Positions 1 through 64,000 of a DNA stretch of 64,000 nt are shown piece by piece. The DNA lies in NCBI RefSeq assembly GCF_000428725.1, contig NZ_AUAM01000022.1:1-64000 (forward strand). The letters run 5' to 3'. Under the pieces are notes generated by a model. That model searched no databases and was not told the DNA's origin. It saw only the letters and a program-made list of their open reading frames with translations. Origin of the DNA: Psychromonas aquimarina ATCC BAA-1526. GTDB lineage: Bacteria > Pseudomonadota > Gammaproteobacteria > Enterobacterales > Psychromonadaceae. The number at the start of each line of letters is the position of its first letter. Positions within the stretch are counted from its first letter, which is position 1. The position numbers and the translations under genes were made by a program.

Positions 1-14
1 GGCTTAACTGAATG

Positions 15-90
15 TGGCTCCTCTTGCTGGGCTTGAACCAGCGACACACGGATTAACAGTCCGTTGCTCTACCAACTGAGCTAAAGAGGA
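15..90 (-). tRNA. tRNA-Asn (anticodon GTT)
   Basis: Read on the minus strand, the sequence folds as a 76-nt cloverleaf starting TCCTCTTTAGCTCAG and ending with an encoded CCA. The acceptor stem pairs TCCTCTT with AAGAGGA, the D arm has the usual AGCTC..GAGC form, and the T arm contains GGTTCAAGCC. The anticodon loop ACTGTTAATC gives anticodon GTT, so the tRNA carries asparagine. A consensus promoter lies about 100 nt upstream. Confidence 0.96.
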
Positions 91-120
91 ATTGTCTTTA
101 GAAATATTTATTCTTTACGA

Positions 121-141
121 ATAATCCGTTTTACGGATTAT
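121..141 (-). other. Leader hairpin upstream of tRNA-Asn
   Basis: A 9-bp perfect inverted repeat, ATAATCCGT and ACGGATTAT around a 3-nt loop, lies in the tRNA leader. It may be an RNA-processing structure or the remnant of a lost tRNA. It is not followed by a T run on either strand. Confidence 0.5.
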
Positions 142-190
142 CATTCCTAACAAGCATTTATTTAAATGCCTGTGTTTTGAAGACGGGCGC

Positions 191-219
191 AGTATATTTT
201 TTGCAGATCTTTCTGTCAA
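191..219 (-). promoter_or_regulatory. Sigma-70 promoter of the tRNA-Asn transcript
   Basis: On the minus strand a perfect -35 box TTGACA (219-214) is separated by 17 nt from TATACT (196-191), and it reads toward tRNA-Asn. Transcription would start near 184, leaving a leader of roughly 90 nt before the tRNA. This leader holds a perfect hairpin at 121-141 and a weaker one near 153-172. Confidence 0.85.
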
Positions 220-233
220 CAAAAAAGGCGCAT

Positions 234-267
234 AAAAAAATTGGTTGCTGAGAATTCAAGCAACCAA
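234..267 (-). terminator. Terminator of the ECF sigma/anti-sigma operon
   Basis: The stem TTGGTTGCT/AGCAACCAA (241-267) is followed on the minus strand by seven T residues. It lies just past the stop codon of the anti-sigma gene. Confidence 0.85.
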
Positions 268-319
268 TCACATATCCGGGCATTTACTGACTGTTAAATC
301 CGTAAAAACAGAAAACTGA

Positions 320-1033
320 CTAAATATCCCACAAAATGTTTTCCTGCAGTTTTAACTGCACTTTTTCCAGCGGCTCATCTCTTTCTCCGACAATAACCAC
401 ATTTGCATTACCCATTTTTTCACTTAAACCTTTTAAATGCTGATCATTAAATTTTTCAGCATCAACAAAACCAGCATCATCAGGCACAACAAATACGGTA
501 ACACGGCCTTTTTCACCTTCCATTATCATATGTAATGCAGGAGTACCTTCAAAATTACAATAGTTAACAAATAAAACTTTTCCTAAATCAGACTGCGCTT
601 TACCGCCGTAACTGGCAAGTTTAGCATTAACCATAGCAAGGCTAGCCTGCTCGTTGATTTTAGCTGTGAAGTAATATTCCTGCTGCACATGTTTCATTGC
701 AGCCGTGCCTATATCCAGCGGCGAATGACTAAGGGTATTTAATAAAGGCAGGCTGAGTCCGATAACAAAAGCAATGGATGCGGCAATCGCAATATGCCAG
801 CGGTTGCTTAATGTTCGGTTATTTTCAGCCTCAAAGCTCTGCTCTAACAGAATTTTATCAGCTAAACCGTCCGGCACATCGACCTTTAATAACGACTGCA
901 GCTCTGCATCAAAGGAGGCGGCCTCATTAACCAGTGCTTTATTCTGCTCGCTTTCCGCTGCCCGCTGCAAAAACTCATCACTTTTGTCATTAGGTGTCGC
1001 AATTGCTGTATGGCGAAATAAAATATCATCCAT
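320..1033 (-). CDS. Predicted anti-sigma factor (DUF3379-like)
   Basis: This 237-residue protein is encoded directly after an ECF sigma factor, overlapping it by 8 nt, so the two are translationally coupled. Residues 1-78 form a soluble, probably cytoplasmic region that would bind the sigma factor. One hydrophobic segment (about 80-99) follows, and the C-terminal half would lie in the periplasm as the sensing part. No CHCC zinc motif is visible, so this is not a ZAS-type anti-sigma factor. The family match (DUF3379) is from memory of its size and topology. The signal it senses is unknown. The divergent bufferin operon suggests metal stress, and similar ECF units control bufferin genes in other bacteria. 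Confidence 0.75.
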   Translation of the reverse strand: MDDILFRHTAIATPNDKSDEFLQRAAESEQNKALVNEAASFDAELQSLLKVDVPDGLADKILLEQSFEAENNRTLSNRWHIAIAASIAFVIGLSLPLLNTLSHSPLDIGTAAMKHVQQEYYFTAKINEQASLAMVNAKLASYGGKAQSDLGKVLFVNYCNFEGTPALHMIMEGEKGRVTVFVVPDDAGFVDAEKFNDQHLKGLSEKMGNANVVIVGERDEPLEKVQLKLQENILWDI

Positions 1034-1592
1034 GTGCTGCCCCGCTTTCTTTAGTTACCGTTGTTAAAGATGACTTTAGTAAATTTTTTGCTCTAAACAG
1101 GCGAGTTAACACCGTATTTTTATTCAGATTAAGCTGACCGGCAATCTCTTCTCCGCTAAAACCAGCCACAAGCTGCAGTAATAAAGGCTCTTTATACTCA
1201 CTTGGCAGAGCTAATATTTTTCGTCTCAATAACTCATTATCCATTTCAGCGGATGAATCGTATTGATCTGCAACCTCATAATCCTCAATATCTACCATAG
1301 ATAACTGCTTTCGCTCAAAGCGGCGCGCATTTTCGCGGCGCAGTATTGTAAATAACCAGCCTTTGGCTGATTTGTCATCCAATAAACTGTCTAGGCTTTT
1401 CCATGCCCTAAGACACGTTTCCTGTACTAAGTCCTGTGCAATATCCGGGTCATGACAGATCCAATATGCATAACGATATAGATCCGGACTATAGACATTA
1501 ACAAGCGCTTCATAACGTTTCTGTTTTCTGTTCATATCTTTAAAGACCGAAGACTCGGAACTTTTATTTCGTTTTCGAGTAAATATATTCAT
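1026..1592 (-). CDS. ECF-family RNA polymerase sigma factor
   Basis: This 188-residue group 4 sigma factor would direct RNA polymerase to a small regulon. The region 2 signature (DLYRYAYWICHD...AQDLVQE) spans about residues 35-75, and region 4 with its helix-turn-helix (SGEEIAGQLNLNKNTV) spans about 120-170. Regions 1.1 and 3 are absent, as is typical of ECF factors. The gene overlaps the downstream anti-sigma gene and is divergent from bufA with a 229-bp spacer. Both TCGGTT-containing motifs in that spacer (near 1674 and 1744) are possible recognition elements, which would give autoregulation and bufferin control. That regulatory link is inferred from position. Confidence 0.9.
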   Translation of the reverse strand: MNIFTRKRNKSSESSVFKDMNRKQKRYEALVNVYSPDLYRYAYWICHDPDIAQDLVQETCLRAWKSLDSLLDDKSAKGWLFTILRRENARRFERKQLSMVDIEDYEVADQYDSSAEMDNELLRRKILALPSEYKEPLLLQLVAGFSGEEIAGQLNLNKNTVLTRLFRAKNLLKSSLTTVTKESGAAHG

Positions 1593-1821
1593 TTATTCCT
1601 TTCTCCAGAAAATCCCACATTACTTTTAATCCTTTACAGCAAATAAAACACAATCCTAACACATTGATAATGTTCGGTTATTAATCAATGTTAAATTTAA
1701 GTTAAAAAAAGTTTAAATAATATGAAATTTTTTTGCCAAATACTCGGTTTATATTATTGATTACAAGAACTAAGCACGCAATTTCTGCTTAACTCATTTT
1801 ACTATATAAAGGACCACTATT

Positions 1822-2079
1822 ATGAAAAAAACAAATATGGCACTGGCGGCAACAGTATCAACTTTAATTGCAGTAGGCGGCGCACTGGTTTCTTCACCAG
1901 CCATGGCTGCAGGTAAAGAAAAGTGTTACGGCATTGCAGCTGCTGGTCAAAATGACTGCGCAACTAAAACCAGCTCATGTGCAGGCACTTCAAAGGTTGA
2001 TAACCAGGGCGATGCTTTTCTTGCGGTCCCTAAAGGGTTATGTGACAAAATTGCAGGCGGCAGCTTAACACCAAAGTAA
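1822..2079 (+). CDS. bufA: Bufferin-type RiPP precursor (DUF2282, BufA-like)
   Basis: This 85-residue secreted peptide has an N-terminal signal segment (KK at 2-3, hydrophobic 7-25, cleavage probably after AMA near residue 29). The mature part contains four cysteines, C35, C46, C53 and C74. The order, signal peptide and four Cys match the DUF2282 family, known as precursors of bufferins. In bufferins a DUF692 enzyme and its partner modify cysteines and the product binds copper. The next two genes encode exactly those partners. A good ribosome-binding site (AAGGA) precedes the ATG. The 117-nt gap to bufB holds a hairpin. The metal bound here is not shown by sequence. Confidence 0.85.
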
Positions 2080-2098
2080 GCTTAAATATTCGCTTTAT

Positions 2099-2127
2099 AG
2101 CCAAGCCGGTTACTGCTCAGCTTGGCT
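2099..2127 (+). other. Intercistronic hairpin after bufA
   Basis: The 8-bp stem AGCCAAGC/GCTTGGCT has a 13-nt loop and lies between bufA and bufB, with no T run. It could stabilise or partly terminate the mRNA so that the precursor is made in excess over the enzymes, a common arrangement in RiPP operons (inference). Confidence 0.6.
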
Positions 2128-2196
2128 TAAATGCCTAATTTATTAACAATTACACGGCATAAATGCCCCATCCGTTTTTATTAGGGAATAATTTAA

Positions 2197-3060
2197 GTGA
2201 AAAAAATTAATAAAGGCGCGGCCGGTATAGGTCTGCGGGCGCCTCATTACCAGGATATCCTGAATTTATTACCTGATGTCGGTTTCTTAGAAATTCACAG
2301 TGAAAACTACTTCAACCCGGACAGCCGGAACTCTTATTATCTGCACCAGGCTGCTCAGCATTATCCGCTGAGCTTTCATGGTATTGGTTTATCGCTGGGC
2401 AGCAGTGAAGCGGTTTGTAAAAATCATTTAACCAAGTTAAAGCAGTTAATCGACATTTTTCAGCCTGCATTAGTTTCCGATCACTTAAGCTGGAGCTCCC
2501 TGCAGGGTAACTTTTTTAATGATCTGCTGCCGATTCCCTATACCAGAGAAGCACTGCAGAATTTCGTTAGCAATGTTAATCAGGTGCAGGACTTTTTGCA
2601 GCGTCAGATCTTAATTGAAAACCCCTCCTCCTATTTACAGTATAAAAATATCGATATGGGTGAACCGGAATTTATAAATGAAATAGTCAGCCGGACAGGC
2701 TGCGGTTTATTACTGGATCTGAATAACATCTACGTCAGCGCAGCGAATCATAATTTTTCGCTCGACCAGTACCTTGAGGTTATCAATGACCAGGCTGTGC
2801 AGGAAATTCACTTAGCCGGATTTACCCGCAAAGAAATTAATAACGATTCTATTTTAATTGACAGCCACAGCACCTATGTCAGCCAGGCTGTGTGGGATAT
2901 TTATGCACAATATATAAAAACAACAAAAACAGATGCAGTCACCTTGATTGAATGGGATCTGGAGATCCCGCCTCTGACCGACTTAATCAGTGAAAAAAAC
3001 AAAGCCGAAAAGATCAGAGAGAAAGTTTTTAACCTGGAGTATGAATATGAAACTCAGTGA
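2197..3060 (+). CDS. bufB: DUF692 multinuclear iron enzyme (MbnB/BufB-like)
   Basis: This 287-residue TIM-barrel-type protein belongs to the DUF692/MbnB family, iron-dependent enzymes that oxidise cysteine residues of precursor peptides. Likely metal ligands are visible in their family contexts: H61 (SFHGIG), H96 (SDHLSW), E141 (IENPSS), D174 (LLDLNN), H205 (EIHLAG), D222/H224 (IDSHSTY) and E252 (IEWD). The start is GTG at 2197 with AGGGA upstream. It overlaps bufC by 14 nt. The substrate is predicted to be the BufA-like peptide upstream, and conversion of cysteines to thiooxazole groups is reported for bufferins, so the same chemistry is inferred here. Confidence 0.9.
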   Translation: MKKINKGAAGIGLRAPHYQDILNLLPDVGFLEIHSENYFNPDSRNSYYLHQAAQHYPLSFHGIGLSLGSSEAVCKNHLTKLKQLIDIFQPALVSDHLSWSSLQGNFFNDLLPIPYTREALQNFVSNVNQVQDFLQRQILIENPSSYLQYKNIDMGEPEFINEIVSRTGCGLLLDLNNIYVSAANHNFSLDQYLEVINDQAVQEIHLAGFTRKEINNDSILIDSHSTYVSQAVWDIYAQYIKTTKTDAVTLIEWDLEIPPLTDLISEKNKAEKIREKVFNLEYEYETQ

Positions 3061-3790
3061 ACTTCAGCATCAGTTCAGCGACGCTCTATTATACAAAAAT
3101 GATCTGATCAGCGGACAAATAAAAGAAAGGGACTCATTTTCCAGTAAAGATTTACTGCAGGTTTACCGCAACAGTTTTGTAATGGGCGTAACCGAAGCAC
3201 TTACGGTTACCTATCAGCATACATTAGCCCTAGTAGGTGAAGAATTTTTTAATGCAGCCGCCAGGCAGTTTATTTTACAGCAGCCGCCGCAGGAAAATAA
3301 CATTATGGCCTATGGAGACGGTTTCTATAACTTCCTAGGGAGTTTAGAACAGCTTAAAGAGATGCCCTATATAGCCGAAACGGCACGCTTCGAATGGTTA
3401 TTAGAACAGACAGCTAATGCGCACATACAAACAGCACTGCTTGATGTAGTTATGCTGGCCAAAGTGCAGCCTGAACAGTTTACAGATATTGTTTTTCATA
3501 TACCTCAGCAGGTGACTCTGTTTCACAGTGAGCAGGATATTCAGCATTTATATCAAATGCTCATGAAAAAACAGGTACAGGAAACAGATCTCGCTCACGA
3601 CTGTTACATGGCTCTCAAAAAACAACCCGACTTTTCAGTTGAACTTATAGCACTTACATCTCACGAATATGCATTAACTGAGCAGATTAAACGCAGCAGA
3701 CCGCTGGGGCAGATACAACCACAGGAATTACATCAGCATTTACCTGCGCTGCTGGAAAAACATCTTGTTAACGGATTTACACTGAATTAA
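3047..3790 (+). CDS. bufC: DUF2063 RiPP recognition partner (MbnC/BufC-like)
   Basis: This protein of about 247 residues belongs to the DUF2063 family, partners of DUF692 enzymes that bind the precursor leader and complete the enzyme complex. The N-terminal half (LSELQHQFSDALL, then a VYRNSF..GVTEALTVTYQ core) is typical. The upstream ATG at 2990 lies deep inside bufB. The ATG at 3047 is chosen because GGAG (3036-3039) sits 7 nt ahead of it, giving an overlap with bufB and coupled translation. An ATG at 3041 is an alternative. Confidence 0.87.
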   Translation: MKLSELQHQFSDALLYKNDLISGQIKERDSFSSKDLLQVYRNSFVMGVTEALTVTYQHTLALVGEEFFNAAARQFILQQPPQENNIMAYGDGFYNFLGSLEQLKEMPYIAETARFEWLLEQTANAHIQTALLDVVMLAKVQPEQFTDIVFHIPQQVTLFHSEQDIQHLYQMLMKKQVQETDLAHDCYMALKKQPDFSVELIALTSHEYALTEQIKRSRPLGQIQPQELHQHLPALLEKHLVNGFTLN

Positions 3791-3799
3791 GGAACATTT

Positions 3800-4246
3800 A
3801 TGGATAAATTATTAAGCTTATATCAGCACAGTGTACAGAAAATGCATTGTTATTTTACCCCGCTGCTGCTGCTGTTCACCCGGCTCTGGGTCGCGAGTGT
3901 GTTTTTAAAATCAGGTTATCTGAAAATAACCACATGGGACAGCACCCTGTACCTTTTTGAAGAGGAATATCAGGTGCCGTTTCTACCCTGGGAGCTAGCG
4001 GCTTATTTAGGTACAGCAGCAGAGTTGATCCTGCCGCTGTTTCTGCTTTTAGGCTTGTTAACCAGACCTATGGCTGTAGTTTTATTTGTATTTAATATTG
4101 TCGCCGTTGTTTCCTATCCGGTGCTTTGGGACGGCGGATTTTATGATCATAAACTATGGGGTTTAATGATCTTAATAAATGTTGTCTGGGGTGCCGGTTT
4201 AATATCTTTAGACAATCCCTTAAAAAAACGCTTTTTAACTAAATAA
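3800..4246 (+). CDS. DoxX-family membrane protein
   Basis: This 148-residue integral membrane protein has four hydrophobic segments (about 20-40, 63-87, 90-108 and 118-138), as in the DoxX/SURF4 family. It follows bufC after 9 nt and so belongs to the same operon. DoxX proteins are frequent companions of bufferin genes. Their role there is not established, but they may help in electron transfer or maturation at the inner membrane. A strong hairpin follows at 4259-4290. Confidence 0.82.
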   Translation: MDKLLSLYQHSVQKMHCYFTPLLLLFTRLWVASVFLKSGYLKITTWDSTLYLFEEEYQVPFLPWELAAYLGTAAELILPLFLLLGLLTRPMAVVLFVFNIVAVVSYPVLWDGGFYDHKLWGLMILINVVWGAGLISLDNPLKKRFLTK

Positions 4247-4258
4247 CAACACCTTAAA

Positions 4259-4290
4259 TGAACTGCTTCAGGGATTACGGAAGCAGTTCA
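4259..4290 (+). terminator. Hairpin at the end of the bufferin operon
   Basis: The 11-bp perfect stem TGAACTGCTTC/GAAGCAGTTCA lies 12 nt past the doxX-like stop codon. No T run follows, so it may act as an mRNA 3'-end stabiliser or weak terminator. Confidence 0.6.
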
Positions 4291-4301
4291 GTCTCAAAGT
4301 A

Positions 4302-4463
4302 TATACCCGTTACCAATCAAAATGCATTTATCAGCAAGCCGTGAGGCAAACATTTTCGTTGTTGTGAAGTCTCGATTTAACCCGTTAGATCTTCATCTTC
4401 ACGCCTAGAATCTGTTCACCTTACGGCTTGCTGATTTTTGCATCTTGAATGATAACGGGTATA
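4302..4463. mobile_element. MITE-like palindromic element, copy 1
   Basis: This 162-bp element has no coding capacity and ends in the inverted repeat TATACCCGTTA/TAACGGGTATA. The inverted similarity continues inward for about 45 bp (ATCAGCAAGCCG against CGGCTTGCTGAT). A second, longer copy lies at 8470-8733 in the same orientation. Being repeated, non-coding and palindromic fits a miniature transposable element. The mobilising transposase is not in the window. Confidence 0.8.
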
Positions 4464-4464
4464 G

Positions 4465-4965
4465 TTAACCTATACCGTTAACCGCAAAATCAAACAAAAG
4501 TACCTGTTTTAGACCGTTCATTTCAATATTAATCTCTAACTGCCAGATCATCTCAGTAATACAGGAACCAACTAAGGTTCTGGCGCTGAACAATCCTTTT
4601 TCTACAGTATTAAAAGTAACCGGAATACGCCCCATGAACATCTCTTTACCAACAATTTTTGCATCCGTTACCTGCCAGTCGGGATTAGAACTTTTTAAGT
4701 TAAAGTTAATCCACTCCTCGGCCTTGATCGGCGGGTTATCAACACTCAGCCAGAAAGATCCCTGCTCAGAGACAAACTCACAGGGAGTAAAATAATCGCA
4801 GCGCAGCACTTCTGCTGTATTCTGCCCGCTGTTTTCAGCAGCCGGCATTTTTTCAGCAGCGGTCTCTTTCTCAACCGGATCAGCATCAAGTGTCCGCCAG
4901 ATAACCAGTGCCGTAAAAACGGACATCATAACCAGCAATTGTACAACTCTACTTTTTGATAACAT
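4465..4965 (-). CDS. Conserved-type membrane-anchored hypothetical protein next to ccoN
   Basis: I do not recognise a named family. From the ATG at 4965 the protein has 166 residues with one N-terminal hydrophobic segment (about 6-22). A Lys/Glu/Ala-rich linker follows, then a periplasmic domain with two cysteines close together (RCDYFTPCEF) and a third in GSCITEM. The start at 5094 is rejected because AGGGA lies 7 nt upstream of the ATG at 4965 and the extra N-terminus lacks a signal-like pattern. It is divergent from ccoN by about 230 bp. The topology suggests a periplasmic protein, possibly related to cytochrome oxidase assembly, but this rests only on position. Confidence 0.65.
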   Translation of the reverse strand: MLSKSRVVQLLVMMSVFTALVIWRTLDADPVEKETAAEKMPAAENSGQNTAEVLRCDYFTPCEFVSEQGSFWLSVDNPPIKAEEWINFNLKSSNPDWQVTDAKIVGKEMFMGRIPVTFNTVEKGLFSARTLVGSCITEMIWQLEINIEMNGLKQVLLFDFAVNGIG

Positions 4966-5198
4966 TTGAAATCCCTGTAAAAATAGTGGGTAACACCCAG
5001 TTTTTAACATAAACGGCCGTTTTATTAACAATTTAACAACCAAATTCTGTTCATTTAATTTTTCTTCACGTAAACTTCTGCGCAAATAAACCATGTTTGA
5101 GCAGAATAAGCAAAAAACATAATTTATTTCTGAAAAATGATTACTTATTTTACGTCAGAACAGACGCACATTGTAAATAAATGCATGGAATCAAAATA

Positions 5199-6629
5199 AT
5201 GACAACCGCAACTACAATTCAGCCTGACTACAACATGAAAGTTGTACGTCAGTTTACACTTACCACCATTCTCTGGGGTATCATCGGCATGGCTGTCGGA
5301 GTTCTGATTGCCGCCCAGTTAATCTGGCCTGCATTAAACTTTGATACGCCCTGGTTAACTTACAGCCGTTTACGTCCGTTACATACTAATGCCGTTATTT
5401 TTGCATTTGGTGTTTCAGCATTAATGGCGACCTCTTTTTACGTTGTCCAGCGTACCTGTCAGACAAAACTGTTCGGCGGACCGCTGGCTTCCTGGGTATT
5501 CTGGGGATGGCAGCTGGTTATTTTATCTGCTGTTGTTTCACTGCCGCTTGGTTATACAACAGCAAAAGAGTATGCAGAATTAGAATGGCCGATCGGCATT
5601 TTAATTACCCTGGTATGGGTAATGTACGCAGTTGTCTTCTTCGGAACTCTGGTTAAGCGTAAGACATCCCATATCTACGTTGCTAACTGGTTTTTTGGTG
5701 CCTTTATTCTGACTGTTGCAGTACTGCATATCGTTAACAATCTGGCTATACCGCTGTCTATGAGCAGCATGAAGTCCTACTCGATTTATGCCGGTGCCGT
5801 TGATGCAATGGTGCAGTGGTGGTATGGACATAATGCGGTTGGTTTCCTGTTAACAGCCGGTTTCCTGGGTATGATGTATTACTTTGTGCCAAAACAGGCA
5901 AACCGTCCGGTTTACTCTTACCGTTTATCAATTGTGCACTTCTGGGCTCTAATCGCAGTATACATCTGGGCCGGCCCGCATCACCTTCATTACACAGCAT
6001 TACCTGACTGGGCTCAGTCGTTAGGTATGGTAATGTCGTTAATCCTGTTTGCTCCGTCATGGGGCGGCATGATCAACGGTATTATGACCCTTTCCGGTGC
6101 ATGGCATAAGCTGCGTACGGATCCTATTTTACGTTTCTTAGTTGTTTCTCTGTCTTTCTACGGTATGTCTACCTTTGAAGGTCCGATGATGGCGATTAAA
6201 ACGGTAAATGCATTATCTCATTACACTGACTGGACAATCGGACACGTACACTCAGGTGCGCTTGGCTGGGTTGCGATGATAACCATAGGTGCTGTTTACC
6301 ACTTAGTGCCGCGTCTGTTTAACCAGAAAGGCATGTACAGTGTTGCACTGATTAATCTGCACTTCTGGTTAGCAACAATCGGTACGGTTTTATACATTGT
6401 AGCAATGTGGATTTCCGGTGTTATGCAGGGGCTGATGTGGAGAGCTGTAAATGACGACGGTACATTAACTTACACCTTCGTTGAGTCACTGGAAAAATCA
6501 TACCCGTTCTACACTATCCGCTTTATCGGTGGTTTAGTCTTCTTATCCGGTATGCTGATCATGGCTTACAACACCTACAAAACAGTTACTGCAAAAGACG
6601 GTACTATCAAGCTTCAAGAGCTTGGGTAG
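5199..6629 (+). CDS. ccoN: cbb3-type cytochrome c oxidase subunit I
   Basis: This is the catalytic subunit of the high-affinity cbb3 oxidase in the inner membrane. It carries low-spin heme b and the heme b3-CuB centre where O2 is reduced. The protein has about 476 residues, close to the usual family length, and is almost wholly transmembrane. Characteristic histidines are seen in [37 protein letters not shown] and the C-terminal histidine segments. The start is taken at ATG 5199 (TTATTIQ...), since an earlier ATG at 5181 has no ribosome-binding site. The gene heads the operon ccoN-O-Q-P. No clear FNR box is found in the 100 bp upstream. Confidence 0.97.
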
Positions 6630-6644
6630 TCAGGGAGTTAGATA

Positions 6645-7247
6645 ATGAAACACGAATTTATTGAAAAGAATGTCGGTCTGCTGGCTGTTTTTATCGTCAT
6701 CGCAATCAGCTTCGGCGGCCTGGCACAGATAACACCGCTAATGTTTCAAAAAGAAACCAATGAACCGGTTGATACATTACGTCCGTATACAGCACTGGAA
6801 ATGGAAGGCCGTGATATTTATATCCGCGAAGGCTGCAGTAACTGTCACAGCCAGATGATCCGTCCTTTCCGTGCTGAGACTGAGCGTTACGGTCACTACA
6901 GTGTTGCCGGTGAAGGCGTATGGGAACATCCGTTCCTGTGGGGCTCAAAACGTACCGGTCCTGATTTAGCGCGAGTCGGTGAACGTTATTCAGATGCATG
7001 GCATGAAGTGCACCTGATTAATCCGCGCGATGTAGTGCCGCAGTCAAATATGCCGGCTTACCCGTGGCTTGCTGATAATGTGCTGACCGGTGAGGATACT
7101 GCTCGAAAACTTTCAATCTTCAGAGACAACTTTGGTGTTCCCTACACTGATGAAGATATTGCTGGTGCTAAAGCAGCTGTACAAGGCAAGACTGAGATGC
7201 AGGCGATAATTGCCTACCTGCAGTCACTTGGACACGCTTTTAGATAA
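6645..7247 (+). CDS. ccoO: cbb3-type cytochrome c oxidase subunit II (monoheme cytochrome c)
   Basis: This 200-residue protein has one N-terminal membrane anchor (about 10-30) and a periplasmic cytochrome c domain with the heme motif C64-S-N-C67-H68. The [13 protein letters not shown] segment just after it is a CcoO signature. Met residues in the later SNMPAYPW segment include the likely axial ligand. CcoO passes electrons from CcoP to CcoN. It starts 15 nt after ccoN with a GGGAG ribosome-binding site. Confidence 0.97.
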
Positions 7248-7308
7248 TAATATTAGAGAAAGCATAACCTGACGGTGTCGGGTTATGCCTGCAAATATAA
7301 GAGATTAT

Positions 7309-7500
7309 ATGGATTTCGCTACTTTTAACGGGTTATACACCCTGTTCTTGATTGTTATTTTTGTAGGCTTGATTTTATGGGCATACAGTAAAAAACAAAA
7401 AAAGACTTTCGAAGATATCGCCAACTCGATTTTCGATGAGCCTCAAGACTCGACAACGTCTGAAAGCGAATCAAGCAAACATACAGGAGCTAAGAAATAA
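7309..7500 (+). CDS. ccoQ: cbb3-type oxidase small subunit CcoQ
   Basis: This 63-residue protein has one transmembrane segment (about 8-27), then basic residues and an acidic, serine-rich C-terminus, as is typical for CcoQ. CcoQ stabilises the CcoP interaction in the oxidase. The ATG at 7309 is preferred over the one at 7285 because AAGAG lies 5 nt upstream and the family begins near this methionine. The stop codon overlaps the ccoP start by one base (TAATG). Confidence 0.9.
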   Translation: MDFATFNGLYTLFLIVIFVGLILWAYSKKQKKTFEDIANSIFDEPQDSTTSESESSKHTGAKK

Positions 7501-8459
7501 TGAGCATTTTCTGGACAATATGGATCACTGTCATCACGCTAATCGTTATCATCGGGTGTGCTGTGCTCCTTCGAATTACTTCGAAGAATACTACTGGTGT
7601 AGAAGAAGGTCAGCCGATGCCGCATACCTTTGACGGCATTCAGGAATTAAATAATCCCCTGCCTAAATGGTGGACAGGTTTATTCTGGTTTACCATTGTG
7701 ATCGGCCTGCTCTATACCTTTGCATTTCCAAGCTATACGGCAAACTGGAACGGTCTGCTGGACTGGACAAGCTCCGAGCAGAGCGTTATGTCGAAAGAAG
7801 AGTCTGCGAAATTAGCAGAGACCTCTCATTCGCAGTACCAGCGGGAAATGAATGCTGCTGAAGAGAAATACGGTGCAGTATTTAAAGAACTTGCCTACGA
7901 TGAAAACGGTGTTTATAAAGATCTGACCTTAGTTGCTGAAGATCCGGAAGCTGTAAAAGTCGGTCAGCGTTTATTCCTGCAGAACTGTGCCCAGTGTCAC
8001 GGCTCAGATGCACGAGGCAGTACTGGTTTCCCTAATCTTGCAGATAATGACTGGTTATACGGCGGAGAACCGCAGGCGATTAAAGACAGTATCATGCACG
8101 GCCGTCAGGGAATTATGGCTGCCTGGAAAGATATCTTAGGTGAACAAGGTATTAAAGAAACAGCGGCTTATGTACTTAAACTAAGCGGCCGCCGTGTTAA
8201 TGCAATTGAAGCACAAGCCGGTGAAGAACGCTTTGTTATGTGTGCAGCCTGTCACGGGGCAGACGGTACCGGTAATCATGCTCTTGGTGCTCCGAATCTG
8301 ACTAATAAAATCTGGCTGTACGGCGGCTCACGTAAAGCCGTTGAAGACACTATTCGTAACGGGCGAAGCGGCGTTATGCCGGCCTGGTCAGAGATACTCG
8401 GTGAAGATAAAATCCACCTGATCAGCGCTTTTGTTTATTCTCTTTCTCAGGAAAAATAG
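7500..8459 (+). CDS. ccoP: cbb3-type oxidase subunit III (diheme cytochrome c)
   Basis: This 319-residue protein has two N-terminal transmembrane segments (about 5-25 and 57-77) and two periplasmic cytochrome c domains. The heme motifs are C163-A-Q-C166-H167 and C248-A-A-C251-H252. It receives electrons from soluble cytochromes c or the bc1 complex. Translation is coupled to ccoQ through a one-base overlap. A palindromic element, and only then a terminator, follow. The accessory gene ccoG, often found just downstream of ccoP, is not here. Confidence 0.97.
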   Translation: MSIFWTIWITVITLIVIIGCAVLLRITSKNTTGVEEGQPMPHTFDGIQELNNPLPKWWTGLFWFTIVIGLLYTFAFPSYTANWNGLLDWTSSEQSVMSKEESAKLAETSHSQYQREMNAAEEKYGAVFKELAYDENGVYKDLTLVAEDPEAVKVGQRLFLQNCAQCHGSDARGSTGFPNLADNDWLYGGEPQAIKDSIMHGRQGIMAAWKDILGEQGIKETAAYVLKLSGRRVNAIEAQAGEERFVMCAACHGADGTGNHALGAPNLTNKIWLYGGSRKAVEDTIRNGRSGVMPAWSEILGEDKIHLISAFVYSLSQEK

Positions 8460-8469
8460 CCGCTGGTGA

Positions 8470-8733
8470 TATACCCGTTAACAATCAAAATGCATTTATC
8501 AGTCACCCGCTCGGATACCAAGACAAGGCGCAGTATGATGACAATGGCAGGCCCTTGTCGAATGCTGCAACGCAGTATTGGTTTTCGAGCGAGTGACCTG
8601 CGGGGCAAGCCGAGAGGCAAACATCTTCGTTGTTGTGAAGTCTCGATTTAACCCGTTAGATCTTTACCTTCACGCCTAGAAGCTGTTCACCTCTCGACTT
8701 GCTGATTTTTGCATCTTGAATGATAACGGGTAT
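8470..8733. mobile_element. MITE-like palindromic element, copy 2, with a nested insert
   Basis: This copy has the same ends and internal sequence as the element at 4302-4463, but it is 264 bp long because about 103 extra bases lie at 8503-8605. The insert begins TCACCCGCTCG and carries the near-complement CGAGCGAGTGA (8586-8596) near its other end. It interrupts the inverted repeat that is continuous in copy 1. Copy 2 therefore looks like a second palindromic element inside the first. A 61-codon frame at 8466-8651 lies within it and is not a gene. Confidence 0.8.
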
Positions 8734-8761
8734 CAGAGTATCTGTTACTTTAATTTGACAT

Positions 8762-8788
8762 AAAAAGCCTCATTTTGAGGCTTTTTTT
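8762..8788 (+). terminator. Terminator of the ccoNOQP operon
   Basis: The stem AAAAAGCCTCA/TGAGGCTTTTT with a 3-nt loop is followed by T residues. It lies about 300 bp beyond ccoP because the palindromic element sits between gene and terminator. Confidence 0.9.
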
Positions 8789-8860
8789 ATAGCCTTCACA
8801 ATTTGTAAATGCTATGTTAAATTCCCTTAAATTTGCAATCTATCTCTTTATAGGCATTTC

Positions 8861-9337
8861 ATGAACACAACTAAAAATAAAAGCTGGTTTAAACAATTCT
8901 GGCCGTGGTTTTTAATCATTTTACCGATGACTGCCGTTGTCGGCGCTACCAGCCTTTTATTTACCGCAATAGATAATAAACCGGATATGGTTGTTGATGA
9001 TTATTATTCAGAAGGCAAAGCAATTAATGAAGACCGAACACTGCTGAACAATGCTAAAAAACGCAATATCGGGGCAGATGTTGAGCATCATGATAAACAG
9101 CTTATTGTTAAATTAACCGGCATTGACAGTAAAACACCGATTAACTTTTCATTACACCACTCAACCTTAGCCGCCAGAGACGTCTCGCAGTTATTAACAG
9201 CCGATGCTGCCGGCAGCTTCCGTTTTGAATCAGAGAATGACCTTAACGGCAAGTGGATGCTGCGCATTGAACCCTTTGATAAAAGCTGGCGCTTACAGAA
9301 ATCCATTGTACTGCCGACAGAAAACTTCAGCCTGTAA
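8861..9337 (+). CDS. ccoH: FixH/CcoH family cbb3 assembly protein
   Basis: This 158-residue inner-membrane protein has one N-terminal transmembrane segment (about 14-36), then the family signature PDMVVDDYYSEGKAIN, in which DYY-x-EGK is the conserved core. CcoH/FixH is a late assembly factor that binds cbb3 oxidase. The stop codon overlaps the ccoI start by one base. The gene opens the ccoH-ccoI-ccoS-TauE/SafE operon, separated from ccoNOQP by a terminator. Confidence 0.9.
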   Translation: MNTTKNKSWFKQFWPWFLIILPMTAVVGATSLLFTAIDNKPDMVVDDYYSEGKAINEDRTLLNNAKKRNIGADVEHHDKQLIVKLTGIDSKTPINFSLHHSTLAARDVSQLLTADAAGSFRFESENDLNGKWMLRIEPFDKSWRLQKSIVLPTENFSL

Positions 9338-11730
9338 TGGAAAAGAACATTAACTGCTTTCACTGCGGCGAGCCGAATCCCGTTGACAGTAACTTCCGGG
9401 TTACCATCAAGGGAATTTCACAAGCTATGTGCTGTCCCGGCTGCGAAGCCGTCGCACAGACCATTGTTGACAGCGGTTTAACCTCCTATTACGACCACCG
9501 CAGCGAAAATGCAGAAAAAGTCACTTCGCTGGTGCCCGAAGAGCTGCAGCAGCTGCAGCACTATGATATCGAGCAGATTCAGGAAGATTTTGTCAGTCAG
9601 GACAACAGCAGCAGCGAAATCACCCTTACCGTTGAGGGGATCACCTGCGCAGCCTGTGCCTGGTTAATCGAAAAGCAGCTGCGTTTTTTACCTGGGCTTA
9701 ACTTTATTAATGTCAATACCACACTTAATAGAGCGGTTATAAAATGGGATAAACAGCAGCTTAAACTCAGCCGAATTCTTACCGAGATCCAGAAAGTCGG
9801 TTACAAAGCTTATCCTTTTCAAGTTAATAAGCAGGAAGCCTTTTATACCCGGCAGGCTAAATCCTATCTGCGCCGTTTAGGCCTTGCCGGTCTGGCAACC
9901 ATGCAGGTTATGATGTTTGCCATCGCCCTGTACTCGGATTTTTTCTCCGGGATGGAAGAGGAGTTTATCCATTACTTCCGCTGGGTCAGCCTTATTCTAG
10001 CAACCCCGGTCCTGTTATATAGTGCACAGCCTTTTTATGCCAATGCCTGGCGTAATATTCGCAATAAAACCTTAGGTATGGATATCCCTATTTCAATTGC
10101 TTTATTAGGGGCTTACAGTGCATCAGCTTATGCAACTCTGGTCGGGCGCGGCGAAGTCTACTTCGAATCGGTTTCCATGTTCACCTTTCTGCTGCTGCTG
10201 GGGCGTTTATTAGAGCTTAGAGCAAGACGTAAAGCCTCAGAAACCAGCAGTAATTTATTACGCCTGTTACCGTCGATGGCGGCCTTGATTGAAGATGTAA
10301 ATAAACCGCAGCAGCAAAGTCTTATTCCGGCGAAAACACTCAATGCCGGTCAGATTATTTTAGTTAAACCAGGTGAAACTCTGCCTGTTGACGGCGTTAT
10401 TATTGACGGTTTAAGTAATATTGAAGAATCTATGCTCACCGGCGAACACCTGCCTGTCAGTAAAGGTATCAATGCCCCGGTCTTTGCCGGTACGGTTAAT
10501 GTGACCAGCCCGCTGCTGATACGCGTTGAAAAAGCGGCTGGTAATACCTTAATCGCCGATATTATTCATCTGCAGGATAACGCCCAGCTTAATAAGCCCA
10601 GAGTTGAAATTGTTGCTGATATTGTATCCCGCTACTTTGTCGGCGGCCTGCTGATTGTGGCGTCACTGACCTATATCAGCTGGAGTCTTATTGATCCGGA
10701 TCAGGCGTTCTGGATAACCCTTTCGGTGTTAGTCGCAACCTGCCCCTGTGCCTTATCTTTAGCAACACCAACCGCATTAACCTGCGCTACCGCCCAGCTT
10801 AATAAACAGGGCATCTTAATTAAAAAACACCATGTTTTAGAGACAGTTAACAAAGTTGACCATATGGTTTTTGATAAAACCGGCACCTTAACAAAAGGCA
10901 ATTTTTTACTGCTTAATACCCGAGTCTACGCAGACTATTCTGTACAGCAGTGTATTGATATAGCATCGCAGTTAGAGCAGATATCCGAGCATCCGATTTC
11001 TTTAGCATTTAAAGAACAGCAGCAGAACAGTGTTGTTTTAACGAATGTTCTTAATAAACCCGGTCACGGCCTGCAGGCTGATTACCAGAAAAAGCAGGTA
11101 AGACTTGGTCATGCTCTGTTTTGTGAAGTTGAAAAACCAGTCGACAGTAAGGAACTGCTCATTTATCTAACCCTGGATAAGCAGCTGGTTGCGGTCTTTG
11201 AATTAGGTGATCAGCTCCGCAGCAGTGCACCGCAGATGCTTGATTACTGCTCTCAGAAAAACATTAAAAGCACCATGCTCACCGGTGATATTTCAGCGAA
11301 AAGTGAAGAAGTATGTTGTTTATTAAAAATCGACAACTTAGTTAAAGGTGTCACCCCGCAGGGTAAACTTGAGCATCTGCACAAGCTGCAGACAGAGCAT
11401 AATGTCATGATGATCGGTGACGGTATTAATGACGCACCGGTATTAGCAGGTGCGCATGTTTCGGTGGCATTAGCCGGCGGTACAGATATCGCCAAAAACA
11501 GTGCAGATGTTATTTTATTAGGTGAAGACTTAAACAAACTTAAAATACTGCGCCAGACAGCGCAGAAGACAACCCGTATCATTAAGGAAAACCTCGGCTG
11601 GGCCAGCGGGTATAATCTGATCATAGTACCGCTGGCCGTTATGGGGCATGTTCCTCCCTATATAGCCGTGTTAGGCATGTCTTTCAGCTCTTTGATCGTT
11701 GTGACTAATTCGCTGCGCCTGTTAAAATAA
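9337..11730 (+). CDS. ccoI: Copper-exporting P1B-type ATPase for cbb3 assembly
   Basis: This 797-residue ATPase moves Cu+ to the periplasmic side for insertion into CcoN. The N-terminus has a CcoI-type cysteine-rich region (C7/C10 and MCCPGC near 41-46), then a heavy-metal domain with C104-A-A-C107. Eight membrane helices follow, with the CPC ion-binding motif in ATCPCALSLATP. The cytoplasmic part has the phosphorylation site FDKTGTLT, an HP motif (EHPIS) and the hinge GDGINDAP. Translation is coupled to ccoH (TAATG). Length and motifs agree with the CcoI/FixI/CtpA group. Confidence 0.95.
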   Translation: MEKNINCFHCGEPNPVDSNFRVTIKGISQAMCCPGCEAVAQTIVDSGLTSYYDHRSENAEKVTSLVPEELQQLQHYDIEQIQEDFVSQDNSSSEITLTVEGITCAACAWLIEKQLRFLPGLNFINVNTTLNRAVIKWDKQQLKLSRILTEIQKVGYKAYPFQVNKQEAFYTRQAKSYLRRLGLAGLATMQVMMFAIALYSDFFSGMEEEFIHYFRWVSLILATPVLLYSAQPFYANAWRNIRNKTLGMDIPISIALLGAYSASAYATLVGRGEVYFESVSMFTFLLLLGRLLELRARRKASETSSNLLRLLPSMAALIEDVNKPQQQSLIPAKTLNAGQIILVKPGETLPVDGVIIDGLSNIEESMLTGEHLPVSKGINAPVFAGTVNVTSPLLIRVEKAAGNTLIADIIHLQDNAQLNKPRVEIVADIVSRYFVGGLLIVASLTYISWSLIDPDQAFWITLSVLVATCPCALSLATPTALTCATAQLNKQGILIKKHHVLETVNKVDHMVFDKTGTLTKGNFLLLNTRVYADYSVQQCIDIASQLEQISEHPISLAFKEQQQNSVVLTNVLNKPGHGLQADYQKKQVRLGHALFCEVEKPVDSKELLIYLTLDKQLVAVFELGDQLRSSAPQMLDYCSQKNIKSTMLTGDISAKSEEVCCLLKIDNLVKGVTPQGKLEHLHKLQTEHNVMMIGDGINDAPVLAGAHVSVALAGGTDIAKNSADVILLGEDLNKLKILRQTAQKTTRIIKENLGWASGYNLIIVPLAVMGHVPPYIAVLGMSFSSLIVVTNSLRLLK

Positions 11731-11789
11731 GCTGACTGAATAATAGACTCATTAAGTTCAGCTGATAATTACTCTTAAAGGTTAATAAA

Positions 11790-11999
11790 ATGAGCATCAT
11801 TTATGTATTAATCCCCATTGCCATGGTATTTGTCGCCATCGCCGTTGCGGTATTCTTCTGGTCTGTAAAATCAAACCAGTATGATGATTTAGATCGCGAA
11901 GGTATTAATATTTTGTTCGATGAAGAGATGCGCGAAAATACAGATAACAAAACAGCACAGGCAGAAAAAAAACCGGTAGAAAAAAATGCTGATCAATGA
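11790..11999 (+). CDS. ccoS: cbb3-type oxidase assembly protein CcoS
   Basis: This 69-residue protein has one transmembrane helix (about 4-25) and the CcoS signature FFWSVKSNQYDDLDREG..ILFDEE. CcoS is needed for cofactor insertion into cbb3 oxidase. It overlaps the next gene by 14 nt. The lysine-rich tail is longer than in some homologues but within family range. Confidence 0.93.
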   Translation: MSIIYVLIPIAMVFVAIAVAVFFWSVKSNQYDDLDREGINILFDEEMRENTDNKTAQAEKKPVEKNADQ

Positions 12000-12669
12000 T
12001 TTTACAGCGGCCCTGCTGATCGGTTTATTAGGTGCAGGACATTGTTTAGGCATGTGCTCAGGGATTGCCAGTGCAATAACATTTTCCGTCAAAAAAGAGC
12101 AGAGCAGACAGTCTTCGCTGTTATCTTTGTTTTTATACAACCTGGGAAGAGTAAGCAGTTACTCTCTTGCCGGAGCACTATTTGCGGCAAGCAGCGGCGC
12201 GCTTATTGTTTTCTTTGGCGGTAAAGAAGCCTTAGTTTATCTGCGTATGCTGGCTGCCGTACTGATGCTCTTCTTAGCATTATATGTAGCACGCATCTGG
12301 TTTGGTTTGATAAAGCTTGAACAGGCCGGACAGTTTATCTGGAAGTTTATAAAACCGGCAGCCCAGCTCTTTATCCCCTTAAAACACCCGCTGTTTGCTT
12401 TTCCGCTGGGTTTTTTATGGGGCTGGTTACCCTGCGGTTTAGTGTATTCAACCTTATCCTGGGCGGCCAGCAGCGGCTCGACCAGCCATGGTTTTATTAT
12501 TATGCTTGGATTCGGCCTGGGCACACTACCAGCCATGCTCACCGTCGGTACACTGAGCCACCAGTTAAAAGGTTTTCTTAACCACCACCTGTTTCGGTAC
12601 GGCAGCGGCCTATTACTTGCCGTATTTGCAGTACATACCTTTTATATCGCACTCAAACAGTTAGGCTGA
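11986..12669 (+). CDS. TauE/SafE-like membrane protein of the cbb3 assembly cluster
   Basis: This 227-residue protein has about six hydrophobic segments and begins with the motif LLGAGHCLGMCSG, which places two cysteines and a histidine in the first helix. It matches the sulfite-exporter TauE/SafE-like group found directly after ccoS in many gammaproteobacteria, where a role in copper or heme supply is suspected. It overlaps ccoS by 14 nt. Its last 20 or so codons (GSGLLLAVFAVHTFYIALKQ) are repeated twice more downstream, in frame with this gene across the stop codon (12670-12921), a very unusual arrangement. Confidence 0.87.
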   Translation: MLINDFTAALLIGLLGAGHCLGMCSGIASAITFSVKKEQSRQSSLLSLFLYNLGRVSSYSLAGALFAASSGALIVFFGGKEALVYLRMLAAVLMLFLALYVARIWFGLIKLEQAGQFIWKFIKPAAQLFIPLKHPLFAFPLGFLWGWLPCGLVYSTLSWAASSGSTSHGFIIMLGFGLGTLPAMLTVGTLSHQLKGFLNHHLFRYGSGLLLAVFAVHTFYIALKQLG

Positions 12670-12921
12670 ATAATCGCTTGTGAAATAAAACACTTATTAA
12701 CCAGCAGCATAGATTTGTTCCGCTACGGCAGCGGCCTATTACTTGCCGTATTTGCAGTACATACCTTTTATATCGCACTCAAACAGTTAGGCTGAATAAT
12801 CGCTTGTGAAATAAAACACTTATTAACCAGCAGCATAGATTTGTTCCGCTACGGCAGCGACTTATTATTAGCTGTTTTTGCGATGCATACCTTTTATATC
12901 GCGCTTAAACAGTTAGGCTGA
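12599..12921 (+). repeat. Tandem repeats of the 3' end of the TauE/SafE-like gene (period 126 bp)
   Basis: The last 70 or so bases of the gene plus about 56 bases of spacer recur at exact 126-bp intervals, with stop codons at 12667, 12793 and 12919. Because 126 is a multiple of three, each copy is in frame with the gene and open from the previous stop codon. Copies 1 and 2 are identical over the distal part. Copy 3 differs mostly at third codon positions (for example CTA/TTA and GTA/GTT), with GGC to GAC and GTA to ATG as amino acid changes. The LFRY codons of copies 2 and 3 differ synonymously from the gene. Copies 2 and 3 are gene-tail fragments with no start codon. Confidence 0.9.
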
Positions 12922-13006
12922 ATAATCGTTCATAAAATAAAACGCTATATCCGTTGTCTTTTCTGCTAATCAACTTTTTAAAAATAAGCACCTTTAAGTC
13001 TCCCTC

Positions 13007-13222
13007 AGCACTGCTTTTGCTCATGAAAAGTGGAAACGTATACAACCCCAGGAGCAAAAAATCGCCTGTGCAGAATTTATGTCCAGCCTTTCAACAATTG
13101 TTCTAAAAACAGACACAGCAGTGCAGGCTTTTATTTTTTTAACCGGCGCCTCGTCACTGCAGGCAATAATGCGTCTCATTAACGCGATTATCGCTTTAAA
13201 ACCGCATACAGTAAGGGGTTAA
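13007..13222 (+). pseudogene. Open stretch of unknown origin, possible gene remnant
   Basis: Between the tail repeats and fnr a frame is open for about 70 codons without an early start codon. It reads STAFAHEKWKRIQPQEQ at the front and ends at the TAA before 13223. The front resembles the end of a signal peptide and the start of a mature protein, but I recognise no family. No ribosome-binding site is present. It may be decayed coding sequence or chance. Confidence 0.3.
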
Positions 13223-13328
13223 CAAGGTTTTAACATACCTGCACAGCACACAATTTTTAACGTAAAAATGTCTGCAGCCGCCACAAATCTTTAGAAAGTA
13301 TTCAAAGCGACTTCAATTAATGCTAATA

Positions 13329-13342
13329 TTGATTTAAATCAA
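13329..13342 (+). promoter_or_regulatory. FNR box upstream of fnr
   Basis: The palindrome TTGATTTAAATCAA matches the FNR consensus TTGAT-N4-ATCAA at every position. It lies 19 bp before the fnr start codon, so bound FNR would block transcription or translation initiation. This suggests negative autoregulation. Confidence 0.88.
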
Positions 13343-13361
13343 AACTGGAAATATAAGAACT

Positions 13362-14105
13362 ATGGAAAAAAGCATTACTAATCGTGTGCAAAACGGCGGT
13401 TGTGCAATTCGTTGCCAAGACTGTAGTATCAGTCAATTATGTATCCCTTACTCTCTTAATGAAACTGAATTAGATCGTTTAGATAATATTATTGATCGTA
13501 AAAAACCCATTCAAAAAGGTCAGGAGATATTCAAAGCCGGCCAGGAAATGAAATGCCTTTACGCAATTCGCTCCGGCACCCTGAAGTCTTATACGATCAC
13601 AGAGCAGGGTGATGAACAGATCACAGCTTTTCATCTTGCCGGTGACCTAGTTGGTTTTGACGGTATCAGTTCAGGCACACACCCGAGTTTTGCACAGGCA
13701 CTTGAAACAGCAATGATCTGTGAAATTCCATACGATACTCTCGATAGTTTATCTACAACGATGCCGAAATTAAGACAGCAGATTTTACGCCTGATGAGCG
13801 CAGAAATTGTCGGTGATCAGAATATGATTTTACTGCTTTCCAAGAAAAATGCCGAAGAACGTCTTGCTTCTTTTATCCATAACCTGTCAGTTCGTTTTTC
13901 AGCTCGCGGATTTTCTCCCCGCGAATTTCGTTTATCAATGACACGCGGTGATATCGGCAATTATTTAGGTCTGACCGTTGAGACTATCAGCCGTCTTTTA
14001 GGACGCTTCCAAAAAAGCAATATGATTGCAGTAAAAGGCAAATACATCAGTATCTTAGATGAAGAACAGCTAGCAGAACTAGCAGGTGCTAACAAAAAAG
14101 ATTGA
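13362..14105 (+). CDS. fnr: Oxygen-sensing regulator FNR (EtrA/FNR family)
   Basis: This 247-residue CRP-family regulator is active without oxygen. The four [4Fe-4S] ligands are C18, C21, C27 and C120, and C14 is also present as in E. coli. The cyclic-nucleotide-type beta roll covers about 40-150. The C-terminal helix-turn-helix has the FNR recognition residues E207, S210 and R211 ([10 protein letters not shown]). The gene lies beside cbb3 oxidase genes, which FNR often controls, and beside uspE, as in enterobacteria and vibrios. A perfect FNR box precedes it. Confidence 0.97.
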
Positions 14106-14141
14106 TATGCAGCACTGTTATTAACATCCCCTCCGGCAAAT

Positions 14142-14165
14142 AGCCTTTTCCGTGATGAAAAGGCT
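14142..14165 (+). terminator. Terminator of fnr
   Basis: The stem AGCCTTTTC/GAAAAGGCT with a 6-nt loop lies 36 nt after the fnr stop codon and is followed by a moderately T-rich stretch. Confidence 0.7.
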
Positions 14166-14227
14166 GTCAGTTTTAACTCTTCTGATCTAAATTATATATA
14201 TCTTCAGTAGTTTATTGGGAGTTTGTT

Positions 14228-15163
14228 ATGCTTAAGTATCAAAACATCTTAGTTTTCATTGATCCAACCCAAGAGTCTCAGCCCGCTTTTGACCGGGCAG
14301 CGACAATTGCCCGGAAAGAGAAAGGGGCAAAAATAACGCTGTTTTTATGCTGCTATGATCTCAGTTATGAAATGACATCATTAAGCTCTGCTGAAGAGCG
14401 TCAGGCAATGCAGAATATCGTAGTCAAAGAAAACAAAGAATGGCTGCTGGCACTCGCTCAACCGTATCAGGAAAAAGGCTTAAATATTGACTGCCTGGTC
14501 CGCTGGCATAACCGCCCTTTCCAGGCGGCAATTCTTGAAGTATTACAAAATAAACATGACTTAGTAATTAAATCGACCCACCAGCATTCCAAATTAAGTG
14601 CGATTTTATTTACTCCTACCGACTGGAATTTATTACGCAAATGCCCTGTCCCCGTCTTACTGGTTAAAAACCACGAATGGCCTGAAAACGGCAACATTCT
14701 CTGTGCTATCGACTGTAAAAGTATTCAGGACGAAGATCATCATAAACTTAATATACAGATTTTAAGCGAAGCTAAAGCCATTGCGGAAATGATTGAAGCT
14801 AATATTCATATCGTTAACGCTTTCCCCAGTCCGCCGATGAATATCATGCTGGAACTGCCCGAGTTTGATCCGATTAATTACGAAGACGGATTAAAAAAAT
14901 TCCACCAGAAAACCTTAAATGAATATGCCGAGTCTCATCAAATTTTAGCGCCGCGAACCCACTTAAGACAAGGGTTACCTGAAGACGTGATTAGTGATAT
15001 TGCTAATGAGATAGATGCTGAACTGGTTATTTTAGGCTCTGTCGGCCGCTCCGGCTTAAGCGCCACTTTATTAGGGCACACCGCAGAACAGGTTATCGAC
15101 AGCTTAAACTGTGATTTACTTGCTTTAAAACCAGAAGGTTTTATAAGCCCCATTAAACTATAA
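14228..15163 (+). CDS. uspE: Universal stress protein E (two Usp domains)
   Basis: This 311-residue cytoplasmic protein has two universal stress protein domains (about 1-150 and 155-306). The first starts YQNILVFIDPT, and the second ends with GSVGRSGLSATLLGHTAEQ, an ATP-binding-type G-2X-G-9X-G(S/T) loop. UspE is involved in stress resistance and aggregation or motility in E. coli. Gene order fnr-uspE is conserved in gammaproteobacteria. Confidence 0.93.
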   Translation: MLKYQNILVFIDPTQESQPAFDRAATIARKEKGAKITLFLCCYDLSYEMTSLSSAEERQAMQNIVVKENKEWLLALAQPYQEKGLNIDCLVRWHNRPFQAAILEVLQNKHDLVIKSTHQHSKLSAILFTPTDWNLLRKCPVPVLLVKNHEWPENGNILCAIDCKSIQDEDHHKLNIQILSEAKAIAEMIEANIHIVNAFPSPPMNIMLELPEFDPINYEDGLKKFHQKTLNEYAESHQILAPRTHLRQGLPEDVISDIANEIDAELVILGSVGRSGLSATLLGHTAEQVIDSLNCDLLALKPEGFISPIKL

Positions 15164-15208
15164 ATAAGCACGGGTAATTCCGCTGCTTACTTACTAAAAG
15201 AGAGAAAT

Positions 15209-15673
15209 ATGAACCGATTAGCAGCCGGGGATAAAGCCCCCCTATTTACACTACAAGACGACCAGGACAACAGTGTTTCATTAGCCGATTTAAGCGGAAA
15301 AAAAGTATTAGTGTATTTTTACCCGAAAGCTTTAACGCCTGGTTGTACCACTCAGGCCTGCAGTTTACGTGACGCAAAAGCGGAGCTTACAGAGCTTAAT
15401 ACCCTGGTGTACGGTATCAGCCCGGATCCGGTGAAAAAGCTGGCACGTTTTGTTGATAAAAAAGAGCTTAACTTCCCGTTATTATCCGATGAAGACCATG
15501 CGGTTGCCGATGCATTCGGCGTCTGGGGAGAAAAGAAGTTCATGGGTAAAGTATATGACGGTATCCACCGTATCAGTTTTTTAATTGACGAGCAGGGTAA
15601 TATTGAAAAAGTCTTTGATAAGTTTAAAACCAAAGACCATCATCAGGTTGTTCTTGATTATCTGCAGGGTTAA
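15209..15673 (+). CDS. bcp: Thioredoxin-dependent peroxiredoxin Bcp
   Basis: This 154-residue atypical peroxiredoxin reduces hydrogen peroxide and organic peroxides with electrons from thioredoxin. The peroxidatic cysteine lies in KALTPGCTTQACSLRD, and the second cysteine five residues on is the resolving one in this subfamily. An AGAGA ribosome-binding site precedes the ATG. It is convergent with the perM-like gene, and the two share a terminator hairpin. Confidence 0.95.
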   Translation: MNRLAAGDKAPLFTLQDDQDNSVSLADLSGKKVLVYFYPKALTPGCTTQACSLRDAKAELTELNTLVYGISPDPVKKLARFVDKKELNFPLLSDEDHAVADAFGVWGEKKFMGKVYDGIHRISFLIDEQGNIEKVFDKFKTKDHHQVVLDYLQG

Positions 15674-15686
15674 CCTCTAGTTTTTG

Positions 15687-15707
15687 AAAAGGGCCATGCG
15701 CCCTTTT
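15687..15707. terminator. Bidirectional terminator between bcp and the PerM-like gene
   Basis: The stem AAAAGGGC/GCCCTTTT with a 5-nt loop has A and T runs on both sides and so can serve both converging genes. It overlaps the last codon of the minus-strand gene. Confidence 0.85.
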
Positions 15708-16785
15708 ATTCTACCTTTTCAGTATCTTCAGTCTGCATCTGATGGCTTGGCCAGGCATTTAATACCGCTTTCACTAAAGTAGCTAAAGGAATCGCAAAAA
15801 AGACGCCCCAGAATCCCCATAAACCGCCGAATATCAGTACCGACATAATAATTACAACCGGGTGCAGATTAACCGCTTCGGAAAACAAAATAGGAACAAT
15901 CAGATTACCGTCCAGTACCTGTATCACCCCGTAGGCAACCATCAGATAGGCAAACTGAGGTGTAAGCCCCCACTGAAACAGTGCCACAACGGCAACGGGC
16001 ACGGTAACAGCTGCCGCTCCAATGTAGGGAATTAATACCGACAAACCGACTAATACTGCCAGCAGCGCTGAATATCTAAGATCTAGAAAAAAGAAAACAA
16101 AATAGGTCGCGACACCAACAATAAAAATTTCAATTACCTTACCGCGAATATAATTCATTATCTGGTCGTTCATTTCCAACCAGACCTGATTCGCTAACTT
16201 TCTATTTTTAGGAAGAAAACGCACAACACTTGCGATTAACACCTCTTTATCTTTAAGCAGAAAAACCATCATTAACGGTACTAAAATCGCATAAACAATT
16301 AATGCGGCAATATTCAGCAGCGAAGCAAATGACTGCGACAGCAGAAAACCGCCGCTGTCTAACAAATAATTTCGCAGATTATCAACAATATGCGAGACGG
16401 TCACCGGATCTATCGCATCCGGATACTGGCTGGGCAGAGTTAACAGGTATGCTTGTGATTCATTAAACATGGCCGGCAGATCACGAATTAAAGCGGCTCC
16501 CTGTTTAAATACCGTCGGCAACAGGCCTAAAAAAGCAAAAATGGCTATAGATATAAATACCAGCATCACAATCAGTGTCGCAACCGTACGGTTAATCTTA
16601 AAACGCATCAGATAGTTAATCGGCCAGTCAAGTAAGTAAGCAAGTACTAACGCGACAAATAACGGCACTAAGATACTGCCGAAGAAATAAAAAACTAAAA
16701 AAGCACTGATCAGTAATAAAAAAAGCACGCTCAAATTCGGATCTGAAAAGCGGTTTTTATACCACTCAGCTAGCTGTCTAAACAT
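15706..16785 (-). CDS. AI-2E/PerM-family membrane permease
   Basis: This 359-residue protein has the AI-2E transporter pattern: hydrophobic pairs near 18-55 and 60-85, a cytoplasmic middle region, and a C-terminal cluster of helices with the family motif LIPYIGAAAVTVPVAVVALFQ split by short loops. Family members include PerM/YfgO and TqsA. The substrate cannot be deduced. It follows the TusA-like gene by 16 nt and lies near bcp and bepA, the same neighbourhood as yfgO in enterobacteria. Confidence 0.87.
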   Translation of the reverse strand: MFRQLAEWYKNRFSDPNLSVLFLLLISAFLVFYFFGSILVPLFVALVLAYLLDWPINYLMRFKINRTVATLIVMLVFISIAIFAFLGLLPTVFKQGAALIRDLPAMFNESQAYLLTLPSQYPDAIDPVTVSHIVDNLRNYLLDSGGFLLSQSFASLLNIAALIVYAILVPLMMVFLLKDKEVLIASVVRFLPKNRKLANQVWLEMNDQIMNYIRGKVIEIFIVGVATYFVFFFLDLRYSALLAVLVGLSVLIPYIGAAAVTVPVAVVALFQWGLTPQFAYLMVAYGVIQVLDGNLIVPILFSEAVNLHPVVIIMSVLIFGGLWGFWGVFFAIPLATLVKAVLNAWPSHQMQTEDTEKVE

Positions 16786-16801
16786 ATAATTAATAACACC
16801 T

Positions 16802-17035
16802 TTAGTTTGATTTTTGTGCTTTGATCTGCATAATCAGAGACACTTGGCTATCCGATCTATTTATCGAATATAAATAAGATTTTTTATCAAGATAGCGAAT
16901 AATATCCTGCATCGCAGGCTCACTAGAGAATAACAGATGCAGTGACTTGTCTGAATGATGCTCATGCAGCAGATGACGTTTTAAGGTTACCAGCGACATC
17001 GGGCATTGTTTACTTCGTAAATCTAAAGTTTCCAT
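16802..17035 (-). CDS. TusA-like sulfurtransferase (SirA/YeeD fold)
   Basis: This 77-residue protein has the TusA signature near the N-terminus, LDLRSKQCPMSLVTLKR, in which C12 would carry persulfide sulfur. It is shorter and more diverged than canonical TusA, so it may be a paralogue with another acceptor. It is cotranscribed with the PerM-like gene. Confidence 0.8.
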   Translation of the reverse strand: METLDLRSKQCPMSLVTLKRHLLHEHHSDKSLHLLFSSEPAMQDIIRYLDKKSYLYSINRSDSQVSLIMQIKAQKSN

Positions 17036-17065
17036 CGGACCTGATTAAATAGGGTAACAGTACAG

Positions 17066-17151
17066 GATTATTACCTTCACAGCTATACCAGACATTCATC
17101 ACTACAGTGATTATTACCTTTACAGCTATATAAGACAATCATCGCTTGCAA
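17066..17151. repeat. Short tandem duplication (2 x 43 bp)
   Basis: The segment beginning GATTATTACC is followed directly by a second copy with a few substitutions. It lies in the spacer between the TusA-like gene and bepA. No function is visible, though it may duplicate promoter sequence. Confidence 0.7.
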
Positions 17152-17194
17152 TAAGTTGAAGCTTGTTTATGATTTTATTATCTTTTTCTCATGA

Positions 17195-18646
17195 GTGGTT
17201 ATTGTGCTTAAAAAATCCGTGATTATTTCACTCTGTTTTCTCTTTTCACTGCTCAGCAGCGCGACACATGCGTCGAATTCACTTCCTGATATCGGCACCG
17301 TCGGCGCGGGGGCTTTAACAATTGAAAAAGAAAAAGAGTACGGCTGGGCATTCCGCTTAATGGCCAATCAGGGACTGCCGATTATTCATGATCCGGTTTT
17401 AAATTATTATATTGAAGACTTAGGGCAAAACCTGGTCAGCCATGCTGATTCAGTAAAACTTCCCTTCAACTTCTTTCTTATTGACGATAAAGAGATTAAC
17501 GCGGCGGCCTTTTTAGGCGGCAATGTAAAAATTCATACCGGGCTGTTTTTATACGCTCAAAACGAAAGTGAACTGGCTGGTGTTATCGCCCATGAAATCG
17601 CGCATATTACCCAGCGTCATCTGGCACGTATGATTGAACAGCAGTCATTCAGTAACCCCGCTTCTTTAGCTGCACTTGCGGGCTCTCTGCTGCTTGCTGT
17701 TGTTTCTCCAACGGCCGGCATGGCGGCCTTAACCACCACCATGGCCGTAACAGCACAGTCACAAATTAATTATACCAGACTGCATGAATATGAAGCCGAT
17801 AGAATAGGTATACAGACATTAGCCGGCGCCGGTTACAATCCTTACGGCATGGCCGATTTTTTCAGTAAACTGGCGGAAAAATATAAATATGCCAATATGC
17901 CGCCGCAGATGCTGTCAACTCACCCTTTACCAGAAACCCGTTTAGCTGAATCACGCCTGCGGGCAGGTCAGTTCGAGAAAAAGCATTATAAAAACAGCCT
18001 CGATTATCAGCTGAGCAAAGCGCGAATTACGGTTCGTTACAATAACATTTCAGCAAAAGCCGCAGTCAGTTTTTATCAGAGTCAAATTAAAAACCATAAA
18101 TATCAGTTAAAAGAAGCCGCATTATACGGTCTGGCATTGGCTTATTTTCAGAATAAAGATTATGAAAAAGCCCAGGAGATCAATGCGCAGTTATTAAAAG
18201 AGCAGCCGGGCAACCTGTTTTATAACGACTTAGCAGCAGATACTGCGCTTGCATTAAAAAACCCGAAGAAAATTATTGCACCATTATCAGCTCTTTATAA
18301 AAAAACACCAAATAACCCGGTTATCGTGCTCAACCTGGTGATCGCACTGCAGGAAAACAAACAGTACAAAGAAGCAGAGAAAAAACTCGAACTGTTTATC
18401 CGTTCACACCCGGAGCATGTTCTGGCGCACCTGTTAGCCATTGATCTTTACAAAATTATGAACATCCGCTCTAAGGAGTACGCCAGCAGAGCACAGTATT
18501 TAGCACTGCAGGGACGTTTTAGAGAGGCAAGCCAGGAGATGGGCAGTGCACTGGTTTATGCAGATAAGAAATTAGATCAGGCGCGTTACAGTGCAAAAAT
18601 TGAACTTTATAAAAAAGATGACCTGCGTCTGCAGTCATTAAAATAA
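17195..18646 (+). CDS. bepA: Periplasmic beta-barrel assembly protease BepA
   Basis: This 483-residue M48 metalloprotease has tetratricopeptide repeats. A signal peptide (about 1-26) is followed by the protease domain with the zinc motif H133-E-I-A-H137 and the third ligand in the EADRIG motif (E200). TPR-like helices fill about 290-470. BepA degrades stalled LptD and assists outer-membrane barrel assembly. The gene starts with GTG at 17195 or, with better Shine-Dalgarno spacing, GTG at 17204. It converges on the S49 peptidase gene with a perfect palindrome between them. Confidence 0.93.
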   Translation: MVIVLKKSVIISLCFLFSLLSSATHASNSLPDIGTVGAGALTIEKEKEYGWAFRLMANQGLPIIHDPVLNYYIEDLGQNLVSHADSVKLPFNFFLIDDKEINAAAFLGGNVKIHTGLFLYAQNESELAGVIAHEIAHITQRHLARMIEQQSFSNPASLAALAGSLLLAVVSPTAGMAALTTTMAVTAQSQINYTRLHEYEADRIGIQTLAGAGYNPYGMADFFSKLAEKYKYANMPPQMLSTHPLPETRLAESRLRAGQFEKKHYKNSLDYQLSKARITVRYNNISAKAAVSFYQSQIKNHKYQLKEAALYGLALAYFQNKDYEKAQEINAQLLKEQPGNLFYNDLAADTALALKNPKKIIAPLSALYKKTPNNPVIVLNLVIALQENKQYKEAEKKLELFIRSHPEHVLAHLLAIDLYKIMNIRSKEYASRAQYLALQGRFREASQEMGSALVYADKKLDQARYSAKIELYKKDDLRLQSLK

Positions 18647-18654
18647 GCAGTCCA

Positions 18655-18680
18655 CAAGGGATAAAATATTTTATCCCTTG
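18655..18680. terminator. Bidirectional terminator between bepA and the S49 peptidase gene
   Basis: A perfect 26-bp palindrome (CAAGGGATAAAAT and its complement) lies between two converging genes. Confidence 0.8.
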
Positions 18681-18703
18681 CTTCGGAGCTGTTTTATACA
18701 AAG

Positions 18704-19663
18704 CTACTGCAGGGTAAAATCACTCGTTTCAGATTTCAGCTGTGAGGCAAGGCCGGAGCCTATTGATAAACCCAGTTTTTTAGTTATCGTTTCCAGCGTT
18801 GACGGACGCACTGAATAATCAACAATATTTTCAGCTTTCACAATTTCCCGGGCAACATAACCGGGACTGCCTAAACCGTCAATCAGACCGAGTTTAAGGG
18901 CCTGTTCACCGTTCCAGATCAGACCTGAGTATAGTTCCACTGTCGATCCAGCTTTATTAAGACGCTCGCCGCGCCCCTCTTCCACTACTTTTATAAACTG
19001 CTTATGCGTTACATCCAGTACTTCCTGCCAGAAGAGCTGCTCTTCCTCTTTAGCCGGTGAAAACGGATCTAAAAATGCCTTATGCTCACCCGATGTAAAA
19101 TGACGGCGCTCCACCCCCATTTTTTTCATCAGATCCACAAAACCAAAACTTGATGCAGTCACCCCGATAGAGCCGACCAGGCTCGCTTTGTCCGCATAAA
19201 TATCATCAGCGGCGGCCGCCATATAATAACCGCCGGAGGCGCCAAGCTCAGCAATAACAGCATACAGTTTTTTATCAGGATGCAGACCGCGCAGACGTTT
19301 AATTTCATCATAAACATAACCTGCCTGCACAGGGCTGCCGCCGGGGCTGTTGATAACCAGCATAACGGCCTGACTATGTTCATTTTTAAATGCTTCCCGC
19401 AGCCCGGTAACAATCGAGTTGGCATTAGCGTCCTGATCCGCCGCAATTACACCGTTAACCTGAACCATAGCTGTATGGCTGTCATTCTGCTTATCACTGC
19501 CCATATCCGGGCCGGCACTCATAAATAATATCAATAGAATAAACAGATAAATAAAAGTTAAGCTTTTAAACAGAACTCCCCAGCGTCGTGCTTTTTTCTG
19601 TTCAGAGAAGGTCTCTTTCATAACCCCCTGCAGCCATTTTTCCTGTTGTGAATTATCTTCCAT
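18704..19663 (-). CDS. S49 family signal peptide peptidase (36-kDa SppA type)
   Basis: This 319-residue inner-membrane protease has a cytoplasmic N-terminus (1-31), one membrane segment (about 32-48) and a periplasmic S49 domain. The Ser-Lys dyad is predicted to be S143 (ELGASGGYY) and K195 (SGEHKAFLDP). The PGGSP motif lies at 107-111. It is the short form, like Bacillus SppA, and not the double-domain E. coli SppA. It would degrade signal peptides left in the membrane. Confidence 0.9.
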   Translation of the reverse strand: MEDNSQQEKWLQGVMKETFSEQKKARRWGVLFKSLTFIYLFILLILFMSAGPDMGSDKQNDSHTAMVQVNGVIAADQDANANSIVTGLREAFKNEHSQAVMLVINSPGGSPVQAGYVYDEIKRLRGLHPDKKLYAVIAELGASGGYYMAAAADDIYADKASLVGSIGVTASSFGFVDLMKKMGVERRHFTSGEHKAFLDPFSPAKEEEQLFWQEVLDVTHKQFIKVVEEGRGERLNKAGSTVELYSGLIWNGEQALKLGLIDGLGSPGYVAREIVKAENIVDYSVRPSTLETITKKLGLSIGSGLASQLKSETSDFTLQ

Positions 19664-19775
19664 TTATTACGCCCATTTGATATTTACAAAGGTTTTATTC
19701 TAAATCCCCGCCGATAATAAAGCACTCAATTCTTCACATACCTTACAACAGGCGGCTTAGTTCATGCATTAATGA

Positions 19776-22049
19776 TTAATTACCAGCAGCGGCAATCCAT
19801 TTCTTCAGTTCAATTATGTCATTCTGATATTCTGATTTAAGTAACTCTACCCAGTCATCAATATTGTCCCACCATGCTGGTAAATCCGGAGACTGCACTT
19901 TCTGCGCTAGCTCCTGAATACGCTTTAAACCTACTGAGCCGGCGGCTCCTTTAATTTTATGTGCTTCGCTGACAATGCCTTTTTTATCTTTTGCTGTCAT
20001 ATTTGAATCTAAAATATGCAGATAATCGGGCATCATTTTTTCTAACAAAGCGACGTTTTCCAGCATCACAGATACCGGCAGAAACTCCAGTAACTCCGTT
20101 AACATCACTTCATCAAACAATACTTTTTGTGTCACCTGGACCTGCTCTGCGCATAGCTGCTCATTTTTTTCTAGTGCGTCTACAGAAACAAACAACCTTT
20201 TGATCATCTCATTGAGAGGCAAAATACTCAAAGGTTTGCCTAACGCGTCATCCATTCCCTGCTTAATAAACTGCTTTTTATCTGCAAATACATTAGCCGT
20301 CAGCGCGACAATCGGCGGCAGATCTTCGCCGTGTATCTCACGCAGCTTACTGGTGATCTGATAGCCGTCCATATCGGGCAGCTGGATATCCATTAAAATT
20401 AACTGATACTTTTTAGCGGCAACTTTCTGCAATGCCTGCTCGCCGTTTTCAGCACACTCGACCTGATGCCCTAGTTTTTCTAATAATGCCTTGGCGACTA
20501 AAATATTCAGTTCAATATCTTCAACTAATAAAATAGACAGTCCCGGCAGTGCGGGCAGTGCTCTTTTTTGTTCAAGCCCTTTATCCGGACACTGCACCGG
20601 AAAACATAATTTAAAAGTACTGCCGGTGCCGACTTCACTGTTAACGGTTATCCTGCCGTCCATCGCTTTAACGATTTTCGAGGAAACAGCCAGACCTATA
20701 CCGGTTCCCGTGGCATGTTTATTACCTTTCACCTGGTAATACATAGCAAAAATTTTATCAAACTGATCTTCTGGAATACCAATACCAGAGTCCTGCACTT
20801 CAAAACAGAGCTCTGCACTATGATCATTTTCACGCTCACTGTAACAGCGGATGCAGACTTCCCCCTGCTCAGTAAATTTGACGGCATTGGTGATCAGGTT
20901 CCACAGAACCTGTCGTAACCGTGTATCATCGGCATCAATATAATCAGGCAGCTCTCCCTGCTGTTCAAAGCGCAGTGTTAAACCTTTCTGTTCCGCCTGG
21001 ATAAAAGCTAAACTCTTTAAGTCACTGATAAAATCAACCATATGAATATGATTACTAACCAGATTCAAACGGCGCCGGTCCAGTTTGTCTAAATCAACAA
21101 TATCATTAAAGATATTGCCTAAAGTAATCGCACTCATATGAATCGTTTTCAGATGTTTCATCTGCTCACTGGTCAGTTTCTCGTCCAGCAGCATACGGCT
21201 TAAACCAACAATTCCGTTTAACGGTGTTCTTAACTCATGGCTTATGGTAGAAATAAAGGTAGTTTTATCACGACTGGCTTTTTCCAGATATTCCTGATGT
21301 TTTTTACGTTCGGTGATATCCCTGCCGAAACCGATAATGCCGACACACTCTTTATGGCTGTTATAAAGCGGCAGGGCGCGTACTTCAAAATAGGCTTGCT
21401 TGCCGTTAGGATAATGTAACCAGTGCTCGTGGATCAGCTCCTGCTGAGTTTCCTTAACTTTGTTATCTCGTGTAACCACTTCCTTAGCATAAGCTTCGCT
21501 GTAGATATCAAAGGGGGTAAGACCAATAAGTTCTTTTTCGGTTTTACCGGTCAGCACTTCCATCGCTTTGTTGCAGCTGACAAAGCGCCCCTGTAAATCA
21601 CGATGAAAAACCAGATCCGGTGAGGTATTAATAAAGGAGCGTAATAATATGGCGCTTTCTTCAAGCTTAAGCTGAGTTTTCTCTCTTTCGATAATCTCAG
21701 ATTCTAAGGCACGGGTTTTTTCCTGATCGTTATTGAGAAGAACTTTTAAGGTAGCTACCGTATTTCCAAGGTGTTCTCTGGCCTCTTCTAAATCCCCGAC
21801 AACCACAGTTAAAAAATACACCGCCCAGGGGGTAATTAATAAACCTAAAATAAATGAGCGTGAAACACTGACGATATCCAGTGGTCGATCAAAGTAATAG
21901 GCGAGTAACATTTGAAGTACCGAATCAGCACAAATAATTGCCACGGCAAGGATCAGGCTGAAACGAATTGTCCCGGACCTTTTCAGTAAAGCTACATAAT
22001 AGTGAACCCAGGTTTTAAGGTTAAATATACTCACATTCATCTCAGTCAT
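19776..22049 (-). CDS. arcB: Aerobic respiration control sensor kinase ArcB
   Basis: This 757-residue tripartite hybrid kinase phosphorylates ArcA under reducing conditions. Two membrane segments (about 27-50 and 65-84) are followed by a coiled linker, a PAS domain (about 135-245), the kinase core with H271 (STISHELRTP), N and G boxes, a receiver with D554 (LMDIQLP) and an HPt domain with H697 (EAHKIKGAAGS). The match to E. coli ArcB is strong throughout. The E. coli redox cysteine 180 has its counterpart at C159 (SCNKAM), but the position of C241 is Y220 (KQAYFEVR). Another cysteine, C235, occurs 15 residues on. No arcA is in the window. Confidence 0.96.
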   Translation of the reverse strand: MTEMNVSIFNLKTWVHYYVALLKRSGTIRFSLILAVAIICADSVLQMLLAYYFDRPLDIVSVSRSFILGLLITPWAVYFLTVVVGDLEEAREHLGNTVATLKVLLNNDQEKTRALESEIIEREKTQLKLEESAILLRSFINTSPDLVFHRDLQGRFVSCNKAMEVLTGKTEKELIGLTPFDIYSEAYAKEVVTRDNKVKETQQELIHEHWLHYPNGKQAYFEVRALPLYNSHKECVGIIGFGRDITERKKHQEYLEKASRDKTTFISTISHELRTPLNGIVGLSRMLLDEKLTSEQMKHLKTIHMSAITLGNIFNDIVDLDKLDRRRLNLVSNHIHMVDFISDLKSLAFIQAEQKGLTLRFEQQGELPDYIDADDTRLRQVLWNLITNAVKFTEQGEVCIRCYSERENDHSAELCFEVQDSGIGIPEDQFDKIFAMYYQVKGNKHATGTGIGLAVSSKIVKAMDGRITVNSEVGTGSTFKLCFPVQCPDKGLEQKRALPALPGLSILLVEDIELNILVAKALLEKLGHQVECAENGEQALQKVAAKKYQLILMDIQLPDMDGYQITSKLREIHGEDLPPIVALTANVFADKKQFIKQGMDDALGKPLSILPLNEMIKRLFVSVDALEKNEQLCAEQVQVTQKVLFDEVMLTELLEFLPVSVMLENVALLEKMMPDYLHILDSNMTAKDKKGIVSEAHKIKGAAGSVGLKRIQELAQKVQSPDLPAWWDNIDDWVELLKSEYQNDIIELKKWIAAAGN

Positions 22050-22349
22050 TTAAAATAAAAAATTATTCCATTGTAATCAAAAATCATTTCAACTTATTAA
22101 AGTTATTACGCATTTTTCCAATTAAATTGAAAAAATCATCTGTATTAAGGCAATTAAGGCAGGCCGTAAGCCTATATTATAAGAAGTTGTTGTTAATCCT
22201 TTTCATTTCGTGGTTTTTAATTCTCCTTAACAGGTCTATAATGCACCGCCTAAATTTTTATTTTATCAGTACACCCAGCCGCTTATAAATACAAATTCCC
22301 AGTTGGCCCGGCTATTGATAACACTTACTGTTTAAGGGAGTTTTTCCAA

Positions 22350-23270
22350 ATGGCAATGCCAGATATCGCAAATAGTGCACAAGCTCAAACCGAGGGTACA
22401 CTCGACCGTGTTGGTATGAGTAATATCGAGCTACCTTTGATGGTACAAACAGATGACTGCGCGCCGCAACAAGTAAGTGCCAGTGCTGAATTATTTGTTA
22501 ATCTTGGAGATGCTCAAGCGAAAGGCATTCATATGTCCCGCCTGTACCTGCAGCTGGATCAGCTTTCTACTGAATCAGAGTTAACACTTGAAACACTAAC
22601 AACTCTGCTGGAAGGATTTATTAAAAGCCACCATGAACTCAGCCAGCAGGCTTTTGTTAAGTTTGCTTTTGATTATCACCTGCGCCGTAAATCATTAATC
22701 AGTGAAAAACGCGGCTGGAAAGCTTATCCGGTTATTATCAACGGCCTGCTGACCGATGGTAATCTTGAACTTGAACTGCAGGTTAATGTACCTTATTCAT
22801 CAACCTGTCCTTGTTCAGCAGCCTTAGCACGTCAGCTTATTCAGGATGCTTTCCTGCAGAAATACGACCAGCAGGCAGAAATCAGTAAAGATGAAGTATT
22901 ACGCTGGTTAGGCTCAACTCAGGGTATTGTGGCAACACCGCACAGCCAGCGCAGTATTGTGGAAGTGAAAGTTAAACTCAACAAAACGAACTCTTCATTC
23001 CCGGTTATCGAGCTGATAGATTTAGTTGAAGAGACGCTTAAAACCCCCGTGCAGGCGGCGGTAAAGCGTGAAGATGAGCAGGAGTTTGCACGCTTAAACG
23101 GACAGAACTTAATGTTTTGTGAAGACGCGGCTCGTCATCTGCAGTATTCACTTCATCAGCAGAGTAAATTTGATGATTTCTGGCTGCGTGTTAACCATTA
23201 TGAAAGCCTGCATGCCCACGATGCGGTTTCTATCACCACCAAAGGCATCGAAGGCGGTTATTCAGCCTGA
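22350..23270 (+). CDS. folE2: GTP cyclohydrolase type IB
   Basis: This 306-residue enzyme converts GTP to dihydroneopterin triphosphate, the first step in folate (and queuosine precursor) synthesis. It is of the FolE2/MptA family and not the zinc-dependent FolE. The catalytic cysteine is in [15 protein letters not shown], and the family C-terminus SLHAHDAV is present. In some bacteria FolE2 replaces FolE during zinc shortage. No clear Zur site was seen. A TATAAT-like -10 lies at 22237-22242. A terminator follows. Confidence 0.94.
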
Positions 23271-23285
23271 CCTTAACCAGAATAC

Positions 23286-23321
23286 AAAACAGCTGCGGCT
23301 TTAAAACCTGCAGCTGTTTTT
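23286..23321 (+). terminator. Terminator of folE2
   Basis: The perfect 11-bp stem AAAACAGCTGC/GCAGCTGTTTT is followed by another T. It lies 15 nt after the folE2 stop codon. Confidence 0.9.
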
Positions 23322-23346
23322 ACTACGCAGATTAAACACAACCACT

Positions 23347-23583
23347 TCACTCCTGATAATCGATAAATTCTCTTTGTCTGCTTTTTTTATCAGGTACAGC
23401 CTGCGCTTCGATTCTTTCAACGACATCCGTGATTATGCCCTGCTCCTCAATACTTAAGAGCGACTGAGTAAAATAAGCAGATATTAATAAAAGAGTAATC
23501 AGTGCTAAAGCAAAACTTAGTTTAGTTTCAAAAACACCGGCGCTTTTAGGTTTTCTTCTGCCTGAATTCAAAGATTGATTCAA
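23347..23583 (-). CDS. Small membrane protein, cotranscribed with the NosR/CysJ chimera
   Basis: This 78-residue protein has a basic N-terminus (RRKPK), one transmembrane helix (about 22-44) and a charged C-terminal tail. It starts 34 nt after the stop of the large flavoprotein gene on the same strand, so it is probably its operon partner. I do not recognise a family. By analogy with small subunits of membrane oxidoreductases it may stabilise the large protein, but this is inference from position only. Confidence 0.65.
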   Translation of the reverse strand: MNQSLNSGRRKPKSAGVFETKLSFALALITLLLISAYFTQSLLSIEEQGIITDVVERIEAQAVPDKKSRQREFIDYQE

Positions 23584-23617
23584 AATCTGCTCCTTATACT
23601 AGATTAATAAAAACAGC

Positions 23618-26455
23618 CTAATAAATATCTGTTAAAAAACGTTTTTCCTGTTTCATGCTGGCCAGATAGGATAATGCCCGGCCGCGGGACATACTGCCCT
23701 GCAGCTCGATTACCCGCACAATCGCATCTTCGACCCCGACGGCCATATTTGACCTGTCTCCGCAGATATAAATGTGTGCCCCCTGCTCCAGCCAGTTATA
23801 GAACTGGTCGGCCTGCTCTAATATCCGCTGCTGAACATATATTTTATTTTCCTGATCACGGGAAAAAGCCAGATCCAGCGCATTTAACACTCCCCGTTCA
23901 AGATACCCCTGCCATTCATTTTTATACAGATAATCAAGTTCCTGATTCTGGTTGCCTAAAAACAACCAGTTCCTGCCCTGATGTTTTTGTACATCACGTT
24001 CCTGCATAAATGCACGAAAAGGAGCAATTCCGCAGCCGGCGCCGATCATAATTACCGCTGTATCAGTGCACTTCGGCAGGTGGAAATGCTTATTTTCTTG
24101 GATAAATACCTGGATCTCTGTACCGATAGAAGCCCGGCGGCTTAAAAAACCAGAGGCACCGCCGCAATAATCAAAACCGTCAGCCTGATAGTTCACCAGA
24201 GAAACCGTTAAATGCACTTCATCACCTATCGCTGAGCTGCTTGAAGCAATAGAATATTTTCGCGGCGTCACTCTGCGCAGACACAACAGAAACTCCTGCG
24301 CAGAAACAGCGGCAGGATATCTGCGCACGATTTCAAATATCTGATGCCGGGCGGCATAATTTCGAACATGCTCTCGGTCAGCAAGTAAATCCAGCAGTTC
24401 CTGATGCTGACTGAGCAGTGCATATTTTTCAATAAACCCGGGGCGGCACAAAGTTAATTCAAAGGATGTTATCAGGGCCTGACGAATTGTTATGCCGGCC
24501 TTTATTTCACTGCAGGGTGAAATAGACAGGTTGTGCAGAAGAGCATCAACCTGTTCAGCACAGTTTTCAAAAGTAACACTTAGCAGATCGCCGGGTTGAT
24601 ATTGGATCCCGGAGTCCGGTGCAGCTAGTACTATATGATAAAAACCTTTTGCGCAGCCTTTATCACTGATCCTGTTTCTGCTCAGCAGCCGGGCAGAGAA
24701 TACCGGTTTGTCACAGCTGTTGATCTGCTTCGGAGCATTTAAAACAGGCGCTTTAACAGTATCAAAAGCGCCGCCTGCAGATCTGCTTTGTAAAATCTGC
24801 ACAGCTGCTTTTATCCATTTACCGGCCTGTTCCTGGTAATCCCGATCGCAGTCAGCACGTTCTATAAAACACAGCGCGCCAAGATCACTCAGGCGTCGAT
24901 CAAATTCGATTCCCGTTCTGCAGAAAAAACGGTAGCTGCTGTCACCCAGGGCTAATACGGCGTAATGCACATGATTTAATCTGGGAGCATCATCGGCAAA
25001 GAGCTGTTGATGAAAAGACACAGCATCCTGCGGCGGTTCGCCTTCACCATAGGTACTGGTAACAATAATAAGGCGGCTTTGCGGCTTTAACTGCGCAAGC
25101 TGAAAATCAGCCATAGATTTAACTCGAGCAGCTAATCCGCCGCTGTCACAGGCAGCTTTTAGCTGATAAGCCAGATCTCTGCTGTTGCCGGTCTGCGTAG
25201 CAAACACAATAGTAACTGCAGCAGCTCTTTTACTGGAGCTTTCAGCAGCACTGCTCGGACAGCTTAGCTCTTTAACAAAGATATTACTTACTCTGTTCAC
25301 TGCAGCCTGGCGCAGACGAACGGCCTCAGTCAGATACAAACCAACAGGACAGAATAAACGACACCAGAACTGCGGAATAAGAAAAGAGCCAAACAGACTA
25401 ATGGGTAAGATGTACCACTGCAGTCCCATGCCCTGCAGGGAAAACATCATGCTGAAGGGTTCGTAAGAGCCTAAAGCAGGATGACGCGATAAGAAAATAA
25501 GAATAAGTGCAAACCAGCTTAGGCCGTAAACAACTCTTTGAGCATTTCTAACCATGGCGGGATGCAGGGCAAGTTTGATACCGCTTATTTTCTGCAGTAA
25601 ATTCTGAACAACACTGAAAGGACACAAATAACCGCAGTACAGGTTTCGTCCCAGCAGCAGGATCGCACTCAGCACACCGGCAACCAGAATCCACCAGATC
25701 GGGTGCTGCCTGAACTCGGGAACATACCCCATTACAATCCCGGCTAAGGTGCCCAGGCTGATAGAGGCGTTCATATAAAATCCGACAAAAGCCAGAGAAG
25801 CAAAGGGCAGCAGAAACTTAAAAGGTCTGGCAATTTTTTTCGGAGCGTAGACAACAACTAAAACAATGCCGAACAGTACCGTCATTAAAGCCTCATTAAT
25901 GCCGGGAGCCCACTTTGCGCTCTGCCAGGTCTTCTGATAGCCGAGATGATTTTGTGCCCCTTGATGCACAGTCTCACGTATAGCTTTAGTAAAACCCTTT
26001 GATGAAATCGTTGCACCGGAAACAGCGTCAATATCATCCCTCAGAATATAATCACTGCCGACCTGTTTATTTATAAACTGACGGAAAAAGTTCTGTTTGA
26101 TCAGTTTCTGCAGATACGGGGGTGTTTCTTTATGCGACAAAACTGTTACTTCTTTTATTCGAGCGGTCTGCGCCTCTTTGTGCACTTTCACAGCAAGTAT
26201 AAAAGGACCGCCGAATCCTTTACCGACAGCAATTAGCAGTGCTTGATCAGTGCTGTCTGCAGCATCAGTAAATACAACCGGTAAATCAGGGTAAGCTTCA
26301 CTACGGCTCCAGTTGTAATCCGGATACTGCGCTTTAACTAAGGTCAAATAGTCAGCCTTGGAGGCAATATTACCGACAACAAAAGCCAGAATTAATGTGC
26401 ACCAGGCGAATAACTTCCAGATTTTATTAAAATGCACGGATAGGTTAGTTTTCAT
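23618..26455 (-). CDS. NosR-like FMN-binding membrane protein fused to a CysJ-like diflavin reductase
   Basis: This 945-residue chimera begins with a membrane anchor (15-30) and a periplasmic FMN-binding domain carrying the flavinylation motif D143-A-V-S146-G-A-T149, where FMN is normally attached to the threonine. A multi-helix NosR/NapH-type membrane domain follows with two CX3CP motifs, C274..C278-P and C365..C369-P. From about 413 a flavodoxin domain (TIVFATQTGNS) is joined to an FAD/NADPH reductase module (RKYSIASSS at 732-740; GAGCGIAPFRAF at 805-816; terminal Tyr 945) like CysJ or cytochrome P450 reductase. The C-terminal ferredoxin part of NosR is replaced by the diflavin module. I infer electron flow from NADPH through FAD and FMN to the membrane centres and the periplasmic flavin. 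The final acceptor is unknown. Confidence 0.88.
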   Translation of the reverse strand: MKTNLSVHFNKIWKLFAWCTLILAFVVGNIASKADYLTLVKAQYPDYNWSRSEAYPDLPVVFTDAADSTDQALLIAVGKGFGGPFILAVKVHKEAQTARIKEVTVLSHKETPPYLQKLIKQNFFRQFINKQVGSDYILRDDIDAVSGATISSKGFTKAIRETVHQGAQNHLGYQKTWQSAKWAPGINEALMTVLFGIVLVVVYAPKKIARPFKFLLPFASLAFVGFYMNASISLGTLAGIVMGYVPEFRQHPIWWILVAGVLSAILLLGRNLYCGYLCPFSVVQNLLQKISGIKLALHPAMVRNAQRVVYGLSWFALILIFLSRHPALGSYEPFSMMFSLQGMGLQWYILPISLFGSFLIPQFWCRLFCPVGLYLTEAVRLRQAAVNRVSNIFVKELSCPSSAAESSSKRAAAVTIVFATQTGNSRDLAYQLKAACDSGGLAARVKSMADFQLAQLKPQSRLIIVTSTYGEGEPPQDAVSFHQQLFADDAPRLNHVHYAVLALGDSSYRFFCRTGIEFDRRLSDLGALCFIERADCDRDYQEQAGKWIKAAVQILQSRSAGGAFDTVKAPVLNAPKQINSCDKPVFSARLLSRNRISDKGCAKGFYHIVLAAPDSGIQYQPGDLLSVTFENCAEQVDALLHNLSISPCSEIKAGITIRQALITSFELTLCRPGFIEKYALLSQHQELLDLLADREHVRNYAARHQIFEIVRRYPAAVSAQEFLLCLRRVTPRKYSIASSSSAIGDEVHLTVSLVNYQADGFDYCGGASGFLSRRASIGTEIQVFIQENKHFHLPKCTDTAVIMIGAGCGIAPFRAFMQERDVQKHQGRNWLFLGNQNQELDYLYKNEWQGYLERGVLNALDLAFSRDQENKIYVQQRILEQADQFYNWLEQGAHIYICGDRSNMAVGVEDAIVRVIELQGSMSRGRALSYLASMKQEKRFLTDIY

Positions 26456-26545
26456 AAATTACTCTGCTTATTTATTCTGTTATTTGTACAGTCAGAACGG
26501 ACTGAAGGCGGCGGTCTTCAAAAGGAATCCCCTTAACAAAACAAA

Positions 26546-26589
26546 TGTACCGCGCAGTACATAGTTACTTATAAAAAACAGATTGTCAA
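26546..26589 (-). promoter_or_regulatory. Promoter with palindromic operator for the NosR/CysJ chimera
   Basis: On the minus strand a perfect -35 TTGACA (26589-26584) is followed after 17 nt by AACTAT (26566-26561), a weak -10 box. Directly downstream is the perfect inverted repeat TGTAC-N6-GTACA (26561-26546). An operator at the transcription start fits repression by a dimeric regulator, for example of the TetR type. The regulator is not in the window. Confidence 0.6.
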
Positions 26590-26597
26590 TAAAGCTG

Positions 26598-26787
26598 TTA
26601 TACCAATTCCGTTAATTAGATGATCTATTTAGACGTAGAAAAAATGGATGAAAGCAAGGCATTGATTGCAGTAACTAGTTGTTCTAATTGCAAAATCAAT
26701 AACCAAAACACAAATGTTATTTATGTTTAACTAGCATTCATTTTAACCAGTATAAATGAGTAGATAATTATCGGATTTGGTATTATT
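26598..26787. mobile_element. Imperfect palindromic MITE-like repeat
   Basis: About 190 bp are bordered by related inverted ends, TACCAATTCCGTTAATTA on the left and, as complement on the right, TACCAAATCCGATAATTA. There is no coding frame. Ends of this type are frequent in intergenic elements of marine gammaproteobacteria (recollection, not searched). The rest of the 515-bp gap (26788-26970) shows nothing recognisable. Confidence 0.6.
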
Positions 26788-26970
26788 AAGCCCTATTGTG
26801 CTGTAGCGGAGAAAACCAGGAGAAATGTGATAATCAAGAGTAAGGTCAATACGTTATTAAGCTGCAGCTCTGATGACAGAGAGGCTTAATTTCTACGCTT
26901 GCAAAAACAAGGCAGTTAAAATTTATGTATGCTTTAGAAAACAGCAGAATGTTGATTAACCGGAGGGGGC

Positions 26971-29502
26971 TTAGTGAACGCTTATCTGATCCCGGCCGGA
27001 CATTTTTGCGTCATATAACGCATTATCCGCTTCCGCCATCAGCATTTTCATCGAGTTTAATTCACTCGGGAACATGCTTGATAAACCCATACTCATAGTG
27101 ACTATCTTATTTACTTCGGAAAAACCATGTTCAATATTGGCTTCTTCAAGTGACTGGCGCATGGATTCAGCAACTTTAAGCGCCTTAGTTGCATTGCCGC
27201 CTTTAATCAACACAGCAAACTCTTCACCGCCGTAACGCGCCACAAAACTGTCATTCTCCTGAGCGGCTTTTTGTAATGCACCGGCAACCTTCTGCAGTGT
27301 CTGATCACCCTGCTCTTTCCCGTAATTGTCGTTATAAGGTTTAAACAGATCGATATCACACATCAGTACTGATAATAACTCCTGCTCTGCACCGGCCTGC
27401 TGCCAAAGCTTGGAATATTCAATATCAAAAGCACTGCGGTTGGCAATATTAGTCAGCTGATCCTGCAGTTTTTTAGCGCTCTCTTCAGGGGGCTCCTGTC
27501 CAAGTTTTTCTTCAATCTGTTTTTTAGCGGAAATATCCCGCGCCATAATCACAATACCTTTAGTATCACTCTTATCATCAGCAAATGCAGCTTTATGGAT
27601 CTCATAGCAGGACTCTGCCCCTCCCACAAATAACAGCTCTTCAAATACAACCGCTTCACCAGACTCAAGTACTTCATAATTCTGGCGCTCAATCCAGTCA
27701 ATGCGCCCGGAGGCCGACAACTCGCTGTACAGCTGACCAGCAATATCCTGTGAATTTGAGCCCATCAACTCTGCAAATGCGTTATTAGCGGCAATAACCC
27801 GGCCCTGATAATCTAACAGAGTAATAGGATCCACACTGACAGCAAATACAGAGCTTAATAATACATGCTGTTTTAATAACGCCTTCTCGGTTTCTTTACG
27901 CTGCAGGTTTTCATCTTTCAGCTGCTTGGTTAAATTATGTAACGCGGTAATATCGCTGTCTATGGTTAAAATAGCAAAAATACGGCCTTTATCATCGTAC
28001 AAAGGCACCTTGGTGATGTTAACTAAACTTAGCTGTTTATTTTTCTGCTCAACCCACTCCTGAGTATTAAATGTTTCCCCGGTCCAGACGGCCGCTTCCT
28101 GCTGCTTCTGTTTTTTAACAACATCTACCGGCATCAGATCCACAACCCGCTGCCCGGGGGCGTGCGCAACTGTAGTATTGTTGACTTTTGCCCAGCTTTT
28201 ATTACAACCGATAATAGTGCCTTTAGAAGATTTAAACGCAATCTGCTCCGGTATTGAATCGAGCACTTTACGTAATAATTCCCGCTCTTCTATTAATTTT
28301 CGCTCAGCTCTTAATAAAGCCGTCACATCTTTTAAATAACAAAGCCAAACCGTATGGTTCTGGTAATGCACTCTTTTCGCAGATATTTCAATATCATGAT
28401 AATCATCTTCAACTAACAGGCGGATCTGAGTCTCTTCAATAACAGACTGATGGCTCACTTTGTTTATAAAACGAGATAATAAAAGCTGATTTTGTGCTTC
28501 CACAAACAGGTATTTATTTTTTTTATTCTTAAATGGAAACAGTGACTTAACTTCATCATTAAGATAAAAAATGGCGTTTCCATCTAAGGAGAATATAGCC
28601 AGGGGATAAGGGGATGAATCTAAAATATCTTTAAACTGACGGTCTTTTCTGCGTTTTGAGCGGTTAAATATAAATAGCAAAACCAGTAGACAGACGATAA
28701 CCAGCAGATTGGTTGCCATTTCAATGGAAGCCCCCCAAAGAGGGCGACTTACATTTTTTACCGCTAAAGCGACTTTTTCAGGCATAGGATCCAGCTGATT
28801 TCCCCACTGAACCCATTCCAGCAGCGTCCCCTGTTCAAACGAGGTATAAACAAGCAGTTCATTGCTTGACGCATTAAGCAGTGTTTTTTTGAAAGCAACA
28901 GATAAGAGCTGATCCGCCAGACTAGGCGTACTCTGATTAGCGCTGAATAAAACTAGAGCATCAATCTCTTCATTATAAATATCCAGCAGAATTTCAAATA
29001 ACCCCAGGTACTCTTTATAAATAATATTGGGCGTTTTAGTAAAAAGCGGCAGCTGCTGTGCTTCAGCTAATAATCCGCCGACAACAACCGGTGTGTTTTT
29101 ATTAATTAATGAAGACTTAACTTCACCGGCACGCGGAGCAAAATAATAAAACTGACTGTCAATACCGATCAAAGCTGATTTTTTAAGTGTTGCTAAAGTT
29201 TTAAATTCACCTCTTAAACCGCTGTACACTGCCGGTTTATTCTCGCTAAGCAGCTGATAAATATCTTGTTTAATATAAGGAATAAAATTAACGGCAATAC
29301 CTGTCTGCAGTGACCACTCCTGCCAGTAATCCACCAGCAGACCGCGCGCTTTTTTTTGAGAATTAAAGCCCGAAAATGGTAAATTTTCATCTAAATAAAC
29401 ATTAATCTGCTGCGGTTTGGCAGATTCATTTAATACAGCCTGAACCGGGCTTAAACAAACCAGCAGCAAAGTAAGGACTGATAACAATTTCAGCATGTTC
29501 AT
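26971..29502 (-). CDS. Diguanylate cyclase with periplasmic solute-binding and PAS domains
   Basis: This 843-residue membrane sensor has a signal peptide (1-22), a periplasmic SBP_bac_3-like domain (about 30-250), a membrane segment (about 258-282), three PAS-type domains in the middle and a C-terminal GGDEF domain with intact GGEEF (ARYGGEEFAVL). It should make c-di-GMP in response to a periplasmic ligand or to cues sensed by PAS. The product-inhibition RxxD site before GGEEF appears to be missing: the spacing and residues read QENDSFVAR. The ligand cannot be deduced. Confidence 0.88.
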   Translation of the reverse strand: MNMLKLLSVLTLLLVCLSPVQAVLNESAKPQQINVYLDENLPFSGFNSQKKARGLLVDYWQEWSLQTGIAVNFIPYIKQDIYQLLSENKPAVYSGLRGEFKTLATLKKSALIGIDSQFYYFAPRAGEVKSSLINKNTPVVVGGLLAEAQQLPLFTKTPNIIYKEYLGLFEILLDIYNEEIDALVLFSANQSTPSLADQLLSVAFKKTLLNASSNELLVYTSFEQGTLLEWVQWGNQLDPMPEKVALAVKNVSRPLWGASIEMATNLLVIVCLLVLLFIFNRSKRRKDRQFKDILDSSPYPLAIFSLDGNAIFYLNDEVKSLFPFKNKKNKYLFVEAQNQLLLSRFINKVSHQSVIEETQIRLLVEDDYHDIEISAKRVHYQNHTVWLCYLKDVTALLRAERKLIEERELLRKVLDSIPEQIAFKSSKGTIIGCNKSWAKVNNTTVAHAPGQRVVDLMPVDVVKKQKQQEAAVWTGETFNTQEWVEQKNKQLSLVNITKVPLYDDKGRIFAILTIDSDITALHNLTKQLKDENLQRKETEKALLKQHVLLSSVFAVSVDPITLLDYQGRVIAANNAFAELMGSNSQDIAGQLYSELSASGRIDWIERQNYEVLESGEAVVFEELLFVGGAESCYEIHKAAFADDKSDTKGIVIMARDISAKKQIEEKLGQEPPEESAKKLQDQLTNIANRSAFDIEYSKLWQQAGAEQELLSVLMCDIDLFKPYNDNYGKEQGDQTLQKVAGALQKAAQENDSFVARYGGEEFAVLIKGGNATKALKVAESMRQSLEEANIEHGFSEVNKIVTMSMGLSSMFPSELNSMKMLMAEADNALYDAKMSGRDQISVH

Positions 29503-29677
29503 ATCTTTTCAAAAAAAGCCTGAGATATTAAGCTTAGACCACCAGGTACTTAAAGATAATTAATACCTGTTTTTTGAGTGACGTAACTTGCTGACCTTCA
29601 CAGTTTATTCTCTTGGCCTGTCTTTTATTCTTGTCTCAATGCTGCTGATTAATGGAGCATTTTAAGTTTTCCGGCAG

Positions 29678-30583
29678 TTATAGAGCAGTTCCCTGCCCGC
29701 CGAGCTCCTGCATCAGTTTCCCCATTCTATTCTGTACCGGCCAGCGTTTTTCACACCATAGCGGTGCTAACAGTTCATCAATCTTTGCAGTTGCGGAAAT
29801 TCGATGGAAAACAACTTCTTGCGGAGTGGCACGAATTAAAGATACAGCAGCCTGACTGTACTGCTCTAAAGACAATGTGGACAGCCTGCCTGCCTGCCAG
29901 GATTTTTCCATCGTTGCACCGCGTACAACATGCAGCGGATGCAGTTTCAGACCGTCAACCCCGCTATTAATAACCTGTTCTAATGTCTGCTGATAATCGA
30001 TCTGAGTTTCACCGGGCAGTCCTAATATAAGATGAGTACACACTTTGATGCCGCGTGCCCGTGCCTTAACACAGACGGAGTGATATTCAGCAAAACCGTG
30101 ACCGCGGTTAATACGTTTAAGCGTTTTATCATTGGCAGACTGCAGCCCTAGCTCTAACCACACTTCAAAGCCGCGAAACAGATAGCTGCTTAATAAATTT
30201 AAAACTTCATCGGAAACGCAGTCCGGCCGGGTACCTACACAGATACCGACAATATTATTATTTTCAACGGCTTGTTCATAGAGCCCGGCAAGCTGATTAA
30301 TTTCAGCATAAGTGCTGGTATATGCCTGAAAATAAGCAAGATACTTTCTCGCTTTATGGGAAACCTCCTGTGCACGTAAATGCAGCTGCCTGCTGATACT
30401 CTGCTGAGCCTGACTTTCATCGGCAAAAGCCGCGACATTACAAAAAGTACAGCCGCCTCTGCCCAGAGTACCGTCACGGTTCGGACAGCTGAAGTCGCCA
30501 TGCAGAGTTAATTTATGAACTTTCTCACCATAACGTTTTTTAAGATCGGCACCTAAAGTGTTTACATAATCGGTCAGCTGCAT
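29678..30583 (-). CDS. yhcC: TIGR01212-family radical SAM protein YhcC
   Basis: This 301-residue protein has a radical SAM cluster motif near the N-terminus. The first cysteine is in DFSCPNRDG, and CTFC follows in GRGGCTFCN, a CX(n)CX2C spacing longer than the classical CX3CX2C and typical of the Elp3-like YhcC group. Other motifs are IGVGTRPDC-like (CVGTRPDCVSDE) and GLPGET. It is thought to act on tRNA or another macromolecule, but the reaction is not established. Confidence 0.9.
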   Translation of the reverse strand: MQLTDYVNTLGADLKKRYGEKVHKLTLHGDFSCPNRDGTLGRGGCTFCNVAAFADESQAQQSISRQLHLRAQEVSHKARKYLAYFQAYTSTYAEINQLAGLYEQAVENNNIVGICVGTRPDCVSDEVLNLLSSYLFRGFEVWLELGLQSANDKTLKRINRGHGFAEYHSVCVKARARGIKVCTHLILGLPGETQIDYQQTLEQVINSGVDGLKLHPLHVVRGATMEKSWQAGRLSTLSLEQYSQAAVSLIRATPQEVVFHRISATAKIDELLAPLWCEKRWPVQNRMGKLMQELGGQGTAL

Positions 30584-30602
30584 GCACTGTTCCCCTAATA
30601 AT

Positions 30603-30632
30603 AAAAAAGGCCACTATGCAGTGACCTTTTAT
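30603..30632 (-). terminator. Terminator of the beta-barrel protein gene
   Basis: A hairpin with arms AAAAGGCCACT and AGTGACCTTTT (one mismatch) is followed on the minus strand by T residues. It lies 22 nt after the stop codon at 30654. Confidence 0.8.
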
Positions 30633-30653
30633 AACTAATCTGTTTATATACAA

Positions 30654-31298
30654 TTAAAATGCAAAGGTAAAATCAGCCCACACTTCGCCGTCATTATTAA
30701 GATGAGCAGACAATGCCACATCCTTTGCAACCTGATAACCAACATCAGCGGTTATATCCAGATCGTTAATATCGATACCGTTTACCGCATATTTATAACT
30801 TGGTGTTGCTCCAAACCATAAAGCACGATTAACTGAGTAACGAACAGCAGCATCAATTTCAATATAAGTGGTAGAGCTCATATTATCACCCCACATTAAA
30901 CCTAAATTCATTGACGGATAAATTATAATATTCTGCTCTGCCAGCGGGATTTTTTTGATCACACCAACGGAAGCCTGATCATAATCATCTGCCCAGCGGG
31001 TATCAAAAGAAAATCCCGTATCATTAGCGGTATTAAATGCAAAATAATTCACATTGTAATAGTCGAGATCATGTTTTGCTTCAACACTAAGCTGCTGTTT
31101 AAACTGACCGCCTAAATAGCCGCCGACAGCACCGTAAACATCAACACCTTCGGTACCGACACCCACACCGGCACGAGAGTATATAGCCGTAGGATCGCTA
31201 AAATCTACCCAGCTGCTTTTATTATCAGCAGCGGCCTGAAAGCTTAAGACACACAGCAGTGAAGCTCCCAGACTTTTTACATTTTTAAATTTAAGCAT
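30654..31298 (-). CDS. Predicted outer-membrane beta-barrel protein, function unknown
   Basis: From the ATG at 31298 the protein has 214 residues, with a signal peptide ending near SFQAAA. The rest shows alternating polar and aromatic beta strands, for example VDVYGAVGGYLGG and ALWFGATPSYKYAV, and a C-terminal aromatic residue (ADFTFAF), the usual outer-membrane barrel signal. I do not recognise a named family with certainty. A GTG start at 31307 is possible. Confidence 0.7.
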   Translation of the reverse strand: MLKFKNVKSLGASLLCVLSFQAAADNKSSWVDFSDPTAIYSRAGVGVGTEGVDVYGAVGGYLGGQFKQQLSVEAKHDLDYYNVNYFAFNTANDTGFSFDTRWADDYDQASVGVIKKIPLAEQNIIIYPSMNLGLMWGDNMSSTTYIEIDAAVRYSVNRALWFGATPSYKYAVNGIDINDLDITADVGYQVAKDVALSAHLNNDGEVWADFTFAF

Positions 31299-31312
31299 GC
31301 TTATCACAAACC

Positions 31313-32584
31313 TTATTTCCAGATAAATAAATTAAACAGACGTTTACCGCGTTTAATCACAGTGTACTTTCCAAATAATGCGTCTGCTTTTAATAAAACC
31401 GCTTCACTGTCTGTCTGTTTTTCACCGTTAACAGTAACAGCACCATTATGAGTAAATTCACGCGCCATCTTATTTGATTTAGCAAGCTCACAGCTGGTTA
31501 GAAGCTCTACTAAAGATTTTTCGCTCTGTTCAACTTCAGTTGTAGGAAGTCCGTCCTGTGCAAGCTGTGCTAAATCAGATTCGCTTAACGAGCTTAAATC
31601 GCCAGAGAATAACGCTTCAGTAATACGCTGCGCTGAAGCTAAACCTTCTTCACCATGTACTAAACGTGTAACTTCAACCGCTAAGATACCCTGGCCTTCA
31701 GGACGGCCTTGAATTGTTTTATCTTTCTCTTCAATCGCTTCAATCTGTTCAATTGAAAGGAAAGTAAAGTAGCGCAGGAACTTGTAAACATCAGCATCTA
31801 ATGTAGTGATCCAGAACTGGAAAAATGCATAAGGCGATGTTTTGGCAGCATCAAGCCAGATTGTACCGGACTCTGTTTTACCAAATTTAGTACCATCCGA
31901 TTTAGTTACCAGCGGCAGTGTTAAACCAAATACTTTTTCTTTATTCATGCGCCGAGTCAGTTCGATACCGCCGGTGATATTACCCCACTGATCTGAACCA
32001 CCGATCTGCAGTGAACAGCCCGTTGCTTTGTTTAAAGCGGCAAAGTCATATGACTGCAGCAGCATGTAGCTGAACTCTGTGAAAGAGATACCAGAGCCTT
32101 CACGTTCGATACGCTGTCTTACTGACTCTTTCTGAATCATAGCGTTAACACTGAAGTGCTTACCTACATCACGTAAAAACGAGATGCTGTCCATCTGCCC
32201 GATCCAGTCAAGATTGTTTACAACTTCAGCGGCATTTTCATGATCGCCAAATTCGACAAAAGCACTTACCTGCTTCTTAATTTTACCAACCCAGTCGCCG
32301 ACAACATCATCGGTGTTTAATTTACGCTCATTCGCTTTAAAACTAGGATCACCGATTAAACCCGTTGCGCCGCCGACTAAAGCTAACGGCTTATGTCCGG
32401 CTTCCTGAAAGCGTTTTAATGTAAGTAACGGTACTAAGCTGCCGATATGCAGGCTGTCGGCAGTCGGATCAAAACCACAATAAAGTGTCTGGCAGCCGCT
32501 TGATAAATGTTCATGTAATTCTTGGTCAGCTGTTGTTTGCGCAACAAGGCCGCGCGCTTTTAAGTCTTCAAGTAAGGCATTCAT
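31313..32584 (-). CDS. tyrS: Tyrosyl-tRNA synthetase
   Basis: This 423-residue class I synthetase attaches tyrosine to tRNA-Tyr. It has the HIGH-type motif HIGS ([11 protein letters not shown]) and the KMSKS-type motif KFGKT ([12 protein letters not shown]), plus a C-terminal S4-like RNA-binding domain (about 350-420). Length is normal. It lies just upstream of the barrel protein gene, with only 14 bp between them, and is divergent from mtnN. Confidence 0.97.
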
Positions 32585-32731
32585 TGTTTTAGGTTCCTGA
32601 TTCTGTACTAATTTATTATTTATTGTGCGAGATTTTACACAGTTCGGAGCAACAAAAACACCATAGAGTGAAGATCTAACTAAGAATATGCTAACATTAT
32701 GACTTTAATAGAATTCCAAAGAGTAGATAAG

Positions 32732-33427
32732 ATGAAAATAGGCATTATTGGTGCAATGGATGAAGAAGTTGAAATCCTGAAGTCACATATGAACAACATT
32801 GATACAACTGTTATTGCAGGTTGTGAGTTTTACCAGGGTGAATTAAATGGTAAACAGGTTATCTTAACTAAGTCTGGAATCGGCAAAGTTGCAGCGGCAG
32901 TTGCTACCACATTATTATTGGAAAAATTCCAGCCTGACACGGTAATTAATACCGGCTCTGCAGGCGGATATGATACCAGCTTAAGCGTTGGTGATATTGT
33001 TATCTCTACCGAAGTACGTTTTCATGACGTTGATTTAACTGCATTTGGTTATGAAATCGGGCAGATGGCGCAGTTACCGCCGGCCTTTCCAGCAGATCCA
33101 AAGCTTATCGATATCGCACAGCAGGCAGCTGAAACATTAGATGATCTGAAAATTATCCAGGGTTTAATCTGTACCGGTGATATTTTTATGGCGGATCCGA
33201 CTAAGGCTGAAACTGCACGTAATAACTTCCCTGCCATGGCTGCTTGTGAAATGGAAGCTGCGGCTATTGCCCAGGTTTGTTATCAGTTTAAAGTCCCGTT
33301 TGTGATCATTCGTTCATTATCTGATATAGCGGGTAAAAAGTCAGAGCTCTCATTTGAGGAATATCTTCCAATTGCAGGCAAAAATGCATCTATACTGGTC
33401 GAAGCTATTCTCAACCGCCTGGGTTAA
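32732..33427 (+). CDS. mtnN: 5'-methylthioadenosine/S-adenosylhomocysteine nucleosidase
   Basis: This enzyme of about 231 residues hydrolyses methylthioadenosine and S-adenosylhomocysteine, recycling methionine and feeding autoinducer-2 precursor formation. The N-terminus MKIGIIGAMDEEVE is the family signature. Catalytic residues lie in MEAAAIAQ and RSLSDIA. The ATG at 32732 is chosen because of that signature and the GAG upstream at 32721. It is followed with no gap by cbiB. Confidence 0.96.
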   Translation: MKIGIIGAMDEEVEILKSHMNNIDTTVIAGCEFYQGELNGKQVILTKSGIGKVAAAVATTLLLEKFQPDTVINTGSAGGYDTSLSVGDIVISTEVRFHDVDLTAFGYEIGQMAQLPPAFPADPKLIDIAQQAAETLDDLKIIQGLICTGDIFMADPTKAETARNNFPAMAACEMEAAAIAQVCYQFKVPFVIIRSLSDIAGKKSELSFEEYLPIAGKNASILVEAILNRLG

Positions 33428-34408
33428 ATGGATAATTTTCTGGCTTTTATCGAACAGTACAGCACTTATTTTAGTTTTATAAGCGCTGCACTGTGTTCAT
33501 TTTTTATCTCTCTGCCGAAAGACCTGAATCCCCTGTCAGCAGTTGAGCTGATGTTTCGTCAGATAGCCAGAAAAGTAAATATTGAAGAGCGCAGTGACGG
33601 TTATAAACGCCTGGCAAGCATCTTATCAATCAGCCTGATCTACTTCCCATGTATCTTAATTATCAGCCAGTTATATAACGTTGTATTCCAGCCTGTCATT
33701 TTAGATATCTTATTATTATTCCTGCTCTTGTCCTGGCATGATAAAAAGCTAACCTATCTGCAGGTAAGTGATGCATTAAAAACAAAGAACCTTGCTCTGG
33801 CAAAATTCAAATTAGCATCATTAACCCAGCGTGAAACAAAACCTCTATCCTTAATGGGCATTAATAAAGCCAGTATTGAGTCCATGGTGCTGCAGTTAAC
33901 TGCATCCTGGTTTGCGGTAATCTTCTGGTATCTGTTAACGGGAGTATACGGTGCAGTTCTTTACCGCACTATACAAATTTGTGCCCAGCAGTGGAACTGC
34001 AAACAGGAGAGTTTTCAAACCATTGCCGGCATCCCTTCCGTTATATATTCAACCCTGTTATTTCCAGTACACCTGATTGTCAGCTTTACCTTCGCTTTAT
34101 ATGATAAACCCCTAGAAAACTTGCCTAAAAAATTCAAGCAAAGCATTCACTGGCATCACTTTTCTTCCGGGTTAATGCTCGCAAGTTTTGCGCTCAGCAT
34201 GCAGATTGAACTGGGAGGAGTACGCCTATACCAGAAGAACAAGGTAACCTACTCAACACTGGGTTACGGCGGCGCACCGGGCATAGATAAAATTGAACAG
34301 TCCCTGCAGCGCCTAAGTCTAAGTGCATGGTTCTGGCTGACCTGCATTAGCGGTTATACTTTTTTTCCGCTTTTACTTGAATTCATCACCCTGAATAATC
34401 ATTCATAA
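33428..34408 (+). CDS. cbiB: Adenosylcobinamide-phosphate synthase family protein CbiB/CobD
   Basis: This 326-residue polytopic membrane protein has at least five hydrophobic segments. Family-like motifs include the loop LGYGGAPGIDKIEQSLQRL split by short spacers, and conserved tryptophan/histidine stretches. CbiB joins aminopropanol phosphate (or threonine phosphate-derived arm) to cobyric acid during cobalamin synthesis. The start codon directly follows the mtnN stop. cobU (late nucleotide-loop step) lies 1.4 kb on. No early corrin-ring genes are seen, so this may serve salvage. Confidence 0.75.
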   Translation: MDNFLAFIEQYSTYFSFISAALCSFFISLPKDLNPLSAVELMFRQIARKVNIEERSDGYKRLASILSISLIYFPCILIISQLYNVVFQPVILDILLLFLLLSWHDKKLTYLQVSDALKTKNLALAKFKLASLTQRETKPLSLMGINKASIESMVLQLTASWFAVIFWYLLTGVYGAVLYRTIQICAQQWNCKQESFQTIAGIPSVIYSTLLFPVHLIVSFTFALYDKPLENLPKKFKQSIHWHHFSSGLMLASFALSMQIELGGVRLYQKNKVTYSTLGYGGAPGIDKIEQSLQRLSLSAWFWLTCISGYTFFPLLLEFITLNNHS

Positions 34409-34443
34409 TTTTAAGCACTGCGGCACAGTTATGCGGGCCATGG

Positions 34444-34659
34444 TTAACTATTTTCTATTCTAAAACCTATCTTAAGAGTCACCTGAAAGTGAGCGACTTT
34501 ACCGTCAACAATATGACCACGAGTTTCAACAACCTCAAACCAGTCCATATTTTTAACACTCTTACTGCATTCAGCAATAGCGTTGCAGACAGCATCTTCA
34601 ATACTGACTTTAGATGAGCCGACTATTTCCAGTTTTTTATAAGTGTGGTGTTCAGACAT
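34444..34659 (-). CDS. Dodecin family flavin-binding protein
   Basis: This 71-residue protein has the dodecin pattern: KKLEIVGSSKVSIEDAVCNA, with the conserved W in KNMDWFEVVE and the strand HFQVTLKIGFRIE. Dodecins form 12-subunit shells that store or buffer flavins. It is a monocistronic gene with AGGAG upstream of the ATG. Confidence 0.93.
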   Translation of the reverse strand: MSEHHTYKKLEIVGSSKVSIEDAVCNAIAECSKSVKNMDWFEVVETRGHIVDGKVAHFQVTLKIGFRIENS

Positions 34660-34740
34660 ATCAAGCTCCTGTATTAATGAAGAAGGATAGTCAAAACTAT
34701 AGTTGAATAATAATTACTTTGCTAAAACGCTCTTTGACTA

Positions 34741-35004
34741 GGGCCTGTTTATCTTTGCTCTTTGTTCCTGCTGGAGGCTATTTTTGTGCTCAGCAAGGCA
34801 GAAGTCATACAGTGTAGTCACTCTACATTAATGACTGATAACGAAGTTGAGTGTAAAAATAGCCCCAGCCCTTCGGGTTGAGGCTGAAAATTCCTCACTC
34901 TGTGTTGCTCATCACTCATTTAGAACAACTAAACTTCACTCTTCGCGCCTTGATTGAGAAACTTTCAGGCTCAACAGGGGCAATTTTCAAAGATAAACAG
35001 GCCC
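34741..35004. mobile_element. MITE with perfect terminal inverted repeats and TA flanks
   Basis: The ends GGGCCTGTTTATCTTTG and CAAAGATAAACAGGCCC are exact complements (17 bp) and each is flanked by TA. A TA target-site duplication fits mobilisation by an IS630/Tc1-mariner-like transposase (inference). The 264-bp interior has no coding frame. It lies between the dodecin gene and fklB. Confidence 0.85.
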
Positions 35005-35019
35005 TAATTTAAAATAATA

Positions 35020-35054
35020 AAAAAGCCCCTAACCTGTAACCAGATTAGGGGCTT
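35020..35054 (-). terminator. Terminator of fklB
   Basis: The perfect 10-bp stem AAGCCCCTAA/TTAGGGGCTT is followed on the minus strand by a T run. It lies just past the fklB stop codon. Confidence 0.9.
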
Positions 35055-35092
35055 GAATATTTTCAGCTCCCGTTAAATAACGGAGTCTGGAA

Positions 35093-35713
35093 TTATTTAA
35101 CGTCTAATAATTCAACTTCAAATACTAATGTAGCATGAGGACCGATTGCAGCACCTGCGCCGCGCTCGCCGTATGCAAGATCAGAAGGGATAGTCAGCTT
35201 GTATTTTGAACCAACAGTCATAAGCTGCAGCGCTTCAGTCCAGCCTGCGATAACACCGCCAACTGGGAATTCAACAGGCTCACCGCGTTCAACAGAGCTG
35301 TCAAATACTTTACCGTCAGTTAAAGAACCGTGGTAATGAACGCTTACTGTAGATTCTGCAGTTGGTTTTTCACCTTCACCAGCAGTGATCACTTCGTACT
35401 GAAGACCAGACTCAGTAACAACAACACCTTCTTTTTTAGCATTTTCAGCCAGGTAAGCTGCACCGGCAGCGCCTAATACTTTAGCCTGCTCTGCAGCTGC
35501 AGCCTGCATGCGCTCAGAAATAACCTGGAATGCAGCTTGTAAGTCTGCTTGAGCAACTTTACTTTCAGCACCGGCAAATGCGTCTGCGATACCAGCAGCA
35601 ACAGCTGAGATTTCCAGTCCGTCAAAAGGGTTAGAAGCAAGCTGCTCGCCCATCTGTAGGCCAATACCGTAACTTGCTTGTTGTTCTTGTGTGTTCAGTT
35701 GTAATTCAGACAT
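35093..35713 (-). CDS. fklB: FKBP-type peptidyl-prolyl isomerase (22 kDa, FklB)
   Basis: This 206-residue protein has an N-terminal helical dimerisation region (1-90) and a C-terminal FKBP domain (about 95-205). The active-site aromatic and acidic residues are present: VHYHGSLTDGKVFDSS, PVEFPVGGVIAGW and the loop AYGERGAGAAIGPHATL in pieces. There is no signal peptide, so the product is cytoplasmic, unlike FkpA. It assists folding by isomerising proline bonds. Confidence 0.95.
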   Translation of the reverse strand: MSELQLNTQEQQASYGIGLQMGEQLASNPFDGLEISAVAAGIADAFAGAESKVAQADLQAAFQVISERMQAAAAEQAKVLGAAGAAYLAENAKKEGVVVTESGLQYEVITAGEGEKPTAESTVSVHYHGSLTDGKVFDSSVERGEPVEFPVGGVIAGWTEALQLMTVGSKYKLTIPSDLAYGERGAGAAIGPHATLVFEVELLDVK

Positions 35714-35836
35714 ATTTGTTCTCTTATTGAATGAGGGGATGTAGTTAATAAAACACCCCTTGTTAACGATTTATATTAATATGGGGAGGCGAATTTATTT
35801 TTAAAGGCCTAAAACAAAATAATTTTAATTTATTTT

Positions 35837-36397
35837 TCACTGTGTATCTGTTTTTATTGTCTGCGCTATTCCGGCGGTTACTAAGGTAACCCGATCCGCT
35901 AAGGCCGCCGCCTGCTGATTTAATTCACCCAGCTTATCTGCATAGCAGCGCATCAGCTTGCTTTCACCAATCAGACCGCAGCCGACCTCGCCTGTGACAA
36001 TAACAACCTTTGCCTGTAACTGACTAAGTTCACTGATAAACTTATTCTTAACTGACTCATAATCTGCAATACAGGCTTTTAACGGCTTATCCTGGGACAG
36101 ATACCAGCCGACCCAGGTTGATAAACATTCAATTAAAATCAGCTGGCCTGGTTTATTATACTGCTCAAGATAAACCTGCAGATCCTGCTCTTTATAATCC
36201 AGTTCACAGGTGCTGATTTTACTGTCCCGATGCAGCTGATGTCTGGCAATGCGGCTTTTTGTTTCTTCGCCGATCGCCACACTGGTGGCAATATAAACAG
36301 CCTGCTGCTGACTGTCCTGTTCAAGCCACATCTTTAATCTGTTTTCAGCAAAATCACTTTTGCCGCTGCGCACACCGCCGATCACTAATTCCAGCAT
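35837..36397 (-). CDS. cobU: Adenosylcobinamide kinase/guanylyltransferase
   Basis: This 186-residue bifunctional enzyme phosphorylates adenosylcobinamide and adds GMP in the nucleotide-loop branch of cobalamin assembly. The P-loop GGVRSGKSDFAE lies at residues 7-18. The family motif TGEVGCGLIGESKLMRCYAD and the conserved histidine of RHQLHRD are visible. It lies between fklB and dnaJ; cobS and cobT are not in this window. Confidence 0.95.
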   Translation of the reverse strand: MLELVIGGVRSGKSDFAENRLKMWLEQDSQQQAVYIATSVAIGEETKSRIARHQLHRDSKISTCELDYKEQDLQVYLEQYNKPGQLILIECLSTWVGWYLSQDKPLKACIADYESVKNKFISELSQLQAKVVIVTGEVGCGLIGESKLMRCYADKLGELNQQAAALADRVTLVTAGIAQTIKTDTQ

Positions 36398-36409
36398 TTG
36401 ACCTCCTAT

Positions 36410-36451
36410 AAAAAAGCCGCCTTTACGGTACTATATAACGTAAAGACGGCT
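36410..36451 (-). terminator. Terminator of dnaJ
   Basis: The 13-bp stem (AGCCGCCTTTACG with its complement, one mismatch) is followed on the minus strand by TTTTTT. It lies just after the dnaJ stop codon and ends the grpE-dnaK-dnaJ cluster. Confidence 0.9.
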
Positions 36452-36479
36452 CCAGAATAAGTTGATTTTTATTATCGAC

Positions 36480-37607
36480 TTATTTGCTTAAATCATCAAA
36501 AAACGTTTTCAGGCTGTTAATAAAACCTTCTGATTTAGGTTTATTCTTTTTTGAACTGCACAGTGATTCAAACTCTTTTAACAGCTCACGCTGCTTACTT
36601 GACAGCTTAACAGGTGTTTCGACAATCACTTTACACATCAGATCACCAGTGCTGTGACTGCGTACTGATTTAACACCTTTATTGCGCATGCGGTACATAC
36701 GGCCGGTTTGTGTTTCAGCAGAAATTTTCAGTTTTACGCGCCCGTCAAGGGTCGGTACTTCAATTTCCCCGCCTAAAGCAGCTTCAGTGAAACTAATCGG
36801 CACTTCACAGTATAGGTTATTACCGTCACGCACAAATACTTCATGTTCACGAACATTCATCTGCACGTAAAGGTCACCTGCTGGTGCGCCGTGTTCACCA
36901 GCTTCACCTTCACCGCTTAGGCGAATACGGTCACCCGTATCAACACCGGCAGGAATTTTAACAGATAATGTTTTGCTGCGTTCATAACGGCCGTCACCAT
37001 GACACTTATGACATGGATCAGTAATAATTTTTCCTTTACCGCGACAAGTTGGACAAGTCTGGTTAACTGCAAAGAATCCCTGGCGCATCTGCACCTGGCC
37101 CTGACCGTGACAAGTACCACATGATTTAGCCTGGGTACCTTTTTTAGCACCAGAGCCGTTACACTGCTCACAATGAACCAGTGTTGGAATCTCAATCTCT
37201 TTGGAAATACCTTTTACCGCTTCTTCCAGCGTTAATTCCATATTGTAGCGAAGGTCTGAACCCTGCTGCGGACGTTGTGCACCACCACCGCCGCGGCGGC
37301 CGCCGCCAAAAATATCACCAAAGATATCACCGAACTGATCACCAAAATCACCATGGCCGAATCCACCGCCGCCATGACTTTGATTAACACCTTCATGACC
37401 ATACTGATCATAAGCGGCTTTTTTCTGCGGATCGTTTAGAATTTCGTAAGCTTCTTTTACTTCCTTGAACTTTTCTTCAAGGGCATCATCACCTTTAGTA
37501 CGATCCGGATGATATTTCATAGCTAAGCGTTTATATGCTTTTTTTACTTCTTTCTCTGTTGCGCTTCGGCTGACACCAAGCACTTCATAACAATCACGTT
37601 TCGACAT
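36480..37607 (-). CDS. dnaJ: Chaperone DnaJ
   Basis: This 375-residue Hsp40 stimulates DnaK ATPase. The J domain (1-70) has the HPD motif (YHPDRT), a Gly/Phe-rich region (74-115) follows, and the zinc domain has four CxxCxGxG repeats ([32 protein letters not shown]). It is 104 bp downstream of dnaK with a hairpin between. Confidence 0.98.
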
Positions 37608-37645
37608 TTTTACTTCTCAAAATTGCTGTTTATCTAAAACAAAGG

Positions 37646-37676
37646 CGCGGATTATGAAAAAACTCCATAACCCGCG
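37646..37676 (-). promoter_or_regulatory. Hairpin between dnaK and dnaJ
   Basis: An 11-bp stem with one mismatch (CGCGGATTATG against CATAACCCGCG) lies in the dnaK-dnaJ spacer, without a T run. It may lower dnaJ expression relative to dnaK or define an mRNA processing end. Confidence 0.55.
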
Positions 37677-37711
37677 TAATGTAATTCATTAAAACTTTAA
37701 CAGTTTACGAA

Positions 37712-39637
37712 TTATTTTTTATCGTCTTTTACTTCTTCGAACTCAGCATCAACAATATCGTCATCTTTTTTTGCATCTTCCTGAGGCTGCTGTGCATCAG
37801 CACCACCAGCTTGCTCTGCCTGTGCTTTCTGCTGTGCAATTTCCATCAGTTTTTGTGATGCTTCTGCAAGTGCAGTTGTTTTTGCTTCGATTGCTTCTTT
37901 ATCTTCGCCTTTAGTTGCTTCTTCAAGCTCTTTAAGCGCAGCTTCGATTTTTTCTTTCTCATCAGAAGCTAATGCATCACCAGCTTCTTCAATCTGTTTA
38001 CGAGTACCGTGAATCATTGCATCAGCCTGGTTGCGCGCCTGTACAACTTCTTCGAACTTCTTATCTGCTTCAGCATTTGCTTCTGCATCATTAACCATTT
38101 GTTCAATCTCTTCATCAGAAAGACCTGAGCTAGATTTAATGGTGATTTTCTGTTCCTGGTTAGTATCTTTATCTTTTGCAGATACATGTAAGATACCATC
38201 CGCATCCATATCAAAGGTTACTTCAATCTGCGGCGTACCACGAGTCGCTGCACGGATACCTTCAAGATTGAACTGACCTAAAGATTTATTATCAGCTGCA
38301 CGTTTACGCTCACCTTGTAAGATATGAATCGTTACAGCGCTCTGGTTATCTTCAGCAGTAGAGAAAGTTTGTGACTGTTTAGTCGGGATAGTTGTGTTTT
38401 TATCGATAACTTTTGTTAAAACACCACCCATTGTTTCGATACCTAATGATAACGGCGTAACGTCTAGTAGAAGTACGTCAGTTTTATCACCAGAAAGTAC
38501 CGCACCTTGAATCGCAGCACCCATTGCAACAGCTTCATCAGGGTTAACGTCTTTACGCGCTTCTTTACCAAAGAAATCAGCAACAATAGACTGAACTAGA
38601 GGCATACGAGTCTGACCGCCTACTAAGATAACATCGTTAATTTCACCAACTGAAAGATCTGCATCTTTTAATGCAATACGCAGCGGATCAAGTGTTGCTT
38701 TAACCATATCTTCAACAAGAGACTCAAGTTTTGCACGAGTCACTTTGATGTTTAAATGTTTAGGACCTGTTGCATCTGCTGTGATGTAAGGCAGGTTGAT
38801 ATCAGTCTGCTGTGCACTTGACAGTTCGATTTTAGCTTTTTCAGCAGCTTCTTTAACACGCTGCATTGCCAGCGGATCGTTAGTTAAGTCAAACCCCTGT
38901 TCAGATTTGAACTCTTCAACTAGGAAGTTGATTAAACGGTTATCGAAATCTTCACCACCTAAGTGTGTATCACCATTTGTTGCTAATACTTCAAATGTTT
39001 TTTCGCCGTCTACTTCATCGATTTCAATGATAGAGATATCGAAAGTACCGCCGCCTAAGTCGTATACTGCAACAACACTGTCGCCTTTTGCATTATTTAC
39101 GCCGTAAGCGAATGCAGCAGCTGTCGGCTCATTGATAATACGTTTAACATCTAGACCAGCAATACGGCCAGCATCTTTTGTTGCCTGACGCTGTGCATCA
39201 TTAAAGTAAGCAGGAACAGTGATTACCGCACCAGAAACTGATTCACCTAAATACTCTTCTGCAGTTTTTTTCATTTTTTTCAAAACTTCAGCAGAGATCT
39301 GCGGCGGTGCCATTTTGTTGCCTTGTGCTTCAACCCATGCATCACCGTTATCGGCTTTAATAATGCTGTAAGGCATGATTTTAATATCACGCTGCACTTC
39401 TTCATCTTCGTGACGACGACCGATTAAACGTTTGATCGCAAAAAGTGTATTCTGTGGGTTAGTTACAGACTGACGCTTAGCAGGCTGACCTACTAACGTT
39501 TCACCGTCTGTGTAAGCAATGATTGAAGGAGTAGTACGCTCACCTTCTGCATTTTCAATGATTTTAGCTACATCACCATCAAGTACAGAAACACATGAAT
39601 TTGTTGTACCTAAATCAATACCAATTATTTTACCCAT
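37712..39637 (-). CDS. dnaK: Chaperone DnaK (Hsp70)
   Basis: This 641-residue Hsp70 has an ATPase domain starting [14 protein letters not shown], phosphate loops ([21 protein letters not shown]), the hydrophobic linker [12 protein letters not shown] and an acidic C-terminus ending EEVKDDKK. The ATG at 39637 is used because GGAG (39648-39651) precedes it; a TTG five codons upstream is rejected. A sigma-32 promoter lies 90 bp upstream. Confidence 0.98.
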
Positions 39638-39725
39638 CTTACTCTTCTCCAATCTTAATTATGTTTTGTTTTATAAGCACACAGATGTTTATTATTAAAT
39701 TACATTGCCGCTTTGATGTTTTTAT

Positions 39726-39753
39726 ATATGAGGGGTCATTTTTCAGTTTCAAG
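39726..39753 (-). promoter_or_regulatory. Sigma-32 heat-shock promoter of dnaK
   Basis: On the minus strand CTTGAAA (39753-39747) is followed by an 11-nt spacer and CCCCTCATAT (39735-39726). The -35 element is perfect and the -10 element is close to the consensus CCCCATNT. Confidence 0.87.
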
Positions 39754-39803
39754 GTTTATTAATAAAAAAATTTAATTTTTTTTCAAAATTATCAAAACCC
39801 ACA

Positions 39804-39829
39804 AAAAAAGGTACCGCAGTACCTTTTAT
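39804..39829 (-). terminator. Terminator of grpE
   Basis: The stem AAAAGGTAC/GTACCTTTT around a 4-nt loop is followed on the minus strand by T residues. It separates grpE from dnaK, which has its own promoter. Confidence 0.85.
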
Positions 39830-39847
39830 AAAGCAGCTGAATAACTG

Positions 39848-40459
39848 TTATTCAGCTGCTTTAGATACCATGACCATTGCAGGACGAATAACTTGTCCAC
39901 CGCTTAGTTCATAACCTTTCTGCATCACAGCAACAATCTTATTAGGCTCAACACCTTCAACCACCTGCATGCCCATTGCCTGGTGCTTTTCTGGATTTAA
40001 ATCATCACCAATCTGCGGCGCAATTTGAACCACACCAATTTGCCCAATCGCTTTAACCAGTTCAGCTAAAGTCATTTCCACGCCTTCAACCATTGGTTTT
40101 AAAGTTTCGTTTTCTTTATCCGCATGACTGATGGCCATTTCTAAATGGTCCACAACCGGTACTAATGCGTTTGAAAAACCTTTAAGTACTGACTTTCTTC
40201 TGTTTTCGGCATCGATACCTGCTTTACGAATTTCATTTTGAGCAAAAGCCTGTGCTCTGATCGTCAGATCTTTCTGCTCTTTCAGCTGTTCTTCTGTTTC
40301 TGTCAGTTTTTTAGTTAAGCGCTCAAGCACATTTAGCTCTTCTGCAGTTTCGACTTGTTCTGCAGCAGCTTCAACCTGCTCTGCCGCAGTTTCAACTTGT
40401 TCTGCTTCTACGGCTGTTTCAACCTGCTCTTCAGGGCTTACTTTTTGTTCTGTACTCAT
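39848..40459 (-). CDS. grpE: Nucleotide exchange factor GrpE
   Basis: This 203-residue protein releases ADP from DnaK. A long coiled-coil (about 45-110) is followed by the beta domain with the signature HQAMGMQVVEG. The N-terminus is an acidic repeat region, four or so copies of a motif like A-EQVETA between residues 11 and 43, encoded by a tandem DNA repeat. A perfect sigma-32 promoter lies upstream. A terminator follows. Confidence 0.96.
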   Translation of the reverse strand: MSTEQKVSPEEQVETAVEAEQVETAAEQVEAAAEQVETAEELNVLERLTKKLTETEEQLKEQKDLTIRAQAFAQNEIRKAGIDAENRRKSVLKGFSNALVPVVDHLEMAISHADKENETLKPMVEGVEMTLAELVKAIGQIGVVQIAPQIGDDLNPEKHQAMGMQVVEGVEPNKIVAVMQKGYELSGGQVIRPAMVMVSKAAE

Positions 40460-40502
40460 TGTTCAATCCTAACTGTTACGATTATTAAGTTATATATGCC
40501 CT

Positions 40503-40531
40503 ATTATGGGGATCACAATAATAGTTTCAAG
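40503..40531 (-). promoter_or_regulatory. Sigma-32 heat-shock promoter of grpE
   Basis: On the minus strand CTTGAAA (40531-40525) is followed by 13 nt and CCCCATAAT (40511-40503), an essentially perfect match to the heat-shock consensus. Confidence 0.92.
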
Positions 40532-40705
40532 CCTGTTATAACAATATGCTTAAATTCTTTGTCGATTAACTTTGCTGTCTTTATCAAAGAGGGTTTTATC
40601 GCGAATTAATACTTGTCTGTATCGCCTTACATTATTAAGGGGTGAGTAAACTGTCATTAATCAGGTATACTCATAATACTTAATTTATTTCCATATAGGT
40701 GCCCT

Positions 40706-41605
40706 ATGCAAGGCCAAGATACTGATCTGACTGAATTTAAAACAATCGGTTTAATCGGAAAACCTCAACATCCTGAAGCCAGGCAGACACTGTTAGCTTT
40801 ATATCGTTTCTTAGAAAAGAAAGGTTTAGAGCTGATTGTTGATTACCGTATTGCCGCAGATCTGCCGGTAAAAGAGGTAAAAAGTGCCGACCTTGTGGGT
40901 ATCGGCCAGTTGTGCGATTTAGCCGTTGTGATCGGCGGTGATGGTTATATGCTTGGAGCAGCACGCGTACTCGCCCGCTTTGATATTGCGGTTATCGGAG
41001 TAAACCGGGGTAATTTGGGATTTTTAACCGATCTAGATCCCGATGATTTTGAGCAGCCCCTGAATGAAGTATTACAGGGCAAATATCAGGTAGAAAATCG
41101 TTTTTTACTGGAAGCGCAGGTTCACAGCCACGGGCATATGAAAAGCAGTAACACAGCGGTAAATGAAGCGGTATTACACCCGGATAAAATTGCCCATATG
41201 ATTGAATTTGAAGTTTATGTCAATGATGACTTTATGCTTAACCAGCGCGCAGACGGTTTAATTATCTCCACTCCAACGGGATCAACGGCCTACTCTCTAT
41301 CCGGCGGCGGACCGATTTTAACCCCGAACCTTGATGCGATCAGCCTGCTGCCTATGTTTCCACATACTTTAAACAGCCGCCCGATAGTTATTGATGCAAA
41401 CAGCTGCGTACGTTTAAAAGTTGCTGAAAGTAATACCACTGAGATGCAGATCAGCTGTGACAGTCATGTTAATTTATCCGTTCTGCCCGGCGATGAAATA
41501 TTAATCAGAAAAACCCAGCACCAGTTAAAACTAGTCCACCCTGAAAATTATAACTATTTCCATGTACTGCAGAATAAACTCGGCTGGGGTAATAAACTTT
41601 TTTAA
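40706..41605 (+). CDS. nadK: NAD kinase
   Basis: This 299-residue enzyme phosphorylates NAD to NADP. Similarity to E. coli NadK is close throughout, for example [25 protein letters not shown] and the ending LGWGNKLF. The nucleotide-binding motif reads G77-G-D-G80-Y81, where E. coli and most homologues have Asn after GGDG. One base (T for A) separates the two codons. The start ATG at 40706 lies in frame with the family N-terminus. It is divergent from grpE. Confidence 0.95.
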
Positions 41606-41648
41606 CTCTTAAATAGAAATTTCAGAAAATTTAACACACCTCACTTTA

Positions 41649-41687
41649 CTGTTTAAAAAAACAGTAATACACTGTACCTACAAACAG
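41649..41687 (+). promoter_or_regulatory. Two LexA (SOS) boxes upstream of recN
   Basis: Two sites fit CTGT-N8-ACAG exactly: CTGTTTAAAAAAACAG at 41649-41664 and CTGTACCTACAAACAG at 41672-41687. They lie 23 bp apart, start to start, just before recN, as expected for a strongly SOS-induced gene. Confidence 0.92.
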
Positions 41688-41732
41688 TAGTTTTAAACAG
41701 CAGCTATCTGCAGTATTTGAGGTATGACAACT

Positions 41733-43403
41733 ATGCTTAATCAGTTAACCGTGCAACATTTTGCCATTGTTCAATTTTTGGAGCTGGAATTTCATAACGG
41801 TATGACAACCATTACCGGAGAAACCGGTGCTGGTAAATCAATAGCCATCGATGCGCTGGGCCTGTGTTTAGGCTCTCGGGCTGATGCCAATATGGTCAGA
41901 ACCGGCACCGATAAAGCTGAAGTCAGCGCCAGATTTACGCTTAATGATACCCCGCATGCGCAGAGCTGGCTTAAAAATAATGACCTTGAAGACAGTTTAA
42001 GTGCTAATAACGAGTGTTTATTACGCCGCATTATCACTAAAGAGGGACGCTCGCGTGCTTACATTAACGGTACCCCGGTGCCGCTTTCACAGTTAAAAAG
42101 TCTCGGACAGTTATTAGTTAATATTCATGGTCAGCACGCCCACCAGAGTCTTTTAAAAAATGATATTCAGCTGTCTATTATTGATGAGTATGCAAGTCAC
42201 CATGCGCTGCTGCAGAAAGTAAAAGATACTTACCAGGGCTGGCACTTCTTAAATAAACAATTAAAACAGCAGCAGTTAAACCAGCAGGAGAAACAGGCCC
42301 GTAAACAGCTGCTTGAATACCAGATTGTTGAGCTTGATGAATTTGCATTAAGTGAGGACGAATTTCAGGCTATAGAGCAGGAGCACAAACGCTTAGCCAA
42401 CAGCGGCTCTCTACTGGAAGCCTGCCAGGTAAGCTTGAATCAGTTAACTGAAGGCGAGGAAACTGATTCGCTGAGCTTACTGCGACGCAGTGTTACTCTG
42501 CTTGAGCCACAGATGGAAAACGATGACAATTTACAGAGCATTGTAACCAGCCTGCAGGAAGCCGTTATTCAAATAGAAGAAGCAAGTTACGAGCTGCGCC
42601 ATTTCAGTGATAATTTAGAACTGGATCCGGAATACTTTCAGCAGCTGGAAACGCGCATGAGCGAAGCACTAGCACTTGCACGCAAGCATCAGGTACAGCC
42701 GGAAGTGCTTTATCAACATCATCAGAAGCTGGCCAAAGAGTATAAACAGTTAAACAACAGTGAAGCTCAGATAGAGCAGCTCAGCCTGGATCTGCAGCAG
42801 GCCGAAGAGGATTACTTTAAGCATGCACAAAAACTCAGCCAAAGCCGTTTACGTTACAGTAAAGAGATCAGTAAAAAAGTAAGTGCAAGTATTCAAAAGC
42901 TAAATATGCAGGAAGGTCAGTTTCATGTGGCATTAACACAGAACAGTTCTCTAAGCCCGCTTGGTATTGACAGTATTGAGTTCCAGGTTGCGACCAACGC
43001 GGGTCAGTCATTACAGGATTTGGGTAAAGTCGCATCCGGCGGCGAGTTATCACGGATCGGTCTGGCAATTCAGGTTATTATCAGCCAGCGGGTATCTACA
43101 CCGACACTGATTTTTGATGAAGTAGATGTCGGTATCAGTGGTGCGACAGCTTCAGTGGTCGGCAAGCTGCTGCGAAGCCTTGGAGAAAATACACAGATAT
43201 TCTGTGTAACCCATTTACCTCAGGTTGCCGGAAACGGCCATCAGCAGATGTTTGTTAATAAACACAGTGACGGCAAAACAACAAATACCACTATGTTGAA
43301 ACTCAACAGCAAAGACCGTTTAAATGAGCTGGCACGTTTATTAGGCGGAGACAGCATCACAGAGCGTACTTTAGCCAATGCTCAGGAACTGCTTGTGCAG
43401 TAA
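41733..43403 (+). CDS. recN: DNA repair ATPase RecN
   Basis: This SMC-like protein of about 556 residues acts in double-strand break repair. The Walker A site GETGAGKS, a long coiled-coil centre (about 150-390), the signature ASGGELSRI and Walker B LIFDEVD are all seen. The ATG at 41733 is favoured because GAGG (41719-41722) has proper spacing and RecN proteins begin ML-QLT; ATG 41724 is too close. The last ~40 codons are repeated twice downstream (43404-43714). Confidence 0.96.
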   Translation: MLNQLTVQHFAIVQFLELEFHNGMTTITGETGAGKSIAIDALGLCLGSRADANMVRTGTDKAEVSARFTLNDTPHAQSWLKNNDLEDSLSANNECLLRRIITKEGRSRAYINGTPVPLSQLKSLGQLLVNIHGQHAHQSLLKNDIQLSIIDEYASHHALLQKVKDTYQGWHFLNKQLKQQQLNQQEKQARKQLLEYQIVELDEFALSEDEFQAIEQEHKRLANSGSLLEACQVSLNQLTEGEETDSLSLLRRSVTLLEPQMENDDNLQSIVTSLQEAVIQIEEASYELRHFSDNLELDPEYFQQLETRMSEALALARKHQVQPEVLYQHHQKLAKEYKQLNNSEAQIEQLSLDLQQAEEDYFKHAQKLSQSRLRYSKEISKKVSASIQKLNMQEGQFHVALTQNSSLSPLGIDSIEFQVATNAGQSLQDLGKVASGGELSRIGLAIQVIISQRVSTPTLIFDEVDVGISGATASVVGKLLRSLGENTQIFCVTHLPQVAGNGHQQMFVNKHSDGKTTNTTMLKLNSKDRLNELARLLGGDSITERTLANAQELLVQ

Positions 43404-43714
43404 ATCAAAAAGGAAACGGAAGAACAACAAACACAGCTGACTACAAATTTGTTAAAACTGAATAATAAAGATCGTTTAAATGAGCCGGCACGTTTATTAG
43501 GCGGAGACAGCATCACTGAGCGTACTTTAGCCAATGCTCAGGAGCTGCTTGTGCAGTAAATCAAAAAGCAACGGAAAAACAGCAAACACAGCTGACTACA
43601 AATTTGTTAAAACTGAATAGTAAAGATCGTTTAAATGAGCTGGCCCGTTTATTAGGCGGAGACAGCATCACTGAGCGTACTTTAGCCAATGCCCGGGAGC
43701 TACTTGTGCAGTAA
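43270..43714 (+). repeat. Tandem repeats of the recN 3' end (periods 156 and 155 bp)
   Basis: The recN tail, from [11 protein letters not shown] to the stop codon, appears three times with stop codons at 43401, 43557 and 43712. The first period is 52 codons, so copy 2 is open and in frame with recN through its stop; copy 3 has lost one base in the spacer. Differences from the gene are mostly silent (for example GAC/GAT, ACA/ACT, GAA/GAG), with rare changes such as Leu to Pro in copy 2 and Gln to Arg in copy 3. Copies 2 and 3 lack a start and are untranslated unless stop readthrough occurs. Confidence 0.9.
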
Positions 43715-43846
43715 ACGGGAAATATAGTTTCACCTAGCATATCGACTAAAAAGTTGAGATAACTCAGCATTTAAGTTGCAGCATTCGTCTTTAGAGATAA
43801 TATTTTTAGCATCTCTTATTTATAACAGTTCGAGGTTATTCGACGA

Positions 43847-44932
43847 ATGTTAATCAATATTAGTAAAAAAGACAGTAATATCAGGGTGCTGCTGGGCACC
43901 CTGCTGGTCGCCGCCGGCTCCCATTTTCTGTGGTATCTGCTGATTCCAGCAGGGTTAATGTTAATCCAGACTGGGTTATTATCAAAATGCCCTCTTACTC
44001 ACCTTCTTCACCGAGAAACTCAAGAGGCAAAAGAACATCTCTTTGTTAATTTTCTGCCGAGATATAATCCGCAGCCGGTGTTTATTTTTAAATCAGACAG
44101 CCGGCTGGCATTTTCTAATAAACCAGCTAAAAAACTTTTCCCTGAAGTAGAAAAATTTCAAGACTTAATTAAAACAGACATCCGGCAGATCATAAATCAA
44201 GAGCTGATTCAGCGCAGCAAACTGACGCTGAATAACGGCAGTGTTTATTCATTAGTGATCCGAGGCTCAATTCAACTTGATGGTATCGTAGTATACGGCG
44301 CTGATATCACTGAAATTGTAGCGCTCAATCAGGAAATTATAGAAACGCAGAAAGAGATTGTTTACGCTATGGGTGAGATTGGCGAAACACGCTCGAAAGA
44401 GACTGGAGATCACGTCCGCCGTGTTGCAGAATATTCCGAATTATTAGCCCTTCTTAGCGGTATTAATAAAGATGAAGCAGAGCTGATCAAACTTGCTTCG
44501 CCGATGCACGACATTGGTAAGGTCGGGATTCCAGATGCAGTGCTTAAGAAACCAGGAAAGCTTGATAAAAACGAATTCGAAATAATGAAAACACATGCAG
44601 AAATCGGATTTAACTTACTTAATCACTCCAGCCGTCCGGTATTAAAAACAGCCGCAGTTATTGCCTATCAGCACCATGAAAAATGGGACGGTTCCGGTTA
44701 TCCGCAGCAGCTCACAGGCGAAAATATTCATATCTACGGACGCATTACAGCAGTTGCCGATGTATTTGATGCATTAGGAAGCGCACGAGTTTACAAAGAA
44801 GCCTGGCCGCTGGATAAAATACTAGAATTATTTAAACAGCAGCGCGGCCTGCATTTCGATCCGCTGCTGGTTGACCTTTTATTAGAAAACTTACCCCTGT
44901 TTATCAAAATACAGGAAAAATATCCGAATTAA
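43847..44932 (+). CDS. HD-GYP domain phosphodiesterase-like protein
   Basis: This 361-residue protein has an N-terminal membrane region (about 14-40), a PAS-like segment (about 70-165) and a C-terminal HD-GYP domain. The metal site is complete in view: ETGDHVRRV, MHDIGKVGIPD (the HD pair), THAEIG and HHEKWDGSGYP, including the GYP triplet. It should degrade c-di-GMP or a related cyclic dinucleotide. A GGDEF gene follows in the same direction, so the two may set opposite activities. Confidence 0.9.
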   Translation: MLINISKKDSNIRVLLGTLLVAAGSHFLWYLLIPAGLMLIQTGLLSKCPLTHLLHRETQEAKEHLFVNFLPRYNPQPVFIFKSDSRLAFSNKPAKKLFPEVEKFQDLIKTDIRQIINQELIQRSKLTLNNGSVYSLVIRGSIQLDGIVVYGADITEIVALNQEIIETQKEIVYAMGEIGETRSKETGDHVRRVAEYSELLALLSGINKDEAELIKLASPMHDIGKVGIPDAVLKKPGKLDKNEFEIMKTHAEIGFNLLNHSSRPVLKTAAVIAYQHHEKWDGSGYPQQLTGENIHIYGRITAVADVFDALGSARVYKEAWPLDKILELFKQQRGLHFDPLLVDLLLENLPLFIKIQEKYPN

Positions 44933-45044
44933 CCAACAGAATATTGATTTAAATTTGTTCAATAGATCACAAAACAAATACTTATGTCGATTTTTTTTAA
45001 AAGCAGCCTATATTGTAATGATCGTCAGCAGTTCAGGAGCTACT

Positions 45045-46118
45045 TTGAATCAGATTAATTCCATAAAGTTCATCAACTCATTAGCTGAAATCACACGCTA
45101 TCGAGACCCTAGAGTTATTGAACATAACTTATTAAAAACATTATTGGAATTTGATGAAAACAGCAGTTTTCGTCTTTATCAGGTTATTTCATTACAGCCG
45201 GCTATCAGACTGGGGCTGTCAGCTTTCGCATCTCAGGATAATATCGTCACCACCGAGGTTACCAAAAAACAACGCTTTTCCGAACATTTTCAGCAGGCAA
45301 TTTTTGATGTTGTTGATAAAGGGGAAATAGTTTCCTTGAACCAGGAACACAATCATCTGCAGGGCCAGATCATCTACCCGGCTTTTAACGCTCATAACGA
45401 AATTTTTGCAGTATTAATCCAGACCAGTAAACACCGAAAAGAGGATCAAAGACGTCTGGTTCATGGTGTATTACAAATCTACTGCAATTATCTGGAACTT
45501 ATTGCCGTCACTAATCGCGATAAGTTAACCGGTTTGTTAAATCGTGAAACCCTGGAATCTGAAATCACACGTTTATTAATTAAAAACAGAACCCCCTGCA
45601 AGGGCAGTACAAAACCCCATCTGCACGACAGACTGGATTTCAGGCACTATCACGGTGAGCAGAAAGACTGGTTGTGCGTACTTGATATTGACCATTTTAA
45701 AGATATCAACGACAACTACGGCCATATTTACGGAGATGAAATATTAATACTCGTATCCCGCCTTCTGGAGCAGAGTGTCCGGGATATCGACAAAGTGTTT
45801 CGTTTCGGCGGTGAGGAGTTTGTTTTAATAGTCAAAGCAGCTGACCAGCAGGATGCACTGTTAGCCTTTGAACGTATAAGGCAGGTAATAGAATCTCACC
45901 GCTATGCAAAAATTGAAAAACTGACGGTCAGTATCGGCGCTAAAGAGATCGCAGAACAAAATGATCCGCGCGAAGTTATTATTAAAGCTGATACGGCGTT
46001 ATATTACGCAAAACATCACGGTAGAAATCAAGTACAGATCTATGAAGCATTATTATCTGCCGGAGAAATATGCGAACAGACAGAGGACTTTGAAGAAGGA
46101 GGGGTAAATTTTTTCTGA
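45045..46118 (+). CDS. Diguanylate cyclase (GGDEF) with an N-terminal sensory region
   Basis: This protein of about 357 residues has a GAF-like N-terminal domain (about 1-150) and a GGDEF domain with intact FRFGGEEFVL. The product-inhibition site RDID (RxxD) stands in the correct place before it. The start is uncertain: the TTG at 45045 has AGGAG seven bases upstream, while ATG at 45018 or TTG at 44955 lack a good site. No membrane segment is needed with the chosen start. It lies downstream of the HD-GYP gene. Confidence 0.82.
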   Translation: MNQINSIKFINSLAEITRYRDPRVIEHNLLKTLLEFDENSSFRLYQVISLQPAIRLGLSAFASQDNIVTTEVTKKQRFSEHFQQAIFDVVDKGEIVSLNQEHNHLQGQIIYPAFNAHNEIFAVLIQTSKHRKEDQRRLVHGVLQIYCNYLELIAVTNRDKLTGLLNRETLESEITRLLIKNRTPCKGSTKPHLHDRLDFRHYHGEQKDWLCVLDIDHFKDINDNYGHIYGDEILILVSRLLEQSVRDIDKVFRFGGEEFVLIVKAADQQDALLAFERIRQVIESHRYAKIEKLTVSIGAKEIAEQNDPREVIIKADTALYYAKHHGRNQVQIYEALLSAGEICEQTEDFEEGGVNFF

Positions 46119-46227
46119 GTGTTTTGTGTAATCTCTTTACGGCCTGTTATTCCCAGCCCCTAAATTTTACTGTATTTTTTTCTGTTACTGGTTACTATTC
46201 TCTTTTCTCTTATTTGGTTTATAGTCC

Positions 46228-46830
46228 ATGAAAATACGTTTTTTCTTTTTCTGCTTTATATTCTTATTAGCTGGTTGTGCACAAATTCCAGCTGGTGACG
46301 CCCCGAAAAATGACTCCTGGTCTCAGCACCAGCAGCAGCTGCAGAATTTAAATAACTGGCAGTTAACCGGCAAGCTGGCTTTTATCACAGCGCAGGAGCG
46401 TGTCAGCCTGAACCTGTTCTGGCAGCAGTCTGACCAGGAGTTTCAAATCACTTTAACTAACTTTGTCGGATTAAGCGTTTTAGATGTAAAAAAAGATCAA
46501 AGCGAAACAAAAATTATATTTGACGGTAAAACCTATTATGGGGACGATACAGAAACCCTGATTGAGCAGTTATCTGGTTTTGTTATACCTATTGATGTCC
46601 TGCAGCAGTGGATCAAAGGCAACCCGACAAATGCACTTTACCAGCTCAATGAAAATAACCAGTTATTAAGCTTAAACGGGCAGGACAAAAACAATATCAG
46701 CTGGTCAATTGATTATGCGGACTATAAAACCACAGAACACATTAACCTGCCGCACAAACTGCAGCTTAAACGCCCGGATTTACGTTTAAAGTTTGCCATC
46801 AGTAAATGGGTTGTCAGTGAGAGCCTATAA
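46228..46830 (+). CDS. lolB: Outer-membrane lipoprotein LolB
   Basis: This 200-residue lipoprotein receives lipoproteins from LolA and inserts them in the outer membrane. The lipobox LLAGC puts the acylated cysteine at C17. The W-rich stretch NNWQLTGKLAF is the family signature. In most gammaproteobacteria lolB lies next to ispE and prs, but here an 8.3-kb region intervenes. Confidence 0.93.
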   Translation: MKIRFFFFCFIFLLAGCAQIPAGDAPKNDSWSQHQQQLQNLNNWQLTGKLAFITAQERVSLNLFWQQSDQEFQITLTNFVGLSVLDVKKDQSETKIIFDGKTYYGDDTETLIEQLSGFVIPIDVLQQWIKGNPTNALYQLNENNQLLSLNGQDKNNISWSIDYADYKTTEHINLPHKLQLKRPDLRLKFAISKWVVSESL

Positions 46831-47244
46831 TTCAAAAAAACATGCCGGGCTGCCGGCATACATCACTATATTAGTGCAGCCGTAAACAGCCGTTTTCTAT
46901 CCTGACTATCTGCCACGCTTAAGTCCGTTAAAAATTCACCACATCCAGAAATTTCCCCCCGAACCAGCCATGAACGTATGCCTATATTATTTGTCTAAAA
47001 GAATAACTCATCGAGAACCAGACCAAGCGTCTATTTTGTGAACATCTGCGCATTATCTTCCGCCGACTAGTGTAGTATTTCAATGACACTCATTTTGTTT
47101 TTCAAATAGTTATGGTTTTAAGGTTTCAAGCTGAGATACGCGCCTAAACTTCCTGAACTGCCGGAAATTCATGGCGATTTGTATGTTGTTGGTCAGAGTC
47201 ATCGACCGGTTAGCTTGCCTAATACATACAAGGAGAAATAGCTC
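46831..47244 (+). other. Spacer between lolB and the 2-oxoacid oxidoreductase gene
   Basis: This 414-bp spacer holds a 7-bp hairpin (ATGCCGG/CCGGCAT, 46842-46859) whose T run lies on the minus-strand side. The long leader before the oxidoreductase gene ends in AAGGAGAAATAG just before the ATG. No open frame with a start, tRNA or familiar promoter is recognised. A GCTGAGA string near 47130 is not a TPP riboswitch. Confidence 0.6.
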
Positions 47245-50200
47245 ATGTCTTTATTGTCCAAATCTGATAAACAACAAGATTTTCCGCAATACCCGGGGTT
47301 AGCAGCAGTTATTCATGGTAACGGCGCAGTTGCGCATGTTATGAATCATGTCTGCGGCGGCGTGATTGGTTATCCTATTACACCTTCGACAGAAATTTCT
47401 GAACTATATGAAGAATTCCGTGCACACGGCGGATGCAATGTCTGGGGCGTACACCCCTTTTTCTTTGAACCTGAAGGTGAGCACTCCGCACAAAGCGGTG
47501 CATTAGGGGCAGCATTAACCGGCGGGAAATACATTTCCAATGCTTCCTCCAGTCAAGGTATCCTCTACGCTTTAGAATCTCATTATGTTACGGTCGGCAA
47601 AAAGACCGCTGGATTTGTACTTCATGTTGCAGCTCGATCTGTTTCTCGTCATTCACTAAACGTTATGGCCGGCCATGATGATGTCTACGCCCTGCTCTCT
47701 GCTGGTTATACCACGTTATTTGCCAGCAACGCACAGGAGGCGGCTGATTTAGCGGCTATTTCTTATCGAGTCAGTGCCCTCTCCCTTATTCCTGTAGCTA
47801 ATACAATGGACGGTTTTGCAACCAGCCACATTCAAAGTCAAGTTAAGCTGCCTGAGCCGGAAATGCTCAAGCAGTATCTCGGTGACCCCAGCGGTCGTAT
47901 TGCCGCACCAACAGAAGCACAGCGAATGCTTTATGGAGCGAAAGGGCGAGTATGGCAGCTCAAGCAGTTTATAAACAAATATCAGGATCAGTTCTGGCCG
48001 GATAAGTGCAGGGAATTAAAAGACTATATTGAACAGAATTGTGAACCGTTAGAACAAGACAGTAACGGCGACCACCTTAGTGAAACCAGTGAGTTCGTTC
48101 CTGCACAGCTGCAGAACAAATGGCGTCGTACCTGGCTGAACGCCTATCAAAAAGACAGCCGTCAACGCGTGCCCGCTTTAGTTGATACACACAATCCAGG
48201 CTTAACCGGCGGCGTGCAGAATCAACCCGATTATCAAGCAGGTATTGTCGATCATAGTACCCATTTTATGAGTGATGTGCCGCAGTTTATCGAACAGGCT
48301 ATGAACGAGTATACGAAATTAACAGGCCGACAATACCAGCCTGTTATGGAATTTATGTGCAGTGATGCGCAGTACGTGCTGCTTGGTTTAGGCTCTGTTA
48401 CTGATGATGCAGAAGCGGTTGCCGCTTATCTGCGCACCCGGGGTCATAAAGTGGGGGTGATTTCAATTAAACAGCTGCACCCGTTTCCTGAAGCGCAGTT
48501 AATTGAAAAACTAGCAGGTAAAAAATCGCTTACCATTCTTGAACGCTGTGATGAAACGCGCCTTACGGAACGAGTCTCGCGTGCTTTATTTAAGGCGGCA
48601 GAAAATGCTGCCTGCCTTCGTCACAAAGGCATTATGCCGCTCACTAATCCGCCTCAGATCAATACCGGTATCTTTGGATTAGGCGGCCATGATCTGCAGC
48701 CTTGTCATCTGATTGCAGCATTTGAAAATATGTCTGCACAAAACAGTAAACCTTTCTTTTATTTAGGCAGTCAGTTCTTTGAATATCAAGCATCGGGAGA
48801 GTTAGACGATACCCAGCAGCGCCTGCGTCAAGCCTACCCGGATACTGAGCTGATGGCGTTAGAAACCGGTGAAAACCCGAACCTGCTGCCGCAAAGCGCA
48901 ATGCGCATTCGTTTCCACTCCGTCGGTGGTTACGGCACCATTGCAACGGGTAAACTGCTCACCGACATTCTCGCTGGTGCACTGGGTTTACATTCTAAAT
49001 CGATGCCTAAATACGGTTCAGAAAAAAGCGGCGCGCCGACTAATTTTTTCATAACACTGTCACCTGAGCCTATCAAAATCACCAACGCCGAACTGCAGCA
49101 GATTGAGGTTGTTTTGTCACCGGATCACAAGGTGTTCATGCATACCAACCCGCTCGCAGGGCTCACAGAAAACGGCACCTTTATTCTGCAGAGCCACCAT
49201 ACACCCGAGCAGGTATGGCAGGAACTGCCGCAAAGCGCCCGCAGCTATATACGTGAGAAAAAGATTAATTTCTATGTTGTTGATGCTTTTGAAGTTGCCC
49301 GTAAGCATGCACCGGCGCCTGACTTAGAAATTAGAATGATGGGCATTGCCTTTATCGGCGCCCTGTGTGGTCATGCGAAACAGGTGACTAATGGTGCCGA
49401 TCCGCAGCAGATGCTGGAACGTATTGAACGGCAGATTAATAAGAAATTTGGAGCAAAAGGTGAAAAAATCGTTGCCGGTAATATGGCGGTAATTCATGAC
49501 GGCGTGCAGGCAACACAAGCTGTATGTTACGCCGACTTCACTGATAATGACACAAGCGGCGAAACAGTACAGAAACAGCACAATAAAACCAGCAGCGCCA
49601 GCTGCGGCTTATTCGACCAGGCTTACTTTGATAATATTGCCGGTAAAAACTACGCCGACGGCAGCATCAGCGAAGCCCCAGTCATTCCAGGCTCAGGCAT
49701 GTTTCTACCGCCCGCCAGTGCGGTAACTAAAAATAAAGGCTTGTTCCGTTTAAATGTCCCCGTATTCAATCCGGATAAATGTACCGGCTGCATGGAGTGT
49801 ACAATTGCCTGTCCAGACGGTGCAATTCCTAATGCAGTGCATGAACTGCACGATATATTAAACATTGCAGTCGACAAACTTGGTCTGCCGCCGGCACAGC
49901 TTGAACATATCAAGGCGCAGGTTCCCCTTCTTTGTGATGCGGTTCGTCAGCAATACCGCAGTACAGCTAAAGGAGAAACAGCACTTTTACATGAACTTAT
50001 GGCAAGAGTTATTGATAACATGTCATTCAATAACCAGGCACTGAAGCAGCATTTAAGCAGTGTCTGTGCAATGCTTGAAAATATGCCGCTAAGCCGTACT
50101 AAGCCTTTTTTTGACGCCATGGAAAATGCACTGCCGGGTTCAGGCGGGCTGTTCAGCGTTGCTGTCGATCCGGACAAATGCAGCGGCTGTATGGAATGTG

Positions 50201-52248
50201 TCGAGGTTTGTGGTCCTAACGCACTTGAAAAAGTACGTCAAAGCAGCGAGCTTAATACCCGGATGCATCAGTTCTTTGATACATTAGCTGCAATGCCGAG
50301 TACCCCGGTTCGATTCATTGAACAGGCGGCACAGTCCAGCGCAGAAGCGAAGCGTCTGTTACTGGATCGTAATAATTACTACGCAATGAGTTCCGGTCAT
50401 GGCGCTTGTCGAGGCTGCGGTGAAGTAACCGCGCTGCGTTTAGTCACATCGATAAACCGCGCTCTGCAGCAGCAGCGCTATCATGCGCATAGCGAGCAGT
50501 TAGAAAATCTGATTGAGCAGTTAAAGGTCAAGCTTACTACAATGATGAGCGATGAAAACGATACACACAGATCTGAGCGTATCCGGCAGACAATCGCGAT
50601 ATTAGACAAACGTCTATTCCACTTCGAACACGGCCCGACGGGCAACGGCCCTTCTGATGCCCTTATTGCCAACGCCACAGGCTGCAGCAGTGTCTACGCA
50701 TCAACCTTCCCGTCTAATCCCTATAATGATCCCTGGATTAACAGTTTATTTCAGGATACACCGGCTGTTGCGAAAGGTTTATTTGAAGGTGAAGCCGCTA
50801 ATCAGCTTGCGCAGATTAAAGCCGTCCGCAGTGCAAAACTGGATATTGATGATCTCTATGACCCGCAGATCCATGACCAGCAGCTGCGCTACCTTGAGTG
50901 GCCTCAGCTTTCCGAGCAGGAACTGGCGTTACTGCCGACAGTATTCAGCGTCGGTGGTGACGGTGCAACATACGATATTGGTTTCGGAGCACTGTCCCGC
51001 CTGCTGACAACATCGACACCGGTAAAAATCCTGGTTCTTAATACCGGCAGCTATTCTAATACCGGCGGTCAGGCATCTACCTCAAGCTTCACGGCGCAAG
51101 ACTCAGATCTTAGTCGTTTCGGCGCCACGCACAACGGTAAAGAAGAGGCGCGCAAAGAGTTAGGCATTATTGCCAGCTTCCACCCGAAAGTAATGGTTGT
51201 ACAAACCTCAACAGCACTGCAGGGCCACTTTATGTCAAGCTTGATAGAATACTTGAACTATCAGGATGCCCCGGCTCTGTTTGATGTCTATACCCCATGT
51301 ATGGGTGAACACGGTATCGCCGATGATGCCAGTACGCGCCATTCACGACTGGCCGTTGAAAGCCGCATGAATCCTGTTTTTGTTCATGATCCGCGTAAAG
51401 GTGAAACATTAGCACAGCGCTTCTCATTAGAAGGAAACCCTGAAGTCCAGCAGGACTGGGCTGAGCAGATCATTACTTATACTGATGCTGACGGTATGAC
51501 CCAGTTAAAACAAGTACCCTTTACCCCTGCTGATTTTGCTCTGCATGAAGGGCGCTTTAAGAAACATTTCAAAGTGGTCAACAGCAGCGCATCGCTGTTA
51601 GAAGTAGCTGATTACATCGCGCTAAGCGCATCACAGCGCAGGGGTAAAGTACCGTTTGTCTGGGCAACAGATAAACAGCGGCGCTTAATCCAGTTAAGTG
51701 TTTCTGATTCAATTATTGTCCTGACCGAAGAGCGTTTACGCAACTGGCGAATGCTGCAGCAGATCAGCGGTCAGCACCTTGTAAAAGTTGAGCAGGATTA
51801 CCAGCAGCAGATCCAGCAGTGGCAGCAGCGCTGTCAGCAGGCTGTCGAGGCTAAAGAACAGACGATCGACAGTATCGCCAACGGCTTAGCAGAGCTTGCT
51901 ATGACCACAGGTCCTCTCTCAGCTGAGCAGTCGATTCCAGTGACTCAGGTGGAAGCCGTACAATCAGCGGTCAATACTTCAGGCGCTGATAAACCCTTAG
52001 TGGTTATCAGCGATGAGGAGCAAAGTGAATGTACTGACTGCAAAACTTGTTACCAGCAGTTAGGGGAATTATTTGAAAAAGTCACCATTGTTGATAACGG
52101 TGCAGCAAAAGTTGTCAGCCGCGTTATCCCCGGCGCACTGGAAAATACCGTCATAACCGATGAACTGATCAGCCGGGCGGCGCGTATCGCAGCTGAGTGT
52201 GATGCTGAAATTATCCACCTTAATTCGCCAGCCGCCGCGGAGGTATAA
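47245..52248 (+). CDS. Giant pyruvate/2-oxoacid:ferredoxin oxidoreductase, all domains in one chain
   Basis: This 1667-residue NifJ-like enzyme is much longer than the usual ~1,170-1,200. Domain order: substrate-binding N-terminal domain (GYPITPSTE at 42-50), middle domain (QYVLLGLGSV at 376-385), gamma domain (HSVGGYGTIATGK, ~558-570), a ferredoxin domain with two clusters, C846/C849/C852/C856 and C979/C982/C985/C989, separated by an insertion of about 120 residues, and the thiamine diphosphate domain (GACRGCGE at 1053; GGDGATYDIG at 1237; NTGSYSNTGGQ at 1266). A further ~220-residue tail has a coiled helix (~1510-1545) and CTDCKTC (C1596, C1599, C1602). It should oxidise pyruvate or a related 2-oxoacid to acyl-CoA plus CO2. 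Exact substrate is unknown. It ends 2 nt before its flavoprotein partner. Confidence 0.9.
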   Translation: MSLLSKSDKQQDFPQYPGLAAVIHGNGAVAHVMNHVCGGVIGYPITPSTEISELYEEFRAHGGCNVWGVHPFFFEPEGEHSAQSGALGAALTGGKYISNASSSQGILYALESHYVTVGKKTAGFVLHVAARSVSRHSLNVMAGHDDVYALLSAGYTTLFASNAQEAADLAAISYRVSALSLIPVANTMDGFATSHIQSQVKLPEPEMLKQYLGDPSGRIAAPTEAQRMLYGAKGRVWQLKQFINKYQDQFWPDKCRELKDYIEQNCEPLEQDSNGDHLSETSEFVPAQLQNKWRRTWLNAYQKDSRQRVPALVDTHNPGLTGGVQNQPDYQAGIVDHSTHFMSDVPQFIEQAMNEYTKLTGRQYQPVMEFMCSDAQYVLLGLGSVTDDAEAVAAYLRTRGHKVGVISIKQLHPFPEAQLIEKLAGKKSLTILERCDETRLTERVSRALFKAAENAACLRHKGIMPLTNPPQINTGIFGLGGHDLQPCHLIAAFENMSAQNSKPFFYLGSQFFEYQASGELDDTQQRLRQAYPDTELMALETGENPNLLPQSAMRIRFHSVGGYGTIATGKLLTDILAGALGLHSKSMPKYGSEKSGAPTNFFITLSPEPIKITNAELQQIEVVLSPDHKVFMHTNPLAGLTENGTFILQSHHTPEQVWQELPQSARSYIREKKINFYVVDAFEVARKHAPAPDLEIRMMGIAFIGALCGHAKQVTNGADPQQMLERIERQINKKFGAKGEKIVAGNMAVIHDGVQATQAVCYADFTDNDTSGETVQKQHNKTSSASCGLFDQAYFDNIAGKNYADGSISEAPVIPGSGMFLPPASAVTKNKGLFRLNVPVFNPDKCTGCMECTIACPDGAIPNAVHELHDILNIAVDKLGLPPAQLEHIKAQVPLLCDAVRQQYRSTAKGETALLHELMARVIDNMSFNNQALKQHLSSVCAMLENMPLSRTKPFFDAMENALPGSGGLFSVAVDPDKCSGCMECVEVCGPNALEKVRQSSELNTRMHQFFDTLAAMPSTPVRFIEQAAQSSAEAKRLLLDRNNYYAMSSGHGACRGCGEVTALRLVTSINRALQQQRYHAHSEQLENLIEQLKVKLTTMMSDENDTHRSERIRQTIAILDKRLFHFEHGPTGNGPSDALIANATGCSSVYASTFPSNPYNDPWINSLFQDTPAVAKGLFEGEAANQLAQIKAVRSAKLDIDDLYDPQIHDQQLRYLEWPQLSEQELALLPTVFSVGGDGATYDIGFGALSRLLTTSTPVKILVLNTGSYSNTGGQASTSSFTAQDSDLSRFGATHNGKEEARKELGIIASFHPKVMVVQTSTALQGHFMSSLIEYLNYQDAPALFDVYTPCMGEHGIADDASTRHSRLAVESRMNPVFVHDPRKGETLAQRFSLEGNPEVQQDWAEQIITYTDADGMTQLKQVPFTPADFALHEGRFKKHFKVVNSSASLLEVADYIALSASQRRGKVPFVWATDKQRRLIQLSVSDSIIVLTEERLRNWRMLQQISGQHLVKVEQDYQQQIQQWQQRCQQAVEAKEQTIDSIANGLAELAMTTGPLSAEQSIPVTQVEAVQSAVNTSGADKPLVVISDEEQSECTDCKTCYQQLGELFEKVTIVDNGAAKVVSRVIPGALENTVITDELISRAARIAAECDAEIIHLNSPAAAEV

Positions 52249-52250
52249 TT

Positions 52251-54995
52251 ATGACTGCCACATTATCTCAGTCGCAACGCGACTTATTAATGCAGCGGAT
52301 AGAGCAGGATCCGCAGCGCTTTCAGCAGATGATCATTGAAGAAAGCCAGCAGGCGATCCGGCAGATGCTCAAACAGGGCCGGCTGACCGAGGCCTTTACA
52401 GAAAAACTGTGGGAATTGTTACTGGCGGGTAATGAACTCAGTACCGCTCTGCAGCGTTATTTATGGCGAATCCCGCTTAAACAAAAACGTGCTTTTATCC
52501 ACGGGTTAGATCAACATCTATCCAGCCGTTATCCTATGTTTAAAGGCTTATCAGACGGCTGGCCGGGGAAAAACAATATTCCCCCTTATGTCCGCCCGGC
52601 TTCCGAGCGGTGCACAGACTTTGATCTGGTTAACCAGGGGTATCTTGGTTATATGGGGCTGGGTTACAGTTTACGGGAAGTGGATCTGTTTGTCTGGTTA
52701 GAAGTACTGCGTGATAAACAATGTAAAGACAGCCCTTGTGAAGTCGGTATTCCACAGTGTAACAAACAAGGTGAGGAAAGCTCTGATAATGACGGCGGCT
52801 GCCCGGTAAAAATTCATATACCGCAAGTTTTGAATCTGATGGGCGAAGGTAAGTTTAAAGACGCCTTTGAACTTATCCGCGATGCAAACCCGCTGCCGAA
52901 TGTAACCGGCCGCGTTTGTCCTCAAGAACTGCAGTGTCAGGGGGTGTGCACCCTTAATGAACGTCCCATTGAAATCGGGCAGCTCGAATGGTTTTTACCG
53001 CAGCGGGAACGAGAGTTAGACAACAAAGAGGTTGACGATATTGTGGTCTGCAGCCCCTGGGCAGCAGCGGCTAAACCACCGGTTGCTGTTGTAGGTTCCG
53101 GCCCGTCAGGACTGATTAACGCTTATCTGTTAGCGAAAGCGGGTTACCCGGTCACTATATTTGAAGCATTTCACGCACTCGGCGGCGTACTGCGTTACGG
53201 TATTCCCGAGTTCCGTTTACCGAATCAGTTGATCGATGATGTGGTTGACAAAATCAAAGCGCTTGGCGGGCGCTTTGTGACCAACTACATTGCGGGTAAA
53301 ACAGCCACCCTTGCCGACTTAAAGCGCGCCGGCTTTGCACGGGTATTTGTGGGAACAGGCGCTGGTTTACCCCGGTTTATGAACATACCCGGTGAACATC
53401 TGCTTAATATCATGTCGGCCAATGAGTTTTTAACCCGGGTTAACCTGATGCATGCTAATGAAGCGGAATATGAAACTCCGCTGCCTTACGTTAAAGGCAA
53501 AGAGGTAATGATTATCGGCGGCGGTAATACCGCAATGGATGCCGCACGTACCGCATGTCGCCTGGGCGCTAATGTGACGATTGTTTATCGACGTACCCGG
53601 CAGGAGATGCCAGCTCGAGTTGAAGAACTGCACCACGCCCTTGAGGAAGGGATCAAACTTAAAGAGCTGCGCTCTCCCTGCGAGTTTAACGGAGACAAAA
53701 ACCACCAGCTTGCCGGCTGCAGACTTGAAGTGATGGCACTGGGTGAGCCGGATGCATCAGGGCGCCGGCGTCCGCAGGCAACGGGTGAAACTGAGCTGAT
53801 GCAGGTTGATTTAGCCGTCATGGCGCTCGGCAACAATTCAAATCCAATTGTCAAAGATGCAGAGCCCGGTTTAAAAACATCTAAATGGGGCACTGTGCAG
53901 CTCAACAAAGGATCACAGGAAACCTCGTTAAGCGGTATTTACAGCGGCGGCGATGCTGCCCGCGGCGGCTCTACTGCGATTAAAGCCGCGGGTGACGGTC
54001 AGGCGGCGGCACAGGAGATCATGCAGGGCTTGAATTTTAATGCCGAAGAAGTCAAAAATCTTGTCAAACAGGCGAGCCGTTATACGGACTTGGGGCAGAC
54101 AGCCGCGGAAATCGTTAAACGCCTGCAGTTAACCGATGAGATTGTAGAATTCACCATTAAAGCGCCCCTGATTGCACAATCAGCCAAAGCCGGACAGTTT
54201 GTCCGCGTATTAGCCGATGATAAAGGTGAACTAGTGCCGTTAACCCTTGCTGACTGGAACCGGGAAGACGGCACCATTGTGCTGGTTATTCAGGGGCTGG
54301 GCAGTACCTCAAAGATCATCAACCAGATGCAGGAGGGAGACTGCTTTACTGCGGTTGCAGGTCCGCTTGGCCGGGCAAGCCATGTAGTCAAACACCCTGA
54401 AAAACAGCGTATTATATTCACCGCCGGCGGTGTCGGTTTACCTGCTGTATACCCGATTATGCGCGCGCATCTTGAAACAGGCAACAAGGTCACCTTAATC
54501 TCGGGATTCAGAGGTCTCGACTTTTGTTTCTGGACAGAACAAGGCGGGCGCATTGAAGCCTTACGCAGCCGCTATCCGGATCTGCTTGAAGTTATTTATG
54601 CCAGTAACGATGGTACTTTCGGCATTAAAGGTTTTGTCACCATGCCGCTCGAAGAGATGCTCAGCAGTAATCGAGACAGTGCAGCAGAAGCTGTTGCAGA
54701 GGTGGTCACTATTGGTCCGCCGATGATGATGCGGGCAGTGAGTGATTTAACGCTGGGTTATAATGTTGCATGTGTTGCCAGCCTTAACTCCATTATGGTG
54801 GACGCAACGGGAATGTGCGGTGCGTGTATGGTGCCGGTCATGGAAAACGGCAAACTGATCCGTAAGCATGCCTGCATCGATGGTCCTGAAATAAACAGTC
54901 ATATTATCGACTGGGATAAGTTCTTACCTCGGTTTAATCAATTTAAACCGCAGGAACATCAGAGCCAGATCGAGCATAATTTAATTGATGAATAA
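52251..54995 (+). CDS. Fused NfnB/NfnA-like FAD/NAD(P) oxidoreductase, partner of the 2-oxoacid oxidoreductase
   Basis: This 914-residue protein joins both Nfn-type subunits. After an unassigned N-terminus (1-110) comes a cysteine-rich region (C121, C158, C163, C170, then C184, C223, C229, C233 in a GltD-like cluster arrangement). The GltD/NfnB flavoprotein core has FAD motif GSGPSG (282-287) and NAD(P) motif GGGNTA (423-428). From about 620 an NfnA/DHOD-B-like domain follows with FAD/NAD sites (AGQFVRV; TAGGVGLPAVYP) and a [2Fe-2S] ligand set C856, C859, C875 (DATGMCGACM). The Shine-Dalgarno GGAGGT overlaps the end of the first gene, so translation is coupled. It probably passes electrons from reduced ferredoxin to NAD(P)+, perhaps with bifurcation. 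The pairing is inferred from coupling and domain logic. Confidence 0.88.
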   Translation: MTATLSQSQRDLLMQRIEQDPQRFQQMIIEESQQAIRQMLKQGRLTEAFTEKLWELLLAGNELSTALQRYLWRIPLKQKRAFIHGLDQHLSSRYPMFKGLSDGWPGKNNIPPYVRPASERCTDFDLVNQGYLGYMGLGYSLREVDLFVWLEVLRDKQCKDSPCEVGIPQCNKQGEESSDNDGGCPVKIHIPQVLNLMGEGKFKDAFELIRDANPLPNVTGRVCPQELQCQGVCTLNERPIEIGQLEWFLPQRERELDNKEVDDIVVCSPWAAAAKPPVAVVGSGPSGLINAYLLAKAGYPVTIFEAFHALGGVLRYGIPEFRLPNQLIDDVVDKIKALGGRFVTNYIAGKTATLADLKRAGFARVFVGTGAGLPRFMNIPGEHLLNIMSANEFLTRVNLMHANEAEYETPLPYVKGKEVMIIGGGNTAMDAARTACRLGANVTIVYRRTRQEMPARVEELHHALEEGIKLKELRSPCEFNGDKNHQLAGCRLEVMALGEPDASGRRRPQATGETELMQVDLAVMALGNNSNPIVKDAEPGLKTSKWGTVQLNKGSQETSLSGIYSGGDAARGGSTAIKAAGDGQAAAQEIMQGLNFNAEEVKNLVKQASRYTDLGQTAAEIVKRLQLTDEIVEFTIKAPLIAQSAKAGQFVRVLADDKGELVPLTLADWNREDGTIVLVIQGLGSTSKIINQMQEGDCFTAVAGPLGRASHVVKHPEKQRIIFTAGGVGLPAVYPIMRAHLETGNKVTLISGFRGLDFCFWTEQGGRIEALRSRYPDLLEVIYASNDGTFGIKGFVTMPLEEMLSSNRDSAAEAVAEVVTIGPPMMMRAVSDLTLGYNVACVASLNSIMVDATGMCGACMVPVMENGKLIRKHACIDGPEINSHIIDWDKFLPRFNQFKPQEHQSQIEHNLIDE

Positions 54996-55001
54996 AAGCT
55001 G

Positions 55002-55062
55002 AAAGCCGGCTCGGCGCGGCCCTCTTCAACCAGAAAGGGGTTATCACAAACGAGCTGGCTTT
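55002..55062 (+). terminator. Long-loop hairpin after the oxidoreductase operon
   Basis: The arms AAAGCCGGCTCG (55002-55013) and CGAGCTGGCTTT (55051-55062) pair over 12 bp with one G-T. It lies just past the second oxidoreductase gene and before ispE, so it probably ends that operon. Confidence 0.55.
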
Positions 55063-55157
55063 ATTCCTGTGCTTTAAATAATCGCGGCTGCACTGTATTT
55101 AAAAACAATTAATCGCTACTATCTCGTTTTCGAAACAGCTTAATAAAGAGATAAAAC

Positions 55158-56012
55158 ATGATACATACCGATACAATCCGCTGGCCGGCACCGGCTAAAC
55201 TCAACCTGTTTTTATATATAAACGGCCAGAGGCAAGATGGATATCATGAACTACAGACTCTATTTCAGTTTATCGACAAATGTGATTATCTAACCATCAC
55301 CCCTAATCAGTCCGGAAAAATCAATATCACTCCGGAAATTGCAGGTTTAGATATAAAAGACAATCTGATTTACAAAGCTGCCGTGCTTTTAAAAGCACAC
55401 AGCTCTGCAGATAACGGCGCAGATATTCATTTGCAGAAAAATTTACCTATGGGGGGGGGCTTAGGCGGCGGCTCTTCAGATGCAGCCACGACCTTAGTCG
55501 CATTAAATTATCACTGGAACATCAACCTGAGCGAACAGAAGCTGGCTGATATCGGTCTTGAGCTGGGCGCAGACGTGCCGATTTTTGTACACGGAAAAGC
55601 GGCCCTTGCAGAGGGGGTCGGCGAACAACTTAGCACAGTAAATCCCATTGAAAACAGCTACCTAGTTGCCGTTCCAGACTGTTTTATTTCCACACCGGCG
55701 GTCTTTGGCGACGCGCAGTTAATCCGCAGTACAGCTAAGCGGGATCATACAGCATTAATGAATCAAAAATGGTCAAATGACTGCCAGCCCTGTGTGAAAA
55801 ATAACTACCCGGAGGTTGCCAAAATAATAGACTGGTTGATAGAATACGCCCCGACTCGGCTGACCGGGACTGGAGCGTGTGTTTTCAGCACATTTGACAG
55901 TTTACCAGACGCCCAAGTTTTGTTGGAGAAAACTCCTGCATGGCTAAATGCTTTCACCGCGCAGGGCTTGAATAATTCGCCCCTTAGGCAGTTATTATCC
56001 ACACTGAAATAA
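55158..56012 (+). CDS. ispE: 4-diphosphocytidyl-2-C-methyl-D-erythritol kinase
   Basis: This 284-residue GHMP kinase is essential in the MEP pathway of isoprenoid synthesis. The ATP-binding glycine loop MGGGLGGGSSDAAT lies at about 97-110, and the N-terminus WPAPAKLNLFLYI carries the conserved Lys-Asn pair. The glycine loop is encoded by a run of nine G bases (55451-55459), a slippage-prone sequence inside an essential gene. Confidence 0.95.
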   Translation: MIHTDTIRWPAPAKLNLFLYINGQRQDGYHELQTLFQFIDKCDYLTITPNQSGKINITPEIAGLDIKDNLIYKAAVLLKAHSSADNGADIHLQKNLPMGGGLGGGSSDAATTLVALNYHWNINLSEQKLADIGLELGADVPIFVHGKAALAEGVGEQLSTVNPIENSYLVAVPDCFISTPAVFGDAQLIRSTAKRDHTALMNQKWSNDCQPCVKNNYPEVAKIIDWLIEYAPTRLTGTGACVFSTFDSLPDAQVLLEKTPAWLNAFTAQGLNNSPLRQLLSTLK

Positions 56013-56107
56013 AACTTATTTACTGATTATCTTTAATAATCAGTAACAAATGTTAATTAGCATGTTGCTTTTTAACGTAACCCATCAGGATGACAGAGGT
56101 CCTCACA

Positions 56108-57055
56108 GTGCCAAATATGAAACTATTTGCTGGTAACGCGACACCCGATTTAGCCCAAAAAATTGCTGATCGACTTTTCATTAAACTAGGAAGCGCAGAA
56201 GTTGGACGCTTTAGTGATGGAGAGATTCACGTACAAATTAACGAAAATGTACGTGGCGATGATATTTTCATCGTGCAATCCACTTGTGCACCAACAAATG
56301 ATAACTTAATGGAATTAATCGTAATGATTGATGCGCTTCGTCGTGCATCAGCAGGCCGTATTACTGCGGTTATTCCTTACTTTGGTTATGCTCGTCAAGA
56401 TCGTCGTGTACGATCCAGCCGTGTTCCTATTACAGCAAAAGTTGTTGCTGATTTCTTATCGAACGTCGGCGTAGACCGTGTATTAACGGTTGACCTGCAT
56501 GCAGAACAAATTCAGGGTTTCTTCGACGTTCCTGTCGATAACGTATTCGGCAGCTCAGTGCTTCTTGAAGATATGTTAGAAAGAAAACTTGAAAATCCAA
56601 TGATCGTTTCTCCTGATATCGGCGGTGTTGTACGTGCTCGTGCACACGCTAAATTATTAGATGACGCCGATCTTGCAATCATCGACAAACGTCGTCCGAA
56701 AGCAAACGTAGCACAAGTTATGCACCTGATTGGTGAAGTAGAAGGCCGTAACTGTATTATCGTTGATGACATGATTGATACCGGCGGCACATTATGCCAG
56801 GCGGCGGCGGCTCTTAAAGAGCGCGGCGCATTATCTGTTTATGCTTATGCAACACACGCTGTATTCTCTGGTTCAGCGGTTGAAAACATCAAAAACTCTG
56901 TCATTGATGAATTCATTGTTACCGATTCAATTCCGCTTTCTGAAGCGCTTATTAATACTGGTAAAGTTAAACAGTTAACACTAAGCGGCATGCTTGCAGA
57001 AGCGATTCGCCGCGTAAGCAACGAAGAGTCAATCTCGGCAATGTTTCACTACTAA
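56108..57055 (+). CDS. prs: Ribose-phosphate pyrophosphokinase
   Basis: This 315-residue enzyme makes phosphoribosyl pyrophosphate. The GTG start at 56108 ([16 protein letters not shown]) is chosen since it gives the E. coli length and start context, with GAGG upstream; the ATG at 56090 is rejected. Motifs include the PRPP loop [11 protein letters not shown] and [17 protein letters not shown] terminator follows. Confidence 0.97.
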
Positions 57056-57094
57056 TTAAAAGCGCTTAATTTAGTTTAATCTGCTTTTCAATAA

Positions 57095-57130
57095 AAACGC
57101 TTAATTGTTTTCACAGTTAAGCGTTTTTTT
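57095..57130 (+). terminator. Terminator of prs
   Basis: The stem AACGCTTAA/TTAAGCGTT is followed by six further T residues, about 40 nt after the prs stop codon. Confidence 0.9.
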
Positions 57131-57306
57131 ATTGCCTAAATCTATTTTAATGTTGTACAAAATTCTTTCCCTACGTTACTATAGCGCGCCTTTTTTATCT
57201 GCCTCATTCACATGAGACTGATAAGGCGGTTTTATCTGGTCGCAAGATAAAATCTATTTTAAATTTGAGGAACTTTTAAAAGTATCCTCGTTATTGGAGT
57301 TACACC

Positions 57307-57918
57307 ATGTCTATTAAATTAATCGCAACATCTCGTACAGACCTAGGGAAAGGTGCGAGCCGCCGCCTTCGTCACGCAGATCTAGTACCAGCAATCGTTT
57401 ACGGTGCAGCTAAAGAGCCTGTATCAGTTACTTTTGAACATAAAGAACTACTTAAAGTTGAAAGTGTAGAAGCATTTTACTCTTCAATTTTAGATCTTGA
57501 AATCGATGGTGTTGCAGAGCAGGTACTGCTTAAAGATATCCAGCGTCACGCATTCAAAGAGCGTATCCAGCATTTAGACCTTTTACGTGTTGATGCATCT
57601 CAAAAACTTCACACAACTGTTCCTCTGCACTTCATCAACGAAGACAGTTCAGAAGCAGTTAAAAACGGCGGTGTAGTTTCTCACCTTGCTAACGAAGTTG
57701 AAGTTACTTGTCTGCCTGCTGATCTGCCTGCATTCCTTGAAGTTGATATCAGCAAAATGGAAATCGGCGCGACAGTACATATCTCTGACCTAGCTCTTCC
57801 TACTGGTGTTGAATCAGTTGAACTAATCAAAGGTGCTTCACATGACCTTCCATTAGTTTCAATCACACTATCTAAGAAAGCTGCTGTAGCAGAAACAGAA
57901 GAAGCAGCTGCTGAATAA
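57307..57918 (+). CDS. rplY: Ribosomal protein L25 (Ctc type, two-domain)
   Basis: This 203-residue protein binds 5S rRNA. It has the L25 domain (about 1-95; [14 protein letters not shown] near the N-terminus) and the extra C-terminal Ctc/TL5 domain that short enterobacterial L25 lacks. It is followed after 2 nt by pth. Confidence 0.96.
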
Positions 57919-57920
57919 TC

Positions 57921-58511
57921 GTGTCAACTACGATTAAACTGCTTGTGGGCCTGGCTAATCCAGGCCCCGAATATGCGCAAACCAGACATAATGCCGGGCA
58001 ATGGTATTTAAACCAGCTCGCCTCTCAAGAAAATATCCAGCTTAAAGCAGAAGCAAAATTTTACGGCCTTACCGGACGTATTAAATTTGCGGGTAACGAT
58101 CTGCGCCTTCTTGTACCAACGACCTTTATGAACCTTAGCGGAAAATCAGTGGCTGCTATGGCGAATTTTTACCGCATTAAACCCGAAGAGATTCTTGTCG
58201 CACATGATGAACTGGATCTGCCTCCCGGTATTGCGAAGTTTAAGTTAGGCGGCGGACACGGCGGACATAACGGCTTAAAAGATATTATCTCTAAACTCGG
58301 CAACAATAAGAATTTTTACCGTCTGCGTATCGGTATTGGTCACCCTGGTGACCGTAATAGAGTCAGTGGTTTTGTACTTGGCAAAGCACCAGGCAGCGAA
58401 CAAAACCTGATTGACCAAAGTATTGATGAAGCGGCACGCTGTACCCATATACTGGGGCTGGACGGCTTAGAAAAAGCGATGAACCGCTTACATAGTTTTA
58501 AAGCTGAATAA
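57921..58511 (+). CDS. pth: Peptidyl-tRNA hydrolase
   Basis: This 196-residue enzyme frees tRNA from stalled peptidyl-tRNA. The N-terminal [17 protein letters not shown] contains the catalytic His and Asn, and [11 protein letters not shown] and GGHGGHNGL are further active-site motifs. The start is GTG. Length is usual for the family. Confidence 0.97.
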
Positions 58512-58566
58512 TATTCTCTTAAAACTATCTATCAATTAACACAACTAACAAAATAGGATATTAATC

Positions 58567-59658
58567 ATGGGTTTCAAATGTGGCATCGTAGGTTTACCAA
58601 ATGTAGGTAAATCAACATTATTTAACGCGTTAACAAAAGCGGGCATTGAAGCTGCTAACTTTCCATTTTGTACGATTGAACCTAATACAGGTATCGTGCC
58701 TGTTCCTGATCCTCGTCTTGATCAGTTAGCTGCAATTGTAAACCCGCAGCGCGTATTGCCTACAACAATGGAATTCGTTGATATTGCAGGTTTAGTTGAA
58801 GGTGCTTCTAAAGGTGAAGGCCTGGGTAACAAATTCTTAGCTAATATTCGTGAAACAGACGCAATCGGTCATGTTGTTCGTTGTTTCCAGGACGAGAATA
58901 TCGTTCACGTAGCAGGTAAAATCCACCCTCAGGAAGATATTGATATTATCAATACCGAACTGGCACTTGCTGACTTAGAAAGCTGTGAGCGCAGTATTTT
59001 ACGTGTTGCTAAAAAAGCAAAAGGCGGCGATAAAGACGCTAAATTTGAAATGCCGGTTCTGGAAAAAATTAAAGCACATCTTGAAGCTGACGGTATGGTA
59101 CGCGGCCTTGAGTTGAGCAAAGAAGAGAAAGCGGCGGTTGCTTACTTAAACTTCTTAACCTCTAAACCAACCATGTACATTGCTAACGTTAGTGAAGACG
59201 GTTTTGAAGACAATGAATATTTAGATCAAGTTCGTGAAATTGCAGCGAAAGAAGGTTCTGTTGTAGTACCGGTTTGTGCCGCTATTGAATCTGAAATTGC
59301 AGAGCTTGATGAAGAAGACAAAAAAGAGTTCTTAGAAGGTATCGGTCAGGAAGAGCCCGGCTTAAACCGCGTAATCTACAGCGGTTACGAATTACTGCAT
59401 TTACAAACTTACTTTACAGCCGGCGTTAAAGAAGTACGCGCCTGGACTGTAGAAGTCGGCGCCACTGCCCCGCAGGCGGCAGGTAAAATTCATACCGATT
59501 TTGAACGCGGCTTTATCCGTGCAGAAATCGTTGGTTTTGATGATTTCATTGAATTCAATGGTGAAGCTGGTGCAAAAGAAGCGGGTAAATGGCGCTTAGA
59601 AGGTAAAAACTACATTACTAAAGACGGCGATGTCATTCACTTCCGTTTTAATGTTTAA
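58567..59658 (+). CDS. ychF: Redox-regulated ATPase YchF (OLA1 family)
   Basis: This 363-residue P-loop protein of the Obg-like family prefers ATP to GTP. The G1 loop is [12 protein letters not shown], the switch is [16 protein letters not shown], and the C-terminal TGS-like domain contains [14 protein letters not shown]. It binds ribosomes and is linked to stress responses. Order pth-ychF is conserved. Confidence 0.97.
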
Positions 59659-59677
59659 TTAACAAATTAAACGCAGT

Positions 59678-59703
59678 AAAGGCAGCTTCGGCTGCCTTTT
59701 TTT
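59678..59703 (+). terminator. Terminator of ychF
   Basis: The stem AAAGGCAGC/GCTGCCTTT with a TTCG tetraloop is followed by a T run. The stable loop and position between convergent genes indicate a strong, possibly bidirectional terminator. Confidence 0.92.
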
Positions 59704-59714
59704 ATTGTCACTTT

Positions 59715-60602
59715 TTAAGGAAAGGAGGCCAGCTCAATACGGTTCCTGCCGCCCTGTTTAGCTTTATATAATGCATCATCGGCACGTTTTAATAATCTTT
59801 CGAAGTCAACATCCTCGGCTTTTAATTTAGCCATGCCGATACTCACAGTCACTTTAATGCCTTGCGGTTTAAGCTGCTCGATTTTACGCAGAATCCGCTG
59901 CGCTTTATTTAAAGCATCCTGATCTTCACAGGGATCAAATATAACCACAAACTCTTCTCCGCCGAATCGAGCGGCAAGATCTTCAGCACGATTATCAACC
60001 GCCAGCACATCAGCAACCTGCTTCAATATCTGATCCCCCATCGGGTGGCCGTAGGTGTCATTTATCATTTTAAAGTGGTCAATATCGATCATCAGCAGCC
60101 ATAATTCATAGCTATGCCTTAACGCTCGGGATACTTTTCTGGCGGCGGCTTCAAACAGAAAATGACGATTATATAATCCCGTTAACTGGTCATTAAAAGC
60201 AATCTGATTGAGCTTATCACGCTGCAGTTTCAGTGTAATATGAGTATTAACACGAGCAATAACAATAGCAGGTCGAATGGGTTTAGTGATGTAATCAACG
60301 GCGCCTAATTTAAGACCGAGCTCCTCATCTTTATCTCCCTGCAGACCGGTTATAAAAATAACCGGAATAGCTTCCGTTTCAGGATCCGCTTTAAGACGCT
60401 TACAGACTTCATAACCGTTCATACCCGGCATTTCCACATCTAATAAAATAAGGTCCGGCTGCGGGGTTTGACGGGCAATCTGCAGGCATTTTTCCCCATC
60501 GGTTGCCACTTTCAGCTGATGATAACCTTTCACACAAGCAGCCAGCACCTGCAGATTGGTCGCCGAATCATCAACAATTAAAACCAGAGCTTTATCTGAC
60601 AT
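59715..60602 (-). CDS. Response regulator with GGDEF output (PleD-like, one receiver)
   Basis: From ATG 60602 this 295-residue protein has a receiver domain (1-120; phosphorylation Asp in LILLDVEMPG) and a GGDEF domain with intact ARFGGEEFVV. RAED ahead of it matches the RxxD inhibition site. It lies 2 nt after the stop of the hybrid kinase, with GAGG at 60610-60613, so the two are coupled. The kinase's HPt domain probably phosphorylates this receiver and switches c-di-GMP synthesis on. Confidence 0.9.
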   Translation of the reverse strand: MSDKALVLIVDDSATNLQVLAACVKGYHQLKVATDGEKCLQIARQTPQPDLILLDVEMPGMNGYEVCKRLKADPETEAIPVIFITGLQGDKDEELGLKLGAVDYITKPIRPAIVIARVNTHITLKLQRDKLNQIAFNDQLTGLYNRHFLFEAAARKVSRALRHSYELWLLMIDIDHFKMINDTYGHPMGDQILKQVADVLAVDNRAEDLAARFGGEEFVVIFDPCEDQDALNKAQRILRKIEQLKPQGIKVTVSIGMAKLKAEDVDFERLLKRADDALYKAKQGGRNRIELASFP

Positions 60603-60604
60603 TA

Positions 60605-63600
60605 TCAATCCTCTTGCGGTAAAGAATGGGGAAGCTTATAAATTTCGTCAATTATCTGTTCAACTAATCTGGAGGCATTCGCTAAATCAAACAATGTAAT
60701 CAACTCTTGCAGATTAATAAATTTTTCTTTCATATCCGCCGCAAGGCAGCTTTCAATTAACGGTGATACTTCCTCGCTTTCGATGTAATCATTCTGCTGC
60801 AGACGAACAGCTAACTGCTCTAGAAGATTAAGCATCTTTTCTTCAGTTAGAGCCGCTTTAACAACCACTTCCTGTTCGGGCTTATTATCGACAGCTTGTA
60901 AATAAACGCTGAATTCAGCTGTTAATTCAGTATAGCTTTGCTTCACAAAACTAAAAGCCTTGGTAAAGGGCTCCGGGTTATTCATTTCAGCTGCTTTCTC
61001 TAATTCAGAACAATAAAATGCTAATGCCAGTGCACTTAAATTAGCAGAAACACCTTTAATCGTATGTGCTAAAACTCGAACCTGATGCTGATCATGATCA
61101 CTAACCGCATCGCTTAACTCATCAATTTTACAAGGTATTTCATCAATAAAGGTTTTAACCAGGGTTATCAGTAACTGCTCTTTATTTAATACCCGGTGCA
61201 GGGCATCTGCTTTATCCCAGCACAATAAACTCGTCTGCAGCTCTGCAGCCTGCTGCTTAGTGTTAACAATATAACCGGCGGCACCAGCCAGCCAGTGAGC
61301 TAACTTAGTTTCAAGTAACTTAGGATCAATCGGTTTGCAGATATAATCATCCATACCTGAATCTAAACATTTATCCCGGTCACCGGTCATCGCATTAGCG
61401 GTCATGGCAATAATAGGTATATCGATATAGGCTTGACCGGCTTCGCCCTTACGAATTGCTTTTGTTGCCTCATAACCGTCCATCACGGGCATCTGACAGT
61501 CCATAAAGATCAGTTGATAGACTCTGCTTTTTAATGAAACCTGTAGAGTTGATAAAGCCTGCTGACCATTTTCAGCAACATCAGCACTAAAACCAAGCTC
61601 TTCTAAAATTCCCAGTGCCACCAGCTGATTAACTTTATTATCTTCAACTAATAATATTTTTATTAAGGACTTGTCGGCTTCCCGGCGCTCAGGCGCATTA
61701 TTTGTATGAGCTAAGCTTCTTAAATAATCATGAGTGACCAAAGGTGATGCCTGCTTCAATGCCTCGCCGTTATCAACAACAACATTTAATGCATCAAACA
61801 GATCCGAGGTTGTTGCCGGTTTAGGAAAATATGCATCAAAACCAAGATCTGCAAAAAACTGCGTTTCATTCTGCGAAGCAATTGACGTCATCATCACCAG
61901 CTTCATTTCATTAAGCTCACTATTGCTGCGCAGCAGCTGCCCCAGCTGCGCACCGTCCATTTCCGGCATCTGCATATCTAAAAATGCAACGTCAAAAATA
62001 TCCTTATTATCTGCCAGCCTGTCTGTACATATCTGCAGCGCCTGCCTGCCGTCTTCAGCTTCACTAACAGCAGCCCCCCAGTGCTCCAGCTGACCTCTTA
62101 AAACTTCTCTGTTAGTGGCATTATCATCAACAATCAGCAGCTGCAGTTTGCTGATATCAACACGCGGCAGTACTTTCTGAGACTGGTGACTAACCTGCAG
62201 CTTTGCTGTAAAAGTAAAAGTACTTCCTTTATCTGTTTCACTTTGAGCATGAATTTCGCCCCCCATTAAAGAACATAACTTATGACAGATTGCCAGACCT
62301 AATCCAGTACCGCCGTACTTTCTAGTGGTCGATGTATCTACCTGGGTGAAAATCTCAAACAAAGTAGAAATTTTATCCTGCGGAATACCTATTCCAGAAT
62401 CTTCCACTGAACAGCTGAAATCAATAATTTCTTCCTGACTATTGTGCGTGGCGGCAGTAATTCTGATTTCCCCCTGATCGGTAAATTTCACCGCATTGCT
62501 GATTAAATTGGTCAGAATCTGACGTAAGCGTCCCGGATCACCTTTTACCATAGAGTGATCCACACGGGTTAAATCTAATATAATTTCAACCCCTTTTTCC
62601 TGCGCATGCAGCGCCATCGCCTCTGATAATTCGCCGAACATTTCACGCAGGTTGAAATTGATAATATCTAACTCCATTTTACCCGCTTCAACTTTGGAGA
62701 AATCTAAAATGTCATTGATCAGCACCAGCAGTGATTCAGCGCTGGATTTAGCCAGTGACGCTTTATGCAGCTGATCTTCATTCAGCTTACTGTTAAGCAG
62801 CAGCCCCAGCATGCCCAGTACACCGTTCATCGGCGTTCGAATCTCATGGCTCATGCTGGCTAAAAAGTCCCCCTTCAACTGACTGTTCTGCTGTGCAGTT
62901 ATAGTCGCTTCTCTAAGCTGCTTACTGGCTTTTTCGCGAATAACCGCAGTGCTGAAAATATCCGACAGATCATGCAGAATATTTTCCTGCTGCACGTTTA
63001 ATTTTACATTTTTCTGTGTAAATAAGAGTAAAATTCCGACCAGCGGATGTTCATCGGAATCATCATTACTAAGATTGTTTTTTAAAGGTAATATATAATG
63101 GCCGTGCGGATGCTCCTCTGCACAGCAGGTTTCATCACATTGTTCAATAACCTGGAGCGTTTCACTATTAATGCAGCTCTGACATAAGTCTAAAACAGCT
63201 TTTTTATCAGCATCATCAGCAGCAAAATCACCAATCCGACTCGACAAGATAAACTCTGCAGCTTGTTCATCATAAATATAAATACAGGCTTTATTATTAA
63301 AGCCGAAATCAGGCAGTTCAAGAGAGTAACCTAATGCATCGAACAAACGATTTGAAAATGCGGTGTGTGCAGAAAGAGATTTTGTAATATCCAGTTTTAC
63401 AGCGGCCGTTTTGAGATTATTAGCCTGCTGGCGTTCGGCTGCTTTTTGTTCAGTAATATCGGTTCTAATAGCAACATAACTCTGCGGGCGTCCGTTTTGA
63501 TCTTTAAAGGGTACTATAGTTGTATTAACCCAGTACAATTCTCCGGATTTCTTTCTATTACAAATATCTCCATTCCAGACTTTACCCGCTTTAATTGTTT

Positions 63601-64000
63601 GATACATCTCTTTAAAAAATGACTGCTGATGGATACCTGAATTTAAAATTCTATGGTTTTGATCAATTAGCTGGTCATGGTTATAACCGCTGATTTCACA
63701 AAATTTATCATTTACAAACGTGATGGTACCTTTGATATCTGTTATCGCGACAATGGCATGCTGATCTAATGCATACTGCTGACTGGATAATTCACTTAAC
63801 GCATCTTGTAATTTTACATTGTTATTTTTAATTTCCAGCTCAGTTTGATTTCGTTTGCGCACCATTTCATTAAATGCATCGGCAAGCTGCCCTATTTCGT
63901 TATTGGTGCTGACTTCAACATGCTGGTCTGTTTTACCCTGAGCAATATTTAAGCTTGCTCTTACTAAGATTTGAATCGGATCGGTAATTCTTTTTACCTG
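60605..64000 (-). CDS. Hybrid sensor histidine kinase (HAMP-PAS-GAF-kinase-REC-REC-HPt), 5' part outside the window
   Basis: At least 1131 residues are visible. The frame stays open to the window edge upstream of the methionine at 63865, and the upstream codons encode a HAMP domain (NEIGQLADAFNEM), so the start and probable membrane sensor lie outside. Counting from that methionine: PAS about 30-145, a cysteine-rich GAF-like domain about 150-310, H340 in SMSHEIRTP, the ATPase domain to about 580, two receivers (FLDMQMPEMDG, FMDCQMPVMDG) and a C-terminal HPt (LAHTIKGVSANL). The next gene is its likely response regulator. The signal is unknown. Confidence 0.9.
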   Translation of the reverse strand, partial: QVKRITDPIQILVRASLNIAQGKTDQHVEVSTNNEIGQLADAFNEMVRKRNQTELEIKNNNVKLQDALSELSSQQYALDQHAIVAITDIKGTITFVNDKFCEISGYNHDQLIDQNHRILNSGIHQQSFFKEMYQTIKAGKVWNGDICNRKKSGELYWVNTTIVPFKDQNGRPQSYVAIRTDITEQKAAERQQANNLKTAAVKLDITKSLSAHTAFSNRLFDALGYSLELPDFGFNNKACIYIYDEQAAEFILSSRIGDFAADDADKKAVLDLCQSCINSETLQVIEQCDETCCAEEHPHGHYILPLKNNLSNDDSDEHPLVGILLLFTQKNVKLNVQQENILHDLSDIFSTAVIREKASKQLREATITAQQNSQLKGDFLASMSHEIRTPMNGVLGMLGLLLNSKLNEDQLHKASLAKSSAESLLVLINDILDFSKVEAGKMELDIINFNLREMFGELSEAMALHAQEKGVEIILDLTRVDHSMVKGDPGRLRQILTNLISNAVKFTDQGEIRITAATHNSQEEIIDFSCSVEDSGIGIPQDKISTLFEIFTQVDTSTTRKYGGTGLGLAICHKLCSLMGGEIHAQSETDKGSTFTFTAKLQVSHQSQKVLPRVDISKLQLLIVDDNATNREVLRGQLEHWGAAVSEAEDGRQALQICTDRLADNKDIFDVAFLDMQMPEMDGAQLGQLLRSNSELNEMKLVMMTSIASQNETQFFADLGFDAYFPKPATTSDLFDALNVVVDNGEALKQASPLVTHDYLRSLAHTNNAPERREADKSLIKILLVEDNKVNQLVALGILEELGFSADVAENGQQALSTLQVSLKSRVYQLIFMDCQMPVMDGYEATKAIRKGEAGQAYIDIPIIAMTANAMTGDRDKCLDSGMDDYICKPIDPKLLETKLAHWLAGAAGYIVNTKQQAAELQTSLLCWDKADALHRVLNKEQLLITLVKTFIDEIPCKIDELSDAVSDHDQHQVRVLAHTIKGVSANLSALALAFYCSELEKAAEMNNPEPFTKAFSFVKQSYTELTAEFSVYLQAVDNKPEQEVVVKAALTEEKMLNLLEQLAVRLQQNDYIESEEVSPLIESCLAADMKEKFINLQELITLFDLANASRLVEQIIDEIYKLPHSLPQED

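Follow-up and report, generated by a model that had tools for sequence, protein, structure and literature searches.

Closest Described Systems

NADH-linked phenylglyoxylate dehydrogenase is a 2-oxoacid oxidoreductase that carries an NAD-reducing flavoprotein subunit. It is a multi-subunit enzyme (PadE, PadG, PadI), and its likeness to the gene pair described here lies in this pairing of a 2-oxoacid oxidoreductase with an NAD-reducing flavoprotein. The oxidoreductases of the NifJ type (TIGR02176; PDB 6cin, 7plm, and 1b0p) hold their alpha, gamma, ferredoxin and beta parts in this order within one chain, together with TPP motifs and 12 cluster cysteines. The flavoprotein NfnAB, also named NfnSL (PDB 5jca and 4ylf), is usually encoded in the order nfnA-nfnB, and the available parts of two papers assign roles to its cluster ligands and to an Arg pair (PMC6405883; PMC9503767). 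Fused forms of Nfn exist as well; Pattern C, with Mobiluncus curtisii as an example, appears in the accessible portions of the literature as published but uncharacterised.

The legend to Figure 2 of PMC6405883 lists PFOR with the genes found around nfn in "several microbes". The available parts of the published text on Pattern C hold no description of a giant 2-oxoacid oxidoreductase beside such an Nfn. Titles and the beginnings of abstracts likewise gave no account of the pair among the matches listed, and the name PRK12779 is absent from the literature searched.

Gene Layout and Insertion Between lolB and ispE

The window, a stretch of 64,000 nucleotides from Psychromonas aquimarina ATCC BAA-1526, contains two adjacent open reading frames (ORFs) on the forward strand, on which all features given with coordinates below also lie. 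The first, POR (47245-52248), encodes a giant single-chain 2-oxoacid oxidoreductase of 1667 aa, recognised by Pfam and NCBIfam models and by PDB matches of the NifJ type (6cin, 7plm, 1b0p); the second, NFN (52251-54995), encodes a fused NfnB-NfnA-like flavoprotein of 914 aa. Only 2 nt separate the stop of POR from the ATG of NFN, and the Shine-Dalgarno sequence GGAGG of NFN (52239-52243) can be read inside the end of POR. The first-pass annotation had given the same coordinates, lengths, gap and Shine-Dalgarno placement, and its domain reading of both proteins agrees with the Pfam and NCBIfam matches. Among the gammaproteobacterial rows, 15 were measured for this distance and 11 again gave 2 nt; in the remaining rows and in a second proteobacterial class (-44 to +36) the gap size varies with the ATG chosen.

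Profile searches identified the flanking genes as lolB (TIGR00548), ispE (TIGR00154) and the ribose-phosphate diphosphokinase gene (prs). Across the genus, lolB and ispE lie 17-513 bp apart in 19 of the 20 genomes that lack the pair, the twentieth (G018) having the two genes on different contigs, and 8330-8588 bp apart in the four genomes that have it. The wide spacing thus accompanies the pair alone, which bears out the earlier proposal that the two genes were inserted between lolB and ispE. The pyruvate dehydrogenase E1 gene aceE scored over cut-off in 23/24 genomes of the genus, and both PntB and the pyruvate formate-lyase gene pflB were found in 24/24. Since these genes are kept with or without the pair, POR and NFN would constitute an accessory route; the idea that they stand in for pyruvate dehydrogenase, formate-lyase or PntAB was rejected, as the genes tested are retained throughout the genus.

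Comparison of loci revealed a conserved upstream element, TTGTGA ... TAGTAT (47036-47078), which probably serves the pair as a promoter of its own and includes a CRP/FNR-type site. Palindromes for Rex or CRP were rejected in their full form, the best matches having 1-3 mismatches, and it is the left half TTGTGA that recurs. FNR and NarL boxes upstream of the pair gave no consistent signal across loci; an FNR-like site with one mismatch is present upstream in three Vibrio loci. A CTGAGA stretch suggested a TPP riboswitch, but this and any other upstream RNA element were dismissed, the Rfam search yielding a chance match alone (E 6.2, below gathering).

POR, a Giant Relative of NifJ

The general plan of POR is that of NifJ. 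Its N-terminal TPP/2-oxoacid-binding half contains the POR_N domain (residues 40-211; 47362-47877) with YPITPST and HVAAR, followed by the Pfam domains PFOR_II (residues 375-449; 48367-48591) and POR gamma (residues 561-755; 48925-49509). A Fer4 match begins at about residue 838, and the first [4Fe-4S] motif (Cys 846, 849, 852, 856; 49780-49812) is invariant in 24/24 sequences and also kept in the PORs of Persicobacter and Gemmatirosa and in four NifJ proteins from related genomes. Alignment places the second motif at Cys 979, 982, 985 and 989 (50179-50211), ahead of a TPP-binding half (50407-51414) with Cys 1055, 1058, 1147 and 1352, GDG and SNTGGQ, in which TPP_C matches residues 1232-1286. 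The TPP motifs and the 12 cysteines of three [4Fe-4S] clusters that mark NifJ are therefore all present. Having all subunits in one chain, to which the first-pass annotation drew attention, is true of POR but is no special trait, being normal for NifJ.

POR nonetheless differs from an ordinary NifJ, having additional segments and, at its C-terminus, a ferredoxin-like domain with a single cluster. It shares 26-28% identity with the four NifJ proteins (1173-1207 aa), exceeds them by about 460-490 residues, and is separated from them, with the other giant PORs, by a 100/100 branch. Against TIGR02176, the NifJ equivalog model for pyruvate, it scored 421.1 bits where the curated cut-off is 911.35, and its matches to phenylglyoxylate dehydrogenase models are far under cut-off (PadG 114.3/700, PadI 58.5/700, PadE 39.6/300). 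The first 3956 bases of POR gave no DNA match in E. coli.

The C-terminal domain (residues 1592-1658, Cys 1596, 1599, 1602, 1652; 52018-52218) is a Fer4_15 match, found in 15 of 20 homologous pieces, and matches the PDB ferredoxins 7m1o and 7m1n. In the aligned giant PORs 16 cluster cysteines are invariant, 12 of NifJ type and these four. One internal segment (residues 897-956; 49933-50112) lies between the two ferredoxin motifs; it is present in the sampled giant PORs, absent from the four NifJ, and helical in an otherwise poor structure model. Another segment (residues 247-305; 47983-48159) is held at each position by at least 11 of 13 sampled Nfn-linked PORs and is absent from both Rnf-linked PORs and the four NifJ; seen only in the Nfn-linked PORs of this sample, it is a candidate Nfn docking element. 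The model of residues 818-1667 (mean pLDDT 53.7) is too weak for placing clusters, and the PDB fold search returned 15 PFOR chains with low TM-scores and then noise.

NFN, a Fused Nfn-Like Flavoprotein

NFN matches PRK12779 over residues 2-911 with 1650.7 bits (cut-off 1519) and shares with Pattern C both the order of an NfnB-like before an NfnA-like half and the length, about 200 aa beyond other fused Nfn. The NfnB/GltD-like half spans residues 182-591 and the NfnA/PyrK-like half residues 620-907; they match NfnL over 54-470 of 474 and NfnS over 10-270 of 284 residues. Unlike NfnAB, NFN is fused and has the opposite order. An N-terminal region (residues ~1-120; 52251-52610) falls outside any Pfam match and is mostly helical in the model, where block pLDDT is mostly 70-82 for residues 11-90 and <65 thereafter. 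Overall the model (mean pLDDT 60.5) is too weak for placing clusters, and fold-search TM-scores were low except for the NfnA-like half (TM to target 0.84, 5jca_S).

Conservation of the Nfn motifs was followed in 23 NFN sequences. One locus (L047) was left out because the longest-ORF rule picked another gene, and the NFN of another (L045) fell to the length filter, having a short ORF (match 1-754). L047 does have its own NFN; the POR of this locus is divided between two frames.

Two [4Fe-4S] motifs are present (52722-52988). The proximal one keeps the ligands of the published GRVCPQExQCx3C...Gx2ER, the Glu included, in 23/23 sequences (C223, C229, C233, E246); it has a shorter loop before Gx2E and W in place of R after the Glu. 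The distal motif RCx2Cx4Cx3CPV is not found as such: C158, C163 and C184 are kept in 23/23 with a different spacing, and a cysteine between C163 and C184 (C170 in the window) occurs in 19/23, being missing in four of the eight rows of the second class. The b-FAD/NADP(H) domain (residues 278-591; 53082-54023) has GGGNTAMDA and YRR, and R447-R448, the two Arg residues at the NADP site, are kept in 23/23. In the a-FAD/NAD half (residues 620-914; 54108-54992), defined by profile and PDB matches, the [2Fe-2S] motif (D851, C856, C859, C875; 54801-54875) keeps the Asp and three Cys ligands of DGTGMCGxCRx10CV in 23/23; the window reads DATGMCGACM-x14-CI, differing in loop length and in two residues. 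The a-FAD motif ERxPxT is replaced by ELxPxT (ELVPLT in the window, L661 in 23/23). In its motifs, then, NFN keeps the proximal Glu, the Asp/Cys3 [2Fe-2S] site and the Arg pair of NfnAB, whereas its departures from the characterised Nfn proteins concern the entry point for ferredoxin and the a-FAD.

Pairing of POR With NFN and the Giant PORs Outside Proteobacteria

In all proteobacterial POR loci whose downstream DNA can be read, 26/26, NFN lies directly behind POR (the window, 17/17 further loci, and 8/8 of the second class, whose POR identity is 55-57%), an adjacency that exceeds chance. This count includes a partial contig (L043) that entered no other analysis, and excludes G254, where POR and NFN fragments sit at the ends of two contigs; G001, G005, G016, G336 and G436 are apparently the genomes of L031, L041, L040, L034 and L046, and were counted once. 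Trees built for both proteins agree on their well-supported forks, and both genes travel together. Both proteins, their ligands, their pairing and their insertion are established from the sequence. The fixed stoichiometry and the physical POR-NFN complex of the first-pass annotation are putative. When neighbour families were compared unannotated across 22 loci, no family beyond the pair turned up in more than 5, so that pathway context says little.

Outside the phylum two giant PORs were found, on Persicobacter pPP1 and on Gemmatirosa plasmid 1. They belong to the same POR class, with 36-37% identity to the window POR and all 16 cluster cysteines kept, but lie among rnf genes and lack an Nfn neighbour. 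Rnf is an ion-pumping ferredoxin:NAD oxidoreductase; here too, redox genes linked to ferredoxin adjoin the POR. A plasmid search for Nfn of this type gave none at E 1e-100, the one threshold used. The earlier expectation that the pair always co-occurs accordingly stands for the proteobacterial loci and fails beyond them, and the first-pass interpretation as a whole is partly supported. From these sequences, the giant POR resembles a module that brings along a tethered ferredoxin and can exchange its acceptor.

Proposed Electron Route and Alternative Readings

We infer from these features a substrate, an electron route, a complex, a direction and a coupling. With a probability of about two in three, the pair is a dedicated 2-oxoacid:NAD(P)+ oxidoreductase in which electrons would reach Nfn via the tethered ferredoxin. 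POR would decarboxylate the 2-oxoacid on TPP and yield acyl-CoA, and the electrons would run through the three NifJ-type [4Fe-4S] clusters to the fourth, single cluster in the tethered C-terminal domain. This domain would replace free ferredoxin and hand the electrons to the fused Nfn, which would take them up in its iron-sulfur half and may pass them through its FADs to NADP+ and/or NAD+. The net reaction, likely of the Nfn type, would be 2-oxoacid + CoA + NADH + 2 NADP+ -> acyl-CoA + CO2 + NAD+ + 2 NADPH. Pyruvate is the most likely substrate. The proposal draws on the constant adjacency in Proteobacteria, the concordant trees, the retained TPP motifs and cluster cysteines, the ferredoxin matches of the C-terminal domain, the Nfn ligands kept in 23/23, the rnf neighbours outside the phylum and the POR segment 247-305. 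Weighing against it are the changed distal-cluster and a-FAD motifs, the missing tie between giant POR and Nfn beyond Proteobacteria and the poor structure models. The TIGR02176 score (421 bits against 911) counts against regarding pyruvate as settled.

Electron bifurcation by the pair is possible, as the coupling ligands are kept while two Nfn motifs differ. A narrower form of the same explanation holds that the oxidoreductase works without flavin-based coupling and delivers its electrons to a single nicotinamide, as NADH-linked phenylglyoxylate dehydrogenase does; it overlaps with the preferred reading, and the odds do not sum to 1. The change to ELxPxT, the altered distal cluster and the weak matches to phenylglyoxylate dehydrogenase subunits, far under cut-off as they are, lend this form some weight, yet NFN has both FAD halves and retains the Asp-ligated [2Fe-2S] motif and the proximal-cluster Glu in 23/23, and we consider the loss of coupling a sizeable minority prospect.

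POR and NFN could also be two co-regulated but separate enzymes, POR reducing a soluble ferredoxin or flavodoxin and Nfn balancing the pool of reduced ferredoxin, NADH and NADPH, as in an ordinary PFOR plus NfnAB. POR does retain the two-cluster ferredoxin domain of NifJ, and characterised NfnAB uses free ferredoxin according to the available part of the source (PMC6405883). Against such independence stand the adjacency in every readable locus of two proteobacterial classes, the further ferredoxin-like domain within the POR chain, the distal cluster altered where docking places ferredoxin, and the segment 247-305 seen only alongside an Nfn partner, which together make separate enzymes unlikely. 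A reversed operation, in which NADPH is oxidised, its electrons bifurcate to NAD+ and an acyl-CoA is thereby carboxylated reductively to the 2-oxoacid, the pair acting as a self-contained 2-oxoacid synthase, appears very improbable. The Nfn coupling ligands (E246 and D851/Cys3) are kept and Nfn has been assayed both ways in vitro (PMC9503767, available part); the genus, however, carries the genes of pyruvate dehydrogenase E1 and formate-lyase and has therefore no obvious need to make pyruvate from acetyl-CoA, and the unannotated neighbours, with no family in more than 5/22 loci, offer little context for it.

Returning to the dedicated oxidoreductase, we tentatively speculate that the giant PORs form a separate class of 2-oxoacid oxidoreductases with their own tethered ferredoxin and one dedicated partner that is swappable in evolution, namely Nfn in marine Gammaproteobacteria and the second proteobacterial class and Rnf in Bacteroidota/Gemmatimonadota. 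Joined to Nfn, such a POR might form one machine linking NADP+ reduction to NADH and the oxidation of a 2-oxoacid, in this direction or the opposite one, and dispensing with any free carrier of low potential.

Significance

Reduced ferredoxin, when free, is open to reaction with oxygen and makes only a loose link between pathways. If electrons stay on a tethered ferredoxin for one partner, this could explain such chemistry in oxygen-exposed facultative bacteria. The fused Nfn type of Mobiluncus curtisii takes the basal position within the Nfn family in one tree, in the part of the source available (PMC6085437), and the study of this type therefore bears on the origin of electron bifurcation. 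The swap of partner between Nfn and Rnf would allow docking and energy use to be compared cleanly.

Genomic Position of the Pair

The giant single-chain 2-oxoacid oxidoreductase gene (POR; 47245-52248, forward strand, 1667 aa) is followed on the same strand by the gene of a fused NfnB-NfnA-like flavoprotein (NFN; 52251-54995, 914 aa), coordinates and lengths that are identical to those proposed in the first-pass annotation. The 2 nt spacing described there, with the NFN Shine-Dalgarno sequence inside POR, is likewise seen: GGAGG can be read within the POR 3' end at 52239-52243 (forward strand). Of 15 gammaproteobacterial rows, 11 show this spacing as well; elsewhere the figure varies with the choice of ATG.

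Model matches identify lolB, ispE and prs as the genes flanking the pair. The proposed insertion into a normally contiguous lolB-ispE arrangement is borne out by gene order in 24 Psychromonas genomes, as the distance between the two genes is 17-513 bp in 19 genomes without the pair but 8330-8588 bp in the four that carry it; in a 20th pairless genome the two genes are split over contigs. Up to about 6 kb of flanking DNA at the loci of Vibrio, Photobacterium, Shewanella, Neiella and Aliagarivorans showed neither lolB nor ispE. GC content in the window is 46-53% across the pair and 40-46% in the flanks, yet base composition is weak evidence for insertion, because the GC3 of POR (0.47) equals that of lolB (0.48) and ispE (0.47), with NFN at 0.51. 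Downstream of NFN, an imperfect inverted repeat followed by ATT was read by eye at 55002-55062 (AAAGCCGGCTCG / CGAGCTGGCTTT), which could serve as a terminator for the inserted unit. Two diguanylate-cyclase-like open reading frames, with GGDEF read by eye, are also found near the block (44955-46118 and 59715-60608); the former directly precedes lolB and has homologues at the equivalent place in two other fetched loci, L031 and L040.

Upstream of POR lies a TTGTGA-N31-TAGTAT element (47036-47078, forward strand; TTGTGA at 47036, TAGTAT at 47073), whose spacing agrees with a CRP/FNR-type class II site and which leaves a leader of about 160 nt. The element precedes POR in 12 of 16 gammaproteobacterial loci, a count less independent than it appears since the species are related. 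Single-letter shuffling of the upstream regions (200 rounds) gave a mean of 0.01 and a maximum of 1 of 16 matching loci, for a search pattern that was defined after inspection of the alignment. In a second proteobacterial class that carries the pair, the best TTGTGA-type matches upstream of POR have at least four mismatches. The element seems to travel with the pair within Gammaproteobacteria.

Distribution and Inheritance

A genome-collection scan with patterns from the window POR, which reaches close relatives only, returned 17 loci from Psychromonas, Vibrio, Photobacterium, Shewanella, Neiella and Aliagarivorans (best-segment identity 71-89%), with NFN directly behind POR in every one. In broader draws, POR was detected at E 1e-200 in 6 of 394 genomes drawn evenly from the order, four of them Psychromonas, and NFN in 2 of 274 genomes of the class, namely the genome under study and G254, in which fragments of both genes are truncated by contig ends. 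Across the phylum, the PRK12779 cut-off was passed in 9 of 398 genomes, comprising the genome under study and eight of one genus in the second class, which we guess may be Magnetococcia. In all eight, POR lies immediately 5' of NFN and shares 55-57% identity with the window POR. The POR and NFN trees agree on the well-supported groups (the second class, Psychromonas, Photobacterium and two separate Vibrio groups) and disagree at weaker places (Shewanella, Aliagarivorans and the V. comitans group). By linkage and agreeing trees, the two genes are passed on together, with a patchy distribution. The constant co-occurrence that was to count as support in the first-pass annotation stands for the scanned loci and the second class, but fails for two plasmid-borne PORs that lie among rnf genes.

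A POR Family With Putative Alternative Partners

The Pfam domains of POR follow the order of NifJ, the ordinary single-chain pyruvate:ferredoxin oxidoreductase (POR_N, PFOR_II, POR gamma, Fer4, TPP_C), with Fer4_15 added at the end. Aligned with four NifJ proteins of related genomes (1173-1207 aa), POR shows 26-28% identity and keeps the TPP motifs YPITPST, HVAAR, GDG...DIG and SNTGGQ as well as all 12 cluster cysteines. Absent from these four proteins are several segments of POR, chiefly those around 215-233, 247-305, 897-956 and 1071-1138, together with much of the stretch from 1404 to the C-terminus. Its score of 421 bits against the NifJ equivalog cut-off of 911 means that POR is not classed as a member. 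The final 100 residues contain CTDCKTC...C. Fer4_15 scores 25.7 bits on the whole window protein (cut-off 22.4; no single stretch passes alone) and 21.4 bits on the C-terminal piece; among 20 homologous pieces it matches 15 with E no higher than 0.01. A profile of the C-terminal piece matches the PDB ferredoxins 7m1o (E 5e-4) and 7m1n (E 2e-3). All 16 cluster cysteines (4 + 4 + 4 + 4) are invariant in 24/24 family members. The Photobacterium sanctipauli POR is broken across two frames (L047, about 7053-7074), through a frameshift or an assembly error.

PORs of the same class occur on two large plasmids, Persicobacter psychrovividus pPP1 (L116:7329-19355, including the rnf region) and Gemmatirosa kalamazoonensis plasmid 1 (L117:2477-17856, likewise). 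Identity is 36-37% to the window POR, 50% between the two and 24-28% to NifJ, and both retain all 16 cluster cysteines; a 100/100 branch, subject to the caveat of long branches, sets the giant PORs as a whole apart from the four NifJ. In Persicobacter, POR is followed by rnfC, D, G, E, A, an FNR-like gene and rnfB; in Gemmatirosa, rnfB lies upstream and rnfC, D, E and A downstream. Model cut-offs are passed by rnfC, rnfD and RsxE/RnfE in both and by rnfA in Persicobacter only; rnfB falls below in both, as does Persicobacter rnfG (86 vs 102 bits). Gemmatirosa rnfG and apbE were assigned by reading the translated sequence; at E 1e-30 neither matched a model. In front lie two further genes, one for a 2-oxoacid oxidoreductase alpha subunit, which exceeds its model cut-off, and one for a PorB/KorB-like beta subunit, which stays below. 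POR residues 247-305 are present in the sampled Nfn-linked PORs (11 or more of 13 at every position) and in neither the Rnf-linked PORs nor the four NifJ, which makes them a candidate docking element.

The Fused Flavoprotein

NFN passes the PRK12779 criterion over its full length; residues 182-594 match Pyrococcus NfnL (5jca_L, E 1e-112) and the C-terminal piece NfnS (5jca_S, E 3e-58). Compared with the motifs printed in PMC6405883, the proximal cluster including its Glu ligand and the [2Fe-2S] Asp/Cys3 ligands are kept in 23/23, whereas the distal-cluster spacing is not kept and ERxPxT reads ELxPxT in the window, with Leu in 23/23. Between C163 and C184, 19/23 sequences have a Cys, which is missing in 4/8 second-class rows; within that one genus, the position of this third distal-cluster Cys thus varies, with Cys in four rows and Thr or His in the other four (NFN of L087, L088, L090 and L093 against L086, L089, L091 and L092). 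Replacement of the proximal Glu ligand of NfnL by Cys uncouples the two branches, according to PMC9503767, so that retention of E246 in NFN speaks for coupling. AlphaFold models (mean pLDDT 60.5 for NFN and 53.7 for POR 818-1667) support no claim on cluster distances. The Vibrio hannami NFN (L045) is shortened by a frameshift or an assembly error.

NFN has the same fused layout as Pattern C, reported from Actinobacteria, Alpha- and Gammaproteobacteria and described as uncharacterised in PMC6405883. In PMC6085437, a Mobiluncus curtisii homologue stands at the base of the NfnSL tree, with Shewanella halifaxensis listed beside it. A search of open full-text literature directed at the POR-Nfn pair showed no account of it among the matches listed. 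The Figure 2 legend of PMC6405883 does name PFOR as one of the neighbours of nfn in "several microbes", so a PFOR close to some nfn is already in print, possibly even for a Pattern C member; the text passages citing that figure name Clostridium kluyveri, Moorella and C. autoethanogenum without giving PFOR's place.

Metabolic Role

NAD(P)H is the likely product of the pair; its substrate and direction, as well as complex formation and bifurcation, are what we infer. Across the genus, PntB and pflB are each present in 24/24 genomes and aceE is over cut-off in 23/24, the exception being a 51% complete genome, while the genome under study holds no second POR match at E 0.001. Together, these observations point to the pair as an accessory 2-oxoacid route.
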